Shown in pieces: positions 1 to 64,000 of a stretch of DNA of 64,000 bases (position 1 is its first letter; each line of letters begins with the position of its first letter). Source of the DNA: Vicingaceae bacterium. Lineage in GTDB: Bacteria > Bacteroidota > Bacteroidia > Flavobacteriales_E > Vicingaceae. Where the stretch lies: assembly GCA_019429185.1 (NCBI GenBank), contig JAHYJH010000002.1:1-64000 (forward strand). The letters are read 5' to 3'. Both the position numbers and the translations under genes were made by a program. The notes under the pieces are model-generated. The model did no database searches. It was not told where the DNA came from and was given only the letters and a program-made list of their open reading frames with translations.

Positions 1-20
1 GCTTCGGTTTTTACCGAAGC
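1..20. terminator. Perfect hairpin GCTTCGGT-TTTT-ACCGAAGC, possible terminator
   Basis: 8-bp perfect stem with 4-nt loop at the window edge; no strong T-tract. Confidence 0.4.
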
Positions 21-137
21 TTCACAAGATAAACATCCATCGAAGAATCGAAGTGTGCTTTCTTTCGTCTGAAACAAAATTATAAAAAAAATATGACTTT
101 TATTTGTTTTTTATGACAGTACCTACGGACAGAGGGG

Positions 138-221
138 GAAGAACCGAGCGAAGTGAGCTCATGAAAACCTTTAAAAACAATAGATACTTTGAATAAATCG
201 GACATTATGGACAAACTCTAT
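138..221 (+). repeat. Dispersed MITE-like repeat, copy A (partial)
   Basis: gaagaaccgagcgaagtgagctcatgaaaaccttta...gaataaatcggacattatggacaaactct is closely similar to the reverse complement of 6370-6452; shares its end with 11456-11485. Confidence 0.8.
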
Positions 222-1181
222 TTAAAGTGAAGGCATAAGTGGGGTAGAATCAAAATTCTTCCCTTGCCACAAATTTCTTTCTGCCATTCGTTTTTCAATT
301 TTGGCAACGATTTCGAAGTTTTTCAAGCCATTCCATTTTGGGGCAATAAGTAAATGTGGTGGCGATTCGCTGATAAACCGTTCAATAATAATATCAGGAC
401 GAAGTAAGGCAACAAATTCGCAGATAAATTCAATATAATCATCCAACTCAAAAAGATTAAATAAACTGGGTTCTGATTTGAGTTGCTGAGCCATCATGGT
501 ATGTTTTACCACTTGCAATTGATGTATTTTAAGGGTGTTGATGGGCAATTTGGAGAGTTTAACAGCATGGTTGAGCATTTCTTCTCTACTTTCGCCTGGC
601 AATCCAATAATTAAATGAGCTCCCAAATGCAGCCCTTTGTTTTTGGCTAATTCGTAAGCTGCAATGGTTTCTTCAAAAGTGTGGCAACGGTTAATAAAAT
701 CGAGTGTTCGGTTGATGGTGCTTTCCACACCAAACTCCAATGCAATGTAATGTTTGGTCGCCAAATCGGATAAAAAAGCTATCAATTCGGCATTGATGCA
801 ATCGGGACGAGTGCCAATAACCAAACCAATAATTTTTGGATGGTTGATGGCTTCTAAATACAATTCTTTTACCAATTCAATATCAGCATAGGTATTGGTA
901 TATGCCTGAAAATAAGCTAAATATTGATTAGTTTGATATTTCTTAGAAAAGAAACCAATGCCCTCATCCAATTGTTGGGTTATGCTTTTGCTCGGCTTGC
1001 AATAATAAGGATTAAACGTGTTGTTGTTGCAATAGGTACAACCGCCAACTCCTTTTGTTCCATCTCGGTTTGGACAAGTAAAACCAGTATCTAACGAAAT
1101 TTTTTGTACTCGTTCGCCAAATTTATTTTTAATAAACGTAGAATAATCGTTATAAGGTTTGGAAGATAGGATAGCTTTCAC
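222..1181 (-). CDS. TIGR01212-like radical SAM protein (YhcC-like)
   Basis: CPNRDGTKGVGGCTYCNN cysteine motif, GVESTINRTLDFINRCHTFEET, HLIIGLPGE. Confidence 0.88.
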   Translation of the reverse strand: MKAILSSKPYNDYSTFIKNKFGERVQKISLDTGFTCPNRDGTKGVGGCTYCNNNTFNPYYCKPSKSITQQLDEGIGFFSKKYQTNQYLAYFQAYTNTYADIELVKELYLEAINHPKIIGLVIGTRPDCINAELIAFLSDLATKHYIALEFGVESTINRTLDFINRCHTFEETIAAYELAKNKGLHLGAHLIIGLPGESREEMLNHAVKLSKLPINTLKIHQLQVVKHTMMAQQLKSEPSLFNLFELDDYIEFICEFVALLRPDIIIERFISESPPHLLIAPKWNGLKNFEIVAKIEKRMAERNLWQGKNFDSTPLMPSL

Positions 1182-1195
1182 GGTTGTAAAATAAT

Positions 1196-1537
1196 CTAAA
1201 CTTTTTTTACAAATTCAGATTTTAGAGCCATAGCACCAAAGCCGTCAACTTTGCAATCGATGTTGTGGTCGCCCTCAACCAATCTAATGTTTCTAACTTT
1301 TGTCCCAACTTTTATTGATTTTGGAAAGCCTTTAACTGGTAAATCTTTAATTATAGATACATCATCACCGTCTTTTAAAATGTTGCCGTTAGCATCTTTT
1401 ACTACCAATGCGTCTTCAGCAGCTAATTCTTCTGGATTCCATTCAAAACCACATTCTGGGCATGCATATAAACTATTGCCAGTTGGATATCCATAAGGCG
1501 ATTTACATTGCGGACAAGGTGTACTTTCTTCTTGCAT
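1196..1537 (-). CDS. PhnA/YjdM-like zinc-ribbon protein
   Basis: N-terminal [26 protein letters not shown] and C-terminal [25 protein letters not shown]. Confidence 0.88.
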
Positions 1538-1658
1538 TTTTATAAATTTAAAAACGCAAAGCTACAAAAAACATTGACTTATTTCAATCACTATCTAATA
1601 ATCGTTATTGACCTTGGAGTTTTTGTGTTTTTGGGAAAATCTTGTGGCATTTTTATAC

Positions 1659-2180
1659 CTACAATGTAGTTATCATTTGCTCGTATTCTTTTTTTCTACT
1701 TTCGCCCAATTCCATATCAACATCCATAAATTTAAAATAGATGGTTTCTAATTGTTGTTCGTCCATAAGACTTTCGGCAAGCACAAACAATTCGTCATTT
1801 TCGGCTGCAATGTGGTCGAGCAAATCGCCAATATATTGTTTTAAAACTTTATACGAACGAGCATAATCACATTCTTCAACTGATTCTACGATTTCTGCGG
1901 CATATTCTCTAAAATCTTCGTGATGCGTTTCAAATTCCTCAATAATTTCTTGCAAAACAAAATCAGGATGGTCTTTTATTGCTGGGAATAAAACATCTTC
2001 TTCTTTTCGGTGATGATAGCCATCAGCATACTCACGAAAAAATTCCACTAATTTTTTTACTTTCTCGGCATATTGTTCGGGATTCTGTTCCCAAGTATTT
2101 TCCAATTTTTCAATTATTTTTTCTGCTTTTACAATAACATCGTGTTCATTGTACATTACTTTTAGAGGGTTGTGTTCCAT
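1659..2180 (-). CDS. Hemerythrin HHE domain-containing protein
   Basis: H..E/HHRKEED/HHEDF metal-ligand patterns. Confidence 0.8.
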   Translation of the reverse strand: MEHNPLKVMYNEHDVIVKAEKIIEKLENTWEQNPEQYAEKVKKLVEFFREYADGYHHRKEEDVLFPAIKDHPDFVLQEIIEEFETHHEDFREYAAEIVESVEECDYARSYKVLKQYIGDLLDHIAAENDELFVLAESLMDEQQLETIYFKFMDVDMELGESRKKEYEQMITTL

Positions 2181-2251
2181 TTTTAGCGATTTTTAATTCT
2201 CCACAAATTTAGGAATATAAATAATAAAAGACAAAAAAGTCCACTATTAAT

Positions 2252-3184
2252 TTATTGAATTAATAGTTTAAAACTTCTATCCAAATAAACAGCTATCATT
2301 TCTCGTCTGTATTTGCGTGAATACATGTCGTTATCCACAGCACGAGAGCCTTTGATTGCTTTTTTAATTAATGCTGCTTTATCATCATTTACATTTCCTT
2401 CAATTACCACAGGTTTTGGGTCAACGCCCGAAAGTGCAATTTTTAATTTTCCGTTTTTGTCGATAGCAATTGCAGAAGTTAATGAGGTAAATTCTAAACT
2501 TTCTCGTTCTCTGAGTTTAAAAAAGGCTGTTTTAAAACCTCGGTTTAAAGGAAGAAATAATGAAGTAACCATAGCATTTTCAGGAATATTTCTTGGCTTT
2601 ACACCATCTCCAGTATAGATACTTTCCAATTTTTGACGATGTGTTCCTTTTTCGTCAACGTATTCAATTTCAGTATCCATGGCAATTAAAGCTGGAGCAG
2701 TATCAGAAACCAATTCCGAAAAACAAGCATTTTTTCCACCTGTTGCAATACAAATATCGCCATCGCATTTTAAACAATATCCTATAGATTCTCTCCACCA
2801 TTCGCTTTGGTTGTAGTACAAACAACGGTTTTCGCACAATACATTTCCACCGATGGTTGCAGTTTTTCTGATTAAAGGCGAACCTACCGAAAGTGCAGCT
2901 TCAATCAACATCGGAAATTCTTGTTTGATGATTGCATTAAATTTCAGCTCTTCCAAAATTTCTAATGCTCCAATTCGTAAAAAATCGCCTTGTTTGGCTA
3001 TACCTTTCAGTTCGGTTATTTTGGTGATGTCGATTAAACAACCGGATGTTTCATTTCCTTGAAATCGGTTGACCATTACATCGGTTCCTCCAGCCAAATA
3101 TTTAAAGTTTCCTTTGTTGGCAACGGCTTGTTCAATGGCTTCTTGAACGGTTGTTGCGAGGATGTATTTTTTTTCTACTATCAT
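2252..3184 (-). CDS. FAD-binding subunit of xanthine dehydrogenase family (CoxM-like)
   Basis: KYLAGGTDVMV, SPLIRKTATIGGNV; start placed at MIVEKKYIL because the upstream ORF extension translates a palindromic repeat. Confidence 0.87.
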   Translation of the reverse strand: MIVEKKYILATTVQEAIEQAVANKGNFKYLAGGTDVMVNRFQGNETSGCLIDITKITELKGIAKQGDFLRIGALEILEELKFNAIIKQEFPMLIEAALSVGSPLIRKTATIGGNVLCENRCLYYNQSEWWRESIGYCLKCDGDICIATGGKNACFSELVSDTAPALIAMDTEIEYVDEKGTHRQKLESIYTGDGVKPRNIPENAMVTSLFLPLNRGFKTAFFKLRERESLEFTSLTSAIAIDKNGKLKIALSGVDPKPVVIEGNVNDDKAALIKKAIKGSRAVDNDMYSRKYRREMIAVYLDRSFKLLIQ

Positions 3185-3228
3185 AATAAATTTAAGGTTT
3201 GAGGTTTCATTTTTATTCCTCTTATAAT

Positions 3229-3304
3229 TCACCCCTCCAACTCCCCTCAAGGGGAGAGTGTCCTCCGTTGTGGTTTCCTCCCTTGAGGGAGGGTAGGGTG
3301 GGTG
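3229..3304. repeat. Imperfect inverted repeat containing two smaller hairpins
   Basis: tcacccctccaactcccctcaaggggag ... ctcccttgagggagggtagggtgggtga. Confidence 0.85.
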
Positions 3305-3357
3305 ATTTATTGTATTCATTTTTGTTTTTTTCTGTGAACTTGGTGTCTCTGTGGTTT

Positions 3358-6144
3358 TTAAATTTTTTCTACTACTTTACTTTTTTTCATCTCCTTCAAC
3401 ACTACTTCCGAAGTAATTGGTAACGAAGTAACTCGAACTCCAACAGCATCATAAATAGCATTTGCTATAGCTGGAATTACTGGGTGTATTGCTCCTTCGC
3501 CACATTCTTTTGCTCCAAAAGGGCCTTCTGGGTCGATGGTTTCAATAATGTTGGTGTGGATGGGAGGTGTGTCTTTACTGGTTGGGATTTTGTAATCCAC
3601 CAAGTTGCTGTTGACCAACAACCCATTGTGGTATTTCATTTGTTCACTCAATGCTTGTCCCATTCCCATGTGCCAGGAACCTTCTAATTGCCCTTCAACT
3701 GCCAATGGATTAATTGCTTTTCCAGCATCGTGAGCACCCCAAATGTCAATTACTTTTACATGACCCGTTTGCATATCTACTTTTACTTCGGTAATAACAG
3801 CTCCAAAACTATACGAAGGACTTAATCCTGCCCCAGCTCCTTTAAAATCGCCACCTAATTTTGGTGAGTTGTAAGCTCCTGTGCTGTTTAATGCACCCAC
3901 TTTTCTAGTTGCATTTTCAATGGCTTCCACCCAAGTTAAGTCTATTTTTCTATCGTTGGTAAATATGCGCTCGTTTTGGAAATTTAGTTCCGATTTTTCA
4001 ACTTGATGAAGTTTAGCAACGGCTTCCAAAATCTGTTTTTTTAGGTTCTCGGCAGCCATTTTTGCAGCATTTCCAGCCATAAAAGTTACCCGACTTGAAT
4101 AACTTCCTAAATCAATTGGAGTTAATGTGGTATCTGCCGCAACTATAAAAATATTGTCTAAACTTAAACCTAACACTTCTGCCACAATAATGGCTAGCAT
4201 GGTATCGCTGCCTTGCCCAATATCGCTGGCTCCGGAGGTTACCAAAACCCGTCCATCTAAATCTACTTTTAAATGAACTACCGATTGCGGATATTCGTTC
4301 CAATGAATAGGCAATGCACTTCCGCTGATAAAAAATCCGCAGGCAACACCAATTCCATGTCCTTTAGGAAGTTTTTTATATTTGTTCTTCCAATCGGAAA
4401 GCTCCATCACTTTTTTGAGTGATTCTACACTTCCGTTAGAAGTAACTCGATACTGACCAACAGTTATTGTATTTTCATCCAAGAAATTTTTAAAACGAAG
4501 CTCGCATGGATCCATGTTTAATTTTTCGGCAAAACGGTCAATCATGGTTTCCACTGCATAACGTGAATTTACTGCTCCATGCCCACGCATAGCACCACAT
4601 TGAGGTTTGTTGGTGTAAACTCTTCTGGTTCTAAAACCAAAATTATCTAACTTGTAGGGAGCTTGTAAAAGCACACCGTTGTAATAGGTGGTAACCACTC
4701 CAAAACTTCCATAAGCACCGCCATCAATAATTACATCGGCATCTAAAGCTTTAATAATTCCATCGTTATTTACCCCCATATCAATGGTTAATTTTGTAGG
4801 ATGTCGGCCATGATTGGATAAAAAGACTTCCTCACGGGTAAAACGAACTTTTACGGGTTGCCCCAACATTCGTGATAAATGTGAAATAATCATTTCATGA
4901 GGAAAAGGATCAGATTTACCACCAAAACCTCCACCCACATAAGGTTTAATTACCCGAACACGATTCATGGGTACTTCCATAACTTTAGCCAAAAAACGAT
5001 GCAAATAATGAGGAACTTGAGTTGCAGTAATAATGGTTAAACCGTTTTCGTCCCAATAAGCAGTTGCAGCATGAGGCTCGGTAAAACCATGATTAATTCC
5101 TTGAAAATCAAAGTCAACTTTAAGCCTGTTGTCAGCTGCTGCTAAGCCTTCTTGTTGGTCGCCAAAACGTAATTCGGCTTTTTTATGAATGTTGTTGTTA
5201 AATTTACCGTATTCGTGAATTTTTTCATCTGTTCCTATGTCTTCGCAACATTCTTGCATATCAAAAAATGGACGAATTGGAGTATAATCTACTTTAATTA
5301 ATGAACAAGCATATTGAGCAATTTCTTCGGTATCGGCAGCAACGGCAGCAACTATTTCGCCAATGTAACGTGTTTTTTCAATCGCTATTGCCGTTTCATC
5401 CTGCGAAATGGGCAAAACGCCAAAAGTTATCGGCAATTCTTTTCCTGTAATTATGGCTCTCACTCCAGGAACAGCTTGTGCTTTAGAAACATCAATGTTG
5501 TTGATTTTTGCATGAGCGTGAGTACTTCTGAGGAACTTACAGAAAAGAGCATTTTTAATTTTAATATCATCAGCATAATCGGCAGTTCCTTGCACTTTTT
5601 TAGTAGCTTCAATGTAAGGACGAGGTTGTCCGACCATTTTGAATTTAGAAACCTCCAAGGTTTTGGAAACCTTGGAGGTTTGTTTAGATTCGGAAACATA
5701 AGCTTCAACCGCCTCAATAATTTTTACATAACCCGTACAACGACATAAATTACCAGATAAAGCTTCTTTTATTTCATCCGTACTTGGATTAGGATTTTCT
5801 TCTAAAAAATCTAACGAAGTCATAATCATACCTGGCGTACAATATCCGCATTGAATTGCCCCTTTTTCTACAAATTTTTCTTGTAGTTTGTGGAGTTTGT
5901 TTTGGTCTGCAACACCCTCGATGGTAGTAATTACACTTCCATTAACACGCAATGCTGGTGTAATACAGCTTTGAACCACTTTTCCATCAACAAAAACAGT
6001 ACACGCACCACAACTGGCTTGTTCGCAACCTAATTTTGTGCCTGTTAAATTTATTTTTTCTCGTAAAACGTGTGCTAAAGTTTCATGTGGTTCAACAATT
6101 ACGTTATGTTCTTTTCCGTTTACGATTAACTTTATGATTTGCAT
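3358..6144 (-). CDS. Xanthine dehydrogenase/aldehyde oxidase: [2Fe-2S] domain fused to molybdopterin-binding domain
   Basis: GCEQASCGACTVFVDG, QCGYCTPGMIM, GNLCRCTGY; molybdopterin-domain GGGFGGKSD, QCGAMRGHG, GAKECGEG. Confidence 0.92.
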   Translation of the reverse strand: MQIIKLIVNGKEHNVIVEPHETLAHVLREKINLTGTKLGCEQASCGACTVFVDGKVVQSCITPALRVNGSVITTIEGVADQNKLHKLQEKFVEKGAIQCGYCTPGMIMTSLDFLEENPNPSTDEIKEALSGNLCRCTGYVKIIEAVEAYVSESKQTSKVSKTLEVSKFKMVGQPRPYIEATKKVQGTADYADDIKIKNALFCKFLRSTHAHAKINNIDVSKAQAVPGVRAIITGKELPITFGVLPISQDETAIAIEKTRYIGEIVAAVAADTEEIAQYACSLIKVDYTPIRPFFDMQECCEDIGTDEKIHEYGKFNNNIHKKAELRFGDQQEGLAAADNRLKVDFDFQGINHGFTEPHAATAYWDENGLTIITATQVPHYLHRFLAKVMEVPMNRVRVIKPYVGGGFGGKSDPFPHEMIISHLSRMLGQPVKVRFTREEVFLSNHGRHPTKLTIDMGVNNDGIIKALDADVIIDGGAYGSFGVVTTYYNGVLLQAPYKLDNFGFRTRRVYTNKPQCGAMRGHGAVNSRYAVETMIDRFAEKLNMDPCELRFKNFLDENTITVGQYRVTSNGSVESLKKVMELSDWKNKYKKLPKGHGIGVACGFFISGSALPIHWNEYPQSVVHLKVDLDGRVLVTSGASDIGQGSDTMLAIIVAEVLGLSLDNIFIVAADTTLTPIDLGSYSSRVTFMAGNAAKMAAENLKKQILEAVAKLHQVEKSELNFQNERIFTNDRKIDLTWVEAIENATRKVGALNSTGAYNSPKLGGDFKGAGAGLSPSYSFGAVITEVKVDMQTGHVKVIDIWGAHDAGKAINPLAVEGQLEGSWHMGMGQALSEQMKYHNGLLVNSNLVDYKIPTSKDTPPIHTNIIETIDPEGPFGAKECGEGAIHPVIPAIANAIYDAVGVRVTSLPITSEVVLKEMKKSKVVEKI
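5649..5681. repeat. 33-nt palindromic element inside a CDS
   Basis: aaacctccaaggttt-tgg-aaaccttggaggttt, perfect 15-bp arms, 33 nt = 11 codons. Confidence 0.95.
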
Positions 6145-6254
6145 AGTAATGAATTTTAACCCTCCAATAGTTGAAAATGTCGAAGACTCGTAAAATTCAA
6201 TAAATAGAACTTAAATTAAAATGATATTCATCACGTTTTAAGGAAAAAGAGGAA

Positions 6255-6365
6255 CTAATTCCCTAATTCCAATTGGTTTTTAACCAAATTGAAATAGTAA
6301 TTTTTATTGGTTACTAGTTGGTGGTGATTACCATTTTCCACTATTTTACCATCTTTTAAAACTCT
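6255..6365 (-). pseudogene. 3' relic of an ABC transporter ATP-binding protein
   Basis: Minus-strand translation RVLKDGKIVENGNHHQLVTNKNYYFNLVKNQLELGN*, an ABC exporter C-terminus, with no upstream remainder. Confidence 0.8.
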
Positions 6366-6572
6366 AATTAGAGTCTGTCTGTAAAGTCCGATTTATTCAA
6401 CATTTTTATTGTTTTATAAAGGTTTTCATGAGTTCGCTTCGCTTAGTTCTTCGTTATTCTTGTTTTAAAAACCAGTCATTTACAAAAGTAAACTCCTGAT
6501 TTTAAAAACTGCGAAAGCCTCGAATTTGAACTTTACAGTTCAGCCTCTTGACTAAATGGACAAACTCTAATT
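6366..6572. mobile_element. MITE-like element, copy B (about 207 bp)
   Basis: Imperfect inverted ends aattagagtctgtctgtaaag / rc(ctaaatggacaaactctaatt); shares about 80 nt with copy A; no transposase ORF. Confidence 0.75.
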
Positions 6573-6863
6573 GGATTTAGAAATATTAATGTAAGATTGA
6601 ATTGCATCTACATATTTTTCAAAAGCTTCCATTCCTTTAGTTGTTATTTTACAAGTTGTTAAAGGATAATTATTTTTAAATGATTTGTTGATTTCGATGT
6701 AACCAGCTTTGTTTAACTTTTGCAATTGCACACTTAAATTGCCTGACGAAGCACGAGTTTTTTCCTTTAAAAATTTAAAATCAGCTTTTTCTAAACTTAC
6801 AAGTAAACTTATAACAGCTAACCGAATTTCTGAATTGAGTAGCGAATCTAACGATTTAAACAT
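6567..6863 (-). CDS. Winged-helix transcriptional regulator
   Basis: FKSLDSLLNSEIRLAVISLLVSLEKADFKFLKEKTRASSGNLSVQLQKLNKAGYI; start placed at internal Met MFKSLD. Confidence 0.8.
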   Translation of the reverse strand: MFKSLDSLLNSEIRLAVISLLVSLEKADFKFLKEKTRASSGNLSVQLQKLNKAGYIEINKSFKNNYPLTTCKITTKGMEAFEKYVDAIQSYINISKSN

Positions 6864-7392
6864 CTGCGTTGGTTTTCGATTTTTTCCATAATAACAATCC
6901 AGGAATAACATAACCAATAAATATTGCTCCAGCATAAATGAGTAACTGCTCTGGAACAGCAACAAAAACACAAAGAATTCCCGTTATCCAAAATACGATA
7001 GAGCCAATTAACAATGGTGTGAATTTGTAAATCGCAGCTGATACAAATGTGGTTAAGCCAACCAATACTAATATAAATGCAATCGGATTAATATGATGTG
7101 CTAGGGAAATAAAAATTGTAATGACTAGCGTAATTCCAAAACCCGACCATAAAAAACCATAAACTTTGTCAAATTTTGTAGTTGTTTGATATTTTTTCCC
7201 CCGCTTGTACTCGTAAATAAATGCAATGGGTACACCAATAACAGGCATAATCAACCAAACTAAATTTGAATCATTCCCAAATCCATTTCCAATTAGGTAA
7301 TATTGGGTAAGGCTTGCTACTACTATCAAAAAGCCCCACAACATAAAATGAAACCCTGTTTCTGTAACCTTGTTTTTAGCTATACCCATCAT
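6856..7392 (-). CDS. Multi-pass membrane protein of unknown function, translationally coupled to the regulator
   Basis: Several hydrophobic segments; 8-nt overlap with 6567-6863. Confidence 0.7.
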   Translation of the reverse strand: MMGIAKNKVTETGFHFMLWGFLIVVASLTQYYLIGNGFGNDSNLVWLIMPVIGVPIAFIYEYKRGKKYQTTTKFDKVYGFLWSGFGITLVITIFISLAHHINPIAFILVLVGLTTFVSAAIYKFTPLLIGSIVFWITGILCVFVAVPEQLLIYAGAIFIGYVIPGLLLWKKSKTNADV

Positions 7393-7551
7393 TTCTTGAA
7401 TGAGTTGTAAGCTTTCTGTGTGTGATAATTTTTTTTTCGTTCATCGTTTTTAAATTAAATAAATATATTGCAAATATAAAGTAGTTTATAATATAAACCA
7501 AATAAATTTAAAAAAAGTTTGTTTTTAAGCTTAAATTAAATACTATATTCT

Positions 7552-7698
7552 TCATCTCTTAGGGTCTGTAATCATTCTTTTTACAGTACTCTCGCTGCAA
7601 TCATATTTTACTGCAATTTGAATTAAAGATACGCATTACCCTTTTTCAATCATTTCAAGCAAATAATCTAATCTTTCTTTTCGTTCTCTGAAATTCAT
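7552..7698 (-). pseudogene. Degraded small helix-turn-helix protein
   Basis: MNFRERKERLDYLLEMIEKG*CVSLIQIAVKYDCSESTVKRMITDPKR*: HTH-like sequence with an in-frame stop and truncated C-terminus. Confidence 0.65.
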
Positions 7699-7762
7699 TT
7701 GTCATTATTAAAAACCTTTCTTCTGCATTGTATGCCGCAAAATACAGGGCTGTTTAATCTGT

Positions 7763-10228
7763 TTAATTCGTTCTGTTTAATTCTTCACTGTTTTTATTTT
7801 CACGTTGTTCGTTGTTTTTGGGTGTTCCACCAAAATTGTAAGAAATACTTATCCTAAAAAAACGATTATCATCGTATCGTTTAAAGGTGTTTTTTATTCT
7901 GTTGGTAACGGAAATGTATTCAGGTCTGTTACTACTCAATAAGTCGTTTCCATAAAGAGTTAGTTTTATTTTTTCTTTCAAAAGCATTAGTTTTAAGGAG
8001 ATATTCAATTGGTCGTAATCATTGTTTCTGTCTAAATTATATACCCCTTTACTGATGTACGAATATGAGATATTAAGAAAAGCCGTCTTTTTTTTATTTA
8101 ATTTAAAATCATTTGAGATGCCAATCATACCATTCCAACCGCTTAATAAGTTTAAGGCAAACTCTTTTGATGAGGTGGTGTGGCTATAGTTTACATCAAC
8201 AAACAAATTTGTTTTTAAGGCTTTGAAAGGGGTTAGTGTAATGTTTTCTGTTAACCCAATCGTTTGGTTTTCAATAAAATTTAATGGTGTACTACGATTA
8301 ATTATGCTTGAGCTATCTACTAGAGATACTTGCTCAAATTCATTCTCAAGTTTAGAAAAATAAAGGGTAGTTACCCAAAAATCTTTGTATATGTATTCCA
8401 GTTCCAAATTATGCGAAAAAGAGGGCAATAAAAAGGGATTTCCTTCATAAAAAGAGTATGGATTATTTATATAGCGAAAAGGATTTAATAAAAAGAATGA
8501 TGGTCGGTTGATTCTTCTGCCATAATTTAATGACAAACTGTTGCTGTCGTTAGGAACATAAGAAAGATAAGCCGTTGGAAAAAGCTGAAAGTACTGTATG
8601 GTATTAGTTTGATTTATGGTAATGGATTTTCCTTTAGTGTTGGTATTTTCTGCTCTTAATCCTGCTTTTGCTTCCCATTTTTTTGAGAGTTCTTTTTGCA
8701 CTGAAAAATATGCCGCCTGAGTATTTTCCGTAAAAACAAACGTGTTACTTTGTGCATCATCTAAAATAGGTGTACCTGTTTCTAAATCAAAAAATTGTAG
8801 TTCATTATTCGTTTTAGTGGTAGTCAGTCGTCCTCCATAATTAAAGGTAGCCCATTTAAAAGGGTGTTCCATATCTAAATTAACCGAATAATTTTCTATT
8901 TGTTGGTTTCCTGTGTTATTAGCAGAAGCAAAAGAACCGTTTGAAATTTCTCCATTATTTAAAATAGTAGTAGATTCAAAAAAACTATTTTGAGTATCTG
9001 TAAACTTAAAATAATCCATATCTAATGATAATTTTCTGCCAATTGTATCGATGTTGTAAATAACATGATAATTAAGGATGGTGTTTGTTTTTTTTTGTTC
9101 ATCTGTTGCTTTTGTTTTAATAATAGAATCAATTTGTTGCGTTATATTATTTATTAAAGTGTTATTTGTTGTTGATGGTTTGCTTTTTAATGTTGTTTTA
9201 GTGTTATTAAAAGAAAAACCCATAGAGGACTTATTAAAAAGTTGATAATCTATTCCTATTTTTAAATTTATTGGTTGACGATAGTTTTTACCTTCTGAAT
9301 TTTCAGTTTGCAAAAGGCTTGGATAGTATGTTTTTTTTGTAATATCAAAAGCACTTGAACCGTTTGAACCATTAAATCCAGTATAAAACGAAAGTTTATC
9401 TTTTCTGTAATTAAAATTTCCTCCAACAGAACTTCTTGCATAAGTTGCTTGTTGGTAAGAGCTTCTAATATCGGCACTCCAACTGTTGTTTATCGACTTT
9501 TTGAGTTTAATGTTAATTAATCCGCTATTACCTTCAGCACTGTATTTTGCAGGTGGGTTGGTAATTACTTCTATGCTTTTAATGTTGTCGGAAGGTATGT
9601 TTTTTAAATAATTTACCAATTCTTCGCCCGAGAGTTGAACTATTCTATCGTCAATCATTACTGACATACCACTTTTACCAATCATGGCAATTTTATCGTT
9701 TTCTACCTTTACCCGAGGTGTAATTTTAAGTAAATCCAACGCATCACCACCACTTGCTGCCACTGTATTTTCTACATTAAACACGAGCCTATCTACTTTG
9801 CGTTCAATCAGGTTTTTGGTATCTTCCAACACAAACTCGCCTAAAGTAACGCTGCCAATAGTAGCTTGTAAGTTTCCTAAGTTTACCGATTGAGTAACGG
9901 CAACTTCTCGTGTTAAAATTATTTTACCGAAATAAATAATATTAAACGAATAAGTTCCCGCAGGAAGTGATACAGCAAATTCGCCTTGTTCTTTTACTAC
10001 CTCTTCTTTTACGGTGCTGTCGTTTTGCATTACGGTTAGCACCACAAATTCCAACGGTTGGTTGTTTTCGTCTATCACTTTACCGGTAATGGTGTGTTGG
10101 GCAGAAAGTTTTAAACCGATAAAACAAGTGGCGAATACGATAAAAAGTAATTTGTTCAATGTTTTTATAATTTTTAAAGTGGCGAAAGTAGAAAAAAAAT
10201 ACCCTTCCCCATACATGACTTTTATCAT
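7763..10228 (-). CDS. TonB-dependent receptor-like outer membrane beta-barrel protein with carboxypeptidase-regulatory-like domain
   Basis: ITGKVIDENNQPLEFVVLTV, plug-like IKSIEVITNPPAKYSAEGNSGLINIKLKK; start codon uncertain. Confidence 0.85.
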   Translation of the reverse strand: MIKVMYGEGYFFSTFATLKIIKTLNKLLFIVFATCFIGLKLSAQHTITGKVIDENNQPLEFVVLTVMQNDSTVKEEVVKEQGEFAVSLPAGTYSFNIIYFGKIILTREVAVTQSVNLGNLQATIGSVTLGEFVLEDTKNLIERKVDRLVFNVENTVAASGGDALDLLKITPRVKVENDKIAMIGKSGMSVMIDDRIVQLSGEELVNYLKNIPSDNIKSIEVITNPPAKYSAEGNSGLINIKLKKSINNSWSADIRSSYQQATYARSSVGGNFNYRKDKLSFYTGFNGSNGSSAFDITKKTYYPSLLQTENSEGKNYRQPINLKIGIDYQLFNKSSMGFSFNNTKTTLKSKPSTTNNTLINNITQQIDSIIKTKATDEQKKTNTILNYHVIYNIDTIGRKLSLDMDYFKFTDTQNSFFESTTILNNGEISNGSFASANNTGNQQIENYSVNLDMEHPFKWATFNYGGRLTTTKTNNELQFFDLETGTPILDDAQSNTFVFTENTQAAYFSVQKELSKKWEAKAGLRAENTNTKGKSITINQTNTIQYFQLFPTAYLSYVPNDSNSLSLNYGRRINRPSFFLLNPFRYINNPYSFYEGNPFLLPSFSHNLELEYIYKDFWVTTLYFSKLENEFEQVSLVDSSSIINRSTPLNFIENQTIGLTENITLTPFKALKTNLFVDVNYSHTTSSKEFALNLLSGWNGMIGISNDFKLNKKKTAFLNISYSYISKGVYNLDRNNDYDQLNISLKLMLLKEKIKLTLYGNDLLSSNRPEYISVTNRIKNTFKRYDDNRFFRISISYNFGGTPKNNEQRENKNSEELNRTN

Positions 10229-10371
10229 GTGAAATTATGATGTTGCTCATAATTTATAAATAGCAACACACTATAAATCAATTATTTATAATTTTTATAC
10301 CTAAAAATACGTAGTGTAAATTAAGTATTTTTACATAGGGTTAATTTTCTTGAAAAAAGTATCTTTTTAGA

Positions 10372-10458
10372 AGAACAACCACCGATATTGATGGAATTTT
10401 TAGATTCAATACGTCAACTCCAACTACTCCACTAAAATTAAGTTGTACCGCTTTCTTG
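10372..10458 (+). pseudogene. Relic of a CarboxypepD_reg-like domain
   Basis: Plus-strand translation RTTTDIDGIFRFNTSTPTTPLKLSCTAFL resembles the GTTTDxDGxFxL core; no intact ORF. Confidence 0.5.
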
Positions 10459-10649
10459 CCGACACTAAATAGGGTTTGCCTTTTTGCAATTTATTCTGTA
10501 GCTTCGCTATGGTGTGGTGCAGCACGTGTACAAGGCACACACATTGTATAAGCGTAAATGTGAGCTGAACGGCTAAAATTGAGCATTTTTTCTCCTAATA
10601 AACTTTGTGGTGAGCGGACAATGAATCGCTCCGAAATCCCGCACTACGT

Positions 10650-11339
10650 TTATACATGACCGTCAACTTTCCTCTCCTCCACAATAAACACCCTATTCAA
10701 ACTTTCTATTTTATGAATAGTAACCTTATAACCTGTTTTAAAAATGGTTGAGAATAGTTGCTCTATGTTTTTAATCTGTTGTTTCGTCTCAAAATTAAAA
10801 CTTACAAAATTAAAAACAACAACACCATTGGGGTTGAGTCGTTTTTTAATGTTATCGAAAAACACAGGAGAAATAAATTGCTCAGGAACAACAATGTCTT
10901 TAAAAATATCTATAGCAATTAAATCGTAGGTTTCGGCAGTGTTAGCAGCAAAAACAAAAGCATCCTCATTCACAATCTTAAGATTAGGATAATCTCCTAG
11001 CTTAAAATACTTTTTACCAAGCCGTATCACTTCCTTGTCAATTTCTATTACGGTGGTAGATAAGTTTAAACCCAATTCATTGTATAAAATAGAAGGAACG
11101 CTACCAGCACCACCACCTAAAAGTAGGCAAGAAGAAAAATTTCTTTCTTTTAGTTGAATAATTTTAAACGCTTTTTGAAAAACTCGGTGCAGACTGCCAA
11201 AAGAATAGTTGGCATGTTGCGTGTTGAGTACATATTTTCCCTCCTGAATGGCAACAATCAGTTTATCGTTGTGTTGGGAAGAACTTTCTTCAACAACAAA
11301 GCGAACAAGATAGCTTAAATATTTGTGTAGGGGTTTCAA
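10650..11339 (-). CDS. Spermidine synthase-like SAM-dependent protein
   Basis: SCLLLGGGAGSVPSILYNE, TTVIEIDKEVIRLGKKYF, YDLIAIDIFKD. Confidence 0.75.
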   Translation of the reverse strand: MKPLHKYLSYLVRFVVEESSSQHNDKLIVAIQEGKYVLNTQHANYSFGSLHRVFQKAFKIIQLKERNFSSCLLLGGGAGSVPSILYNELGLNLSTTVIEIDKEVIRLGKKYFKLGDYPNLKIVNEDAFVFAANTAETYDLIAIDIFKDIVVPEQFISPVFFDNIKKRLNPNGVVVFNFVSFNFETKQQIKNIEQLFSTIFKTGYKVTIHKIESLNRVFIVEERKVDGHV

Positions 11340-11365
11340 ATTAATGGGATAATAAGTGGCTATTC

Positions 11366-11489
11366 ATAGAGCTGGGAGACTGAACTATAATGTTCGAGTT
11401 CCGAAATACATTTTTATTCCAAAAATATGTCTTTTAATTAATATTTCGAGAATAACGAATAAATCGGACATTATAGACAGGCTCTAATT
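11366..11489. mobile_element. MITE-like repeat, copy C (internally deleted)
   Basis: Left agagctgggagactgaactataatgttcgag, right gaataaatcggacattatagacaggctctaatta; ends shared with copies A and B. Confidence 0.7.
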
Positions 11490-13542
11490 AATCATGCTCA
11501 TTTTCAGTACATTTATTTTTTAAAAATTCATAATAATCAAATTGTGCTCTAATCCTTTTTTTTGCATTGGATTTTTTATATGGATTGCTTTGTGTCTTAT
11601 TTAAAACTCTTGCCTTGATAGTATCTTTCAATTGAAAATAAAGTAGCTTTTTTATTTCTGCAGCCAACTTAGTATCAACTATGGGAAATCCGACCTCTAC
11701 TCTATAACTTAAATTTCTTTTCATCCAATCTGCCGAAGCTAAAAATAATTTTTCATTACCATTGTTATGAAATAAATAAATTCGTCCGTGTTCCAAATAT
11801 CTATCAATGATACTAATCACTTTTATATTTTCACTCATTCCTTCAACGCCAGGTATTAAACAACATATTCCTCTTACAATTATATGTATTTTCACACCTG
11901 CATTACTTGCATCATACAGCTTATCTATCATTTGTTTGTCTTCCAAACTATTCATTTTTAATATCATCTTAGCCTTCTTCCCTTGTTTGGCTAAAGAAAT
12001 TTCGTTATCTATTAACTTTTCAAATTCCGACCGCATATTAAAAGGAGCTACTAAAAGCGTATTAAATATGGTCTTTTCTTGAGTTCTTGTTTTTAAAAAC
12101 TGAAAAATATGTGCTAGTTCGTTGGTAAGTAACTCATTTTTGGTTAACAATGCGTGATCGCAGTATATTTTAGATGTGTCTTCATTGAAATTACCTGTTC
12201 CAAAATAGGCATACTTAGTAATCTTATTTTCTTCTTCTCGTGTAATCATAAAAATTTTTGAATGTACTTTTAAGTCCTCAAAACTATAAAAAACATCAAC
12301 GCCTGCTTGCTTCATAATCTCAGCCCAATATAAATTAAGTTCTTCATCAAAACGAGCTTTCACTTCGCTAAAAACCATTACTTTTTTACCTTGTTGAGCT
12401 GCTTTTATTAATGCTTTGCAAATTTTAGAATCTTTGGCAACACGATAAAGTGTTATATTTATTTCTTTCACATAAGGATCTATTGCCGCTTCCTCTAAAA
12501 ATTGAATTACATAATCATACTTTTGATATGGGAAATGCAAAATAAAATCGTTGAAAGATAATGCATGAAAATAAGAATCGATTTTTTCTAATTCTGGATG
12601 AGTTAAAACATCAAATTCTGGATAAAATAAATCAGGGTTATCAGGCATTGGGAAGCCAAAAAAATCATTGAAATTATGATATCTGCCCCCTGGAATAAAC
12701 TCTCCCTTTTTTATTCCAATTTTCTTACGCAGCATTTTCAACATTTCTTTCGGCATCCGGTTGTCATATAAAAATCGAGAAGGATCTCCCACTTTTCTTT
12801 TATAAAGACTTGCAGAAATTTTTTCTTGTACTGTTTCTGCTATTTCCTCTTCTAAATACAGTTCAGCATCTCTGGTTACATTGGCTTCATAACATTTTAC
12901 CCAATGGTGTTCGGGAAACATGGGAGGCAAAAACAAACGCATTACATCCGAAAGTTGGATGATAATTTTCTTGTTTTCTGTATTGGGTAATTTAATAAAT
13001 CGTTTGGTTTTTTTTATAGGGACATTCACTAAAAAATATTCTTTTTCTCCATCTGCTTTCCTTTCCACATCAATTACTAGGTACAATCCTTTGTTTTTAA
13101 AAAAAATCTCATTTTCATCAGATAGTTTTGTTATTTCTAACAAATGCTCAATTTCTTTTTTAAAAAATTGATTTAGAAATTCGCATTGTTTTTCATCTAT
13201 TTGTTTTTGATGAACCAAATAAATATTTTCTTCTTGAAGCTGAGGAATTATTCGTTGATTAAATATTTTTTGAAATTCAACTTGCTGAAAATTAACTATT
13301 TCTTTGATTTTTTTCAATAATTTTTTAATCGAAATATCTTGCTCTATCCCTTGTTCTTTCTGTATTTTTAAAATGTGTTTTAAAGAAGCTACCCTTACTC
13401 GGTAAAATTCATCGAGATTAGAAGAATAAATGGCTAAAAATTTCAATCGCTCCATTAATGGTTCATGTTCATTAATGGCTTCTTGCAGCACCCTATAATT
13501 GAATGACAGCCAACTTAACTCTCTGTCAAAATATTTTTTCAT
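11488..13542 (-). CDS. ppk1: Polyphosphate kinase 1
   Basis: KYFDRELSWLSFNYRVLQEA, ITLYRVAKDSKICKALIKAAQQGKKVMVFSEVKARFDEELNLYWAE, CCLIPGVEGMSENIKVISIIDRYLEHGRIYLF. Confidence 0.95.
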   Translation of the reverse strand: MKKYFDRELSWLSFNYRVLQEAINEHEPLMERLKFLAIYSSNLDEFYRVRVASLKHILKIQKEQGIEQDISIKKLLKKIKEIVNFQQVEFQKIFNQRIIPQLQEENIYLVHQKQIDEKQCEFLNQFFKKEIEHLLEITKLSDENEIFFKNKGLYLVIDVERKADGEKEYFLVNVPIKKTKRFIKLPNTENKKIIIQLSDVMRLFLPPMFPEHHWVKCYEANVTRDAELYLEEEIAETVQEKISASLYKRKVGDPSRFLYDNRMPKEMLKMLRKKIGIKKGEFIPGGRYHNFNDFFGFPMPDNPDLFYPEFDVLTHPELEKIDSYFHALSFNDFILHFPYQKYDYVIQFLEEAAIDPYVKEINITLYRVAKDSKICKALIKAAQQGKKVMVFSEVKARFDEELNLYWAEIMKQAGVDVFYSFEDLKVHSKIFMITREEENKITKYAYFGTGNFNEDTSKIYCDHALLTKNELLTNELAHIFQFLKTRTQEKTIFNTLLVAPFNMRSEFEKLIDNEISLAKQGKKAKMILKMNSLEDKQMIDKLYDASNAGVKIHIIVRGICCLIPGVEGMSENIKVISIIDRYLEHGRIYLFHNNGNEKLFLASADWMKRNLSYRVEVGFPIVDTKLAAEIKKLLYFQLKDTIKARVLNKTQSNPYKKSNAKKRIRAQFDYYEFLKNKCTENEHD

Positions 13543-13584
13543 TTCGTTGAGCAAAAAAGTATTTAAGATATAAAGGTAAGGTTA

Positions 13585-14745
13585 TTAAGTTTTATCTGTA
13601 ATGGTTTCCAAATAATGTTGTTCAACATTATACGCCTGCTTTAAATTATCAATAGTTAATTGAGTAGTGCCGACATCGGTATTTTTATCTGATTTTATGC
13701 CTACAAGCATCACATTTTTTCGAGTATGTTCGTTTGAAATAAATTCAAAAATTTTAGTTTGATAATTATGTTTCTCCATGATTAACGCTCGAATGGTATC
13801 AGTAATCATTTCATATTGTCTTTCTTTAAAAATACCATGTTTAAATAATGGATTTTCAATCGGCTTCCCTTTGGAATCTTGCCGTAATTGTTTGTGGCAA
13901 CAAGGAGCACAAATAATTAATGTTGCATTTGTCGAAAATCCTTTAAAAATAGCATCGTCTGTTGCTGTATCACAAGCATGAAGTGCAATTAATATATCTA
14001 TTTTTGAATCGCCAAATTTTTGTATGGTATTTTGTTCAAACACTAAATTATTAAACCCACAAGATGTTGCTGTTTTGTTGCAAAAATCGACCAATTCTTT
14101 GCGTTGTTCTATTCCTTTAATCCGAACATCCATCTTTTTTTGATTTACCAAAAAATCATACAACGCAAAAGTTAAATACCCTTTTCCTGAACCCATATCC
14201 ACAATATGAATAGGAGAAGAAAGTGTTGTGTTTTTTAGTAAGTTTTCAATAATTTCAAGGTATTTGTTTATTTGTTTGAATTTGTCCGCCATTTTAGGGA
14301 TAACCGTTCCCTTTTCGTCAGTAACACCTAAAAGAGATAAATATTTACCTAACTCAGCTCTCTTTTTCTTTGGAATATCATGCGATTCAGGTGGTTTTTT
14401 GTCAAAACTTGGAGGAAAATTAATTGCTGTTGCTTTTCCTTTTTTTGAGAATTGAATGGCATAATCATATTCCAACGTAAAAAGCCTAGCAGTTTTAAAT
14501 TTTTTATTAATTAATTCCAAAAGTTCATTCCGAACCTCATCAAATGTATAGTTTTTAACCTGATCATTGGTTTGATAATGATAAGTAAACGAAAAAACAG
14601 GTTGATTTTTAATGGTAATCAATCGGATATAAACATTCATCAGTCCATCACTTTTAGAAGTGGGCTTGCTTAAGGTTATTTTAACAAAAGTTTCATTGGC
14701 AAAGCTTTCATTTAATTTTTCAATAAAAAGTTTTAATTCATTCAT
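13585..14745 (-). CDS. SAM-dependent methyltransferase
   Basis: IVDMGSGKGYLTFALYDFL, LIALHACDTATDDAI, IICAPCCHKQLR. Confidence 0.82.
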   Translation of the reverse strand: MNELKLFIEKLNESFANETFVKITLSKPTSKSDGLMNVYIRLITIKNQPVFSFTYHYQTNDQVKNYTFDEVRNELLELINKKFKTARLFTLEYDYAIQFSKKGKATAINFPPSFDKKPPESHDIPKKKRAELGKYLSLLGVTDEKGTVIPKMADKFKQINKYLEIIENLLKNTTLSSPIHIVDMGSGKGYLTFALYDFLVNQKKMDVRIKGIEQRKELVDFCNKTATSCGFNNLVFEQNTIQKFGDSKIDILIALHACDTATDDAIFKGFSTNATLIICAPCCHKQLRQDSKGKPIENPLFKHGIFKERQYEMITDTIRALIMEKHNYQTKIFEFISNEHTRKNVMLVGIKSDKNTDVGTTQLTIDNLKQAYNVEQHYLETITDKT

Positions 14746-14820
14746 TCCGCTAAATTATAACTATTGTATGTGAATTTTATCTAAATCGAAAAAGAATTGT
14801 TACTACTCAGTTATTCTTTA

Positions 14821-14936
14821 TGCCACTGATTACACAAATTTTCGCAGATTACATACACAGATTTCGTTTTTTTATTTAAAAATCTGCGAAAAATCCCGAT
14901 AACTATTGGGAGTGTGAATTTACGTAATCAGTGGCA
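14821..14936. repeat. Nested palindromic repeat of the CACTGATTACACAGATT type
   Basis: tgccactgattac ... gtaatcagtggca outer arms, ttttcgcagatt / aatctgcgaaaa inner arms, central tcccgataactattggga. Confidence 0.88.
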
Positions 14937-15014
14937 AATAAAAAAATAGGTTCTGATTAACAAGGATTTAAACACATGGTTTCTGTCTAATTTATAAAAT
15001 CAAAAAAAGTTAAC

Positions 15015-15022
15015 TAATTTTG
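15015..15022 (+). promoter_or_regulatory. Candidate Bacteroidetes -7 element TAATTTTG
   Basis: TAnnTTTG five nt upstream of ATG at 15028. Confidence 0.45.
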
Positions 15023-15027
15023 TTGCT

Positions 15028-15279
15028 ATGAAAAAGCGTTACTATATATTATTTTTCATTACCTTTTTAAGCTTCTGCAACACTGTTTTTTCACAATGTG
15101 CAATGTGTAAGGCTGTGGTGGAGTCTGATATGGAATCGGGTGGTAAAACTGCTCTTGGAATTAATAATGGCATCTTGTACTTAATGCTTATTCCTTATCT
15201 TTTAATTGCCTTAGTAGGATTTTTCATCTATAAAAATTACAAAAAAAACAGTTCCTCGATTGAAAATCATGAGCAGTAA
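15028..15279 (+). CDS. Small membrane protein with signal peptide and CxxC motif
   Basis: N-terminal hydrophobic signal, SQCAMCKAVVESDMESG, C-terminal TM helix. Confidence 0.72.
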   Translation: MKKRYYILFFITFLSFCNTVFSQCAMCKAVVESDMESGGKTALGINNGILYLMLIPYLLIALVGFFIYKNYKKNSSSIENHEQ

Positions 15280-15922
15280 ATCATTTACTACTTTCTTTAT
15301 TTTTTTTGCACTTTGTCTATTCAGTAAAGGACAACCCCATGTTTTTGAAAATGAGTTTAAAACAAGCTTTAACTCCAAACCAAAGTTTGAATTTAAGTTT
15401 GATTCGAGGTTTTCATTTCTTCGAAACACCAATGTAAAAACAACAGGCATAAAAATAGGACTTAGCTTTAATAAAAAATTTAATGTTGGTTTAGGGTTCA
15501 ATCGACTGTTTGTAAATGCAAAATCTGAAATTATTAATCAGGCAGATACCATTCCTGTCAATTTAAATTACTATTATTTTTCTCCTTATTTTGAATATGT
15601 TTACTTCACATCCAAAAAATGGGAATTTAATCTCTCCACACAAATCGGTTTAGGTTCTGCAAAATATAATTTCACCAATTTTGAAGGAAAGAAAGACTCG
15701 AAAAATAGAACTACAATTCTATCTTATGAACCTGCTATGCTTATTGATTATAAAATAATTAAATGGGTTGGATTGGGTTTAGGTGTTGGATATCGGTTGG
15801 TTTTTTATAAAAATGGAGAGGTAAAAGAACATTTTTCATCTCCGATATACGTAATTAAACTTAAAGTTTATTTGGGCTCAATTGTTCAATCCATATCAGG
15901 AAAACAAATTCCTGCCGAATAA
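15269..15922 (+). CDS. Putative outer-membrane beta-barrel-like protein
   Basis: Signal-like N-terminus and alternating beta-strand pattern; ATG at 15269 preferred over the TTG at 15260. Confidence 0.55.
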   Translation: MSSKSFTTFFIFFALCLFSKGQPHVFENEFKTSFNSKPKFEFKFDSRFSFLRNTNVKTTGIKIGLSFNKKFNVGLGFNRLFVNAKSEIINQADTIPVNLNYYYFSPYFEYVYFTSKKWEFNLSTQIGLGSAKYNFTNFEGKKDSKNRTTILSYEPAMLIDYKIIKWVGLGLGVGYRLVFYKNGEVKEHFSSPIYVIKLKVYLGSIVQSISGKQIPAE

Positions 15923-15960
15923 TTTTAATCTCAATCTGAACAACTAATTTAAGTTATTAT

Positions 15961-15968
15961 TACCTTTG
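15961..15968 (+). promoter_or_regulatory. Candidate Bacteroidetes -7 element TACCTTTG for ruvB
   Basis: TAnnTTTG motif ending 5 nt before the ruvB ATG. Confidence 0.5.
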
Positions 15969-15973
15969 ACATT

Positions 15974-16999
15974 ATGAATACCAATTTGGATGCAAATAAA
16001 GAAAATCTAACTCCCACAGAAAAGGAGATAGAAAAAGTATTGCGTCCCTTATCTTTCAATGATTTCACTGGTCAAGAAAACGTAGTAGAAAATCTTAAAA
16101 TTTTTGTAAAAGCTGCTGCACAGCGAGGAGAATCCCTTGATCATGTTTTACTTCATGGTCCTCCAGGATTAGGAAAAACCACTTTAGCCAATATTATTGC
16201 CAATGAGCTTGGAGTAGGTTTTAAAGTAACATCTGGACCTGTGTTAGAAAAACCAGGAGATTTAGCAGGTCTTTTAACTAATTTAGAAGAAGGAGATGTA
16301 TTATTTATTGATGAAATTCATCGCTTATCTTCGGTAGTTGAAGAATACCTATATTCTGCAATGGAAGATTACAAAATAGACATCATGATAGATTCTGGAC
16401 CAAATGCCAGAAGCGTTCAAATTGAACTCAATCCCTTTACACTTATTGGGGCAACCACCCGAACTGGATTGTTAACTGCTCCACTTCGAGCTCGTTTTGG
16501 TATTACCTCTCGTTTAGAATATTATGATGCTTCAGTTCTTGTAAAAATAATTAAACGATCGTCCAATATCATTCATGTAGGTATAGATGATGATGCCGCT
16601 CATGAAATTTCGCGAAGAAGCCGAGGGACTCCACGTATTACAAATGCTCTTTTAAGAAGAGTTAGAGATTTTGCTCAAGTAAAAGGAAATGGACGCATCG
16701 ACAAAGAAATAGCTCTTTATGGTTTAGACGCACTAAATGTGGATAAAAACGGATTAGACGAAATGGATAATCGAATTTTATTGGCAATAATAGATAAATT
16801 TAAAGGTGGCCCTGTTGGTTTAACCACAATTGCTACTGCGGTTGGCGAAGAAGCTGGCACCATAGAAGAAGTATATGAACCTTTTTTAATCAAAGAAGGC
16901 TTTTTGATGCGAACCCCAAGAGGACGAGAAGCTACTGAAAGAGCCTTTCATCATTTAGGGAGAGTGAAGTTACCCAACGATCAAGGTAAATTGTTTTAG
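15974..16999 (+). CDS. ruvB: Holliday junction branch migration helicase RuvB
   Basis: [55 protein letters not shown]. Confidence 0.97.
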
Positions 17000-17093
17000 A
17001 TTCCTCAGCCTTTCTAAGGCAACCATAAATTGTTATTCAACGTCATGATGTGAAATTAACAATTAAAGTTATCTAAATTTCATCTATAAATTT

Positions 17094-19670
17094 ATGAAAA
17101 AAATTAATCTACTACTATCGTTTGTAATCGTATTTACATCTTTAGCCCTATCACAAAGCAATGTTTTAGTTATTGATTACAACAATAATTTCAGTAGTGA
17201 CCAAAGTAATAATGCAAGTAATATTTACAACCGGTTATTAGCTACTCAAACAAGTGTTCTTAGAGTAAATACCATCCCCGCAACTATAAACCCTGCTACT
17301 TACGACCAAGTTTGGATATTTGGAAATATGGGAACTCCCACTCCAGCACTACTTAATCCTATCATTACTTATATGAACAACGGTGGAGCCGTATATATTC
17401 AATCTGAAGTAAGTTGTTGCAACAATCCTGCAGCATTTGCCGATCAACTTATTGATGCAACTACTACTGCAGGTGGTTCTATAAGTCATAATATGACGAA
17501 AACTGGAAATTTTCAATATAACTCTTATTCAAACCTACTTTGTTCACCAACTATAAGCCACGGAGCTGCAGTTCGCCCATTTGTAGGTACTCCGCAAAGA
17601 AACATATTGTACGAAGCAACAAATGTATGTGGAGGGACTATTACAACGGGTGATGTTGTTGGTGTTCGGTTTTGTGCAGGTGATATGATCTCTGGTCAAG
17701 GTGCGTTAATTGTAAATGGTGATTTTAATATTTTTCCATTAAGTGGCACATGTGGTTCTGTCGGAATCTTAGGAACACCTAACAACAATGCTGTTATTGA
17801 TTTAATTTCAGATTTATTACCCGCCCTTGCTTGTAATGGTTCTGGAACACCTAGCACATTAACATTAACCGCAAATCCTGTTAATTTTTGTGGATCGACT
17901 CAATTAGGCTGGTTTTTTACTCCAGGAACTGGTGGTTGTGGCATCATAGGTTGCAACACAGATACTACTTTTAAATGGACATCAATAGCTGGTGATCCAA
18001 TAATTATAGGTGGTAATTTTAGTTGTGATACTTGTGCTTATCCAACTGCTTGGCCAACTGTGCCAACAACTTATTCACTAACTATGACTATTGGAGACTC
18101 AAATGCTTGTAATGGTTCATACAACACCTTAATCCCTATCACTGTTTTTCCTATGATGCCTCCTCTTGCTGATGCAGGAACAGATGATACACTTTGTTTT
18201 GGACAGTCGATGACTATTGGTGGCAACCCAACTGGTGCTGGTGGATCTGGTGGCCCTTACACGTATAGCTGGACACCCACAACAGGTCTTTCTAATCCTA
18301 CAATTGCAAACCCAGTAGTAACACCAACAGTATTAGGAACAGTAACATACACAGTGCAGGTCTCCGAATCTGGTGGCTGCCCTCCAGGCTTTAGTTCAGT
18401 TAATATTACAGCTATCTCTTGTTGTGTAGTATCAATAACAAACACATCAACTACTTCCACAAGTTGCAATAGTCAATGTGATGGTTCTGTAACAATAACA
18501 GCTAATGGGGGTGCTACTCAATATAGTGTAGATGGAATAAATTGGACAGCAAGTAATACTATTAACGGATTATGTGCAGGAAATTATTCAGTTTATGCTA
18601 CTGGTGGAACTTGTATTGATTCTACAACAATCACTATTAATGAACCAACCGCCATTACCATTCCAAGCACAATCACAGATGTTACTTGTAACGGAGGTTC
18701 TGATGGTCAAATAGTTGTTGCTCCTCAAGGTGGAGCTGGTGGATATAATTATAGCTGGTCTGTTTCTGGTATTGGTAACAGCCCGAATGCAACTAACCTT
18801 TCTGCAGGACAAGTTACAGTTACAGTTACTGACGCTAATGGATGTTCTAATGCTGTAACTCTTACTGTTGGAGAACCAGCTCCTCAAAATTTTATTACAT
18901 TTGAAGCTAGTAAATTAAGTGGTTGTTCTCCTTTGGATGTTGAGTTTTACAATACTACAGACACAAATTTAACGACAAGTATTTTATGGAATATTGGCAA
19001 TGGTTCTGCTTTAACTGTTGATACCGTTTCTAATACTTACACAACCCCTGGAACTTATGATGTTACCTTATCCATAATAGACACCACAGGCTGCGAAAGT
19101 TCACTTAAAAAAACTGCTTATATTACTGTTTTTGAAGACCCTATTGCAAACTTTTCTTCTTCACCAAATAAAGTAACTTTGTTTGATCCTATCATGTATT
19201 TCAATGATTTATCTCAAGCAAACATTATTTCTTGGGATTGGAATTTTGATGGGTTAGGAACTAGTAATGTTCAACATCCTAATTTTACTTTTCCAGGTGA
19301 TGATACAGCAAGCTATTTAATTGTATTAATTGTTGAGAATAACGATGGTTGTAAAGATACCACACGTAAATATGTTAAAATTGAAGGTGAATATGGAATA
19401 TTTGTTCCAACTGCTTTTACTCCTGATGATGATAATTTAAACGAAACATTTGCACCAAAAGGTTTTGGTATTAATAAAGATGCATATTCTTTCATGATTT
19501 TTAATAGATGGGGAGAACTAATTTTTAAATCGCATGATTTAGATAAAGGTTGGAACGGAACTTATAAAGGAAAACTTGTTGAAACTGGAAGTTATGCTTG
19601 GCGTCTAGAATTTAAAGATGTTAGCGGAAAAGAACAACAATATACTGGCAAAGTTTCTATTATCAAATAA
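17094..19670 (+). CDS. Secreted PKD/SprB-repeat protein with gliding-motility-type (T9SS type B) C-terminal domain
   Basis: CNGGSDGQIVVAPQGG repeat, PKD segment, C-terminal IFVPTAFTPDDDNLNETFAPKG...FNRWGELIF. Confidence 0.87.
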   Translation: MKKINLLLSFVIVFTSLALSQSNVLVIDYNNNFSSDQSNNASNIYNRLLATQTSVLRVNTIPATINPATYDQVWIFGNMGTPTPALLNPIITYMNNGGAVYIQSEVSCCNNPAAFADQLIDATTTAGGSISHNMTKTGNFQYNSYSNLLCSPTISHGAAVRPFVGTPQRNILYEATNVCGGTITTGDVVGVRFCAGDMISGQGALIVNGDFNIFPLSGTCGSVGILGTPNNNAVIDLISDLLPALACNGSGTPSTLTLTANPVNFCGSTQLGWFFTPGTGGCGIIGCNTDTTFKWTSIAGDPIIIGGNFSCDTCAYPTAWPTVPTTYSLTMTIGDSNACNGSYNTLIPITVFPMMPPLADAGTDDTLCFGQSMTIGGNPTGAGGSGGPYTYSWTPTTGLSNPTIANPVVTPTVLGTVTYTVQVSESGGCPPGFSSVNITAISCCVVSITNTSTTSTSCNSQCDGSVTITANGGATQYSVDGINWTASNTINGLCAGNYSVYATGGTCIDSTTITINEPTAITIPSTITDVTCNGGSDGQIVVAPQGGAGGYNYSWSVSGIGNSPNATNLSAGQVTVTVTDANGCSNAVTLTVGEPAPQNFITFEASKLSGCSPLDVEFYNTTDTNLTTSILWNIGNGSALTVDTVSNTYTTPGTYDVTLSIIDTTGCESSLKKTAYITVFEDPIANFSSSPNKVTLFDPIMYFNDLSQANIISWDWNFDGLGTSNVQHPNFTFPGDDTASYLIVLIVENNDGCKDTTRKYVKIEGEYGIFVPTAFTPDDDNLNETFAPKGFGINKDAYSFMIFNRWGELIFKSHDLDKGWNGTYKGKLVETGSYAWRLEFKDVSGKEQQYTGKVSIIK

Positions 19671-19791
19671 ACCTACAAAGTCTATTATCTTTCTGAAAAG
19701 TTGGATAAGTCATTTGAGTTTTTTCTAATAAACAATATTTCATAATAAAGGGGCGTTATATTTTCAACAAGTATAACTAAACTCCTTTATT

Positions 19792-20655
19792 ATGAACTCA
19801 TTGAAAAAACTGTGCTTTATAAGCACCCTACTAATCGTATGCCTAATTTCAACTTCTTTTAATAATACAACAGGCATTGTAATGTCTATTGAAACAGCAC
19901 TAAAACACCAACTTATTTCCTATAAATCTATTAACAAAGGTAGCCACAGCGGAAACTGTATGGATATGGAAATTACCAACATTAGCAAAAATAAATTAGT
20001 GCTAAAATTAGAATCTGGAAGAAATTTAACTTCTCTTGATACTAATAAACAAGACATTTTGGTTGTTAAAGAAGTTCTGTTTGTGTTAAATCCAGCAGAA
20101 ACGATAAAAAAAGAAGTATTTGGATTTTGCTCACAAGCACATAAATCTGCTCCGAAATTAGGAGAGACGTATGCCGTTGGAGAACTAAAAAATGATACTA
20201 TTATTCAACTTACAACATTTTTGTCGAAAAATAACTATCCTTTAAGTGCGATGCAAAATGCCATTTGGTCATTAACAGACAATAGACCTGTTGCATCAAT
20301 TTTTCATAAAAACAGAGATTCTATAGAAAGTTTGCAAGCATTTGTTGCTCAGTTTTATGAAAAAGTAACTCCTTGGTATTCTATACAATATTCAGATGCT
20401 GACAGCGGAATGGTTTCTAACAAAGCAACGACTATTTATGGCGAATTTGATGGTCGTTTAGATAAAAATACAATAGTTAAAATTGTGATTTACGACAAAT
20501 ATCAAATTTCTCAAGTTAGAAAAGAAATTGTTACTGCTCAAAAAGGAAACAAACATGCATTTAGCATAGCTGTTCATGATTTACCTTCAGGCAGGTATGA
20601 AATTCTATTTTCAACCTTTGGGGGCAGAGTGGATAGAAAATCATTTAGAATATGA
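19792..20655 (+). CDS. Secreted hypothetical protein
   Basis: Signal peptide; full-length ORF. Confidence 0.6.
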   Translation: MNSLKKLCFISTLLIVCLISTSFNNTTGIVMSIETALKHQLISYKSINKGSHSGNCMDMEITNISKNKLVLKLESGRNLTSLDTNKQDILVVKEVLFVLNPAETIKKEVFGFCSQAHKSAPKLGETYAVGELKNDTIIQLTTFLSKNNYPLSAMQNAIWSLTDNRPVASIFHKNRDSIESLQAFVAQFYEKVTPWYSIQYSDADSGMVSNKATTIYGEFDGRLDKNTIVKIVIYDKYQISQVRKEIVTAQKGNKHAFSIAVHDLPSGRYEILFSTFGGRVDRKSFRI

Positions 20656-20660
20656 TAAAA

Positions 20661-20692
20661 AAAATGCTGATTTATTTCTGAATCAGCATTTT
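20661..20692. terminator. Bidirectional intrinsic terminator between convergent genes
   Basis: AAAATGCTGATT-tatttctg-AATCAGCATTTT, perfect 12-bp stem between the 20655 and 20710 gene ends. Confidence 0.85.
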
Positions 20693-20709
20693 AATTAAAC
20701 TAAAAAATT

Positions 20710-22686
<1,977 letters not shown>

Positions 22687-22696
22687 TTAGCGAAAA

Positions 22697-22704
22697 CAAA
22701 TATA
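22697..22704 (-). promoter_or_regulatory. Candidate -7 element TATATTTG upstream of gyrB
   Basis: caaatata on plus strand about 38 nt upstream of the gyrB ATG. Confidence 0.4.
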
Positions 22705-22778
22705 CCTATTATGTCATTGGATTTGCTTATAAAAAATAAGCTAAATCATATTTTTTATTAACAATTCGATTAACATTT

Positions 22779-23417
22779 TTAAGCAGCACAAGGAATTCTT
22801 AAATCAATAAAGCTAAGTTGCCATGAACCATTTATTTGAGAGAAATAAAAAGTGTAATTATGGGTATTTACAACGGTAATTTTTATGGTTTCGCTAATAA
22901 ATTGAATTGCCTGAATTTCTTTCTCATTCAAATTGGCATAATTCCAAATTTCACTGTCATTTAAGGGGTTTATATTTTCCTGAAAACAACCTTGTTTGTC
23001 GTAGCTATTTTTTTCACAAACTATTTTTGGCAACTTTTCCTCAACAGGCATTAAACTTAATGAATCAAACAAAAGACTAAAAAACCCTTGCTTTGTTGTT
23101 GACGATTTATAATTTTCAATTTCATAAATCTTGCTTACTTCTGGCATAGCTCCCGAATTTTCTATAATGTACAAACCATAATCTTTATAAAAAAGTTGGT
23201 TGAACGCTGCTGCATTTTTAGTTTCTATTGCAGTTACCAATTGCTGATAAAATTGCAAAAAGGAATTAGTATTAGGCATTAATTTAGCGTTTTCTACTGT
23301 TATCAAGCCTGTTTTTACTGTAAGTGAATCTAATTGTTGTTGCTGAGTAGATTCGTTGGTTTGGTTGTCTGTACAAGCAATAAGAAAAAACAGAAATATA
23401 AAAATATAAGGCTTCAT
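22779..23417 (-). CDS. Hypothetical lipoprotein
   Basis: Lipobox FFLIAC; 9 nt downstream of the preceding gene. Confidence 0.65.
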   Translation of the reverse strand: MKPYIFIFLFFLIACTDNQTNESTQQQQLDSLTVKTGLITVENAKLMPNTNSFLQFYQQLVTAIETKNAAAFNQLFYKDYGLYIIENSGAMPEVSKIYEIENYKSSTTKQGFFSLLFDSLSLMPVEEKLPKIVCEKNSYDKQGCFQENINPLNDSEIWNYANLNEKEIQAIQFISETIKITVVNTHNYTFYFSQINGSWQLSFIDLRIPCAA

Positions 23418-23426
23418 TTTATGATA

Positions 23427-23981
23427 TTAATATGTTTTAGCTACAATCAAATTATGAAGATACAAACGTGCTTTTTTTCTTAATGTTTTCATTTGTCTAT
23501 TTGATTTACCTAATTCAATATTGAAATTATCAAAGGTTTGAATTTTACCATTTAAAATAAATCTAAAAATACTATGTGAGTAGTTGCAAACAACAGGATC
23601 GTGCAGTAACTGTATTTCTAATTGATTGCTTTTATCTTGTGATTCAATAAAGTAAGGAAATAATTCTTCTTTAACTAAATTAAAAAAAACAACTTCTTTA
23701 CCTTCGTATTTCTCAAAGTTTTCTATTTCTGATATACTAAATAAAACATCTTCTTTTTGAGAATATTTATTATTTAAACCTGACCGATTAACAGAAATAT
23801 CAGATAGTGTTTTTACTAAAAATTTATAGGGTATTTGAACAACTTCGTCAGGATTTACTCTATAATATAACTTTTCCCCTATTTCAAATTTATCAATAAC
23901 TGGCTTGTTATTCCAATGAAGACGTAAAGGAATATAGTCTAGATTACATTCATTATTAGTTGTTTGCAACTTCAAAACCAC
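23427..23981 (-). CDS. Hypothetical protein, third gene of TIGR04255-like operon
   Basis: Full-length ORF overlapping the upstream gene by 26 nt; no family recognised. Confidence 0.6.
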   Translation of the reverse strand: MVLKLQTTNNECNLDYIPLRLHWNNKPVIDKFEIGEKLYYRVNPDEVVQIPYKFLVKTLSDISVNRSGLNNKYSQKEDVLFSISEIENFEKYEGKEVVFFNLVKEELFPYFIESQDKSNQLEIQLLHDPVVCNYSHSIFRFILNGKIQTFDNFNIELGKSNRQMKTLRKKARLYLHNLIVAKTY

Positions 23982-24429
23982 TCATCAAAAATTCAAGAAC
24001 TAACTTTCTAATGTCTAAATCATCATAATCATAAAATTCCGAAAAACTATCTTGTAGCTTATATCCCGAAAAGCTAGAAAAAGAATCTCCAAACTCATCT
24101 ATAGATAAAAGATGAACTCCTTTGATTGATGAAAAAGTCATTAACACTTCATTTTCTCCTCCATACATCATTTTGATTTTTGGGAAAAGAGTAGCAGAAG
24201 TATCTTGACATTTAGTTTGTCTGTGTAATTCTAAAATCACCTTAATTAAAACCTCATTTTGAGGGGGTGTAAAGTTATATTTTTGAGAAAGTTTATTATA
24301 ACTTTGATCCAAACTATTTGTATCAATGTTTGTTATTGATCTAGAAAAATACTGTGGTTCATTTTCACCTTTATATAAAGCTGAAGATGTGTCACTCTTC
24401 TCTATTAATAAATTATCAAATTCATTCAT
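23956..24429 (-). CDS. Hypothetical protein, second gene of TIGR04255-like operon
   Basis: Overlaps neighbours by 8 and 26 nt; no family recognised. Confidence 0.6.
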   Translation of the reverse strand: MNEFDNLLIEKSDTSSALYKGENEPQYFSRSITNIDTNSLDQSYNKLSQKYNFTPPQNEVLIKVILELHRQTKCQDTSATLFPKIKMMYGGENEVLMTFSSIKGVHLLSIDEFGDSFSSFSGYKLQDSFSEFYDYDDLDIRKLVLEFLMSGFEVANN

Positions 24430-25147
24430 ATTTTGAAGTTAATTTATATGTTGTTGAACCAAAAAAGATTTTATTTTTAAATTCTCTCAATTCATCGAAT
24501 ATGTCCCAAATATTATCAATATTCAAACTTAAATTACTTTGCATAAAAACATCAATATCTAATACCATGAAGTTTTTATTGTCCTCTTTTTTAATATATT
24601 CTCTAATTAATCCTTTTATGTTTTTATTTTTGTTTGGCAAAAGTATTTCTAAATTAAACCCCTCCATTTCTTCATTTAATCCCTTTGGCAATATTGGTAA
24701 TAAATAGAAATCATCCCTTAAGTCAGTTTTATGTTGGAGTTCAAATTTATTAATGTATCTAATTCCTATTCTTGTTATTTTTAAAAAATTAAACTCATTA
24801 ATAAAATCTTCCCATATTTGTTTTGGTTCTGATATAAAATTTTGCCAATCAGTATATCCTTTTATTTTGTTAAATGCTACTCCATTAATCCTTAATTGAC
24901 AAACCCTTCCTTCATCTTCTTTAGTTAAATTAACTCCAGCAATTAATTTATTTTGATTTATAGTTGAGTCAAGATTAATTCCAATATTATATTCTAGTAT
25001 GTCACCCATTTTAGGGTAGTTAGCTACTTTTTCAGTTGAAAATTCTTTTAATTTATCAACAGTTAATTTATCATCTAAATCGAATTTAAAATCTATTAAT
25101 GCTTCCTGAATAGGTGCGTTCTTTAAATTTCTAACCTTATTTTCCAT
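24422..25147 (-). CDS. TIGR04255-like family protein
   Basis: KNAPIQEALIDFKFDLDD N-terminal signature and RIGIRYINKFEL. Confidence 0.75.
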   Translation of the reverse strand: MENKVRNLKNAPIQEALIDFKFDLDDKLTVDKLKEFSTEKVANYPKMGDILEYNIGINLDSTINQNKLIAGVNLTKEDEGRVCQLRINGVAFNKIKGYTDWQNFISEPKQIWEDFINEFNFLKITRIGIRYINKFELQHKTDLRDDFYLLPILPKGLNEEMEGFNLEILLPNKNKNIKGLIREYIKKEDNKNFMVLDIDVFMQSNLSLNIDNIWDIFDELREFKNKIFFGSTTYKLTSKYE

Positions 25148-25322
25148 TTCAAATATTGACTTTCACAATAGTAATAAAAAAACACTATCTAAGACTAGAT
25201 TTAACAATTTTTGTGATGTAAAGCTATAAATAATTTATAAATCTCAAATCGGTTTAATAATAATTTTTGAACTACAGATTGTTAATCTAATATCCTCTAT
25301 TATTTATAACTCATCCCTTATT

Positions 25323-26948
25323 TTATTCCAAAAGCTCCTCAATCACGTTTCCATCGCAAGAGGAAGGCATGGCAACTCCCAAAATTACGGAAAGCGTTGC
25401 TGCAATATCTGCAATAGCTACTTGTTCTGTTCTTACTCCTTGTTTTATATTGGTTCCGTACCACAACAATGGCACATGCGTATCATAATTATAAGGCGAA
25501 CCATGTGTGGTTCCTTTTTTGGTCCATTTGTTTATCCAACCCGAAGCTAATACAAACATCACATCTCCCGAACGCACCTGATGAAATCCTCTTTGAACAT
25601 TCCCCATGATTTTATCGGTAAACTCAGCTGCTTTTAAGTTGGTTGCCGAAACTGCTTTTACAATACCTTGTTGTGTCAACATAAAGTTTACCGAAACATT
25701 TTCTATTTCAATTAAATTTAATTGATGTTCCTTAATTAAATCGTGATTAAAAAACAGTTGGTAATTCGATAAGTTTGCTACTAAATTTGCTACCTTAAAT
25801 TTTTCAAAAAGAGCAGCATTTATGCTAGTTAAAGTAGCTTTTTCTTCAAAATACCCACTAGGAATTTTATTGTCAATGGTATGTTGAGGAATATCTGCCA
25901 CACCATGGTCGGCAGTTAAAAAAACTAAAAACTCTCCCTTACCTACTTGAGTTTCTAAAAAAGTTAACAATTCAGCCATTTCTCTGTCCAAACGCAAATA
26001 CGTATCTTGAATTTCTACCGAATAAGGTCCAAATTGATGTCCGATATAATCTGTAGAAGAAAAACTTATGGTAAGCAAATCGGTAATCTTATCACTACCT
26101 AATTGCTCATTTTTAATCACTTCAAAAGCCAATTCTTTTAAAATGGTGTTTCCAAAAGGAGTTGTTTTTATTAGGTCATAATTTTTATTGGCTTTTCTCA
26201 ACTTTGGTAAATCATGAGGAAAAACAGGGGCTTTTTCGCCCTCAAAAACTTCCTCATAAGGATTGTTGTCGGCAATACTTTCGGTATAATCATGTATAGG
26301 TAAAAGTGTTTCCCAAGGTTTTTGTAAATAGGTATTAGCGGTATTTTTTTGATTCAATTCGTTTAACCATTTAGGTAGTTCTTGCATATAATACGTACTA
26401 GAAATCCATTTTCCTTCATCTTCTCCAGCAAACCAATAAGCAGCATCAGCCTGATGTCCGGCAGGTAAAATAGCTCCTCTGTCTTTAATAGAAATTCCTA
26501 TTACTTTAGCTTGTTTATTAGCCGACTTCAACTCATCGGCAATGGTAGTAACCAATAGTTTATTTGGCGACATTTTTCCCATAATGGTTGTTGTGCCAAC
26601 TGATTCATAATTATCATCGGAAGTACAATAGGTTTTTGTTTTATTGGTTTTGTCGTACCAAGTATTAGCAATGATGCCATGGTTGGCAGGAGTTGTTCCT
26701 GTATAAATTGAAGCATGACCAGGAGCGGTATAGGTAGGCATATAGTTAAAATGCGTTTGTTCACAGTTGAAACCATTATTTACCAACTTTTTAAAACCAT
26801 CATCACCAAATTTATCCCAAAAACGAATTAAATAATCGTAACGCATTTGATCTACTACAATACCCACTACCAATTTAGGTTGTTTTTGCTGTGCTTGTGC
26901 AAAAAATATGCTTGTAACTAAGGAAATAACTAATAATAGATGCTTCAT
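25323..26948 (-). CDS. PafA-like alkaline phosphatase
   Basis: KLVVGIVVDQMRYDYL, MPTYTAPGHASIYTGTTPANHGI nucleophile region, FLTADHGVADIP. Confidence 0.88.
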   Translation of the reverse strand: MKHLLLVISLVTSIFFAQAQQKQPKLVVGIVVDQMRYDYLIRFWDKFGDDGFKKLVNNGFNCEQTHFNYMPTYTAPGHASIYTGTTPANHGIIANTWYDKTNKTKTYCTSDDNYESVGTTTIMGKMSPNKLLVTTIADELKSANKQAKVIGISIKDRGAILPAGHQADAAYWFAGEDEGKWISSTYYMQELPKWLNELNQKNTANTYLQKPWETLLPIHDYTESIADNNPYEEVFEGEKAPVFPHDLPKLRKANKNYDLIKTTPFGNTILKELAFEVIKNEQLGSDKITDLLTISFSSTDYIGHQFGPYSVEIQDTYLRLDREMAELLTFLETQVGKGEFLVFLTADHGVADIPQHTIDNKIPSGYFEEKATLTSINAALFEKFKVANLVANLSNYQLFFNHDLIKEHQLNLIEIENVSVNFMLTQQGIVKAVSATNLKAAEFTDKIMGNVQRGFHQVRSGDVMFVLASGWINKWTKKGTTHGSPYNYDTHVPLLWYGTNIKQGVRTEQVAIADIAATLSVILGVAMPSSCDGNVIEELLE

Positions 26949-27080
26949 GGTTCAAAAATTTAAACCACAAATTTACATTTTAAAAACTATACTTATTGGG
27001 AAAAGATGTTATGATAATGTTAGCTGTTTTCCCACGAATTCACGAATTTCTCGATTGAAAAAAATAAAATGAACACAAAA

Positions 27081-27118
27081 AACCCTCCCGATGATAAGTC
27101 AAAATCACCGAGAGGGTT
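27081..27118 (-). terminator. Intrinsic terminator downstream of RDD family gene
   Basis: Minus strand AACCCTCTCGGTGAT...ATCATCGGGAGGGTTTTTTG, full stem with G-U pairs followed by a T-run. Confidence 0.85.
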
Positions 27119-27144
27119 AAAAGAAGGTTTTTTTTAAGGTTTAA

Positions 27145-27729
27145 TTATTTTTTAAAAACAGCTGTTTTCGCTATTAAATCATGAATAGCTTGTCTTTTAT
27201 CTCCAAGAACAAAGAAACAACCTATAAAAATTATTAATCCAGCTATAGAACCAATAGTTCCTAAAATAGCAACACCAGTAACACCAGCTAATAAAGCCAA
27301 TATTGTTCCTGAATATTTTAATAATGCTCTTGTCCATAATGCACCAGCAGCAGCAGCAGTACCATCTTGATTGGCATTTTTAATTTTCAATAACATTTTA
27401 CCAGGTGTTTGACCTGTTATTCCTTCCATCACAAATAGCACTAAGGACATTAAATAAATGCCTGCTAATGTTCCTATCATTCCTCCAAGCATTGCTCCAA
27501 AACCTCCCATTAAAGCATCGCCTTCAGCACTTCCTGTGGCGGCTTGTGATCCAAAAAATATTCCTATTAAGGTTGCTCCTAAAGCCATACCTAAAATACT
27601 TCCAACAATTGCATTAAATACAAAGTCTATTAAATATGCTCCTAAACGTGGTCCAAATCCTATTCTGTTAGAATTGTTATCAGAAGCAACTTCTTGATTT
27701 ACTTCTGTAGTTGTAGTTTCTTCACTCAT
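27145..27729 (-). CDS. RDD family membrane protein
   Basis: RIGFGPRLGAYLIDFVFNAIVGS, GQTPGKMLLKIK. Confidence 0.85.
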   Translation of the reverse strand: MSEETTTTEVNQEVASDNNSNRIGFGPRLGAYLIDFVFNAIVGSILGMALGATLIGIFFGSQAATGSAEGDALMGGFGAMLGGMIGTLAGIYLMSLVLFVMEGITGQTPGKMLLKIKNANQDGTAAAAGALWTRALLKYSGTILALLAGVTGVAILGTIGSIAGLIIFIGCFFVLGDKRQAIHDLIAKTAVFKK

Positions 27730-27860
27730 AATTTTTAGTTTTAGTTAATATTAATTTGTTTTGTTTTAGGCAACTAAAATAGAACATTTAGTAAAAATTA
27801 CAACTTTTATCTAAAAAATGTTATTAACAATCTATGAAAAATGGTAGTTAGTCTAAGAGC

Positions 27861-29573
27861 TTATTTTTTGCTCCACTCCTTAAAATTAGGGTCTTTCTCG
27901 TTTTGTTTAAGCAGTTCATAATTGTTGAAATAAATCTTCTTTTCTAGTTTCAAATCAATGTTTTCTATCTTTCCCAACGCTCTTTTTAGGGTAATAATTT
28001 GTTCTTTTTCACCAAAATAGTTACTCCATTGTTCAAAATCATTGTTAATCTTACACTTATTTATTGCAATAATTTCATCATTGACTGAAACGCCACTTTT
28101 TTCAGCAATTGAATTGGGATAGAGCGAATCAACAACACATAAATTATTTTCATAGCGTACTTTAAAGCCGAATTTTGCTTCATTATAATTGCTTGATGGC
28201 GAAATCTTCAGCTCACATCCAATATAAGTTAAGGCTTCCTCTAAAAAAGGGGTAAAATCTGCTGTACCATGAATAAGTTGATCATAAATTTCATTAAAAG
28301 AAGCTCCAGCTATTTTTTCTACTGATTTTTTATAATCTAAATCGCTTACTCCCTTACCTTTTTTAGCAAAATCGGTATAAAGGAGTTTCATCACATCTTT
28401 TAATACTTTTTTGTTACTGGTATTTTTCATGATAAAAATATCGGTAATAAAAGCAATTAACGCTCCTTCGGTATAAATAGAACCTTTTCTGTTGGGAATT
28501 CCTTTTACATAACCATCTAACCAAGTATCAAAGGAAGAAGCTGCTACAGACATATTTTCTACACCAAAATTAGTGTAGTGTCTTTCTAGTAATTTATCAA
28601 ACGTACTTTTGTATTGAGTCCAATCAAACACACCAGAACTCAGCAGATATTTGTCTCCAAAATAAGTGGTAACGCCTTCATCCAAATAGCCTAAAACGGT
28701 GTAGTTTTCTTTGGTATAATCGTAAGGGTACATTTCAATAGGTCGAATTTGTTTTACATTCCAAGTGTGATATAATTCGTGGGAACTAACTCCCAAAAGT
28801 TCATTATACCAACCTTTTTCATTCATAATGTCATACGATGGTCCCAAAGAAATTACCGTAGAATTACTATGTTCTACACCATGATACGTTCTAAAAGGGA
28901 GGATTTGAAATAAAAAATGGTATTCTTTTGTGGGAAATTCTCCATAATCATTTATTTGGTTGGCAATAAACTTTTTAAAGTCATTTTCTAATTTGTTAAA
29001 GTCGGGCTTACATTCGCCTTGAAACCACAAATGAAAAAGCACCTTACTTTCTTGAAAAGAATGGTGTTTTAAAGAGTTACTGGCAATAAACGGACAATCT
29101 ACCAATTCATGAAAATCTTTTGCCTCAAATTGATGTGTTTTTGTTTGTCTTAACCCAGTAGCTAATTTGTAAGTTTTAGGCAGTTTAAGTTCTAAATAAC
29201 ATTTTTCGTTGATTCTTTTTGAATCATACAAGAAGCAATTTACACCATTAACATACAACTGATTGTCATCTAAATAAGATGAACCAGCATTAATTTCAGC
29301 AGCGTAATAATTATACTTGATATGAAGTTGTGCTGTTTTTTCTGTATTTATTTCCCACAAGTCTTTTTTTAATTTTTTAAAAGAAAGCGGTTTCCCTTTT
29401 TCATCATAGGGTTGGAATTTTTGAATGTTTTTAGCAAAATTTCCCAATTCATACCTTCCTGGACGCCATGCTGGCAATTGAACCAGTTGTGTTGATTGTG
29501 AGTTGGTGTCTATAATAAATTCAATGTCAATAAAATGTGAATTTGGCTGTTGGTAAGAAATAATATACTGCAT
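27861..29573 (-). CDS. M61-type glycyl aminopeptidase-like protease with PDZ domain
   Basis: SSHELYHTWNVKQIRP HExxH-type motif, LDEGVTTYFGD; start placed at MQYIIS. Confidence 0.9.
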   Translation of the reverse strand: MQYIISYQQPNSHFIDIEFIIDTNSQSTQLVQLPAWRPGRYELGNFAKNIQKFQPYDEKGKPLSFKKLKKDLWEINTEKTAQLHIKYNYYAAEINAGSSYLDDNQLYVNGVNCFLYDSKRINEKCYLELKLPKTYKLATGLRQTKTHQFEAKDFHELVDCPFIASNSLKHHSFQESKVLFHLWFQGECKPDFNKLENDFKKFIANQINDYGEFPTKEYHFLFQILPFRTYHGVEHSNSTVISLGPSYDIMNEKGWYNELLGVSSHELYHTWNVKQIRPIEMYPYDYTKENYTVLGYLDEGVTTYFGDKYLLSSGVFDWTQYKSTFDKLLERHYTNFGVENMSVAASSFDTWLDGYVKGIPNRKGSIYTEGALIAFITDIFIMKNTSNKKVLKDVMKLLYTDFAKKGKGVSDLDYKKSVEKIAGASFNEIYDQLIHGTADFTPFLEEALTYIGCELKISPSSNYNEAKFGFKVRYENNLCVVDSLYPNSIAEKSGVSVNDEIIAINKCKINNDFEQWSNYFGEKEQIITLKRALGKIENIDLKLEKKIYFNNYELLKQNEKDPNFKEWSKK

Positions 29574-29697
29574 AATTAATTGATTTTTTATAGCAGCAAA
29601 GGTAATGTTCAAGTAAAGAAATTTTGAATTTTGAATGATTAATTATGAATTAATTTTCTTTTATAAATATCTTTCAAGACTTTACTAATTTTACGCC

Positions 29698-30438
29698 ATG
29701 AATAAAGACGAACATTTAATTTTTGGAATACACCCTATTTTGGAAGCTATCAACTCAGGCAAGGAGATAGACAAACTTTATATCCAACAAGATATTAAAG
29801 GACCAGGTTTAACCGAATTAAGAAATGCCATTAAAAAGCATAAAATTCCTTTTTCGCATGTTCCTGTTTTTAAGTTAAATAAACATATTTCTGGAAATCA
29901 TCAAGGAGTTATTGGTTTTATTTCTCCCATTTCGTTGCATGATATTGAGCAAGTTATACCTACTTTGTTTGAACAAGGAAAAGTTCCCTTTGTTTTAATT
30001 TTAGATAAGGTTACGGATGTACGTAATTTTGGAGCAATAAGTCGTTCTGCTGCTTGTGCTGGAGTGGACGCTATTGTAATTCCAAGCAGAGAATCGGCTC
30101 AAATTAATGCTGATGCCATAAAAACATCTGCTGGAGCATTGAATCATATTCCTGTTTGCAAAGTTCAAAATTTAACCGACACTGTGTTATTTCTAAAAGC
30201 AAGTGGTTTGAAAATTGTTTCTTGCACCGAAAAAAGTGCTGACACTATTTATAATGTTGATTATACCTCTCCAACAGCAATTATTATGGGTGGGGAAGAA
30301 AAAGGTATTTCAAATCAATTACTAAAAAACAGCGATGCACGAGTTAAAATTCCAATTGTGGGAGAGATTTCTTCTCTGAATGTGTCTGTTGCTGCCGGAA
30401 TAGTGCTTTTTGAAGCAGCCAAACAACGATTGGTTTAA
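29698..30438 (+). CDS. rlmB: 23S rRNA (guanosine-2'-O)-methyltransferase, RlmB/TrmH family
   Basis: FGIHPILEAI, LDKVTDVRNFGAISRSA, IIMGGEEKGIS, SSLNVSVAAGIVLFEA. Confidence 0.9.
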   Translation: MNKDEHLIFGIHPILEAINSGKEIDKLYIQQDIKGPGLTELRNAIKKHKIPFSHVPVFKLNKHISGNHQGVIGFISPISLHDIEQVIPTLFEQGKVPFVLILDKVTDVRNFGAISRSAACAGVDAIVIPSRESAQINADAIKTSAGALNHIPVCKVQNLTDTVLFLKASGLKIVSCTEKSADTIYNVDYTSPTAIIMGGEEKGISNQLLKNSDARVKIPIVGEISSLNVSVAAGIVLFEAAKQRLV

Positions 30439-30441
30439 TAC

Positions 30442-30636
30442 ACTCAACACACATAGGTTTTCGGTTTTTTCACTCTTTCTTTTTCTCTTTCTCTGCGTTA
30501 AAATTTTAAACCGTAACTAATGCTATGCTTACAACTTACACACAAGCTCGCTCATTCAGCCACTGGCTGAATGCCGTACCTTGATAAAGAAAAAAATAAA
30601 TTCGTCAAAATTCCCAAAAACCTATGTGTGTTGAGT
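30442..30636. mobile_element. MITE-like element with perfect 20-bp terminal inverted repeats
   Basis: actcaacacacataggtttt at 30442-30461 and aaaacctatgtgtgttgagt at 30617-30636; internal hairpin attcagcc-act-ggctgaat. Confidence 0.8.
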
Positions 30637-30646
30637 ATAATTTCCT

Positions 30647-32188
30647 TTATCCCCCATTTTTTGCTTTTAACAACATCAATTTAACGAAGGATTGATTGTT
30701 TATTTTACTATCTAACCAAATTAAAAAATCAAAATAATCGAGTGCAATTTTCTCATAAGGATCTTGTAAAACGGTTAACAAACTCTTTTTAAATTCAATA
30801 AATTGTTCTTTGAGTTTTTCATCTGTTTTGCATTTAGTTAGCTTTCGCATTTCTTGAATGAAAATAGTCTCAAATTTATAATCTCTTTTATTAATAGTTA
30901 AAAATCGTTTTGTTGACTTAATATTATATTCTAACAAATCAAGATTATTTAGCTCATAATGAATAATTAAATTAACTAAACGGGCAAACGTATAAACATC
31001 ATCTCTCAAGCCAGGTTTATTTTCATTCAGCACTAAATTAATGTAACGTAATGCTCCTTTTAAATCTTCAGTAAAAAAATAAGCCCGAGAAATATTATAA
31101 TAAAATAGCATTTCTTCTTCTTTGTTAACTTTTCCATTAAATCGTTTTAACCGCTCTAAAATTTCAGGAACAACTTGTTTAATAGCTTTTGCGTATTCTC
31201 CTTTTGAAATGAATATATTTAATTCAGCATTAAAAGGCAATGTAAATAATTTCAATTGAATATCTATGCTTTCAAAGCCTGATTTCGTTTCTAAGGCTTT
31301 CATTTTTTCAATAATAGAAAGGGTTTTATCCCAGTTTTTCTCTGCCAAATAAGTATATAACACATTGTTTAATGCCCGAATGTATCTTTTAGGAAGCTCC
31401 TTCATGATAGCTGGATTTGCCTCCATTATTTTAATTACTTTATTGAAATTTTCAGAAGCAGTTTCGTGGTCATGATTAGTAACAGCACAAAGTCCTTTAA
31501 TTGAATAGCATGCAGTTGTTGCTTTTATAGAATAGGCAGTATTTTTACCAACAATTAAAGGGTGATTTGCAATTTTTTTAATTTCATTCTGTCCCTCTTT
31601 ATTTCGAGTATAACCTCCTTTGCGTATCACATAATTTACCCTCGAATATAATTTTTGATATTCGGCAATGTTTCTTAATTTTTCTATACAATCTGACTCT
31701 TCCTCAATTAGATTGTCCATGTTCACTTTGAACTTATTATCCAAAAAAGCTTCTTCTACTAATTTTTTTTCCCAATCAATTAAATCAAGTAAAAAATAAT
31801 ATTTTTCGAAAACATAAGCCGTTTCTTTTGTTCTTAAAATATTTTTATAACATTCCGTATAAAGGGCTTTGTTAAATAGAAGTTCAATATTTCGCAGGTT
31901 TTCCTGAATAATTGAGGCCGCAGAATTATCAGAATGAAAACCTCTTAAACTTTTTAAAATAAGCTTATATAAATGATTTTTTTCCGAAGGCAAATGTTTA
32001 ATAAAATTTTCGTCTTTAAATTGGTGTTTTAAATCTTCTTCATCATATACCTCTTGCTCTTCCACGTATTCAAAAAGCTTTATGTAGTTCTTTTCTCCGG
32101 TTTGTAATGAAGACATTAACTTAAAATATCTTTTCTCTGATTTAGTCAGCGATTTTATCAGGTGAAATAATTCTTTTGAAGGCTTCAT
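30647..32188 (-). CDS. Hypothetical TPR-like protein
   Basis: Full-length ORF, helical repetitive character, SLTKSEKRYFKLMSS N-terminus. Confidence 0.65.
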   Translation of the reverse strand: MKPSKELFHLIKSLTKSEKRYFKLMSSLQTGEKNYIKLFEYVEEQEVYDEEDLKHQFKDENFIKHLPSEKNHLYKLILKSLRGFHSDNSAASIIQENLRNIELLFNKALYTECYKNILRTKETAYVFEKYYFLLDLIDWEKKLVEEAFLDNKFKVNMDNLIEEESDCIEKLRNIAEYQKLYSRVNYVIRKGGYTRNKEGQNEIKKIANHPLIVGKNTAYSIKATTACYSIKGLCAVTNHDHETASENFNKVIKIMEANPAIMKELPKRYIRALNNVLYTYLAEKNWDKTLSIIEKMKALETKSGFESIDIQLKLFTLPFNAELNIFISKGEYAKAIKQVVPEILERLKRFNGKVNKEEEMLFYYNISRAYFFTEDLKGALRYINLVLNENKPGLRDDVYTFARLVNLIIHYELNNLDLLEYNIKSTKRFLTINKRDYKFETIFIQEMRKLTKCKTDEKLKEQFIEFKKSLLTVLQDPYEKIALDYFDFLIWLDSKINNQSFVKLMLLKAKNGG

Positions 32189-32432
32189 TTTTTTTTCTAT
32201 ATTTAGTTGCCAAAATTAAAAAAACTTGTTTTATAGCATTACAATATTAGTGTAAAAAAATGAAACGATAAAATTTAAAATTAAATAATATCGAAGTGTC
32301 ATTTTTTGAACATAATCAAATTTCTTTTCCACAAAATACATTGAACTGAAATTTTTGAATGATAAATCTATACTTAATCCTTTTTAAAAAATAGATTTCT
32401 GTAAATTTGATTTTTACATTAACCATATCCCT

Positions 32433-34814
32433 ATGAAAAAAATTCTCTTTTTTGGTGTTATTTCTCTTGTTGGAATTGCAATTTCATTTGCTCAAACACA
32501 TGAAAACAAACCCATTGACCCCAATCAAAAAGCCTTGAACAGTAGAAGTGATACCATAAATATTCTTCATTATCAAATTAATTTAGAAATTTTAGATTTT
32601 ACCAATAAAATTATTAATGGAAATTGTGTTGTTACCTTCACTCCTAAAATTAATAATGTTGGTGTAATTGATTTAGATTTGCTGGAATTAAATGTTGATT
32701 CTGTTGTTCTGTATTCTAATTCATTAGCTTTTACTCATAATGATACCTTACTAAAAATCACTTTACCTGCGGCACTCAATATTGGTGATACGGCTTCTGT
32801 TACCGTTTATTACAATGGCAGCCCTCAAACCGACAATAGCGGTTGGGGAGGATTTTATTTCGATAATACGTATGCGTATAACTTAGGCGTTGGTTTCGAT
32901 GCAAATCCGCATAATTATGGCAGAGTTTGGTTTCCTTGTTTCGATAATTTTGTAGAACGATCTACTTTTGAATTTAATATTATTACCTCAGCAGGAAAAA
33001 AAGCACATTGCAATGGATTACTTGTTAATGATTCTATTATTGCAGGAGACACTATTGTAAGAACTTGGCAAATGAATGAACCCATTCCAACTTATTTGGC
33101 TTGTGTTGCAGTATCGGATTACGCTACAGTGCATCAAAATTTTAATGGTTCTAATGGAAATATCCCTGCGGAACTTGTAGGTAGAGCTCCTGATACTACT
33201 AATCTCAAAAATTCTTTTGTAAATTTAAATAATGCCCTCAATATTTATGAAAACAACTATGGCCCTTATTTATGGAATAAAATAGGCTTTGTACTTGTCC
33301 CTTTTAATAGCGGGGCGATGGAACATGCTACCTGCATTGCCTACCCAAGAACTGCCGCTAATGGAACGCTTAATTTCGAAACATTAATGGCTCACGAATT
33401 TGCTCATCATTGGTGGGGCGATTTGGTTACTTGTGAAACCGCAGGAGATATGTGGATAAACGAAGGAATGGCAACTTATTCAGAGCATTTGTTCACAGAA
33501 AATATGTATGGTAGAACTGCTTATATGAATGACGTGAAAAACAATCATAAAGAAGTACTGCAATTTGTTCATATTGAAGACAATGGTTTTAGAGCCTTAT
33601 CAAACATGGATCATGCTTACACTTATGGAAGACACACCTACCTAAAAGGAGCGTCTGTAGCTCATAATATGCGTGCATACATGGGCGATTCGTTGTTTTT
33701 TGTTGGATTGAAAGCCATTCAAGATAGTTTTCAATTTAAAAACATCAATGCTTTTGAATTTAGAGATAAATTGTTCGCATCAACCAATGTAGATATGACT
33801 AATTTTTTCAACGACTGGATAGTATCTCCAGGATTTTCTCATTTCTCTATTGATTCTTCTTCTATCCTCATTAACGGAAGTAATTATGATGTTACGCTCT
33901 TTATTCAGCAAAAACTGAGAGCTACAACTAATTTTCATACCAATGTTCCGTTAGAAATTACGTTTTATGATGCCAATTGGAATAAATTTATCACAGAAAT
34001 AGTTGCTTCAGGACAAAATTCCACTGCTACGGTAACTGTTCCTTTTTCCCCAGTTCTATCCATTCTTAATGAAGCAAACACACTCAATCAAGCAAGAACA
34101 GACAATCAGTTAATAATAAAAACACCCTCATCGAATCAACTACAAAATTTAGCAATGCTTCGATTAACTGTAAGTGCTATTACCGATTCTGCCTTGCTTC
34201 AACTCGAACACCATTGGGTAGCTCCAGATGCGATTAAGAATAATGTAAATAATTACCGAATTTCTTCAAACCGATATTGGAGTTTCAATGGAATCTTACC
34301 TCCAAACTTTAAAGCCAGTGCTCGTTTAGATTTTGACAATCGTTCTACAACAGGTTTTTTAGATGATGATTTATTGACTGTAAATACCGATAGTATTATT
34401 TTGTTATATAGAGAAAATGCGGCATCAGACTGGACTGAATATCCTTATTATACAAAAACAACAATAGGAAGCCTTCTTTTTGGGTTTATGACTATTGATA
34501 GCTTACTTTTAGGTGAATATGCTTTTGCAAATAGCCCTAATGCAGTTTCTATAAATGAACAAAATGAGTTAATTCACCATAACTTTAAACTTTTTCCAAA
34601 TCCAACTGAAAATCATATTTTTATAGAAGAAATCACATCCTCAACCAATAATTATGCTTTGGACGTTTATGATTTATCTGGACGAATTATTCATCAAGAA
34701 AATTTTGTTGGAAAAACAAAAATAAACACACAAACATGGCATAAAGGAAACTACATTGTTACTGTCATTGAAAATTCAAAAATGGTGTTTTCAGGAAAAG
34801 TGATTGTTCACTAA
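32433..34814 (+). CDS. Secreted M1-family aminopeptidase with T9SS type A sorting domain
   Basis: MAHEFAHHWWGDLVTCETAGDMWINEGMATYSE zinc protease motif; C-terminal FKLFPNPTENHIFIEE...GNYIVTV. Confidence 0.92.
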   Translation: MKKILFFGVISLVGIAISFAQTHENKPIDPNQKALNSRSDTINILHYQINLEILDFTNKIINGNCVVTFTPKINNVGVIDLDLLELNVDSVVLYSNSLAFTHNDTLLKITLPAALNIGDTASVTVYYNGSPQTDNSGWGGFYFDNTYAYNLGVGFDANPHNYGRVWFPCFDNFVERSTFEFNIITSAGKKAHCNGLLVNDSIIAGDTIVRTWQMNEPIPTYLACVAVSDYATVHQNFNGSNGNIPAELVGRAPDTTNLKNSFVNLNNALNIYENNYGPYLWNKIGFVLVPFNSGAMEHATCIAYPRTAANGTLNFETLMAHEFAHHWWGDLVTCETAGDMWINEGMATYSEHLFTENMYGRTAYMNDVKNNHKEVLQFVHIEDNGFRALSNMDHAYTYGRHTYLKGASVAHNMRAYMGDSLFFVGLKAIQDSFQFKNINAFEFRDKLFASTNVDMTNFFNDWIVSPGFSHFSIDSSSILINGSNYDVTLFIQQKLRATTNFHTNVPLEITFYDANWNKFITEIVASGQNSTATVTVPFSPVLSILNEANTLNQARTDNQLIIKTPSSNQLQNLAMLRLTVSAITDSALLQLEHHWVAPDAIKNNVNNYRISSNRYWSFNGILPPNFKASARLDFDNRSTTGFLDDDLLTVNTDSIILLYRENAASDWTEYPYYTKTTIGSLLFGFMTIDSLLLGEYAFANSPNAVSINEQNELIHHNFKLFPNPTENHIFIEEITSSTNNYALDVYDLSGRIIHQENFVGKTKINTQTWHKGNYIVTVIENSKMVFSGKVIVH

Positions 34815-35094
34815 CTAAACTTTCAGAGATGTGTTTAAAGTCAGTAAAATAGATATAATAAACTTAATTTTATTCATCATTTTATTCATCAATAAATTGA
34901 AGAAATTGAAACAGCAAGGCTTTTAACTTTTTTTTGATTTATACCGCAACCAACTACCACGCTAAAGGCAAGGTGGTATTGGTTAGTTGGAGTATCTTAA
35001 TGAGGGTTGGTTTTAGGGCAACGATGCTGTTTTTATAAAAAAAAGTAGTTGTTCAATAATGTTTCATGCTCATACCTCCCTGCTCCTCTTTTTA

Positions 35095-35373
35095 TCAATG
35101 ATTGTGTTCACTATGTTCATGGTTTTCTTCAACTTGTTCTAAATCCATATTGCACTTAGGACATTGCCCAGGTTCTTCATAGGTTTTTTCGCCTTCACAC
35201 TTCATGGGACACTGAAAATGTGTGTGTTCTGCATGCTCATCCGTCATTTCCACATTTTCATCATGATTCATGTCTTCGTGATGTTTCGTCTTAGAGTTTC
35301 CACAGGCTGAAAATAGGGTACTTCCTGCAATAAACAACATTGTTGTTCCGATAATTAAAATTGTTTTTTTCAT
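35095..35373 (-). CDS. Heavy-metal-binding-domain lipoprotein
   Basis: Lipobox FSACG, HTHFQCPMKCEGEKTYEEPGQCPKCNMDLE. Confidence 0.82.
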   Translation of the reverse strand: MKKTILIIGTTMLFIAGSTLFSACGNSKTKHHEDMNHDENVEMTDEHAEHTHFQCPMKCEGEKTYEEPGQCPKCNMDLEQVEENHEHSEHNH

Positions 35374-35456
35374 GATTTTTTGGTTTTATAATCTTTAAAA
35401 TTAATTATTATTTTGTTTTAGTAACGATATTTTAAAAACTTTACTTAACATTCTTT

Positions 35457-36317
35457 TTATACCTTTTTGTTATTCAAATACATCTCACACAATACAGCAC
35501 ACTCATCCAACACTTTCTGTAATCGGGGTTGTTTCACTCCAATGCTTTCTAATAAAGAATAATTATGGTGTAAGTTTTTACACAGCACAATTTTTTTATC
35601 CAACAATTGTTGTTTCTCTCGTTTTGTAATCGTAGTTAAACATGTTACAGGATGTAAGCCTGAACTATCAATCCAGTCTTTCAGTCCATTATTTTTCGGG
35701 TAGTCCCATCCCACTAAATTCATGTTCATACATTTCCCGTATTGAGCAGCGTCTTCCGAAAAACGAGTATTAGTTATTACCCAGCCTTGGTGAAATTTTT
35801 CGGCATGACCATCCATTTGTTTCCATGATGTTTCTACATCCAAAAATCTAGATTGAATATAAAGTGGGATTTTTACATCGCACACATAGTTCTGCCTGTT
35901 ATGAAATTTACATTCAATCATAAAATGGTGTTCTTTTTTCTCAGCAATTACGTCTATTTCATGATTTACACAATGTCCCTTTACAATTTCTCCAACACGT
36001 GTTTTATACCCTTTAAAATTTAAAAGTTCGGCTATAAATTGCTCAAAAGGAAAACCGGAGGGTCCTAATTCTAGTATTGCTTGTTTTAACTTATACCTTG
36101 CAGCCACTGGGCGAGAAACATTTCTTAATAAACGAAATGCTGTTTTGTAAATTTTACGAGTGGACATGCCATCTACTAACATTTCAATTACTTCATTGGT
36201 AATCCCAATCGCTTGCTCATTAGTTGCACCAGAACGCAACAGTGATTGTTTTAGCTTCTCTTTGTCAAAAGGAACTTTGAGTCCTGACACTTTAGTTATG
36301 TTAACCACTTTACTCAT
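35457..36317 (-). CDS. ATP-cone domain fused to Mrr-like (PD-(D/E)XK) nuclease domain
   Basis: ATP-cone-like KVSGLKVPFDKEKLKQSLLRSGA..., C-terminal FEQFIAELLNFKGYKTRV...HEIDVIAEKKEHHFMIECKFH. Confidence 0.8.
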   Translation of the reverse strand: MSKVVNITKVSGLKVPFDKEKLKQSLLRSGATNEQAIGITNEVIEMLVDGMSTRKIYKTAFRLLRNVSRPVAARYKLKQAILELGPSGFPFEQFIAELLNFKGYKTRVGEIVKGHCVNHEIDVIAEKKEHHFMIECKFHNRQNYVCDVKIPLYIQSRFLDVETSWKQMDGHAEKFHQGWVITNTRFSEDAAQYGKCMNMNLVGWDYPKNNGLKDWIDSSGLHPVTCLTTITKREKQQLLDKKIVLCKNLHHNYSLLESIGVKQPRLQKVLDECAVLCEMYLNNKKV

Positions 36318-38314
36318 TTCATTTTAACTTTTAAAAGTTGAGCATTAATAGCCACAACAATGGTACTTAAACTCATTAATACCGCCCCCACAGCTGGACT
36401 AAGCATAATGTTCCATTGATATAAAACACCAGCTGCCAAAGGAATGGCAAGAATGTTATATCCTGCTGCCCACCATAAGTTTTGTATCATTTTATTATAG
36501 GTGGCTTTACCAAATAAAATCAGGTTGGCAATATCTTTTGGGTCGGAGTTTACTAGTATTATATCCGCTGTTTCTGCTGCTACATCTGTTCCTGAACCTA
36601 CGGCAATACCTACATCTGCTTGAGCCAATGCAGGAGCATCATTTACTCCATCGCCTGTCATTGCTACAAATTCACTTTTTTCTTGCAGTTCTTTCACTTT
36701 TTCTAATTTTTCATGTGGCAAAACATTGGCTAAAAAGCCGTCCATTTTTAATTCATCGCTTACTTTTTGAGCTATTTTTTCGTTGTCGCCCGTAAGTAGT
36801 AAATTTTTTATTCCCGCTTCTTTAAGTATTTGAATAGCTTCAAAAGAACTCTCTCTTATTTGGTCGGAAAAAGTAAAATATCCTACTATTTCTTTTTCTA
36901 TCAACATATAAACTACCGTTCCTGTAAATTTATCTTCATTATCAGTAACACTAATATTCTGTTCTTTCAGATAATTAGGACCTACTACTTTAATGTTTTT
37001 ACTTTCTACAATTCCTTCTAACCCTTTACCAGGAAGGTACTTAAATTTATCTGATGTCGGAATTTCGATGTTTAGTTCTTTCACTTTTCGCATCAACCCA
37101 GCTGCAATATAATGTTCGGAATGTTGTTCGATACCAGCTGCCAAGCGTAATAATTCATTTTCATCAAAATTTGAATTCAATACTTTTACTTCTTGCAATT
37201 CATGTGAACCTTTTGTAAGTGTTCCTGTTTTATCAAAAATAATAGTTGTAATTAATCGTGCATTTTCAAAAGCTGTTCGGTTGCGAATAAGTAACCCTTT
37301 TTGAGCAGAAATAGAAGTAGAAATAGCCACCACCAAAGGCACAGCCAAACCCAAGGCATGTGGACAGGAAATAACCATTACCGTAACCATTCTTTCTAAT
37401 GCAAATACAAAGGGGAAACCCAATAATAACCAAACTACAAGCGTAATTATACCGCCACCCAACGCAACAAATGTCAATACCTTTGCTGCACGGTCAGCAA
37501 AATTTTGTGTTTTAGATTTCACTTTTTGAGCATCTTCTACCAATTTAATTACTTTATTGAGGTAATTATCCTTTCCAGTACTTTCTACTTTTATAGTAAG
37601 AGAGCCATTTCCATTAACTGCTCCACCTATCACTTTACTGTCTTTTTCTTTTTTAACAGGTTGGCTTTCGCCTGTAAGCATACTTTCATCAAGGTAACTT
37701 TCTCCATCTGTAACAATACCATCAACTGGAACTTTTTCTCCTGGTTTAACCCGAATCATATCCCCAATTTTTAAATCTCCAACAGGCATTTCATGAGTTT
37801 CTCCATCTACCAAATGGTGGGCAGTTGAAGGCATCATCTTTACCAATAACTCCAATGATCGGGATGCACCCATAACCGATTTCATTTCAAAGTAATGTCC
37901 AATAAGCATAATGTCTATCAGGGTAGCCATTTCCCAATAAAAATCCATACCTTTTAATCCAATAGTAATGGCAACACTGTATGCCCAAGCTACAGAAATA
38001 GCCACACCGATTAAGGTCATCATGCCAATCGCATTGTCTTTTACTTCATCATAAAGTCCTTTGAGGAAAGGATAACCACCATAAATAAAAATGAAGGTTG
38101 AAAGGATAGCTAAGACATATTTATCTCCGGGAAAAGCCAATTCAAAACCCATCCACTGCTGCACCATGTGTGACAATGCAAGCACAGGAATGGAGATTAT
38201 GGTACAAATTACAAATCGCTTCCAAAAATCAGAAACATTATGTCCTGCATGTTTATCATGACTATCTGAATTTGTCTCTTTTGAATGATGATGGTGATGA
38301 TTGTGATTTTCCAT
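36314..38314 (-). CDS. CopB-type copper-translocating P-type ATPase
   Basis: His-rich N-terminus, [13 protein letters not shown] transmembrane CPH motif, [33 protein letters not shown]. Confidence 0.93.
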
Positions 38315-38352
38315 ATTTTTATGTGTTGGTATTTATTAATTGTTGTTTTTCA

Positions 38353-38892
38353 TCATTTCATGTTTTTCAATATAAATTCTACTCGTTCTTCTGGAGGAAT
38401 TACAGGAACAAAAACTATCGGACAAGGAAATGTTTTATACACTTTGATTATTAAGTTGTGAATACGAATTTGTTCTTCTTCATCTTCTAATCTGGCATAA
38501 TCATTAATTAAAGGAAGCCTGTCCAAAATAAATATCTTACTATAGCAATATTTGTTACACTGTTCAATCAATCTCTTATCATATTCAAGACCTAAAAATT
38601 GATAATATGCCAGTGCATCAGGTAAGGCTCTATCTAAAAAAACAATATCATTAGGGTTTAATACTGCTTCTTGTTCAATTTGCATATCTAAAACACCCCT
38701 CTGAAAAACCTTTTTATTCTCCTTTATTTCCTCAATAGTTTTACCTTTTATTTTTTGAGTATCAATATAATGCCTAGCGTGTTCAATAGTTGTTTTATAG
38801 CCTCTTTTTGCAAGAATATCAACAACGGTTGTTTTTCCTGTACACGGTCCGCCCGTAATCACATTCCAGTTCGTTTTTATTTCTTTTTGCAT
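38353..38892 (-). CDS. P-loop AAA/NadR-like ATPase or kinase
   Basis: WNVITGGPCTGKTTVVDILAKRGY Walker A, DRALPDALAYYQFLG; start at MQKEIK. Confidence 0.75.
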   Translation of the reverse strand: MQKEIKTNWNVITGGPCTGKTTVVDILAKRGYKTTIEHARHYIDTQKIKGKTIEEIKENKKVFQRGVLDMQIEQEAVLNPNDIVFLDRALPDALAYYQFLGLEYDKRLIEQCNKYCYSKIFILDRLPLINDYARLEDEEEQIRIHNLIIKVYKTFPCPIVFVPVIPPEERVEFILKNMK

Positions 38893-38923
38893 ACTAAATG
38901 TTAAACTGTAAATAAAAACATGT

Positions 38924-39328
38924 TTACTCTTTTCTTTCATACTGGCAACAACCTGGTAAAGCATTATAAACATCTTCCGAAGCTTTATTAAATTGTGTGT
39001 CGTGTCCTGCTGCTGCAATTTTTTCACTAACCGTATTGATGGAATAATTATTTTTGCCAAAAATGATGTCGCTAAATTTTACCGATAATACGTTGGTTTC
39101 AACATCCCAATTAGCTTCCTTAACTCCATCCACACTAAGGGCAGCTTTTTCAATTCTTTTTTTACACATACCACAGTTTCCATAAACGGTAAGAGTGGTA
39201 TTCACTAATTCTTCTTGTTTTTCTTGAGTAATTGTGGCATTAGTTTCTTGACCAATTACTGGTTGGACAGTTAATACACTGCATAGCATAGCTGCTACAG
39301 TTCCTACTTTTAAAATTTGTTTTTTCAT
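38924..39328 (-). CDS. Secreted heavy-metal-associated (HMA) domain protein
   Basis: TLTVYGNCGMCKKRIEKAALSVDGVKEANWDVETNVLSVKF. Confidence 0.88.
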   Translation of the reverse strand: MKKQILKVGTVAAMLCSVLTVQPVIGQETNATITQEKQEELVNTTLTVYGNCGMCKKRIEKAALSVDGVKEANWDVETNVLSVKFSDIIFGKNNYSINTVSEKIAAAGHDTQFNKASEDVYNALPGCCQYERKE

Positions 39329-39358
39329 GGTTTATTATTTTGGTTTAGTGATTATTTT

Positions 39359-39907
39359 TTAGTCTTGAACTTTATTAAGTACATTTTGTACAATATTTAT
39401 TTGAATATCATCTTCAATAACTATATTTTTCAGATTGAACCCCAAATCATTTTTATTGATATTAAATTTAAGTGTTAACAGACATGAATAAGTACCTCGG
39501 TTAGAAATATGCTCTAAATGCCCTGTCCCTTTAATTTTATTATTGTTTGTTGAGAGTACTCCTTCTACATTAAAATCAATAGGAGAATGTCCTTCTGTAT
39601 CAATACTTTCAATATCTAATTTACCTTCATATTCAATAATGTCATATTTTAATTGGGCAAGTTTTTGATCGAGTGAATCTATCCCTGTTTTAAAATTTGA
39701 TTTATTCATTTTTATAGTAAATCTAGCTGTTTCATAATTAAGGTGTATAACTAACTCTTTATTTGTGATTTTTAAAATAGAATCATTAGAAACTACTGTT
39801 ATTAACATATTTCCATTTTGAGTACGATAAACATCTTGTGCATTAACTTGAGGCAAAAAAATTAACCAGTTTATGATAAAAGCAGTTATGTAGATTGATT
39901 TTCTCAT
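39359..39907 (-). CDS. Secreted hypothetical protein, possibly YceI-like
   Basis: Signal peptide and beta-rich sequence; family assignment tentative. Confidence 0.5.
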   Translation of the reverse strand: MRKSIYITAFIINWLIFLPQVNAQDVYRTQNGNMLITVVSNDSILKITNKELVIHLNYETARFTIKMNKSNFKTGIDSLDQKLAQLKYDIIEYEGKLDIESIDTEGHSPIDFNVEGVLSTNNNKIKGTGHLEHISNRGTYSCLLTLKFNINKNDLGFNLKNIVIEDDIQINIVQNVLNKVQD

Positions 39908-39913
39908 AATAAT

Positions 39914-41158
39914 TTAAATTGATTTTGCTATCTTTTCTAAAATACCTTGGTCTGTTCCAAATTTGCATATCGCATCACAATTGGCTCTTAGTTCTGAAAA
40001 TAGGATATAGTTGATATTTATTTTTGAATTCTTAATAACCGGTCTATTCAATTGTTGAATTACATCTTTTTCACGATTATCAGGAATGATAATATAAAAC
40101 ACCTCGTTACCAGTTCCAATACTAAAATGCAAATCGGATAAACGTAAAATTCCCGAATAAATACTAGTACTTTTTTCTACTTCAAAAGCTCCAACAATTT
40201 TATTCGTTCCCTTTTGAAACCAAACCACATCAATTAGTTTTATGGTGTTTTGGGTGTCTTTGTCGGTTGCTAATTCCGGAAATTTATTAAGTGAAATAAA
40301 AGAGAAATTTTGATTGTTAAAAGATTTACTTTTGTCATTACTGGCAGGAGTAACATCATAACCCAAGGATGCACCTATTTTTAGCAAATGGTATTGCATT
40401 TCATTATGAAGATTTTCTTCTAATTTTTCTTCCTGAATTTCTTTCTGACGTTTTAAAATATTTTTTTCAAATTTTATTCGTTCTTCTTCGCTTAAATATT
40501 CGTCATTTCCAAGCAACATTTTTTGTGCCCCTATTTCAAAACACAACCCTGCAATTGCACCTAAATCATTAGATAATTCATCTTTATGTTTGTTGTTGGT
40601 TTCTTTTAATGTTTCTCTAATTTTTAAGTATTCTGTCCAACTGCCTAACTTCTTTTTATCTTTAAATAAAAAGTTAAATCCGTTGAGAATAGCTGTATTG
40701 AAAGGCGGAAACCAAGTAGGGTGCAAAAAATATAGAATACTCGCTACTGCCGGACCTAATCCTTTTATTTTAAGTTCGTCTAATTTTACTATTTCTTTTA
40801 AAACTTGCTCTTCGGTTTTAGCGTTGATGGCATTTTCTAAAAATTGACCAAAAGCAATTTTATTTGTTTGATTTTCGTAAATATCAGGTATTCGTAATTT
40901 TGGTTTCCAATAAAAAGGATGAGCAACACCAACAAAAATTTGTTTTTGTTCGGCAATGCAACTCAACACAAATTCTAAACTACTCCCTTTAAAATCGTTT
41001 GGGAAAGTGTTGCTTTTTATATCTTCAATAACTTGAAAAACACCTCTACGAATGGTTCGGAATGCTTTCAAACGCTGGTCATTATCAGTAAACCAAGTAG
41101 TGTAAACACTTTCAGTATCAGATTTATACTGTTGAATTATTGGAGATAGGTTATTCAT
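39914..41158 (-). CDS. Putative nuclease: HhH-like segment plus PD-(D/E)XK-like C-terminal domain
   Basis: [26 protein letters not shown] (HhH-glycosylase-like); C-terminal [38 protein letters not shown]. Confidence 0.6.
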
Positions 41159-41288
41159 TTTTAGTTAAGGGTATTTATCCAATTAATAATTTCTTTTTTT
41201 TTGATTTTCAGTTAGTTTTGAATTTCTATGCATATTGTATAACTTGATAAAAGCATTTCTTCCTCTTTAATTTGATTAACAATGGCTT

Positions 41289-41663
41289 TTAATGTTGATG
41301 ACCTCCATTACTTCCACTTGGAGTAACTGGTGTTGATTTTTTTTCTTTTCCAGTATAATAAAATTCTTTCTCTTTTTTCTTGCTCATTAATTTCCCATTC
41401 GAATTATAAATCAAATAATAAACAAGAGTTTCTGATGAATTTTTATCTCTTCGGATAGTTAATAAATAGGTAAGTACTCCTTTTTCATCTGTTTTCTGTA
41501 GGATAGAAGCAAACGAATACTCATGAAATTTATGGTGTAGTTGCTCTTTTACCTGTTTTGGTAAACTATCGAGTGATATTTTTTGCTCTGTTTGTGCAAA
41601 GCAAGTAGTTATACAAACTATTGAAAAAACAATAAAGGATAATATGATTTTTAGTTTTTTCAT
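41289..41663 (-). CDS. Small secreted hypothetical protein
   Basis: Signal peptide; His-containing C-terminus. Confidence 0.55.
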   Translation of the reverse strand: MKKLKIILSFIVFSIVCITTCFAQTEQKISLDSLPKQVKEQLHHKFHEYSFASILQKTDEKGVLTYLLTIRRDKNSSETLVYYLIYNSNGKLMSKKKEKEFYYTGKEKKSTPVTPSGSNGGHQH

Positions 41664-41692
41664 CTGTTTATATTTTGGTGTTTTTTATCGGT

Positions 41693-41742
41693 CTCCCGAT
41701 AGTTCCGATTCCGATAGCTATCGGAACTATCGGAATCGGGAG
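41693..41742. repeat. Palindromic CCGATAG/CTATCGG repeat
   Basis: ctcccgatagttccgattccgatagctatcggaactatcggaatcgggag with perfect 18-bp core ttccgatagctatcggaa at 41709-41726. Confidence 0.9.
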
Positions 41743-41800
41743 TAAGTCGCCTATAATCATTCTCCTGTGTGTTAAACTTTTTAGCATGGCTCGTTTCATT

Positions 41801-43627
41801 TTAATTTGTTTTAATAGTTGCTTTTACTTCTCCACACTTCAACATTTTTTTTCCGAAATATGGATTTTTAATCTCTTTTTCTAAGCTTAACCAATATCCT
41901 CCATTATTCTCGTTTGCCATGGGGCAATGTTCGATATAAAGTGTGTTTTCACCTTCCATCTGAACACCTAATTTTTGAACCGCATCAGAAAGTGATTTAC
42001 TAATCGTTAAAAAGTGGTTGCGTTGCTCTTCAATATTTACAGCTTTTTCTAGTAATTTCAATGCTTTGTTTAAACTGTTCAATGCTTTCATCCATTCATT
42101 ATGAGCATCTTCCATCACCAAACTCATATCTACTGTTTTTAATGATTTTTGAATTGCCTTTACATCTGTTTGAATGTTAGCATTATCATTAGTAAGTTTT
42201 TCTTTAAGCAACAGGTAACTACTTACTACAGTTCCCAATTGTGATTTGAATTTCGTAGGGATTTTTGATTTATCAATCATTACTTCATTTTCCATATCCA
42301 TTCCTGACATATTCCTCTTTTCATTGTCATCTTCTCCTCCCATATCCATTCCATTATGCCCTCCTGTGGCAACTTTTCCTCCAGTTGGATTCATCATACT
42401 TTTTTTGGAACTTAATTGAGCAGAAGCGTCAATTCTAAACACTCCATTTACTGCTATTTCTTCACCTTCTTCCAATCCGTTTTTAACCACATAAAATTCA
42501 CCAACATCTTCTCCTAAAATAATTTCCCGATACACAAAAGATGTCATTTCTCTATTTGGAACTTTAACATATACTACTGCTCGTTTACCTGTCCAAAGTA
42601 CAGCTGATTTTGGTATAATTATTTCATTTTTAACACCTTTTAAATCAGCTTGTATAATTCCATTGGCATACATTTCCGGGAGTAATTTTAATTGTGAATT
42701 GGTTACTTCCACTCTTATATTGGTAATTCTTGTTTTAGCATCAACAAATGGATCAATATAATTAACCCTTCCATTATAGGTATTTCTTGGCTCTCCATTA
42801 ATGGTAAAAGAAATCTTATCTCCTTCATGAATCCAGGGCAAATCTGTTTCATAAGCTTCAAACATTACCCAAACCTTACTCAAATCTGCTAAATCGAACA
42901 AAGGAGTACCTTCTTTTACGTAATCTCCTAATTCAACATTTCTTTTCATTACAATACCTGAGTAATCTGCCAACACATCTATTTCTTGAACAACTTCACC
43001 TTTATTTTCAATGGCTTCTATTTGATTATCGTTTAATTTCCAAAGCTTTAATTTATTTTTGGAAGCCTGATAGAGTTCTGGATAGGTAGTTTTTGATTTA
43101 ATGGATTCAAACAACTCTTTTTGAGCTGTAACTAACTCTGGTGAATATATTTTAGCAATTTTTTGCCCCTTTACTATTTTTTCACCAGTAAAATTTACAT
43201 ACAGTTTTTCAATTCTGCCAGGTATATGAACCGCCTGCGTATTTAATAGCCGTTCATCGGGTTTAATTTTACCTAATAATCGAATTTCCTTTTCAGGTTT
43301 AGATTTCTCTACCACCATAATTTGGATTGCGGCCAATTTCATGGCCTCTTCAGTCATGCTAACTTCATTTGGGTCGGATGCTGCCTGATTATTATCATCA
43401 GCTAAAATTAAGTCCATTCCACAAATAGGGCATTTTCCCGACTTATCCATTCGTATTTGTGGATGCATGGAACAAGTCCATATTTGATGTTCAGATTCCT
43501 CGATGTGTTGATGTTCAGATTCTTTAGCTTCATCAGTTACCGAAGGGCTAATTAATTTTCCAATAATTATTCCTACTATTAATACGATAATAAGTAAGAC
43601 CCATTTATTTTTAAATATATTTTTCAT
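41801..43627 (-). CDS. CusB-type RND periplasmic adaptor with heavy-metal-binding and DUF3347-like domains
   Basis: HQIWTCSMHPQIRMDKSGKCPICGMDL, adaptor core, C-terminal DUF3347-like segment; start at MKNIFKNK. Confidence 0.9.
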   Translation of the reverse strand: MKNIFKNKWVLLIIVLIVGIIIGKLISPSVTDEAKESEHQHIEESEHQIWTCSMHPQIRMDKSGKCPICGMDLILADDNNQAASDPNEVSMTEEAMKLAAIQIMVVEKSKPEKEIRLLGKIKPDERLLNTQAVHIPGRIEKLYVNFTGEKIVKGQKIAKIYSPELVTAQKELFESIKSKTTYPELYQASKNKLKLWKLNDNQIEAIENKGEVVQEIDVLADYSGIVMKRNVELGDYVKEGTPLFDLADLSKVWVMFEAYETDLPWIHEGDKISFTINGEPRNTYNGRVNYIDPFVDAKTRITNIRVEVTNSQLKLLPEMYANGIIQADLKGVKNEIIIPKSAVLWTGKRAVVYVKVPNREMTSFVYREIILGEDVGEFYVVKNGLEEGEEIAVNGVFRIDASAQLSSKKSMMNPTGGKVATGGHNGMDMGGEDDNEKRNMSGMDMENEVMIDKSKIPTKFKSQLGTVVSSYLLLKEKLTNDNANIQTDVKAIQKSLKTVDMSLVMEDAHNEWMKALNSLNKALKLLEKAVNIEEQRNHFLTISKSLSDAVQKLGVQMEGENTLYIEHCPMANENNGGYWLSLEKEIKNPYFGKKMLKCGEVKATIKTN

Positions 43628-43636
43628 TTTTTTTAG

Positions 43637-43711
43637 TTTTTGGCAAGGGGTCATGCCCCCTTGTTTTAGTTAGCTACATAGTTTTTTGGCAAGGGGTCAT
43701 AACCCTTTGTT
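43637..43711. repeat. Two tandem palindromic repeats TTTTTGGCAAGGGGTCAT-CCCTTGTT
   Basis: tttttggcaaggggtcatgcccccttgtt and ttttttggcaaggggtcataaccctttgtt. Confidence 0.85.
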
Positions 43712-43714
43712 AAG

Positions 43715-44959
43715 TTATCTTCCTAATAAATAAGTTGTAAAAGCCACGGCAGCATTTTTGTCGATGATGGCTTTTTCTTTTTCCAATTCATATTTTAACA
43801 ATTGTCTTTCCATACGCAGTACTTCATCAAAATCTTTTGCATCGGTAGAATAAGAAATCATTAAAACATTCAGTGCTTTTTTGGCTAACTCAGCTTGTTT
43901 GCTATTTAAAGCAATTCTTCTGTCCGCATCATTAAAATCTGTTGTAATGTTTTCATAAATAGTAGTCAGTTTATTTTTTGTCTCATTTTTTAAATGGGTC
44001 TGCTCTTCTTGTTCATATTGAGCTTCACGAATCATAGCCGAATACTTTTTACGATAAAGTGGAATGCTAACAGAAACCATCGGAAACACCAAAATATCTT
44101 TTCCATTATCATTTGAACTTAAAGCCATTGTAGAAGTTCCTTTTCCAACAGAAGTATAACTAACTCCAACTCCAAATTTGGGCATTCCCATTTTTTTGGC
44201 GACATCCTCTTTACTGGTAAAAGCATCCATTTTAAAATCAATACTTTTTATGGTATGATTTGCCAGCAAAATGCTATCTAATGTAATTTGTTTATCAAAA
44301 GGCATTTCATCCTGAGCCAAATTTTCAGGTGCAAGTAAGGCAACTTCTTGATTCAGTAAATTGTTAAATTTAACTTGTAGTGTACTTTTTTTATCTAACA
44401 TCAAGAATAACTGATTTTCTAAATCGTTAATTTCAATTTCTACCCTTAACTCGTCTGCAATGGTAGATTTACCTGCTTCAATTTTAATTAGTGATATACT
44501 TTTAAAGGTTTGTAGAATGGATAAATTCTCACGAGTAATTGCAATTGCTTTGTTAATGAAATAATAATTGTAATACGTAGTTTTCACTTCAAAAAACAAG
44601 TTCGATTTTTCGTTCTCAAACGCTTCATATTTCGCTTTTGCCATATTGGTTGCAGCATCACCTTGTTTTTTAAGTAACCCAAACCAAGGAAATTGTTGTG
44701 TTAAGGAAACATTCCAGTTTTGAGGACCAACCTTTGTTTCGGGTGTTGAGATAAAATAGCTAAAAGCCACTTGTGGGTCAGGCAAAGCAGTAACTTGTGG
44801 TACTTTTTCCATTGCCACCATATAATCACTAAATTTTGCTTTTAACCCTGGATTATTTTCAGCAGCGATTTTTAAATAACTGTCTAATTCATTTTGAGCC
44901 TGAACGATTTGTACGAGCAACAGCATAAAAAGACTTAAATATATTTTTGTATTTCTCAT
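43715..44959 (-). CDS. TolC family outer membrane protein (CusC-like)
   Basis: AENNPGLKAKFSDYMVAMEKVPQVTALPDPQVAFSY, LTQQFPWFGLLKKQGDAA. Confidence 0.88.
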   Translation of the reverse strand: MRNTKIYLSLFMLLLVQIVQAQNELDSYLKIAAENNPGLKAKFSDYMVAMEKVPQVTALPDPQVAFSYFISTPETKVGPQNWNVSLTQQFPWFGLLKKQGDAATNMAKAKYEAFENEKSNLFFEVKTTYYNYYFINKAIAITRENLSILQTFKSISLIKIEAGKSTIADELRVEIEINDLENQLFLMLDKKSTLQVKFNNLLNQEVALLAPENLAQDEMPFDKQITLDSILLANHTIKSIDFKMDAFTSKEDVAKKMGMPKFGVGVSYTSVGKGTSTMALSSNDNGKDILVFPMVSVSIPLYRKKYSAMIREAQYEQEEQTHLKNETKNKLTTIYENITTDFNDADRRIALNSKQAELAKKALNVLMISYSTDAKDFDEVLRMERQLLKYELEKEKAIIDKNAAVAFTTYLLGR

Positions 44960-44969
44960 CTTTTCTTTC

Positions 44970-47900
44970 TTAGTTATTAATACTTTTTAATTTTTTTCTT
45001 TCCGCTCTATTTATTACTCCTTCACGCCAAAAACACTGAAGTATCGGAACAATAAACATGGTCATAAGTTGAATGGTCATTCCACCGAAAGTTGGAATAG
45101 CCATTGGAATTACCACATCTGCTCCTTTTCCTGTAGAGGTTAAAACTGGAAGTAGGGCAATAATTGTTGTCGCTGCGGTCATCATTGCTGGTCGAACTCT
45201 TTTAGAACCCGCTTCAACTACCGCAGCCCTAACTTCATCCACCGTTTGCGGATTTAATTTTTCAAAAGTTTGATGAATGTAGGTCCCCATAATAACCCCA
45301 TCATCTGTTGCAATACCAAATAATGCAATAAAACCAACCCAAACGGCTACACTTAAATTTATGGTGTGAATCTGGAACAATTCCCGCATATTGGTTCCTG
45401 CAATATCAAAATTTAAAAACCAAGGTTGTCCGTAAAGCCAAATCAAAATAAAACCTCCTGCAAAAGCTACAAATACTCCTGAAAAGTGAATACTTGATGC
45501 GACAACTGTTTTAAATTGAAAAAATAAAATTAAAAATATCACCGCCAAACTGATGGGAATTACTATCGACAATCGTTTAGTTGCACGTATTTGACTTTCA
45601 TAATTTCCAGTAAAACGATAGGTTACCCCTGCTGGTAATGAAAATTCACCAGTTGCAATTTTTTCAGCAATTACTTTTTGAGCATCTTCTACCACATCTA
45701 CTTCAGCATGGCCTTCTTTCATATCAAAGATGATATAAGACGTTAAAAAAGTATCTTCACTTTTAATCATTTGAGGTCCCCTCACGTACTCAATGGTTGC
45801 CAACTCTTCCAATGGAACTTGAACTCCTGCCGGGGTTGGAACTAATATTCTTTTTAATTCTTCTGGACTATCTCGATATTCCCGGGCATAACGAACCCGA
45901 ACAGGAAACCGTTCTCGTCCTTCCACAGTAATGGTTAATTGTTTGCCCCCAATAGCCACAGAAATCTGCATCTGCAAATCTTTCACCGAAATACCATATC
46001 TTCCCATTGCTTCTCTGTTCAAATGGATTTCGATATAAGGTTTACCTACAACTCTATCGGCAAAAACGGTAGATTCTTCAACACTAGGAACTTCTTTTAA
46101 AATAGTTTCCAATTCGTAACCCACTTTTTCAATGGTTTCTAAATCAGGTCCAAAAACTTTAATCCCCATTGGGGCTCTCATGCCAGTTGCCAGCATTACC
46201 AAACGAGTTTGAATAGGTTGTAATTTTGGTGCAGATGTTAACCCTGGAAATTTAGAATGGTTAAGAATTTCTTTCCAAATATCATCGGTGTTTTTTATTT
46301 TTGGTCGCCACTGCCTAAAATAATTTCCATTTTTATCTTCATTAAGTTGTTTTTTAGTTATTTTTTTAAATTCATCTTCTCCATATTTATAGGTAGAACC
46401 ATCTTTCAGAATAAAAGCGTCCTTATCATTAACCTTAAACCGAACTCTTCTACCATCTTCATCCACCATATATTCGGGCAAATAATTAATGATGTTTTCG
46501 TACATTGAAATGGGTGCCGGGTCTAATGCAGAATTGGCTCTACCCCATTTACCAACAGTAACATCTACTTCGGGTATAGCGTTTAAATGTTGATCTAGGC
46601 TGGCTATTATTTCCATGTTTTCGGATACACTGGAATGTGGCATAGTGGTAGGCATCAGCAAAAATGAACCTTCGTCTAATGCCGGCATAAATTCTTTACC
46701 AATACCGGGGAATGTTGCTGAGATAGATTTCCATACGGAGTTATTTTTAGCAAATTCGGGCATAAATTGGAATGTACTTGAAAAACCAATAAATGCAACC
46801 ACTCCAAATAATAAGGTAAAAATTGGAAGCATTAAAAATTTCCATTTATTACGAAGACACCATTTTAATACTGGGACATAAAAATATACGATTAATGATA
46901 ACACTCCTAAAATAGAAGCAACTAACGTAAATACAAAAATAAAATTAGCGAACAAGCTATTATTGGCACCCATTGGCATCCATTCAATAGTCAAAAAATA
47001 GAGTACAATAACAGCTGTTATTCCTATATTAATATAGTTTGGCATAAACTTAAATTTCTCCGACCATTTAGGTTCTATCAGGTTATTTACTCCATAAGCA
47101 ATTAATGGAAGAGCCATCCAACTTTGATACATAATGATGATAGCAACTCCAAGTCCTATTAAAATGGAATTGAAAATTCTGCTTATTTTCTTTTTATCAA
47201 ACCGAATGGAAAATAGAATGTGAGCAAAAGCTGGAAGAAAAAGTAACCCGATAATAAGGGCTGATAACAAAGCAAATGTTTTAGTAAATGCCAAAGGCTT
47301 AAACAATTTACCTTCGGCTGCTTGCATTGCAAACACAGGCATAAAGCTTACTACAGTAGTAGCTACCGCAGTAATTATAGCCGAACCAACTTCACATGAT
47401 GCAATGTAAATAACATTCAATAGTTGCTTACCTTTTACGTCTTTATTTTCTGGCATATCTAAATGTCGAACAATGTTTTCAGTAAACACTATTCCAATAT
47501 CTACCATTACTCCAATAGCAATAGCAATTCCCGAAAGAGCAACAATGTTTGCATCTACATGGAAAAACTTCATCATTATAAAAGTGATTAAAACCCCAAT
47601 TGGTAACAAACTAGAAATAAGTATAGAAGCTCTTAGGTTTAACACTAAAATGATAATTACCAAAATACTTATCAATATCTCATGCGATAAAGAAGATTCT
47701 AATGTTCCTAATGTTTCATGAATTAAACCAGATCGATCATAAAAAGGAATAATAGTTATTTTAGAAACAGTTCCATCTGCCAATGTTTTAGAAGGTAATC
47801 CCGGTGCAACTTCTTTTATTTTTGCTTTTATATTATCTATTACCTGTAAAGGATTTGCTCCATATCTAGCCACGGCAACACCTCCAACAGCATCAACACC

Positions 47901-48788
47901 ACCTTTGTCAAGTCCGCCCCTTCGGGTTGCTGGTCCAAATTGAATCTTAGCTACATTTTTTAAGCGAATCGGGACATTATCCGTTTGTGTAACTACGCTT
48001 TCTTCCAAATCTTTTAAACTTTTAATATAACCTAAACCACGCACTAAATATTCAGCTTTATTATATTCCAATGTTCTCGCACCAATATCTAAATTGCTGT
48101 TTTTTACAGCGTTCATAATCATTGCCACATTTACGTGATGTGCCTTCATGGCATCAGGGTCAATTTCTATTTGATATTCTTTAATGTATCCTCCAATGGA
48201 AGCAACTTCTGAAACACCACTTGCAGCAGTTAAATAATATCGAACATAAAAATCCTGTATTGTTCTTAATTCTTGAGGATCCCACCCACCGGCTGGATTG
48301 CCGTCTTTGTCTCTTCCTTCTAAGGTGTACCAAAACACCTGCCCGAGAGCAGTTGCATCTGGTCCTAAAGCTGGTGTTACTCCATCAGGAATAGTACCTG
48401 AAGGCAATGAATTTAATTTTTCTAAGATTCGAGTTCTTCCCCAATAAAATTCAATATCTTCATCAAAAATGATGTAGATGCTTGATAATCCAAAAATTGA
48501 ATTACTTCTGATTGTTTTTACTCCAGGAATTCCAAGCAATGCGGTAGTTAAAGGATAGGTAACCTGATCTTCGATATCCTGAGGAGATTGTCCCATCCAT
48601 TCGGTATAAACAATTTGTTGGTTTTCTCCAATATCGGGAATGGCATCTACAGGAACTGGGCTTCTTTCTATCCATGGAATTTGCCAATTGAATGGTGCAG
48701 TTACAATCCCTCCCGAAATTAACGCAAATAACAGGATAAAAGTAACTAGTTTATTCTCGAGAAAATACTTTATTATTTTGTTGAGCAT
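44970..48788 (-). CDS. CusA/CzcA family heavy-metal efflux RND transporter
   Basis: PVDAIPDIGENQQIVYTEWMGQSPQDIEDQVTYPLT, GRERFPVRVRYAREYRDSPEELKRILVPTPAG, GIATDDGVIMGTYI. Confidence 0.95.
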   Translation of the reverse strand: MLNKIIKYFLENKLVTFILLFALISGGIVTAPFNWQIPWIERSPVPVDAIPDIGENQQIVYTEWMGQSPQDIEDQVTYPLTTALLGIPGVKTIRSNSIFGLSSIYIIFDEDIEFYWGRTRILEKLNSLPSGTIPDGVTPALGPDATALGQVFWYTLEGRDKDGNPAGGWDPQELRTIQDFYVRYYLTAASGVSEVASIGGYIKEYQIEIDPDAMKAHHVNVAMIMNAVKNSNLDIGARTLEYNKAEYLVRGLGYIKSLKDLEESVVTQTDNVPIRLKNVAKIQFGPATRRGGLDKGGVDAVGGVAVARYGANPLQVIDNIKAKIKEVAPGLPSKTLADGTVSKITIIPFYDRSGLIHETLGTLESSLSHEILISILVIIILVLNLRASILISSLLPIGVLITFIMMKFFHVDANIVALSGIAIAIGVMVDIGIVFTENIVRHLDMPENKDVKGKQLLNVIYIASCEVGSAIITAVATTVVSFMPVFAMQAAEGKLFKPLAFTKTFALLSALIIGLLFLPAFAHILFSIRFDKKKISRIFNSILIGLGVAIIIMYQSWMALPLIAYGVNNLIEPKWSEKFKFMPNYINIGITAVIVLYFLTIEWMPMGANNSLFANFIFVFTLVASILGVLSLIVYFYVPVLKWCLRNKWKFLMLPIFTLLFGVVAFIGFSSTFQFMPEFAKNNSVWKSISATFPGIGKEFMPALDEGSFLLMPTTMPHSSVSENMEIIASLDQHLNAIPEVDVTVGKWGRANSALDPAPISMYENIINYLPEYMVDEDGRRVRFKVNDKDAFILKDGSTYKYGEDEFKKITKKQLNEDKNGNYFRQWRPKIKNTDDIWKEILNHSKFPGLTSAPKLQPIQTRLVMLATGMRAPMGIKVFGPDLETIEKVGYELETILKEVPSVEESTVFADRVVGKPYIEIHLNREAMGRYGISVKDLQMQISVAIGGKQLTITVEGRERFPVRVRYAREYRDSPEELKRILVPTPAGVQVPLEELATIEYVRGPQMIKSEDTFLTSYIIFDMKEGHAEVDVVEDAQKVIAEKIATGEFSLPAGVTYRFTGNYESQIRATKRLSIVIPISLAVIFLILFFQFKTVVASSIHFSGVFVAFAGGFILIWLYGQPWFLNFDIAGTNMRELFQIHTINLSVAVWVGFIALFGIATDDGVIMGTYIHQTFEKLNPQTVDEVRAAVVEAGSKRVRPAMMTAATTIIALLPVLTSTGKGADVVIPMAIPTFGGMTIQLMTMFIVPILQCFWREGVINRAERKKLKSINN

Positions 48789-48904
48789 GATTTTAATTAA
48801 TTAATGTGATGATTAGAAAATGTGCTAATGAATTTAAAGCACATTTATAACATATTGATAACCCATACACAGTTGTTGTGAATTAATCAATATCACATTA
48901 AAAA

Positions 48905-49318
48905 TCAAATTATGAAAGACTGAAAAAGCACGGGAATGTCTTTTTTGGGCAACGGAACTTTATAGGTTTTAAAAGGAATAAAATTTTCTTCATTTTTGGG
49001 AAATGAAAATAAAATAGTGGCGACATTTAATAGGTATGTAGCTTGTTGTAAATTTACTTCAGTTGTTGCTTGTTGAAAGTTGTCTTTAATGGAATATTGG
49101 ATTAACTGTGTATCGCAACAGTTTTTTTGGGTTAGTTGAGATTGGTTTTCGCACGAAGCATCTTTGTTTTGTTCCATTCCACAACCAAAATCGGTAGCAT
49201 CTAACAAAAGGGCGTGTTTAAATGCGTGTCCACCACAAAAATGCGTAGCAAAACTCAAGTGTGAAGAACTCACTAAGAAAAAAAGTGCTAAAAATATGGC
49301 TGCTGCTTTTTTAAACAT
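48905..49318 (-). CDS. Small Cys/His secreted protein (HYC_CC_PP-like)
   Basis: THFCGGHAFKHALL, FGCGMEQ, KNCCDTQLI; adjacent to metal efflux genes. Confidence 0.65.
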   Translation of the reverse strand: MFKKAAAIFLALFFLVSSSHLSFATHFCGGHAFKHALLLDATDFGCGMEQNKDASCENQSQLTQKNCCDTQLIQYSIKDNFQQATTEVNLQQATYLLNVATILFSFPKNEENFIPFKTYKVPLPKKDIPVLFQSFII

Positions 49319-49440
49319 AAGTACGAAGTTAGGAAAAAAACTTCAAGTACGAAGTTTTTAACAATAATTAATATGAACTACTCAACTTTTTTGTGCTTAA
49401 TTTTAACCCATGAATTTGTGATTGTTGATAATTCAATTAT

Positions 49441-49448
49441 TATATTTG
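49441..49448 (+). promoter_or_regulatory. Candidate -7 element TATATTTG of the tRNA promoter
   Basis: TATATTTG 16 nt upstream of the tRNA 5' end. Confidence 0.5.
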
Positions 49449-49463
49449 CAGCAAATATTTTTT

Positions 49464-49537
49464 GGGGATGTAGCTCAGTTGGCTAGAGTGCTTGACTGGC
49501 AGTCAAGAGGTCGTGGGTTCGACTCCCATCTTCTCCA
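49464..49537 (+). tRNA. tRNA-Ala (anticodon GGC)
   Basis: Cloverleaf foldable by eye: loop CTGGCAG, G3-U70 alanine identity pair, T-loop ttcgact, 3' CCA not encoded. Confidence 0.95.
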
Positions 49538-49552
49538 CATTTATAATCAATG

Positions 49553-49576
49553 GGTTGCATTTTGTAGCCTTTTTTA
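49553..49576 (+). terminator. Terminator of the tRNA-Ala transcript
   Basis: ggttgc-atttt-gtagcc followed by tttttt. Confidence 0.55.
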
Positions 49577-49630
49577 ATTTTACCCATTGTAACACAAATG
49601 TAACACAAATGCAAAATAAGGGCTAATATT

Positions 49631-49944
49631 CAGGGCAAACGCACACTTTTTTATTTATCACATTTATTATTTGTTTGTTCTTTTTTGATATTAGTGATTA
49701 ATAGATGGGTGAATAAAAATTTAATCAGCGAAGCAAATCAGCGAAAATTATCGTAATCTGTGGCATAGAAATAAAAGAAGGAATATATAGATAAAAAAAT
49801 ATTTTTGCCACTGATTACACATATTATCGCAGATTGTTTTCACAGATTAATTGTATGGTTTATAATTTTTAATAGCATTAAAATCATAACGACCTATAAA
49901 TCAGTATGTTTTTTTTATTAAACCAAAAGTGTGCGTTTGCCCTG
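49631..49944. mobile_element. MITE-like element (314 bp) with perfect 20-bp terminal inverted repeats
   Basis: cagggcaaacgcacactttt at 49631-49650 and aaaagtgtgcgtttgccctg at 49925-49944; interior carries the CACTGATTACACA-type repeat. Confidence 0.8.
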
Positions 49945-50033
49945 TAAAACACTGGATTTAATTTTTTTATTTCACAGAAACTTATAAAAAATCGAAAATC
50001 CTCTTTGTGAAACTTTGTGTAAGATTTTTTAAA

Positions 50034-51755
50034 TTACTTTCTATTTACCACACAATTTTCCATTACTAACATATCCATTTCTGTTCTTAAGTAGCAATCT
50101 AATGCTTCTTTTGGGGTATTTACAATCGGTTCATTTTCATTGAAAGAAGTATTTAATAAAATTGGTGTTCCTGTTTTTTGTCTGAATCTTTCAATTAAAT
50201 CGTAGTATCTATCGCCTTTTTCAACGGTTTGTAAACGTCCTGTACCATCAACGTGGGTAACTGCAGGAATTTCGGCATGTTTTTCTTTTTTAATAGGATA
50301 AACCTTTTCCATAAAAGGAACTTTGTCGGTTTTTTCAAAATATTCAGGAACATATTCCTCTAAAATTGAAGGAGCAAACGGACGAAAGCTTTCTCTACGT
50401 TTTATTTTAGCATTTAATAGTTCTTTAGCATCTGTTCTTCTTGGGTCAACAATAATAGAACGATGTCCTAATGCTCTGGGACCAAATTCTGCTCTTCCTT
50501 GAAACCAACCGATTACTCTTCCATCTACTAATGCATCCGAAACAATTTCCAATAATTCTTCATCAGTATATTTAGTGTATTCAATGTTTTCCGATTTTAG
50601 ACAAGCTTCTATTTCTTCATTAGTTGATTTTGCACCAGTATAAGCATTGTAAATAGCAGGCAGTCTGTCGTTTTCTAAGATGTGATTATATAACCACAAC
50701 GCAGAACCTAAAGCTGTTCCAGCATCATGTCCGGCAGATGGAATATAAATATGTTCAAAAGTAGTTTTCTCTAAAATTTTTCCGTTTGCTACTGAGTTTT
50801 GAGCTACTCCACCAGCAACACAAACATTTTTTAAACCTGTTCTTTTTTGTAAGTGGTTTAAAATGTGAAAAATTAGCTCCTCAGTTACTCGCTGAACAGA
50901 AGTAGCAATATCTTTATGTTTTTGAGTTAATTCTTCTCCATTTTTTCTGGTTGGACCAAGTAATTTTTCTAATTCCTCTGAGAAAATACTATCAATATGA
51001 GGATCGCCATTTTCCCAACTCATGGCGACACCTTCTTTGGTATGTTTAAAGTATTTGGTATTCAACTCAAATAATCCGTTGTCTTTGAAAAGGATAACCT
51101 TTTTCAACTCATCCACATAGTTCGGTTCACCGTAAGGAGCTAATCCCATTACTTTATATTCATCTCCATAATGCGGAAAACCCAAGTATTGCGTTAGTGC
51201 TGTATAGAAAATTCCTGCTGAATGTGGATAAATTACAGTATCTAACACCTCAATTTTGTTTCCTTTTCCAGTAGCTATCATGGTAGAGGTGAAATCACCA
51301 AAACCATCTATGGAAAGAATGGCTGCCTCATCAAAAGGGGAAGCAAAAAATGCACTAGCTAAGTGACTTCTATGATGCTCAATGTTTTTTACTTCGGCTT
51401 TTATTTGGTCTTCAGGAATATTAAAAACTTTGCTTAATTCAGCTTTAACACTACCTACTTTTTTGGTGTTTGCTAAGCGGTCTTTTAATGCTTTTACCGA
51501 AACTAAATTTTTGGCAGCATGCAAAATTTTCTTGTGAACATTCGCTGAAGGATCTCTTGATATCGTAATGTAATCTACCTGATTAATATCTATATTAGCT
51601 TCGCTCAAGCAAAACTTAATGGCTTCTGAAGGGAAACCAGCCCAGTGTTTAATTCTTCTGAAACGCTCTTCTTCAGAGGCAGCTATTATTTCACCATTTT
51701 TTAAAATACAGGCAGATGAATCGCCATGATATGCATTTATTCCTAATATGTACAT
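50034..51755 (-). CDS. Carbamoyltransferase, NodU/CmcH family
   Basis: MYILGINAYHGDSSACILKNGEIIAASEEERF, VCVAGGVAQNSVANGKI, GRAEFGPRALGHRSIIVDPR. Confidence 0.93.
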   Translation of the reverse strand: MYILGINAYHGDSSACILKNGEIIAASEEERFRRIKHWAGFPSEAIKFCLSEANIDINQVDYITISRDPSANVHKKILHAAKNLVSVKALKDRLANTKKVGSVKAELSKVFNIPEDQIKAEVKNIEHHRSHLASAFFASPFDEAAILSIDGFGDFTSTMIATGKGNKIEVLDTVIYPHSAGIFYTALTQYLGFPHYGDEYKVMGLAPYGEPNYVDELKKVILFKDNGLFELNTKYFKHTKEGVAMSWENGDPHIDSIFSEELEKLLGPTRKNGEELTQKHKDIATSVQRVTEELIFHILNHLQKRTGLKNVCVAGGVAQNSVANGKILEKTTFEHIYIPSAGHDAGTALGSALWLYNHILENDRLPAIYNAYTGAKSTNEEIEACLKSENIEYTKYTDEELLEIVSDALVDGRVIGWFQGRAEFGPRALGHRSIIVDPRRTDAKELLNAKIKRRESFRPFAPSILEEYVPEYFEKTDKVPFMEKVYPIKKEKHAEIPAVTHVDGTGRLQTVEKGDRYYDLIERFRQKTGTPILLNTSFNENEPIVNTPKEALDCYLRTEMDMLVMENCVVNRK

Positions 51756-51838
51756 TTTTTTATTATTTCCCGCAGATTAACGCAAATTTCAACTGCTTTT
51801 TATATTAACAATTTGAGTTGCTAAATTAGTAATTCTCT

Positions 51839-52972
51839 TTACAATTGAAAAAGTTGTTTGTATTGTTCGGTTAATGATTGATTATTAGTGATTTGTTGTG
51901 TGTAATGAAAGGTGTTTTTAGCCATTTCATTGAAAGTAGTTTCATTCATGCTAGCCAATTTATCTATTATTGTAGTAAATTCTTCAGGATGAGCTAAATT
52001 AATATCAAAACCAACATTTTTTGTTGCTAAATTTTGCCAAGGGGTTTTGTCGGAAATTATCGGCACACAAGCATTTGCCATGGCTTCAATAATAATATGT
52101 CCAAAGTTTTCGCCTGTTGACGGCAACAATAATGCATGGTATTGTTGTAAGGTAGCATCAATTTCTTTATGTGGCAAAGCACCGTTATAATTTACTTTTA
52201 CATTAACAGGTAGCTCACTAATGGCTTTTAAACATTCGTTCCAATATTCCTGATTATAAATGGGACCGTAAATATCAAAAACTAAGTTTTGTTTACAGTT
52301 TTTTAGCACATTAATAGCATATAAGGTATTTTTTTCGGGAGCTATTCGGGCAATTGAGATAAGTTTTAAAGTATTTTCAGGTTTAGTTTTTACAGTAAAT
52401 GTTCTCGATTTTTGCTCAGGAAGATTATTAGCAACAACAATTTTGGTTTTTTCTCCAAAAACAGCTTGTATAGCTGCTTTTTCATCATTAGAGGTAGCAT
52501 GAAAGGTAATATTGCTGAAAAGTCCTACCCATTTGATAAATTGAGTAAAAACTTTCTTTTTAGTCTTTTTTACCCCCAAAGAACCTTTTGAAAGCATACC
52601 TCTTACAGCCAAAATGGTTTTAATGTTTTTCTTTTTGGCATAAAAAATCGGAATTAGCGAAAAATAAGGAGAATAAAAACTGTTGCAATATACTATGTCG
52701 GGCTGAATTTCATCGATTAAAGTATGTATTGTAGTTCGTTTAGTTTTTTCTTTAGACAAATAAAAAACCTGAGCGTTATCTATACTATTCCATTGATTGG
52801 TATTGATGTTAGAGTAGGGGGTAGTTTCTAAATAATCGGTATCTCTGGTAATGATATAAAACTGAAAATGATTTTTCAACGCATCTACCATATTGCTTAC
52901 AGAACGAATAGGTCCGCCTGCTTTGTAGCCTGGTTTGTACCAATCTATAAATATGAGGATGGTAGGTTTCAT
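51839..52972 (-). CDS. Glycosyltransferase family 4-like protein
   Basis: DWYKPGYKAGGPIRSVSNMVDAL, LISIARIAPEKNTLYAINVL, LLPSTGENFGHIIIEAMANACVPI. Confidence 0.87.
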   Translation of the reverse strand: MKPTILIFIDWYKPGYKAGGPIRSVSNMVDALKNHFQFYIITRDTDYLETTPYSNINTNQWNSIDNAQVFYLSKEKTKRTTIHTLIDEIQPDIVYCNSFYSPYFSLIPIFYAKKKNIKTILAVRGMLSKGSLGVKKTKKKVFTQFIKWVGLFSNITFHATSNDEKAAIQAVFGEKTKIVVANNLPEQKSRTFTVKTKPENTLKLISIARIAPEKNTLYAINVLKNCKQNLVFDIYGPIYNQEYWNECLKAISELPVNVKVNYNGALPHKEIDATLQQYHALLLPSTGENFGHIIIEAMANACVPIISDKTPWQNLATKNVGFDINLAHPEEFTTIIDKLASMNETTFNEMAKNTFHYTQQITNNQSLTEQYKQLFQL

Positions 52973-53019
52973 TTTTTTAATTAACAACAGAGGTACGGAG
53001 TACACAGAGTGGATTTTTA

Positions 53020-54222
53020 CTATTTATTCGATAAAAAACTTCTCAAATCAATAATATTAATACCTTCATGTGTGTTTCCACTATATTTATCCATAGTAAT
53101 TACTGTTTTTGAGAAATTATCATCTATTTTTTTCAAATTTCCAAATTCTCTTTCCATTGTTTTTTCATTATTTATCGAAAGGGCAACTTGATAATACGCT
53201 TTTTCCCCATTTTTTTCGCAAACAAAATCAATTTCAGAAGCTCCTAAATTACCTACTTTAACGGAATATCCTTTAAAAATTAAATGGTTATAAACAATGT
53301 TTTCCATTATTTTACCTCTATCCTCAATTTTATATCCAATAAGCCCATGACGAATACCTAAGTTTTCAAAGTAGTATTTTTCACCAATTTCAAAAACACG
53401 TTTTCCAATTAAATCATAGCGTTTTACTTGATGTAGTATAAAGGCATTGGTTAAATAGTGTGTATAAATTTGAACTTGGTTGGAAGCCATATTGATGTGT
53501 TGCGACTTTAAGAAATCACTTATTTTTTTTGCTGAAAAAATACTGCCCGTATGTTCGGCTAAAAAGAAAACTAAGCGTTCTAAAAAAGGTACATTTCTTA
53601 CTGAATAGCGGTTGATAATGTCACGATAAACAATGGTATTGTAGATATTTTTTAAATACTCAAAAATGATAGTATCTTCTAATGGTAAATGTTTTAAATA
53701 AGGCAAACCGCCATATTTTAAGTAGTTATCAAGAGCTTCATTTGAGTCGGGAAGTTGATGGAAATCTAAAAATTCGATGTAGCTCAAACTGTAAACAGTT
53801 ATTTCAATATACCTTCCACTTAAATATCCTGCTATGTCTCCCGACAAAAGATTGGCATTACTCCCTGTACAATAAATATCTAAATCTTTATACAGAAGCA
53901 ACGATCGAAGTGCATCTTCAAAATTGATGATGTCTTGAATTTCGTCAATGAAAACAGCTGTTTTTTTAGATTTACTTTTTTTAACGTAATCATGTAAATC
54001 TTGAGCATTTTTGATGAACGAAAAATCTAAATCCTCTTTATTGATGTATAAAATGGTAGTTTTTTTATCATTTTTTTTGATAAAATCAATGATTTGAAAA
54101 AGTAGGTAACTTTTACCAACTCTTCGTTGACCAGTAAATACTTTAATGATATTTTTTCCAATAAAAGGTTTTACTTTTTCTAGGTAATGAGGTCTTGTAT
54201 GTAAATCGGATGGTATTTCCAA
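53020..54222 (-). CDS. AAA ATPase with DUF4143-like C-terminal domain
   Basis: KVFTGQRRVGKSYLLFQII Walker A, TAVFIDEIQDI, KNIYNTIVYRDIINRYSVR, GASEIDFVCEKNGEKAYYQV. Confidence 0.88.
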   Translation of the reverse strand: MEIPSDLHTRPHYLEKVKPFIGKNIIKVFTGQRRVGKSYLLFQIIDFIKKNDKKTTILYINKEDLDFSFIKNAQDLHDYVKKSKSKKTAVFIDEIQDIINFEDALRSLLLYKDLDIYCTGSNANLLSGDIAGYLSGRYIEITVYSLSYIEFLDFHQLPDSNEALDNYLKYGGLPYLKHLPLEDTIIFEYLKNIYNTIVYRDIINRYSVRNVPFLERLVFFLAEHTGSIFSAKKISDFLKSQHINMASNQVQIYTHYLTNAFILHQVKRYDLIGKRVFEIGEKYYFENLGIRHGLIGYKIEDRGKIMENIVYNHLIFKGYSVKVGNLGASEIDFVCEKNGEKAYYQVALSINNEKTMEREFGNLKKIDDNFSKTVITMDKYSGNTHEGINIIDLRSFLSNK

Positions 54223-54282
54223 AACTAAAATGATTTAGGTATGCATAAAACTATTTGCAAATATATAAAATATTTTATATAT

Positions 54283-54360
54283 AACTAAAACTTTATCCAA
54301 AAAATAGAAAAGTTTTAGTTACGTTTTAAACTTTTTGTAGAAAAACGAAAAGCTTTAGTT
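54283..54360. repeat. Three AAAGTTTTAGTT-type repeats upstream of the DUF4143 ATPase
   Basis: aactaaaacttt 54283-54294, aaagttttagtt 54309-54320 (perfect inverted copy), aaagctttagtt 54349-54360. Confidence 0.75.
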
Positions 54361-54388
54361 ATGAGTTGTGGTTTTTTAGTTGAGGTAA

Positions 54389-55372
54389 TTAAAAAGTTTT
54401 GGTTAATATCGAATCATATAGTTGCTGATATTGATTAGCAATAATTTCGGGTTGAAATCGCTTCACATTTTCTAAGCCTTTTGCAATTAAATCGTTTCTT
54501 AAATTGCTGTTGTTAATCAATTGGTTAATACCATTTTTAATGTCATTCTCATCTAAAGGGTTTACTAATAATGCACCATCATTTGCAATTTCAGGCATAG
54601 AAGCAATATTAGAAGTAATAATAGCTCTGCCACATGCCTGAGCCTCTATAATAGGTAAGCCAAAACCTTCATAAGTAGAAACAAACGCCAATATATCACA
54701 ATTGATGTATTCTTGAATCATTTGTTCATTACTTAAGTTGACTTTAGAACTATAATTAATACTATTTTCTTCAAGTAATTTTATGTTGTTATTATCTAAT
54801 TTTCCGATAATGATAAGTTTGCATTTAATATCTTTTATTGCAATTACTAGTCTATTTAGGTTTTTATTTGTTTTTGTGCCTACATGAAGTATTGTAGGAC
54901 ATTCTTCATTAAAATCTTTTGGTGTATAAGTAATTGGTAGCGTAATTGGATTATGTATTACTTGAATAGGGGTTTTATAATGATTTAGATTTAACAATTC
55001 ATTTTTAGAAAATGATGAAATGGTGCTAACATAAGCAGCTCGGTTTATAGGCCAATCAAACCACAACTTTTTTAAAAGAAATCTTTTTAATCCAGTGTTT
55101 CTTTTAAGTACCTCTATATCGTGTATGGTAAGTATGATTTTTTTGCGGGATAAACCTAAAATTAAATAATGGTCGTGACCTGTTATGTGTATTAAGTTGG
55201 AATTTAATTTTTTTACAAAACCAATGTTTCGCCATCTTTTTAAAAAGCCCGCACTTATATAAGGTAATTCTACTTTTTCTACTTTTAAGTAAGGGATTAA
55301 GGCATTAAAAACATTTTCTATACTGTGAAAAGCGGTGTTAGATTTACGATATATGAGATGAATTAATGGCAT
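54389..55372 (-). CDS. Glycosyltransferase (GT4-like)
   Basis: ILHVGTKTNKNLNRLVIAI, FVSTYEGFGLPIIEAQACGRAIITS. Confidence 0.85.
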   Translation of the reverse strand: MPLIHLIYRKSNTAFHSIENVFNALIPYLKVEKVELPYISAGFLKRWRNIGFVKKLNSNLIHITGHDHYLILGLSRKKIILTIHDIEVLKRNTGLKRFLLKKLWFDWPINRAAYVSTISSFSKNELLNLNHYKTPIQVIHNPITLPITYTPKDFNEECPTILHVGTKTNKNLNRLVIAIKDIKCKLIIIGKLDNNNIKLLEENSINYSSKVNLSNEQMIQEYINCDILAFVSTYEGFGLPIIEAQACGRAIITSNIASMPEIANDGALLVNPLDENDIKNGINQLINNSNLRNDLIAKGLENVKRFQPEIIANQYQQLYDSILTKTF

Positions 55373-55378
55373 AATTGA

Positions 55379-56542
55379 TTAAGAAAATATAGCTTTTTTG
55401 AACCCTTTTAAAGCTTCGTTATAAGAATATTGTTGAATTATTTCAAAAGAATTTTTACCCATTTCTTTCAGTTTTTCATTGGGAACTTCAGAAAAGAAAG
55501 TTAGTTTATTATTTAATTCTTTTAGGTTGCCACATGAGTAGGTAAAACCATTTTTTCCTTCATGAACGAGATCTGCAGTACTGCCAACTTCATCTGATAT
55601 TAAAACAGGAAGAGAATGAACCATAGCTTCATTTACAACGAGTCCCCACGTTTCGCCATAACCAGAAGGAAGTATGAAAAAGTCTGCAGAAATATAGTAC
55701 TTGTATAGTTCTGTTTGATTAGCAAAACCAGCAAAATGAACATTTTCCAGATTATATTTTTTTACAAATTGTTTCATTTTGGTTTCTAGCTCACCTGTTC
55801 CTACAAAAACAAAGGAAATATTTTGTTGAGGATTTAAAATATATGCTTCAAGTATGTCTAATGGTCGTTTTTTAGTAATGAATTTTCCACAAAATAAAGC
55901 AATTCTATTTTTAGAAGGAATTTGGTATTTTATTCTAATATCATCTGTTACCCTATTAAATTGTTTGGCGACTTCAATAAACATTTCATTATCAACACAA
56001 TATGGAGTATAGAAAAGTTGATGTTCTTTTACCTCCATAGATTTATAAAATGCTTTGTTTTCTTTACCAATATATACAAAAGACGAACAGAGCTTGATTA
56101 TTGTTTTTTTTATGAAGGTATTTAATTTCCCTTTATTTTTTTCTTGTTTTAAGGGACTTTCAGCACGCATAATTACCTTAATTCTTAAGATAGTAGCTAG
56201 TATTAATAAGAGTATATTTGAAAAATAACCCCAACCGTGCATGATGATAACATCTGGCTTATTTTTAATTAAATAATTAAAGATTCCCCAATTGATAAGT
56301 CCCCAAAACTTTCCTGAAACAGCTGGGTTTTTAGCATAATTCTTTAGAAAAATATAATTATAACCATTTAATAATGGGATATCCCATGTAACATTTATGC
56401 CAAATTGTCTATCTAATCCTCCTATGGTATGGTCAGTAAAATAAATTACTTGTAATCCTATATTTTCAAGGGTATTTAACTTTTGAAGTAAAGGAGTTTG
56501 GTATTGAATAGGATGAGAAAGAAAATAGGCTACTTTTTTCAT
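55379..56542 (-). CDS. Glycosyltransferase (GT4-like)
   Basis: LFCGKFITKKRPLDILEAY, FFILPSGYGETWGLVVNEAMVHSLPVL. Confidence 0.87.
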   Translation of the reverse strand: MKKVAYFLSHPIQYQTPLLQKLNTLENIGLQVIYFTDHTIGGLDRQFGINVTWDIPLLNGYNYIFLKNYAKNPAVSGKFWGLINWGIFNYLIKNKPDVIIMHGWGYFSNILLLILATILRIKVIMRAESPLKQEKNKGKLNTFIKKTIIKLCSSFVYIGKENKAFYKSMEVKEHQLFYTPYCVDNEMFIEVAKQFNRVTDDIRIKYQIPSKNRIALFCGKFITKKRPLDILEAYILNPQQNISFVFVGTGELETKMKQFVKKYNLENVHFAGFANQTELYKYYISADFFILPSGYGETWGLVVNEAMVHSLPVLISDEVGSTADLVHEGKNGFTYSCGNLKELNNKLTFFSEVPNEKLKEMGKNSFEIIQQYSYNEALKGFKKAIFS

Positions 56543-56572
56543 TGTGTAAATTTAACACTACAAGATGATTTA

Positions 56573-57472
56573 TTAAATTGTTTTATTCAATATTTGAAAA
56601 GGTGGAGCAGCTTTAAGTTTTTCTTTAACAACACTAAGTTTAGAATTTCTGATGTATAAGGTATTGGCTTTATCATGAAACTTGGTTAATACTTTTAATT
56701 CTCTGGTAAAAGGGTTGTAATCATATTTTTCAAAACCATAAGTAAGCAATTGCTTATCTACCATTTCGTCATTTAACCCATATTTATCACCACTTCCGTT
56801 AAGTTCCACAATTAAAGCCATTACGTTTTCATTGTTCAATGTGTTTGTTCCACCTGAAAGAACATGATATTCAAAACCTTCTACATCGAGCTTTATTAGA
56901 GTTGATGACAAGTCTGTGTTAGCAAGCAAGTTATCTAAGGTATCTACATTCACACTAATTGTGTTTTCAGATTTAATAGCTGTAACGTGGTTGATGGTAT
57001 CTTTATCTTTAGTAAAATGAAGTTCTCCTTTTTTATCAGACAACCCTATATTGTAAGCGGTTACTAAGTTTTCTAATTGGTTAAGTTGTATGTTGGTGGT
57101 TAAATACTGAAAAGTTTGAGGTATAGGTTCAATGGCAATGGTTTTACTTTTTTGAACTCCTGCGGATAAAAGTGAATAAACACCAACATTTGCACCTATA
57201 TCTATAAGATTACTTTTTGCATCTAAAAAATGAAGTAAAAACGACATATCATTAAATTCAGGTAATCCTACATAAATACAACCTGTAGCACCGTGCATTT
57301 CTTTTTGCATGGAAAGTTTTATATCGCCCATCCATTTTACCTGTTGACTATTTTTACTCAAACGAGAAGTTATTTGCCAATTAAAAAACCTTAGCAAAGC
57401 AGAAAACTTACTATCTTTAGTAAGCGGATGAGTATAAATATACCTTATTGGAACAGCAATTTTTTTAAACAT
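56573..57472 (-). CDS. FkbM family methyltransferase
   Basis: NLIDIGANVGVYSLLSAG, TLIKLDVEGFEYHVLSGG. Confidence 0.88.
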   Translation of the reverse strand: MFKKIAVPIRYIYTHPLTKDSKFSALLRFFNWQITSRLSKNSQQVKWMGDIKLSMQKEMHGATGCIYVGLPEFNDMSFLLHFLDAKSNLIDIGANVGVYSLLSAGVQKSKTIAIEPIPQTFQYLTTNIQLNQLENLVTAYNIGLSDKKGELHFTKDKDTINHVTAIKSENTISVNVDTLDNLLANTDLSSTLIKLDVEGFEYHVLSGGTNTLNNENVMALIVELNGSGDKYGLNDEMVDKQLLTYGFEKYDYNPFTRELKVLTKFHDKANTLYIRNSKLSVVKEKLKAAPPFQILNKTI

Positions 57473-57543
57473 GGGTAAAAGTTAAGAAAAACGCAAATTA
57501 ACACTTATTACACTAATAAATAGTAATCAAGTGTAAAAAATAA

Positions 57544-58950
57544 TTACTCCAATTCATCTTTTTGGTTGCTAGAGCTGAATAGTTGAATACCAAGTAAAGA
57601 TAATCCAACATTTAGTATCATAAAGAAAACAATGGACTTTATAAGGTGATTGAAAATTTTAATGAAATCAGTTTCGGCTTTTACCACTTGAAAGAAAAAA
57701 AGAATTAACCAAATTATCATTAAATAAGAATTCTTACCTAATACTTTAATGATAAATGTAATGGATAAAGAAATTAATAAACCGTAAAGAAACATGGCTA
57801 TCCAGCCGCCAACAATACCATAATTAGCATAAAACTCAGCGATAAGCGATAAGCCCATAGAGGCATTCTTTGATAAACCTAACCCAGTAATCTCTTTAAA
57901 ATTGATAAGTGCCTGATCTGCTCCAGCTTTGTCAGGAGCTAAAAACCGAGGCAATAAACTGGCTTCTATTGCTTCATTAATGGTTCTACCTGCTAGAAAT
58001 GGTTTTTTAGCGGGTACATTATATAACACCCGACTAATTATCCAACCCTGGTTTAATCTGTTATTAGCATCTGATTCTTTTTCTTCTTCTTTTTTTTGTT
58101 GAAACGCACCTAGAGGCTGAGCTTCTGTTTCTTTCTCCACTAAAAATTCTCTTTCTATTAAATCATAAAAAACTTCTACAGGATTTACTTTTTTTCCACT
58201 ATAAATAATTTCTCTAAATTCTTTTTTCACTACTTGCAACATGTAAATAAAAAAAGTACCGAAGAAAATAACTGCCAACTTTGTGGTAAATGAGGTGTTT
58301 TTAGGGGTAACTAAAAAAATAAAAAAAGAAGCGATGATTAACATGTTATGAAACATTCCACTTCCTAAAGAAGTGATGAAGGTAATTCCGAGTGTAATGA
58401 AAAATAAATACCACTTGTATTTGGGTAATATAAAAAACAAATAACCTATACCAACATACAATAACAAAGACGCTAAATATAAAACAAAAGCTAACCCTCC
58501 AATACTGATGAATTTATTAGAAACACTTGCTAATAAGCCAATAATAACTAATGTGTAGGCAATAGATAAATGAGATTTTTTTGATGTTGTTGAAAATGAA
58601 TTTTTAATGTTATCAATAGACAAGTGATTACGAATAATAAACAAACCGAGTGTCATCGCTATTACACCAGGAACAACGTAGCTCATATATACATCTTCTT
58701 CCACATACATATAATATTTGTGGTGAGCTTTTCCAAACGAATAAGAAATTTTTGCACCAACTATCCATTGTATGGAGGCAATTAAAACAATAAACTCTTT
58801 TAATGGAAATGTTTTTCCTAGTTTAGATACAAAATCAATAAAAATATACAAGCTAAACGCAAGTCCTAAGGAGGAATAGAAGATATAGTCTTTAATAAGA
58901 AAACAGAAGAAAAAGTAAAAAATAGATAGTATTAATGAAAAAAAGTTCAT
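57544..58950 (-). CDS. Putative O-antigen/oligosaccharide polymerase (Wzy-like membrane protein)
   Basis: Many TM segments with a large soluble loop, located among glycosyltransferases. Confidence 0.65.
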   Translation of the reverse strand: MNFFSLILSIFYFFFCFLIKDYIFYSSLGLAFSLYIFIDFVSKLGKTFPLKEFIVLIASIQWIVGAKISYSFGKAHHKYYMYVEEDVYMSYVVPGVIAMTLGLFIIRNHLSIDNIKNSFSTTSKKSHLSIAYTLVIIGLLASVSNKFISIGGLAFVLYLASLLLYVGIGYLFFILPKYKWYLFFITLGITFITSLGSGMFHNMLIIASFFIFLVTPKNTSFTTKLAVIFFGTFFIYMLQVVKKEFREIIYSGKKVNPVEVFYDLIEREFLVEKETEAQPLGAFQQKKEEEKESDANNRLNQGWIISRVLYNVPAKKPFLAGRTINEAIEASLLPRFLAPDKAGADQALINFKEITGLGLSKNASMGLSLIAEFYANYGIVGGWIAMFLYGLLISLSITFIIKVLGKNSYLMIIWLILFFFQVVKAETDFIKIFNHLIKSIVFFMILNVGLSLLGIQLFSSSNQKDELE

Positions 58951-60122
58951 TTTAATTTTTTAGGTTCTTTTATATCTTTTATAATTTCTGTAAGTGCATT
59001 ATTAAATTTTATTTCAAATTGATAATTATCTTCAAATTCATTAATTGCTTTTTCGCTTAAATCAGAAATATTCTCGTTAATATTTTCAATTGATTTAATG
59101 ATAGATTGCGGGCTTAAATCACAAAAGAAGGTAGCTTTTGAAATTGATAAGTGTTTTTTGTGATGTTCATTGTCCAAAACAATAATTGGTAATCCATTTG
59201 CCAAGAATTCATATATTTTATTTGATGAACTTCCAGCTGTTGAAACAGACATGTCAAGTGGTTTGTACATTGCCCAACCTATATGATAATTTTTTAAGAA
59301 ATTAGACATCTCAACATAAGGAAGTCTTTCCACAAAAAATAATTGCTTTTTCACTCCTTTAGATATAGCATAGTTTAATAATTCTTGTTTATATTTTGTA
59401 TTGGTTTGACCAACAATAGTTAATGTAATCTTTTTGTTATTTATTGGATGAGGCATTACATCAATTAGTTCTTCAAATCCGTTTTTTATGGAAGGACTTC
59501 CTGGATAAACAATCTTAATACAAGGCTCGGAATCCCAATTTTTAAAATTCTTTTTTAGAGGTTGAATTATTTTTTTAGAGGGATAATTAGGGATGTAATA
59601 GATTTGTCCTTTAAAATTGGATAATGGAAACATCACTTTTCTTTCTAAAGCAGGTAAAGAAAAATAATTATTTTTATTAAAATATTTGTTTCTAGTAGAT
59701 GCTCCCAACCAGTTAATTCCATATTTTTTAAAGGCATTTAATGGGTAAACATCGTGGTTATGATACCATAATTTATAATTCTTTTTTAAGAAAATTGTAG
59801 CCAATAAATATAAAAAAAATGGAACGTCATCATAAATTACCACCAAATCAATAGCCTCTTTTTTAAGAATAGAACGAATCTTCTTTACATAAGTGTAATA
59901 AGTTTTAAATTTTTCAAGTTTAGAACGGTTAACAAATTTAAATCGGTCATGTTCTCCTTTAATTAGTTTTAAATCTACATTCTGGGCATACTTCCATTTT
60001 GTAGGAAGTGTGTCAGTAGAAAGAATAATTAGTTTTGTTGCTTTTTCAGCAATACAATTTATAGCGTTCAGAGTGGGTGGGTAACCTTCCGGATGAGTGA
60101 AATGTAAAACTAATACGTTCAT
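58947..60122 (-). CDS. Glycosyltransferase
   Basis: IKIVYPGSPSIKNGFEELIDVMP, SSSNKIYEFLANGLPIIVLDN. Confidence 0.78.
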   Translation of the reverse strand: MNVLVLHFTHPEGYPPTLNAINCIAEKATKLIILSTDTLPTKWKYAQNVDLKLIKGEHDRFKFVNRSKLEKFKTYYTYVKKIRSILKKEAIDLVVIYDDVPFFLYLLATIFLKKNYKLWYHNHDVYPLNAFKKYGINWLGASTRNKYFNKNNYFSLPALERKVMFPLSNFKGQIYYIPNYPSKKIIQPLKKNFKNWDSEPCIKIVYPGSPSIKNGFEELIDVMPHPINNKKITLTIVGQTNTKYKQELLNYAISKGVKKQLFFVERLPYVEMSNFLKNYHIGWAMYKPLDMSVSTAGSSSNKIYEFLANGLPIIVLDNEHHKKHLSISKATFFCDLSPQSIIKSIENINENISDLSEKAINEFEDNYQFEIKFNNALTEIIKDIKEPKKLK

Positions 60123-60123
60123 G

Positions 60124-61152
60124 TTAATTAAATATTATTGATAACATTGTTTCTAACCGATTTCTATACGTATGTTCTTTAATAGTTCGTTGGTATCCGG
60201 CTTCAATTATTTGTTGTCTTTCCGTTTCATTGTTAGAATCTAAGTAATAATCAATTTTGGTTTTTAGGTCGTTAAAATCGGTATAGGTTACTATTTCTTT
60301 GCCTATTTCAAACAATTCATTGATGGCTTCTCTATGACTGGTAATTTGAAAACCTCCACAGGCAGGAATTTCAAACATTCTTTTATTTACACCATTAATT
60401 ACGGCAGGATGTAGGTTGTTTAAGACAATTTTTGCAGCATTAAAAGCTTTTGATTTGTCATCATTAAACACAATTTTCCCGGTAATCATTTTTTTTACCT
60501 CAGGAACAGTTAACCAAAAGGAAGGTTTTGGCCCCCACATTTTAAAATCATATTGAGTTAAATGCTGGTACAACGCCATTCTGCTCGGGTAAAAATTACC
60601 TGCATTGGTAATATCGCATTTGTAAAAATCTTTTTCTTCTTGTGTTGAATCAACTATTCGGTGCGAATTTGGGTTGCAACACTGAGGAAGATAATGTGTA
60701 TTTAAGTTAAATTCAGATTTCAGTTTTTCCACAATATATTTATCTACAAAAAATAAAAAATCATAACCCGCAACAAAGAACATGGCTTTTTGAAAGTTAC
60801 TGATAGCATCAGGAAACCATAAAACAATAGGAGAAGGGGTTATTTTTTTTATTTTATCGATATCTTGTTTAGATAAAAAATCGTGCAACACTATGGTTAA
60901 ATCAATGCTGTTTTTTTTATAAATCTTATAAATAGCATCAGAGGTAACATTACTAATGGCAGGAATTTTTGATAAAAATTGATTATAAAATGTTTTAGTA
61001 ATATTTCTACCCCTAAAACCTAAGAGTTTATATTGCATAAAGTTAACTTCTGCTTCAACTCTAACAGTGGTATGCCCCATTTCTTGCAAAGTTTCTTCAA
61101 TATGGTTGGCGGCACTTTCAGTATAAAATTTCCCTATTATTGCAATATTCAT
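60124..61152 (-). CDS. CgeB-like glycosyltransferase family protein
   Basis: CDITNAGNFYPSRMALYQHL, KRMFEIPACGGFQITSHREAINELFEIGKEIVTY. Confidence 0.78.
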   Translation of the reverse strand: MNIAIIGKFYTESAANHIEETLQEMGHTTVRVEAEVNFMQYKLLGFRGRNITKTFYNQFLSKIPAISNVTSDAIYKIYKKNSIDLTIVLHDFLSKQDIDKIKKITPSPIVLWFPDAISNFQKAMFFVAGYDFLFFVDKYIVEKLKSEFNLNTHYLPQCCNPNSHRIVDSTQEEKDFYKCDITNAGNFYPSRMALYQHLTQYDFKMWGPKPSFWLTVPEVKKMITGKIVFNDDKSKAFNAAKIVLNNLHPAVINGVNKRMFEIPACGGFQITSHREAINELFEIGKEIVTYTDFNDLKTKIDYYLDSNNETERQQIIEAGYQRTIKEHTYRNRLETMLSIIFN

Positions 61153-61159
61153 TTCAACC

Positions 61160-62086
61160 TTATTTTTTTAGTTTTAAAGCATTTTTAAAACCAATTAATT
61201 GACAAAGTAATTGAAATTTTTTTCCTCCAATTTTCCATTTTTCATCTACATTTAGTTGCTCCATTCTCTGCCATGCAATATTAACCAATTCTTTTTCCTT
61301 CTTATGATATATATAAATAAACTTAGCATAGTTAAAAGCCAATGCCTTTCTAACTTCAGTAGTATCTTTTAGTTCAAGTATTTTCTCGTAACTAATGTAT
61401 GTTTTTAAAATATCACTGGCTTTTTTATAACTATAGGTTTTAGTTATACTTGTAGCAACGTCTCTTCTGTAAAATAGATAAGCATTATCAGCAAATTTCA
61501 CTCCGTTGCTTTTTAACAAGACTCTAAAAAAATATTCACCATCATCATTCATTACAATAGTTTCATCCCATTTACCAGCTTGTTCAATGAGCTGTCTTGG
61601 AGTTAGCCAAATTCCTACAGCTCCCGATTTATCAGGCCAAGAAGTGGTTAACCAATCAATAGGGCTTTCAAAATCGTTATCTATAACTGTTTTGGGAGAA
61701 AAAATAGTTGGGACATCACCTTTAAAAGGAATCCATTGGGACGAGTAAATGTAATCATCACCATATTTTTCAACTAATTCCATTTGTTTTTTTATTTTGT
61801 CTTTATACATGATGTCGTCCGCATCAAAAAAAACAATGTAATCGCCTGTACTTAGTTCTAAGGCTTTATTTCTAGCAGCACAAGCACCTTTGTTCGCTTG
61901 TTGAAATACTTTTACATTTTCTGAGGCGTAAGCTTTTGCTAGTTCATAACTGTTGTCAGTAGAACCATCGTCAACCATAATCAATTCTATGTTGGTATAG
62001 CTTTGATTAATTATGGAAGTAATCGTTTCCGCAATGTATTGTTCAGCATTGTAAAGAGGAATTAATATGGAAACTTTTTTGTTCAA
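61160..62086 (-). CDS. Glycosyltransferase family 2
   Basis: VSILIPLYNAEQYIAETITSIINQSYTNIELIMVDDGSTDNS, DYIVFFDADD. Confidence 0.93.
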   Translation of the reverse strand: MNKKVSILIPLYNAEQYIAETITSIINQSYTNIELIMVDDGSTDNSYELAKAYASENVKVFQQANKGACAARNKALELSTGDYIVFFDADDIMYKDKIKKQMELVEKYGDDYIYSSQWIPFKGDVPTIFSPKTVIDNDFESPIDWLTTSWPDKSGAVGIWLTPRQLIEQAGKWDETIVMNDDGEYFFRVLLKSNGVKFADNAYLFYRRDVATSITKTYSYKKASDILKTYISYEKILELKDTTEVRKALAFNYAKFIYIYHKKEKELVNIAWQRMEQLNVDEKWKIGGKKFQLLCQLIGFKNALKLKK

Positions 62087-62088
62087 TT

Positions 62089-63000
62089 TTAAATAACTTT
62101 TTCTAACCAGATATTACCACCAAAATTTTTGTAGGTAAGAGGCATATCTTTAAATACACCTTTGTGTAGCGTGTGTAAATAATGAGAGAAAACCTTTATT
62201 TCAAATGCATTATTAAACATTAAGAAAGCTCTCAATAAATAATCTTCATTCCAATTTTTACCGCCATATACCCAATCTTTTGGATATTCAAAAGGATAAA
62301 AAACATCATGAATATGTATGTAAACTCCTTTTTTTAATATGGGTAACACTTCAAAATATAAGAAATTAACATCGCTCCCTGTTTTTGATACATGCGTACT
62401 GTCAATAAATAAAATATTACCAGCTTCTAGTTTTTTAAATTCTTCTAAACTTACCTCTTGCACAAATTTTTTGTGAATGGTAGTAGTAGTTTTGTCTTTT
62501 TTCGAAAGTAAAGACTCCAATCGTTCTGTATAAGGTTCAATAAAAGTGAGCTTAATTTTTGATTCAAAAAAAACTTCATTAACGTCTAACATTAAAGCGG
62601 ATGAAAAACCTGAACCCACTTCAATAAGTTGTTTTGGTTGTAAGTATCTCAACATGTTATATAACATGATACCGTCTGTATAAGAATAAAATTCATTATC
62701 AAAGTAATACCTTAAATTTTCCTGTTTGTGTGCTTTAAAAGGTATTTCATTGTAATACTTATTAAACTCAGCTATTAATTCAAGTTGTTTTGTAGTATTT
62801 AAATTAATTCCACTAATAGCATCAGCAAGATTATTTTCCCATATGATATTTTCTTTTAACTTTATTTCGTCTATATTAATTATTGGAGAATAATAATGTC
62901 CTACTGGGTAACACGCATTTTTATCATAATTAGCTACTTTTTTTACTAAGCCTCTTATATAAGGAAGTTGATTGAGTAGCGATTTTAATTTATTTTTCAT
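62089..63000 (-). CDS. Class I SAM-dependent methyltransferase
   Basis: KQLIEVGSGFSSALMLDV, NILFIDSTHVSKTGSDVNFLYFEVLPIL; start at MKNKLK. Confidence 0.78.
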   Translation of the reverse strand: MKNKLKSLLNQLPYIRGLVKKVANYDKNACYPVGHYYSPIINIDEIKLKENIIWENNLADAISGINLNTTKQLELIAEFNKYYNEIPFKAHKQENLRYYFDNEFYSYTDGIMLYNMLRYLQPKQLIEVGSGFSSALMLDVNEVFFESKIKLTFIEPYTERLESLLSKKDKTTTTIHKKFVQEVSLEEFKKLEAGNILFIDSTHVSKTGSDVNFLYFEVLPILKKGVYIHIHDVFYPFEYPKDWVYGGKNWNEDYLLRAFLMFNNAFEIKVFSHYLHTLHKGVFKDMPLTYKNFGGNIWLEKVI

Positions 63001-64000
63001 TATAGTTATTTGTTTCAATAATTAGTGACTTTATAGCTTCAATCCGCATGGTTGGATTACAAAGATTTAAAATATGCTTTTTTCCAGCTTTCCCCATTTC
63101 TTCAGCAACAATTGGATTTTTAATTAAATAGATGAGCTTATCAGCCATGGCTTCATAATTAAATTCTGGAACTAAGAAACCTGTTTTTCCATCGATTACA
63201 TTTTCTGTAATTCCGTTGTGAATAGTAGAAACTACAGGCAATTCATGTAAAGCTGCTTCAGCTAAACTAATAGCAAATCCTTCGGTATCTCCACGTAAGC
63301 TAGTTACACTATGTTGGGCATAAATCCAATGTGATTTTAAAATAGGAAAACTTTTTTCTCTAGGTAAAGCACCATAGAGTGTAACAGCATTGCTTAAACC
63401 TAATTTAGCTATAGTATTAAGAACGGCAGCTTTCATTTCACCATCACCAATTATAGATAGAGTAGCTTCAGGAATTTCTTGTTTTACTTTATGAAAAGCA
63501 TAAAGCAAAGCAACAGGGTTTTTTATTGCGGTAAGTCTGCCTAAGAAGATGATTGAAGGAGGAAGTTTAGTTCTTTCCGACCAAGGTGTAGGTTCTATAT
63601 GCTTACTATCTACACCCAGTCTTATTACTTTAATTTTATTTTCATCACAGCCAAGTAGTATTAATCTTCTTTTCATGTATTCACTTGCAGCTATAAAAAA
63701 TACAGCTTTTTCAAATAATACCATCAGTTCTTCTTTATACGCTTTATCGTTTAAAGATGAGGTAATATCATGGCCATGCACATGAACAATAAAAGGGGTT
63801 TTTTGTTGTTCCAAATACTCCATTAGCAAAATAGCGGTATCAGCAAACTCAATAAAAGCTACATCAAATTTTTTAGTAACTTTTTTGTTTAACGCTCTTA
63901 GTGCTATCCACTTTTTTAAGTTCATTCTATTGCGATAACCATTTCTACCAAACAATTCGCTTAATTTAAAAAGTCGAATTTGCCAAGATATAAATTGATG
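62990..64000 (-). CDS. Glycosyltransferase (GT4), 5' end outside the window
   Basis: IIFLGRLTAIKNPVALLYAFHKVK, DTEGFAISLAEAALHELPVVST; reading frame stays open to 64000 (HQFISWQIRLFKLSELFGRNG). Confidence 0.88.
   Translation of the reverse strand, partial: HQFISWQIRLFKLSELFGRNGYRNRMNLKKWIALRALNKKVTKKFDVAFIEFADTAILLMEYLEQQKTPFIVHVHGHDITSSLNDKAYKEELMVLFEKAVFFIAASEYMKRRLILLGCDENKIKVIRLGVDSKHIEPTPWSERTKLPPSIIFLGRLTAIKNPVALLYAFHKVKQEIPEATLSIIGDGEMKAAVLNTIAKLGLSNAVTLYGALPREKSFPILKSHWIYAQHSVTSLRGDTEGFAISLAEAALHELPVVSTIHNGITENVIDGKTGFLVPEFNYEAMADKLIYLIKNPIVAEEMGKAGKKHILNLCNPTMRIEAIKSLIIETNNYNEK

Follow-up and report, generated by a model that had tools for sequence, protein, structure and literature searches.

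Small mobile conflict modules are already known as a kind; what is new at the locus described here is that no protein of the cassette belongs to a characterised family. Type II toxin-antitoxin modules with PIN (VapC-type) or HEPN toxins, both of which are RNase toxin families, resemble it in having compact, overlapping, mobile genes with a small gene directly 5′ of the toxin gene, and some of the related cassettes that we collected carry a PIN or HEPN gene in third position. Like these modules, the cassette consists of overlapping co-directional genes and has an accessory, mobile distribution. However, it has three genes rather than two, the extra one being a TIGR04255 gene that comes first; its third gene, ORF3, encodes neither a PIN nor a HEPN protein according to Pfam and has no toxin domain recognisable in Pfam, NCBIfam, PADLOC, PHROGs or fold comparisons; and no known antitoxin domain was found in any of the middle proteins tested. 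A parallel of another sort is offered by Panacea (DUF4065), a hyperpromiscuous antitoxin domain common to many unrelated toxins, for which a sensor role regulating activation has been proposed (PMC10440598). The cassette may work alike insofar as one domain is combined with many toxins, although ORF1 matches no Pfam family up to E 1, DUF4065 included, and TIGR04255 leads a three-gene operon. DUF4209, a HEPN family of the C6orf70 type described solely in surveys of HEPN proteins, where restriction-modification-related operons are mentioned (PMC3710099), occupies the first position before a gene pair resembling ORF2 and ORF3 on two Hymenobacter plasmids, but TIGR04255 is not present at those loci. 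DUF7689 (PF24738) fills the third position of five TIGR04255 cassettes, in two of which Pfam confirms it with E 4e-36 or better, but it is unrelated to ORF3 in sequence. The closest description of ORF1 itself is the NCBIfam model TIGR04255 (sporadTIGR04255, uncharacterised), to which it belongs over its full length, with a score well beyond the cut-off; the model covers the first gene only and names no function, and the partner genes and their exchange lie outside its definition. Neither TIGR04255 nor DUF7689 is named by any paper in the literature collection that was searched.

The cassette lies in a 64,000-nucleotide stretch of DNA from a Vicingaceae bacterium, which is called the window here. 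The original prediction placed three overlapping minus-strand ORFs between a gyrB-like/lipoprotein gene pair and a pafA-like gene. The positions, the neighbours and the 8-nt overlap between ORF1 and ORF2 were as described (Table 1), whereas the 26-nt overlap between ORF2 and ORF3 exists only if ORF3 begins at the GTG at 23981; with the alternative in-frame TTG starts at 23975 and 23969 the overlap would be 20 nt and 14 nt, respectively. Since there is no ATG upstream of the conserved region of ORF3, residues 1-7 have a pLDDT below 50 in the AlphaFold model and the sequences of its relatives start near residue 12, a start later than the GTG, at TTG 23969, is likelier. The leader upstream of ORF1, for which an Rfam search returned no match, presumably contains the promoter and the upstream insertion boundary.

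Table 1. Features of the cassette and its immediate surroundings in the window.
Feature	Position	Strand	Description
ORF1, TIGR04255 family protein	24422..25147	-	241 aa, ATG start
ORF2, middle gene without curated family	23956..24429	-	157 aa, ATG start
ORF3, proposed effector	23427..23981	-	up to 184 aa from GTG; TTG at 23969 likelier
Leader between pafA-like gene and ORF1	25148..25322	-	175 bp, from sequence
pafA-like gene, flanking, outside the system	25323..26948	-	position conserved in relatives
Lipoprotein gene, flanking, outside the system	22779..23417	-	adjoins pafA-like gene in congeners

The assignment of the first ORF to TIGR04255 was confirmed with 117.7 bits against a cut-off of 30, the match covering residues 8-236 of the protein and positions 2-247 of the 252 in the profile, and ORF1 is the sole TIGR04255 copy in its source genome. 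A fold search with its AlphaFold model (pLDDT 92.4, pTM 0.88) gave no match at E <= 0.001 in the PDB; START/PRELI-like matches were discounted, none of them reaching this threshold. The TIGR04255 profile likewise retrieved nothing significant from PDB sequences. As anticipated, no family could be recognised in the two partners: Pfam, NCBIfam and PADLOC returned nothing for them, and their PHROGs matches were marginal (best E 0.012 for ORF2, none better than 0.14 for ORF3), and none of the three proteins matched a PADLOC 2023 model up to E 1.

TIGR04255 had been expected to occur sporadically, and we found it in 28 of the 395 genomes of the class, in none of the five congeners and in none of the 14 control genomes. 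A search of 12 relatives located the pafA-like gene in every one and the lipoprotein gene in nine. In the four congeners that span the junction (L078, L079, L080 and L082), the stop of the pafA-like gene and the start of the lipoprotein gene are 10-14 bp apart; in the window the distance between them is 1.9 kb and the cassette occupies this space. This short gap, together with the GC content of the cassette (24-28%, vs. 29-36% in most of the flanks), identifies it, on sequence comparison, as an inserted accessory unit. The cassette is not flanked by convincing direct repeats, and neither an integrase nor a transposase was seen next to it. Most TIGR04255 cassettes are chromosomal, and plasmid copies also exist, with two plasmid records containing TIGR04255; a search of plasmids with the L059 query gave no ORF3-type match. 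Annotated phage genomes contained no TIGR04255, and the viral catalogue contained a single TIGR04255 contig (L098). At another locus (L016:2-1370), two adjacent genes that look by eye like tyrosine recombinases lie directly upstream of a TIGR04255 cassette. The TIGR04255 genes of L005, L066 and L074 are disrupted by a stop or frameshift, which suggests that some cassettes are decaying.

To assess co-conservation of the three genes, profiles made from the ORF2 and ORF3 types were run over all the loci collected. The order TIGR04255, ORF2-type gene, ORF3-type gene recurs in seven genomes (L003, L012, L015, L019, L023, L057 and L059) and on the 36.7-kb viral-catalogue contig, which also has an integrase-like gene. 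A locus from another class of the phylum (L047) combines TIGR04255 with a divergent middle gene and a gene of the ORF3 type. In G051 TIGR04255 and an ORF2-type gene lie at one contig end and an ORF3-type gene at the end of another, consistent with a single operon split across two contig ends. Searches with ORF3 that were made independently of TIGR04255 yielded six confident loci (E <= 2e-4; G000, G051, G402, G204, G097 and G613), four of which have TIGR04255 in a cassette on the same contig; G051 is the split case, and in G204 the ORF2/ORF3-like pair stands behind an unrelated 115-aa gene instead. At L036:1483-2844, where such a pair follows a 115-aa first gene that is unrelated and has no Pfam match, what looks by eye like an IS1595-like transposase fragment lies alongside. 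The three-gene order is therefore kept in other genomes, with ordered relatives in the seven genomes and on the viral contig, and the partners are neither strangers to TIGR04255 elsewhere nor housekeeping genes. Three unrelated ORFs that overlap by accident, with no real grouping, would be compatible with the failure to place ORF2 and ORF3 in any family, and with nothing else that we observed. Iterated profiles recover nine ORF2-type and 17 ORF3-type proteins, by which ORF2 and ORF3 can be taken as genuine genes rather than chance ORFs; the order and coupling are repeated in distant genomes according to the same profiles; and the congeners have an empty site. These three lines of evidence refute the accidental grouping, which we consider next to impossible. 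The first, middle and third genes are translationally coupled, travel together and were gained as a unit.

We assembled a set of 56 TIGR04255 loci, including a few near-copies, and typed the third gene by profile. They come from Bacteroidota, Neomarinimicrobiota, Chloroflexi, Gammaproteobacteria, Alphaproteobacteria, Gemmatimonadetes, Acidobacteria, Saccharibacteria, Myxococcales, a cyanobacterium and Thermus, and their usual layout is TIGR04255, then a small middle gene whose start often overlaps the TIGR04255 stop by a few bases, then the third gene. The third gene is of the ORF3 type (family E) at 16 loci, of family E2 at 13, of E3 at five and of DUF7689 at five; the remaining typed loci have a "TNTCD" family (three), HEPN (three), PIN (two) or another unnamed family (two), and seven were left untyped, among them L002 and L051, which are cut by a contig end, and L071, which has a marginal E2 match. 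Representatives of the PIN, HEPN and DUF7689 third genes were confirmed by Pfam; a well-known RNase toxin family supplies the third gene at only five of the 56 loci. The type of the middle gene tracks that of the third: M occurs with E, and M2 accompanies E2, E3 and, in one case, E, while the second unnamed third gene is preceded in both of its cassettes by a middle gene whose protein is weakly HEAT-like. ORF2 has a C-terminal region of the "IDEDGDI..S" type, and the nine members of its own profile all lie between TIGR04255 and an ORF3-type gene save one cut by a contig end. Relatedness of E and E3 is supported (hhalign P 1.7e-5) and that of E2 and E3, which share motifs, is weak (P 0.0014). 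A single superfamily of E, E2 and E3 was rejected, with P 0.81 for E vs. E2, and because of this value and the weak link between E2 and E3 the three were kept as separate families.

A tree of TIGR04255 (47 rows, with E, E2 and E3 merged as one class) requires at least 10 changes of third-gene class, where the minimum possible is five. When the third-gene types were shuffled over the tree, the mean was 13.7 changes and none of 200 shuffles was as low as 10. The third-gene type is thus inherited yet repeatedly swapped. The tree was made by a quick method and its branches are long, making individual joins unsure. The well-supported branches alone force separate origins for the PIN (2), TNTCD-family (3) and second unnamed (2) third genes. 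The third gene has been exchanged between unrelated families, PIN and HEPN included, with the middle type following it. The scope is wider than the original prediction held: TIGR04255 is a first gene common to many interchangeable third genes. The first gene is also replaceable, as two Hymenobacter plasmids have an M2 + E3 pair behind a DUF4209 protein, that is, a member of a HEPN family (PMC3710099), in the order DUF4209, M2-type gene, E3-type gene (L101:1555-4351 and L102:1612-4420); neither of the two PLSDB gene tables annotates the E3-type gene. The middle gene of the DUF7689 cassettes (L065:924-1774, L067:907-1724, L069:5701-6553, L073:5744-6728 and L010:746-1495) is small and helical, and DUF7689 itself has "YNCIAWA" and "THAA.Q" motifs that by eye resemble a Cys-His peptidase-type active site. 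The "SNTCDI/TNTCDL/SQSCDI" third-gene family (L004:209-1104, L022:2241-3153 and L029:450-1477) has no Pfam match.

ORF3 belongs to the family of 17 members recovered by its iterated profile and has the conserved E-x2-Y-x-R, S-x-N-R, H and C/H residues, and among the seven closest sequences E36, Y39, R41, S63, N65, R66, E105, H127, C132 and H136 are invariant. Family E2 keeps E, R, S-V-x-R and H-A at places corresponding to ORF3 residues. This conservation of E, Y, R, S-N-R, H and C suggests a putative active site. For the AlphaFold model of ORF3 (pLDDT 84.7, pTM 0.81), neither the PDB nor the viral library gave a fold match at E <= 0.001; no known toxin was similar to ORF3 by sequence or fold (Pfam, NCBIfam, PADLOC, PHROGs, PDB and viral folds), single-sequence patterns of ORF3 found nothing in public genomes, and the ORF3, ORF2, M2 and E2 profiles found nothing significant among PDB sequences. 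Two of the best ORF3 Foldseek matches outside START/lipocalin-like folds are 6ede, a tRNA 2′-phosphotransferase, and 4qlp, the TNT toxin, both of the ADP-ribosyltransferase superfamily. ORF3 might accordingly be imagined as an ADP-ribosyltransferase-fold enzyme, either NAD-consuming or 2′-phosphotransferase-like, that would use the strand-borne R41, S63-N65-R66 and the C-terminal H136, and the conserved R and S do sit on successive strands of the model. However, these matches are not significant (E 0.42 and 0.45, probabilities 0.21 and 0.08, TM 0.18-0.25) and were given no weight, and the ORF3 motif differs from the canonical H/R-S/Y-E triad, making this identity very unlikely.

Mobile, overlapping genes of which the last is swapped, including for members of two RNase toxin families, and the middle one follows the last, are best explained if the cassette represents one form of a three-gene conflict module that is undescribed and spreads horizontally, a reading to which we give a probability of about 0.5. 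From their positions and covariation, roles may be assigned to the three genes. The product of the third gene, here ORF3, would be the effector and would either be toxic or arrest growth; ORF2, from the middle gene, would be a neutraliser or adaptor matched to that effector; and TIGR04255 would be a common sensing or regulatory subunit that keeps the pair inactive and releases it upon a cue such as phage infection. To the extent that sequence allows a test, the earlier suggestion of an accessory module serving as a toxin-antitoxin, defence or conflict system is supported by the confirmed TIGR04255 membership, the sporadic occurrence, the empty site in congeners, the kept gene order and the PIN and HEPN third genes elsewhere, and we hold a conflict role for the cassette with moderate confidence. 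Counting against it, no known antitoxin or DNA-binding domain was found in the middle proteins tested, and many cassettes, this one included, lie in ordinary chromosomal surroundings with no clear defence island. The dissimilarity of ORF3 to known toxins, the lack of a PADLOC model for the proteins and the small number of loci (five of 56) with a third gene from a well-known RNase toxin family also speak against this role.

Alternatively, the cassette may be an anti-phage defence module that is non-toxic without infection, in which TIGR04255 would sense a phage component or infection signal and activate the third protein, with ORF2 as adaptor. A sporadic single-copy accessory cassette and the combination of one first gene with many effectors would both fit such a module, as would the location of certain copies near known defence genes (SIR2, HerA, DpdF, PsyrT and ShosA among the PADLOC matches). 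While 173 PADLOC models were matched by 140 neighbour proteins and 26 by 140 controls, these figures count models and are dominated by a few proteins, a single SIR2, HerA or DpdF protein yielding many. Nearness to known defence genes is suggestive only; several loci have housekeeping neighbours only. The toxin-antitoxin and defence readings also overlap and are inseparable by the present data, and we regard defence in this specific form as somewhat unlikely. Beside one TIGR04255 cassette (L120:3546-7036), two genes look like the SIR2 and HerA proteins found by PADLOC among the neighbours, a tentative assignment from size and position. A decidedly unlikely explanation is a non-conflict accessory function, i.e., a small regulatory, RNA-processing or metabolic complex whose horizontal spread is incidental. 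It would agree with the chromosomal location of the majority of cassettes and with the status of ORF3 and DUF7689, which are formally of unknown function; the repeated exchange involving PIN and HEPN, the coupling by overlaps, the accessory insertion and the plasmid copies are instead typical of conflict modules.

Returning to the conflict-module reading, a broader proposal is that TIGR04255 would serve as the sensor shared by a large, undescribed family of modular immune or toxin-antitoxin systems with three genes, spread across many phyla and using at least six interchangeable effector families, several of which (the ORF3 type and its relatives, "TNTCD" and DUF7689) would be new enzymatic toxin classes; we put this forward tentatively, as falling a little short of an even bet. 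If the proposal is true, TIGR04255 is the marker of an entire class of modular conflict systems that has gone unrecognised, and its absence from all 14 well-known control genomes may explain why the class has been overlooked. The cassettes would then contain new effector families with no known fold relative, and their natural effector swaps would be useful for studying sensor-effector logic. TIGR04255 followed by two downstream genes would also provide a simple search handle for further systems.
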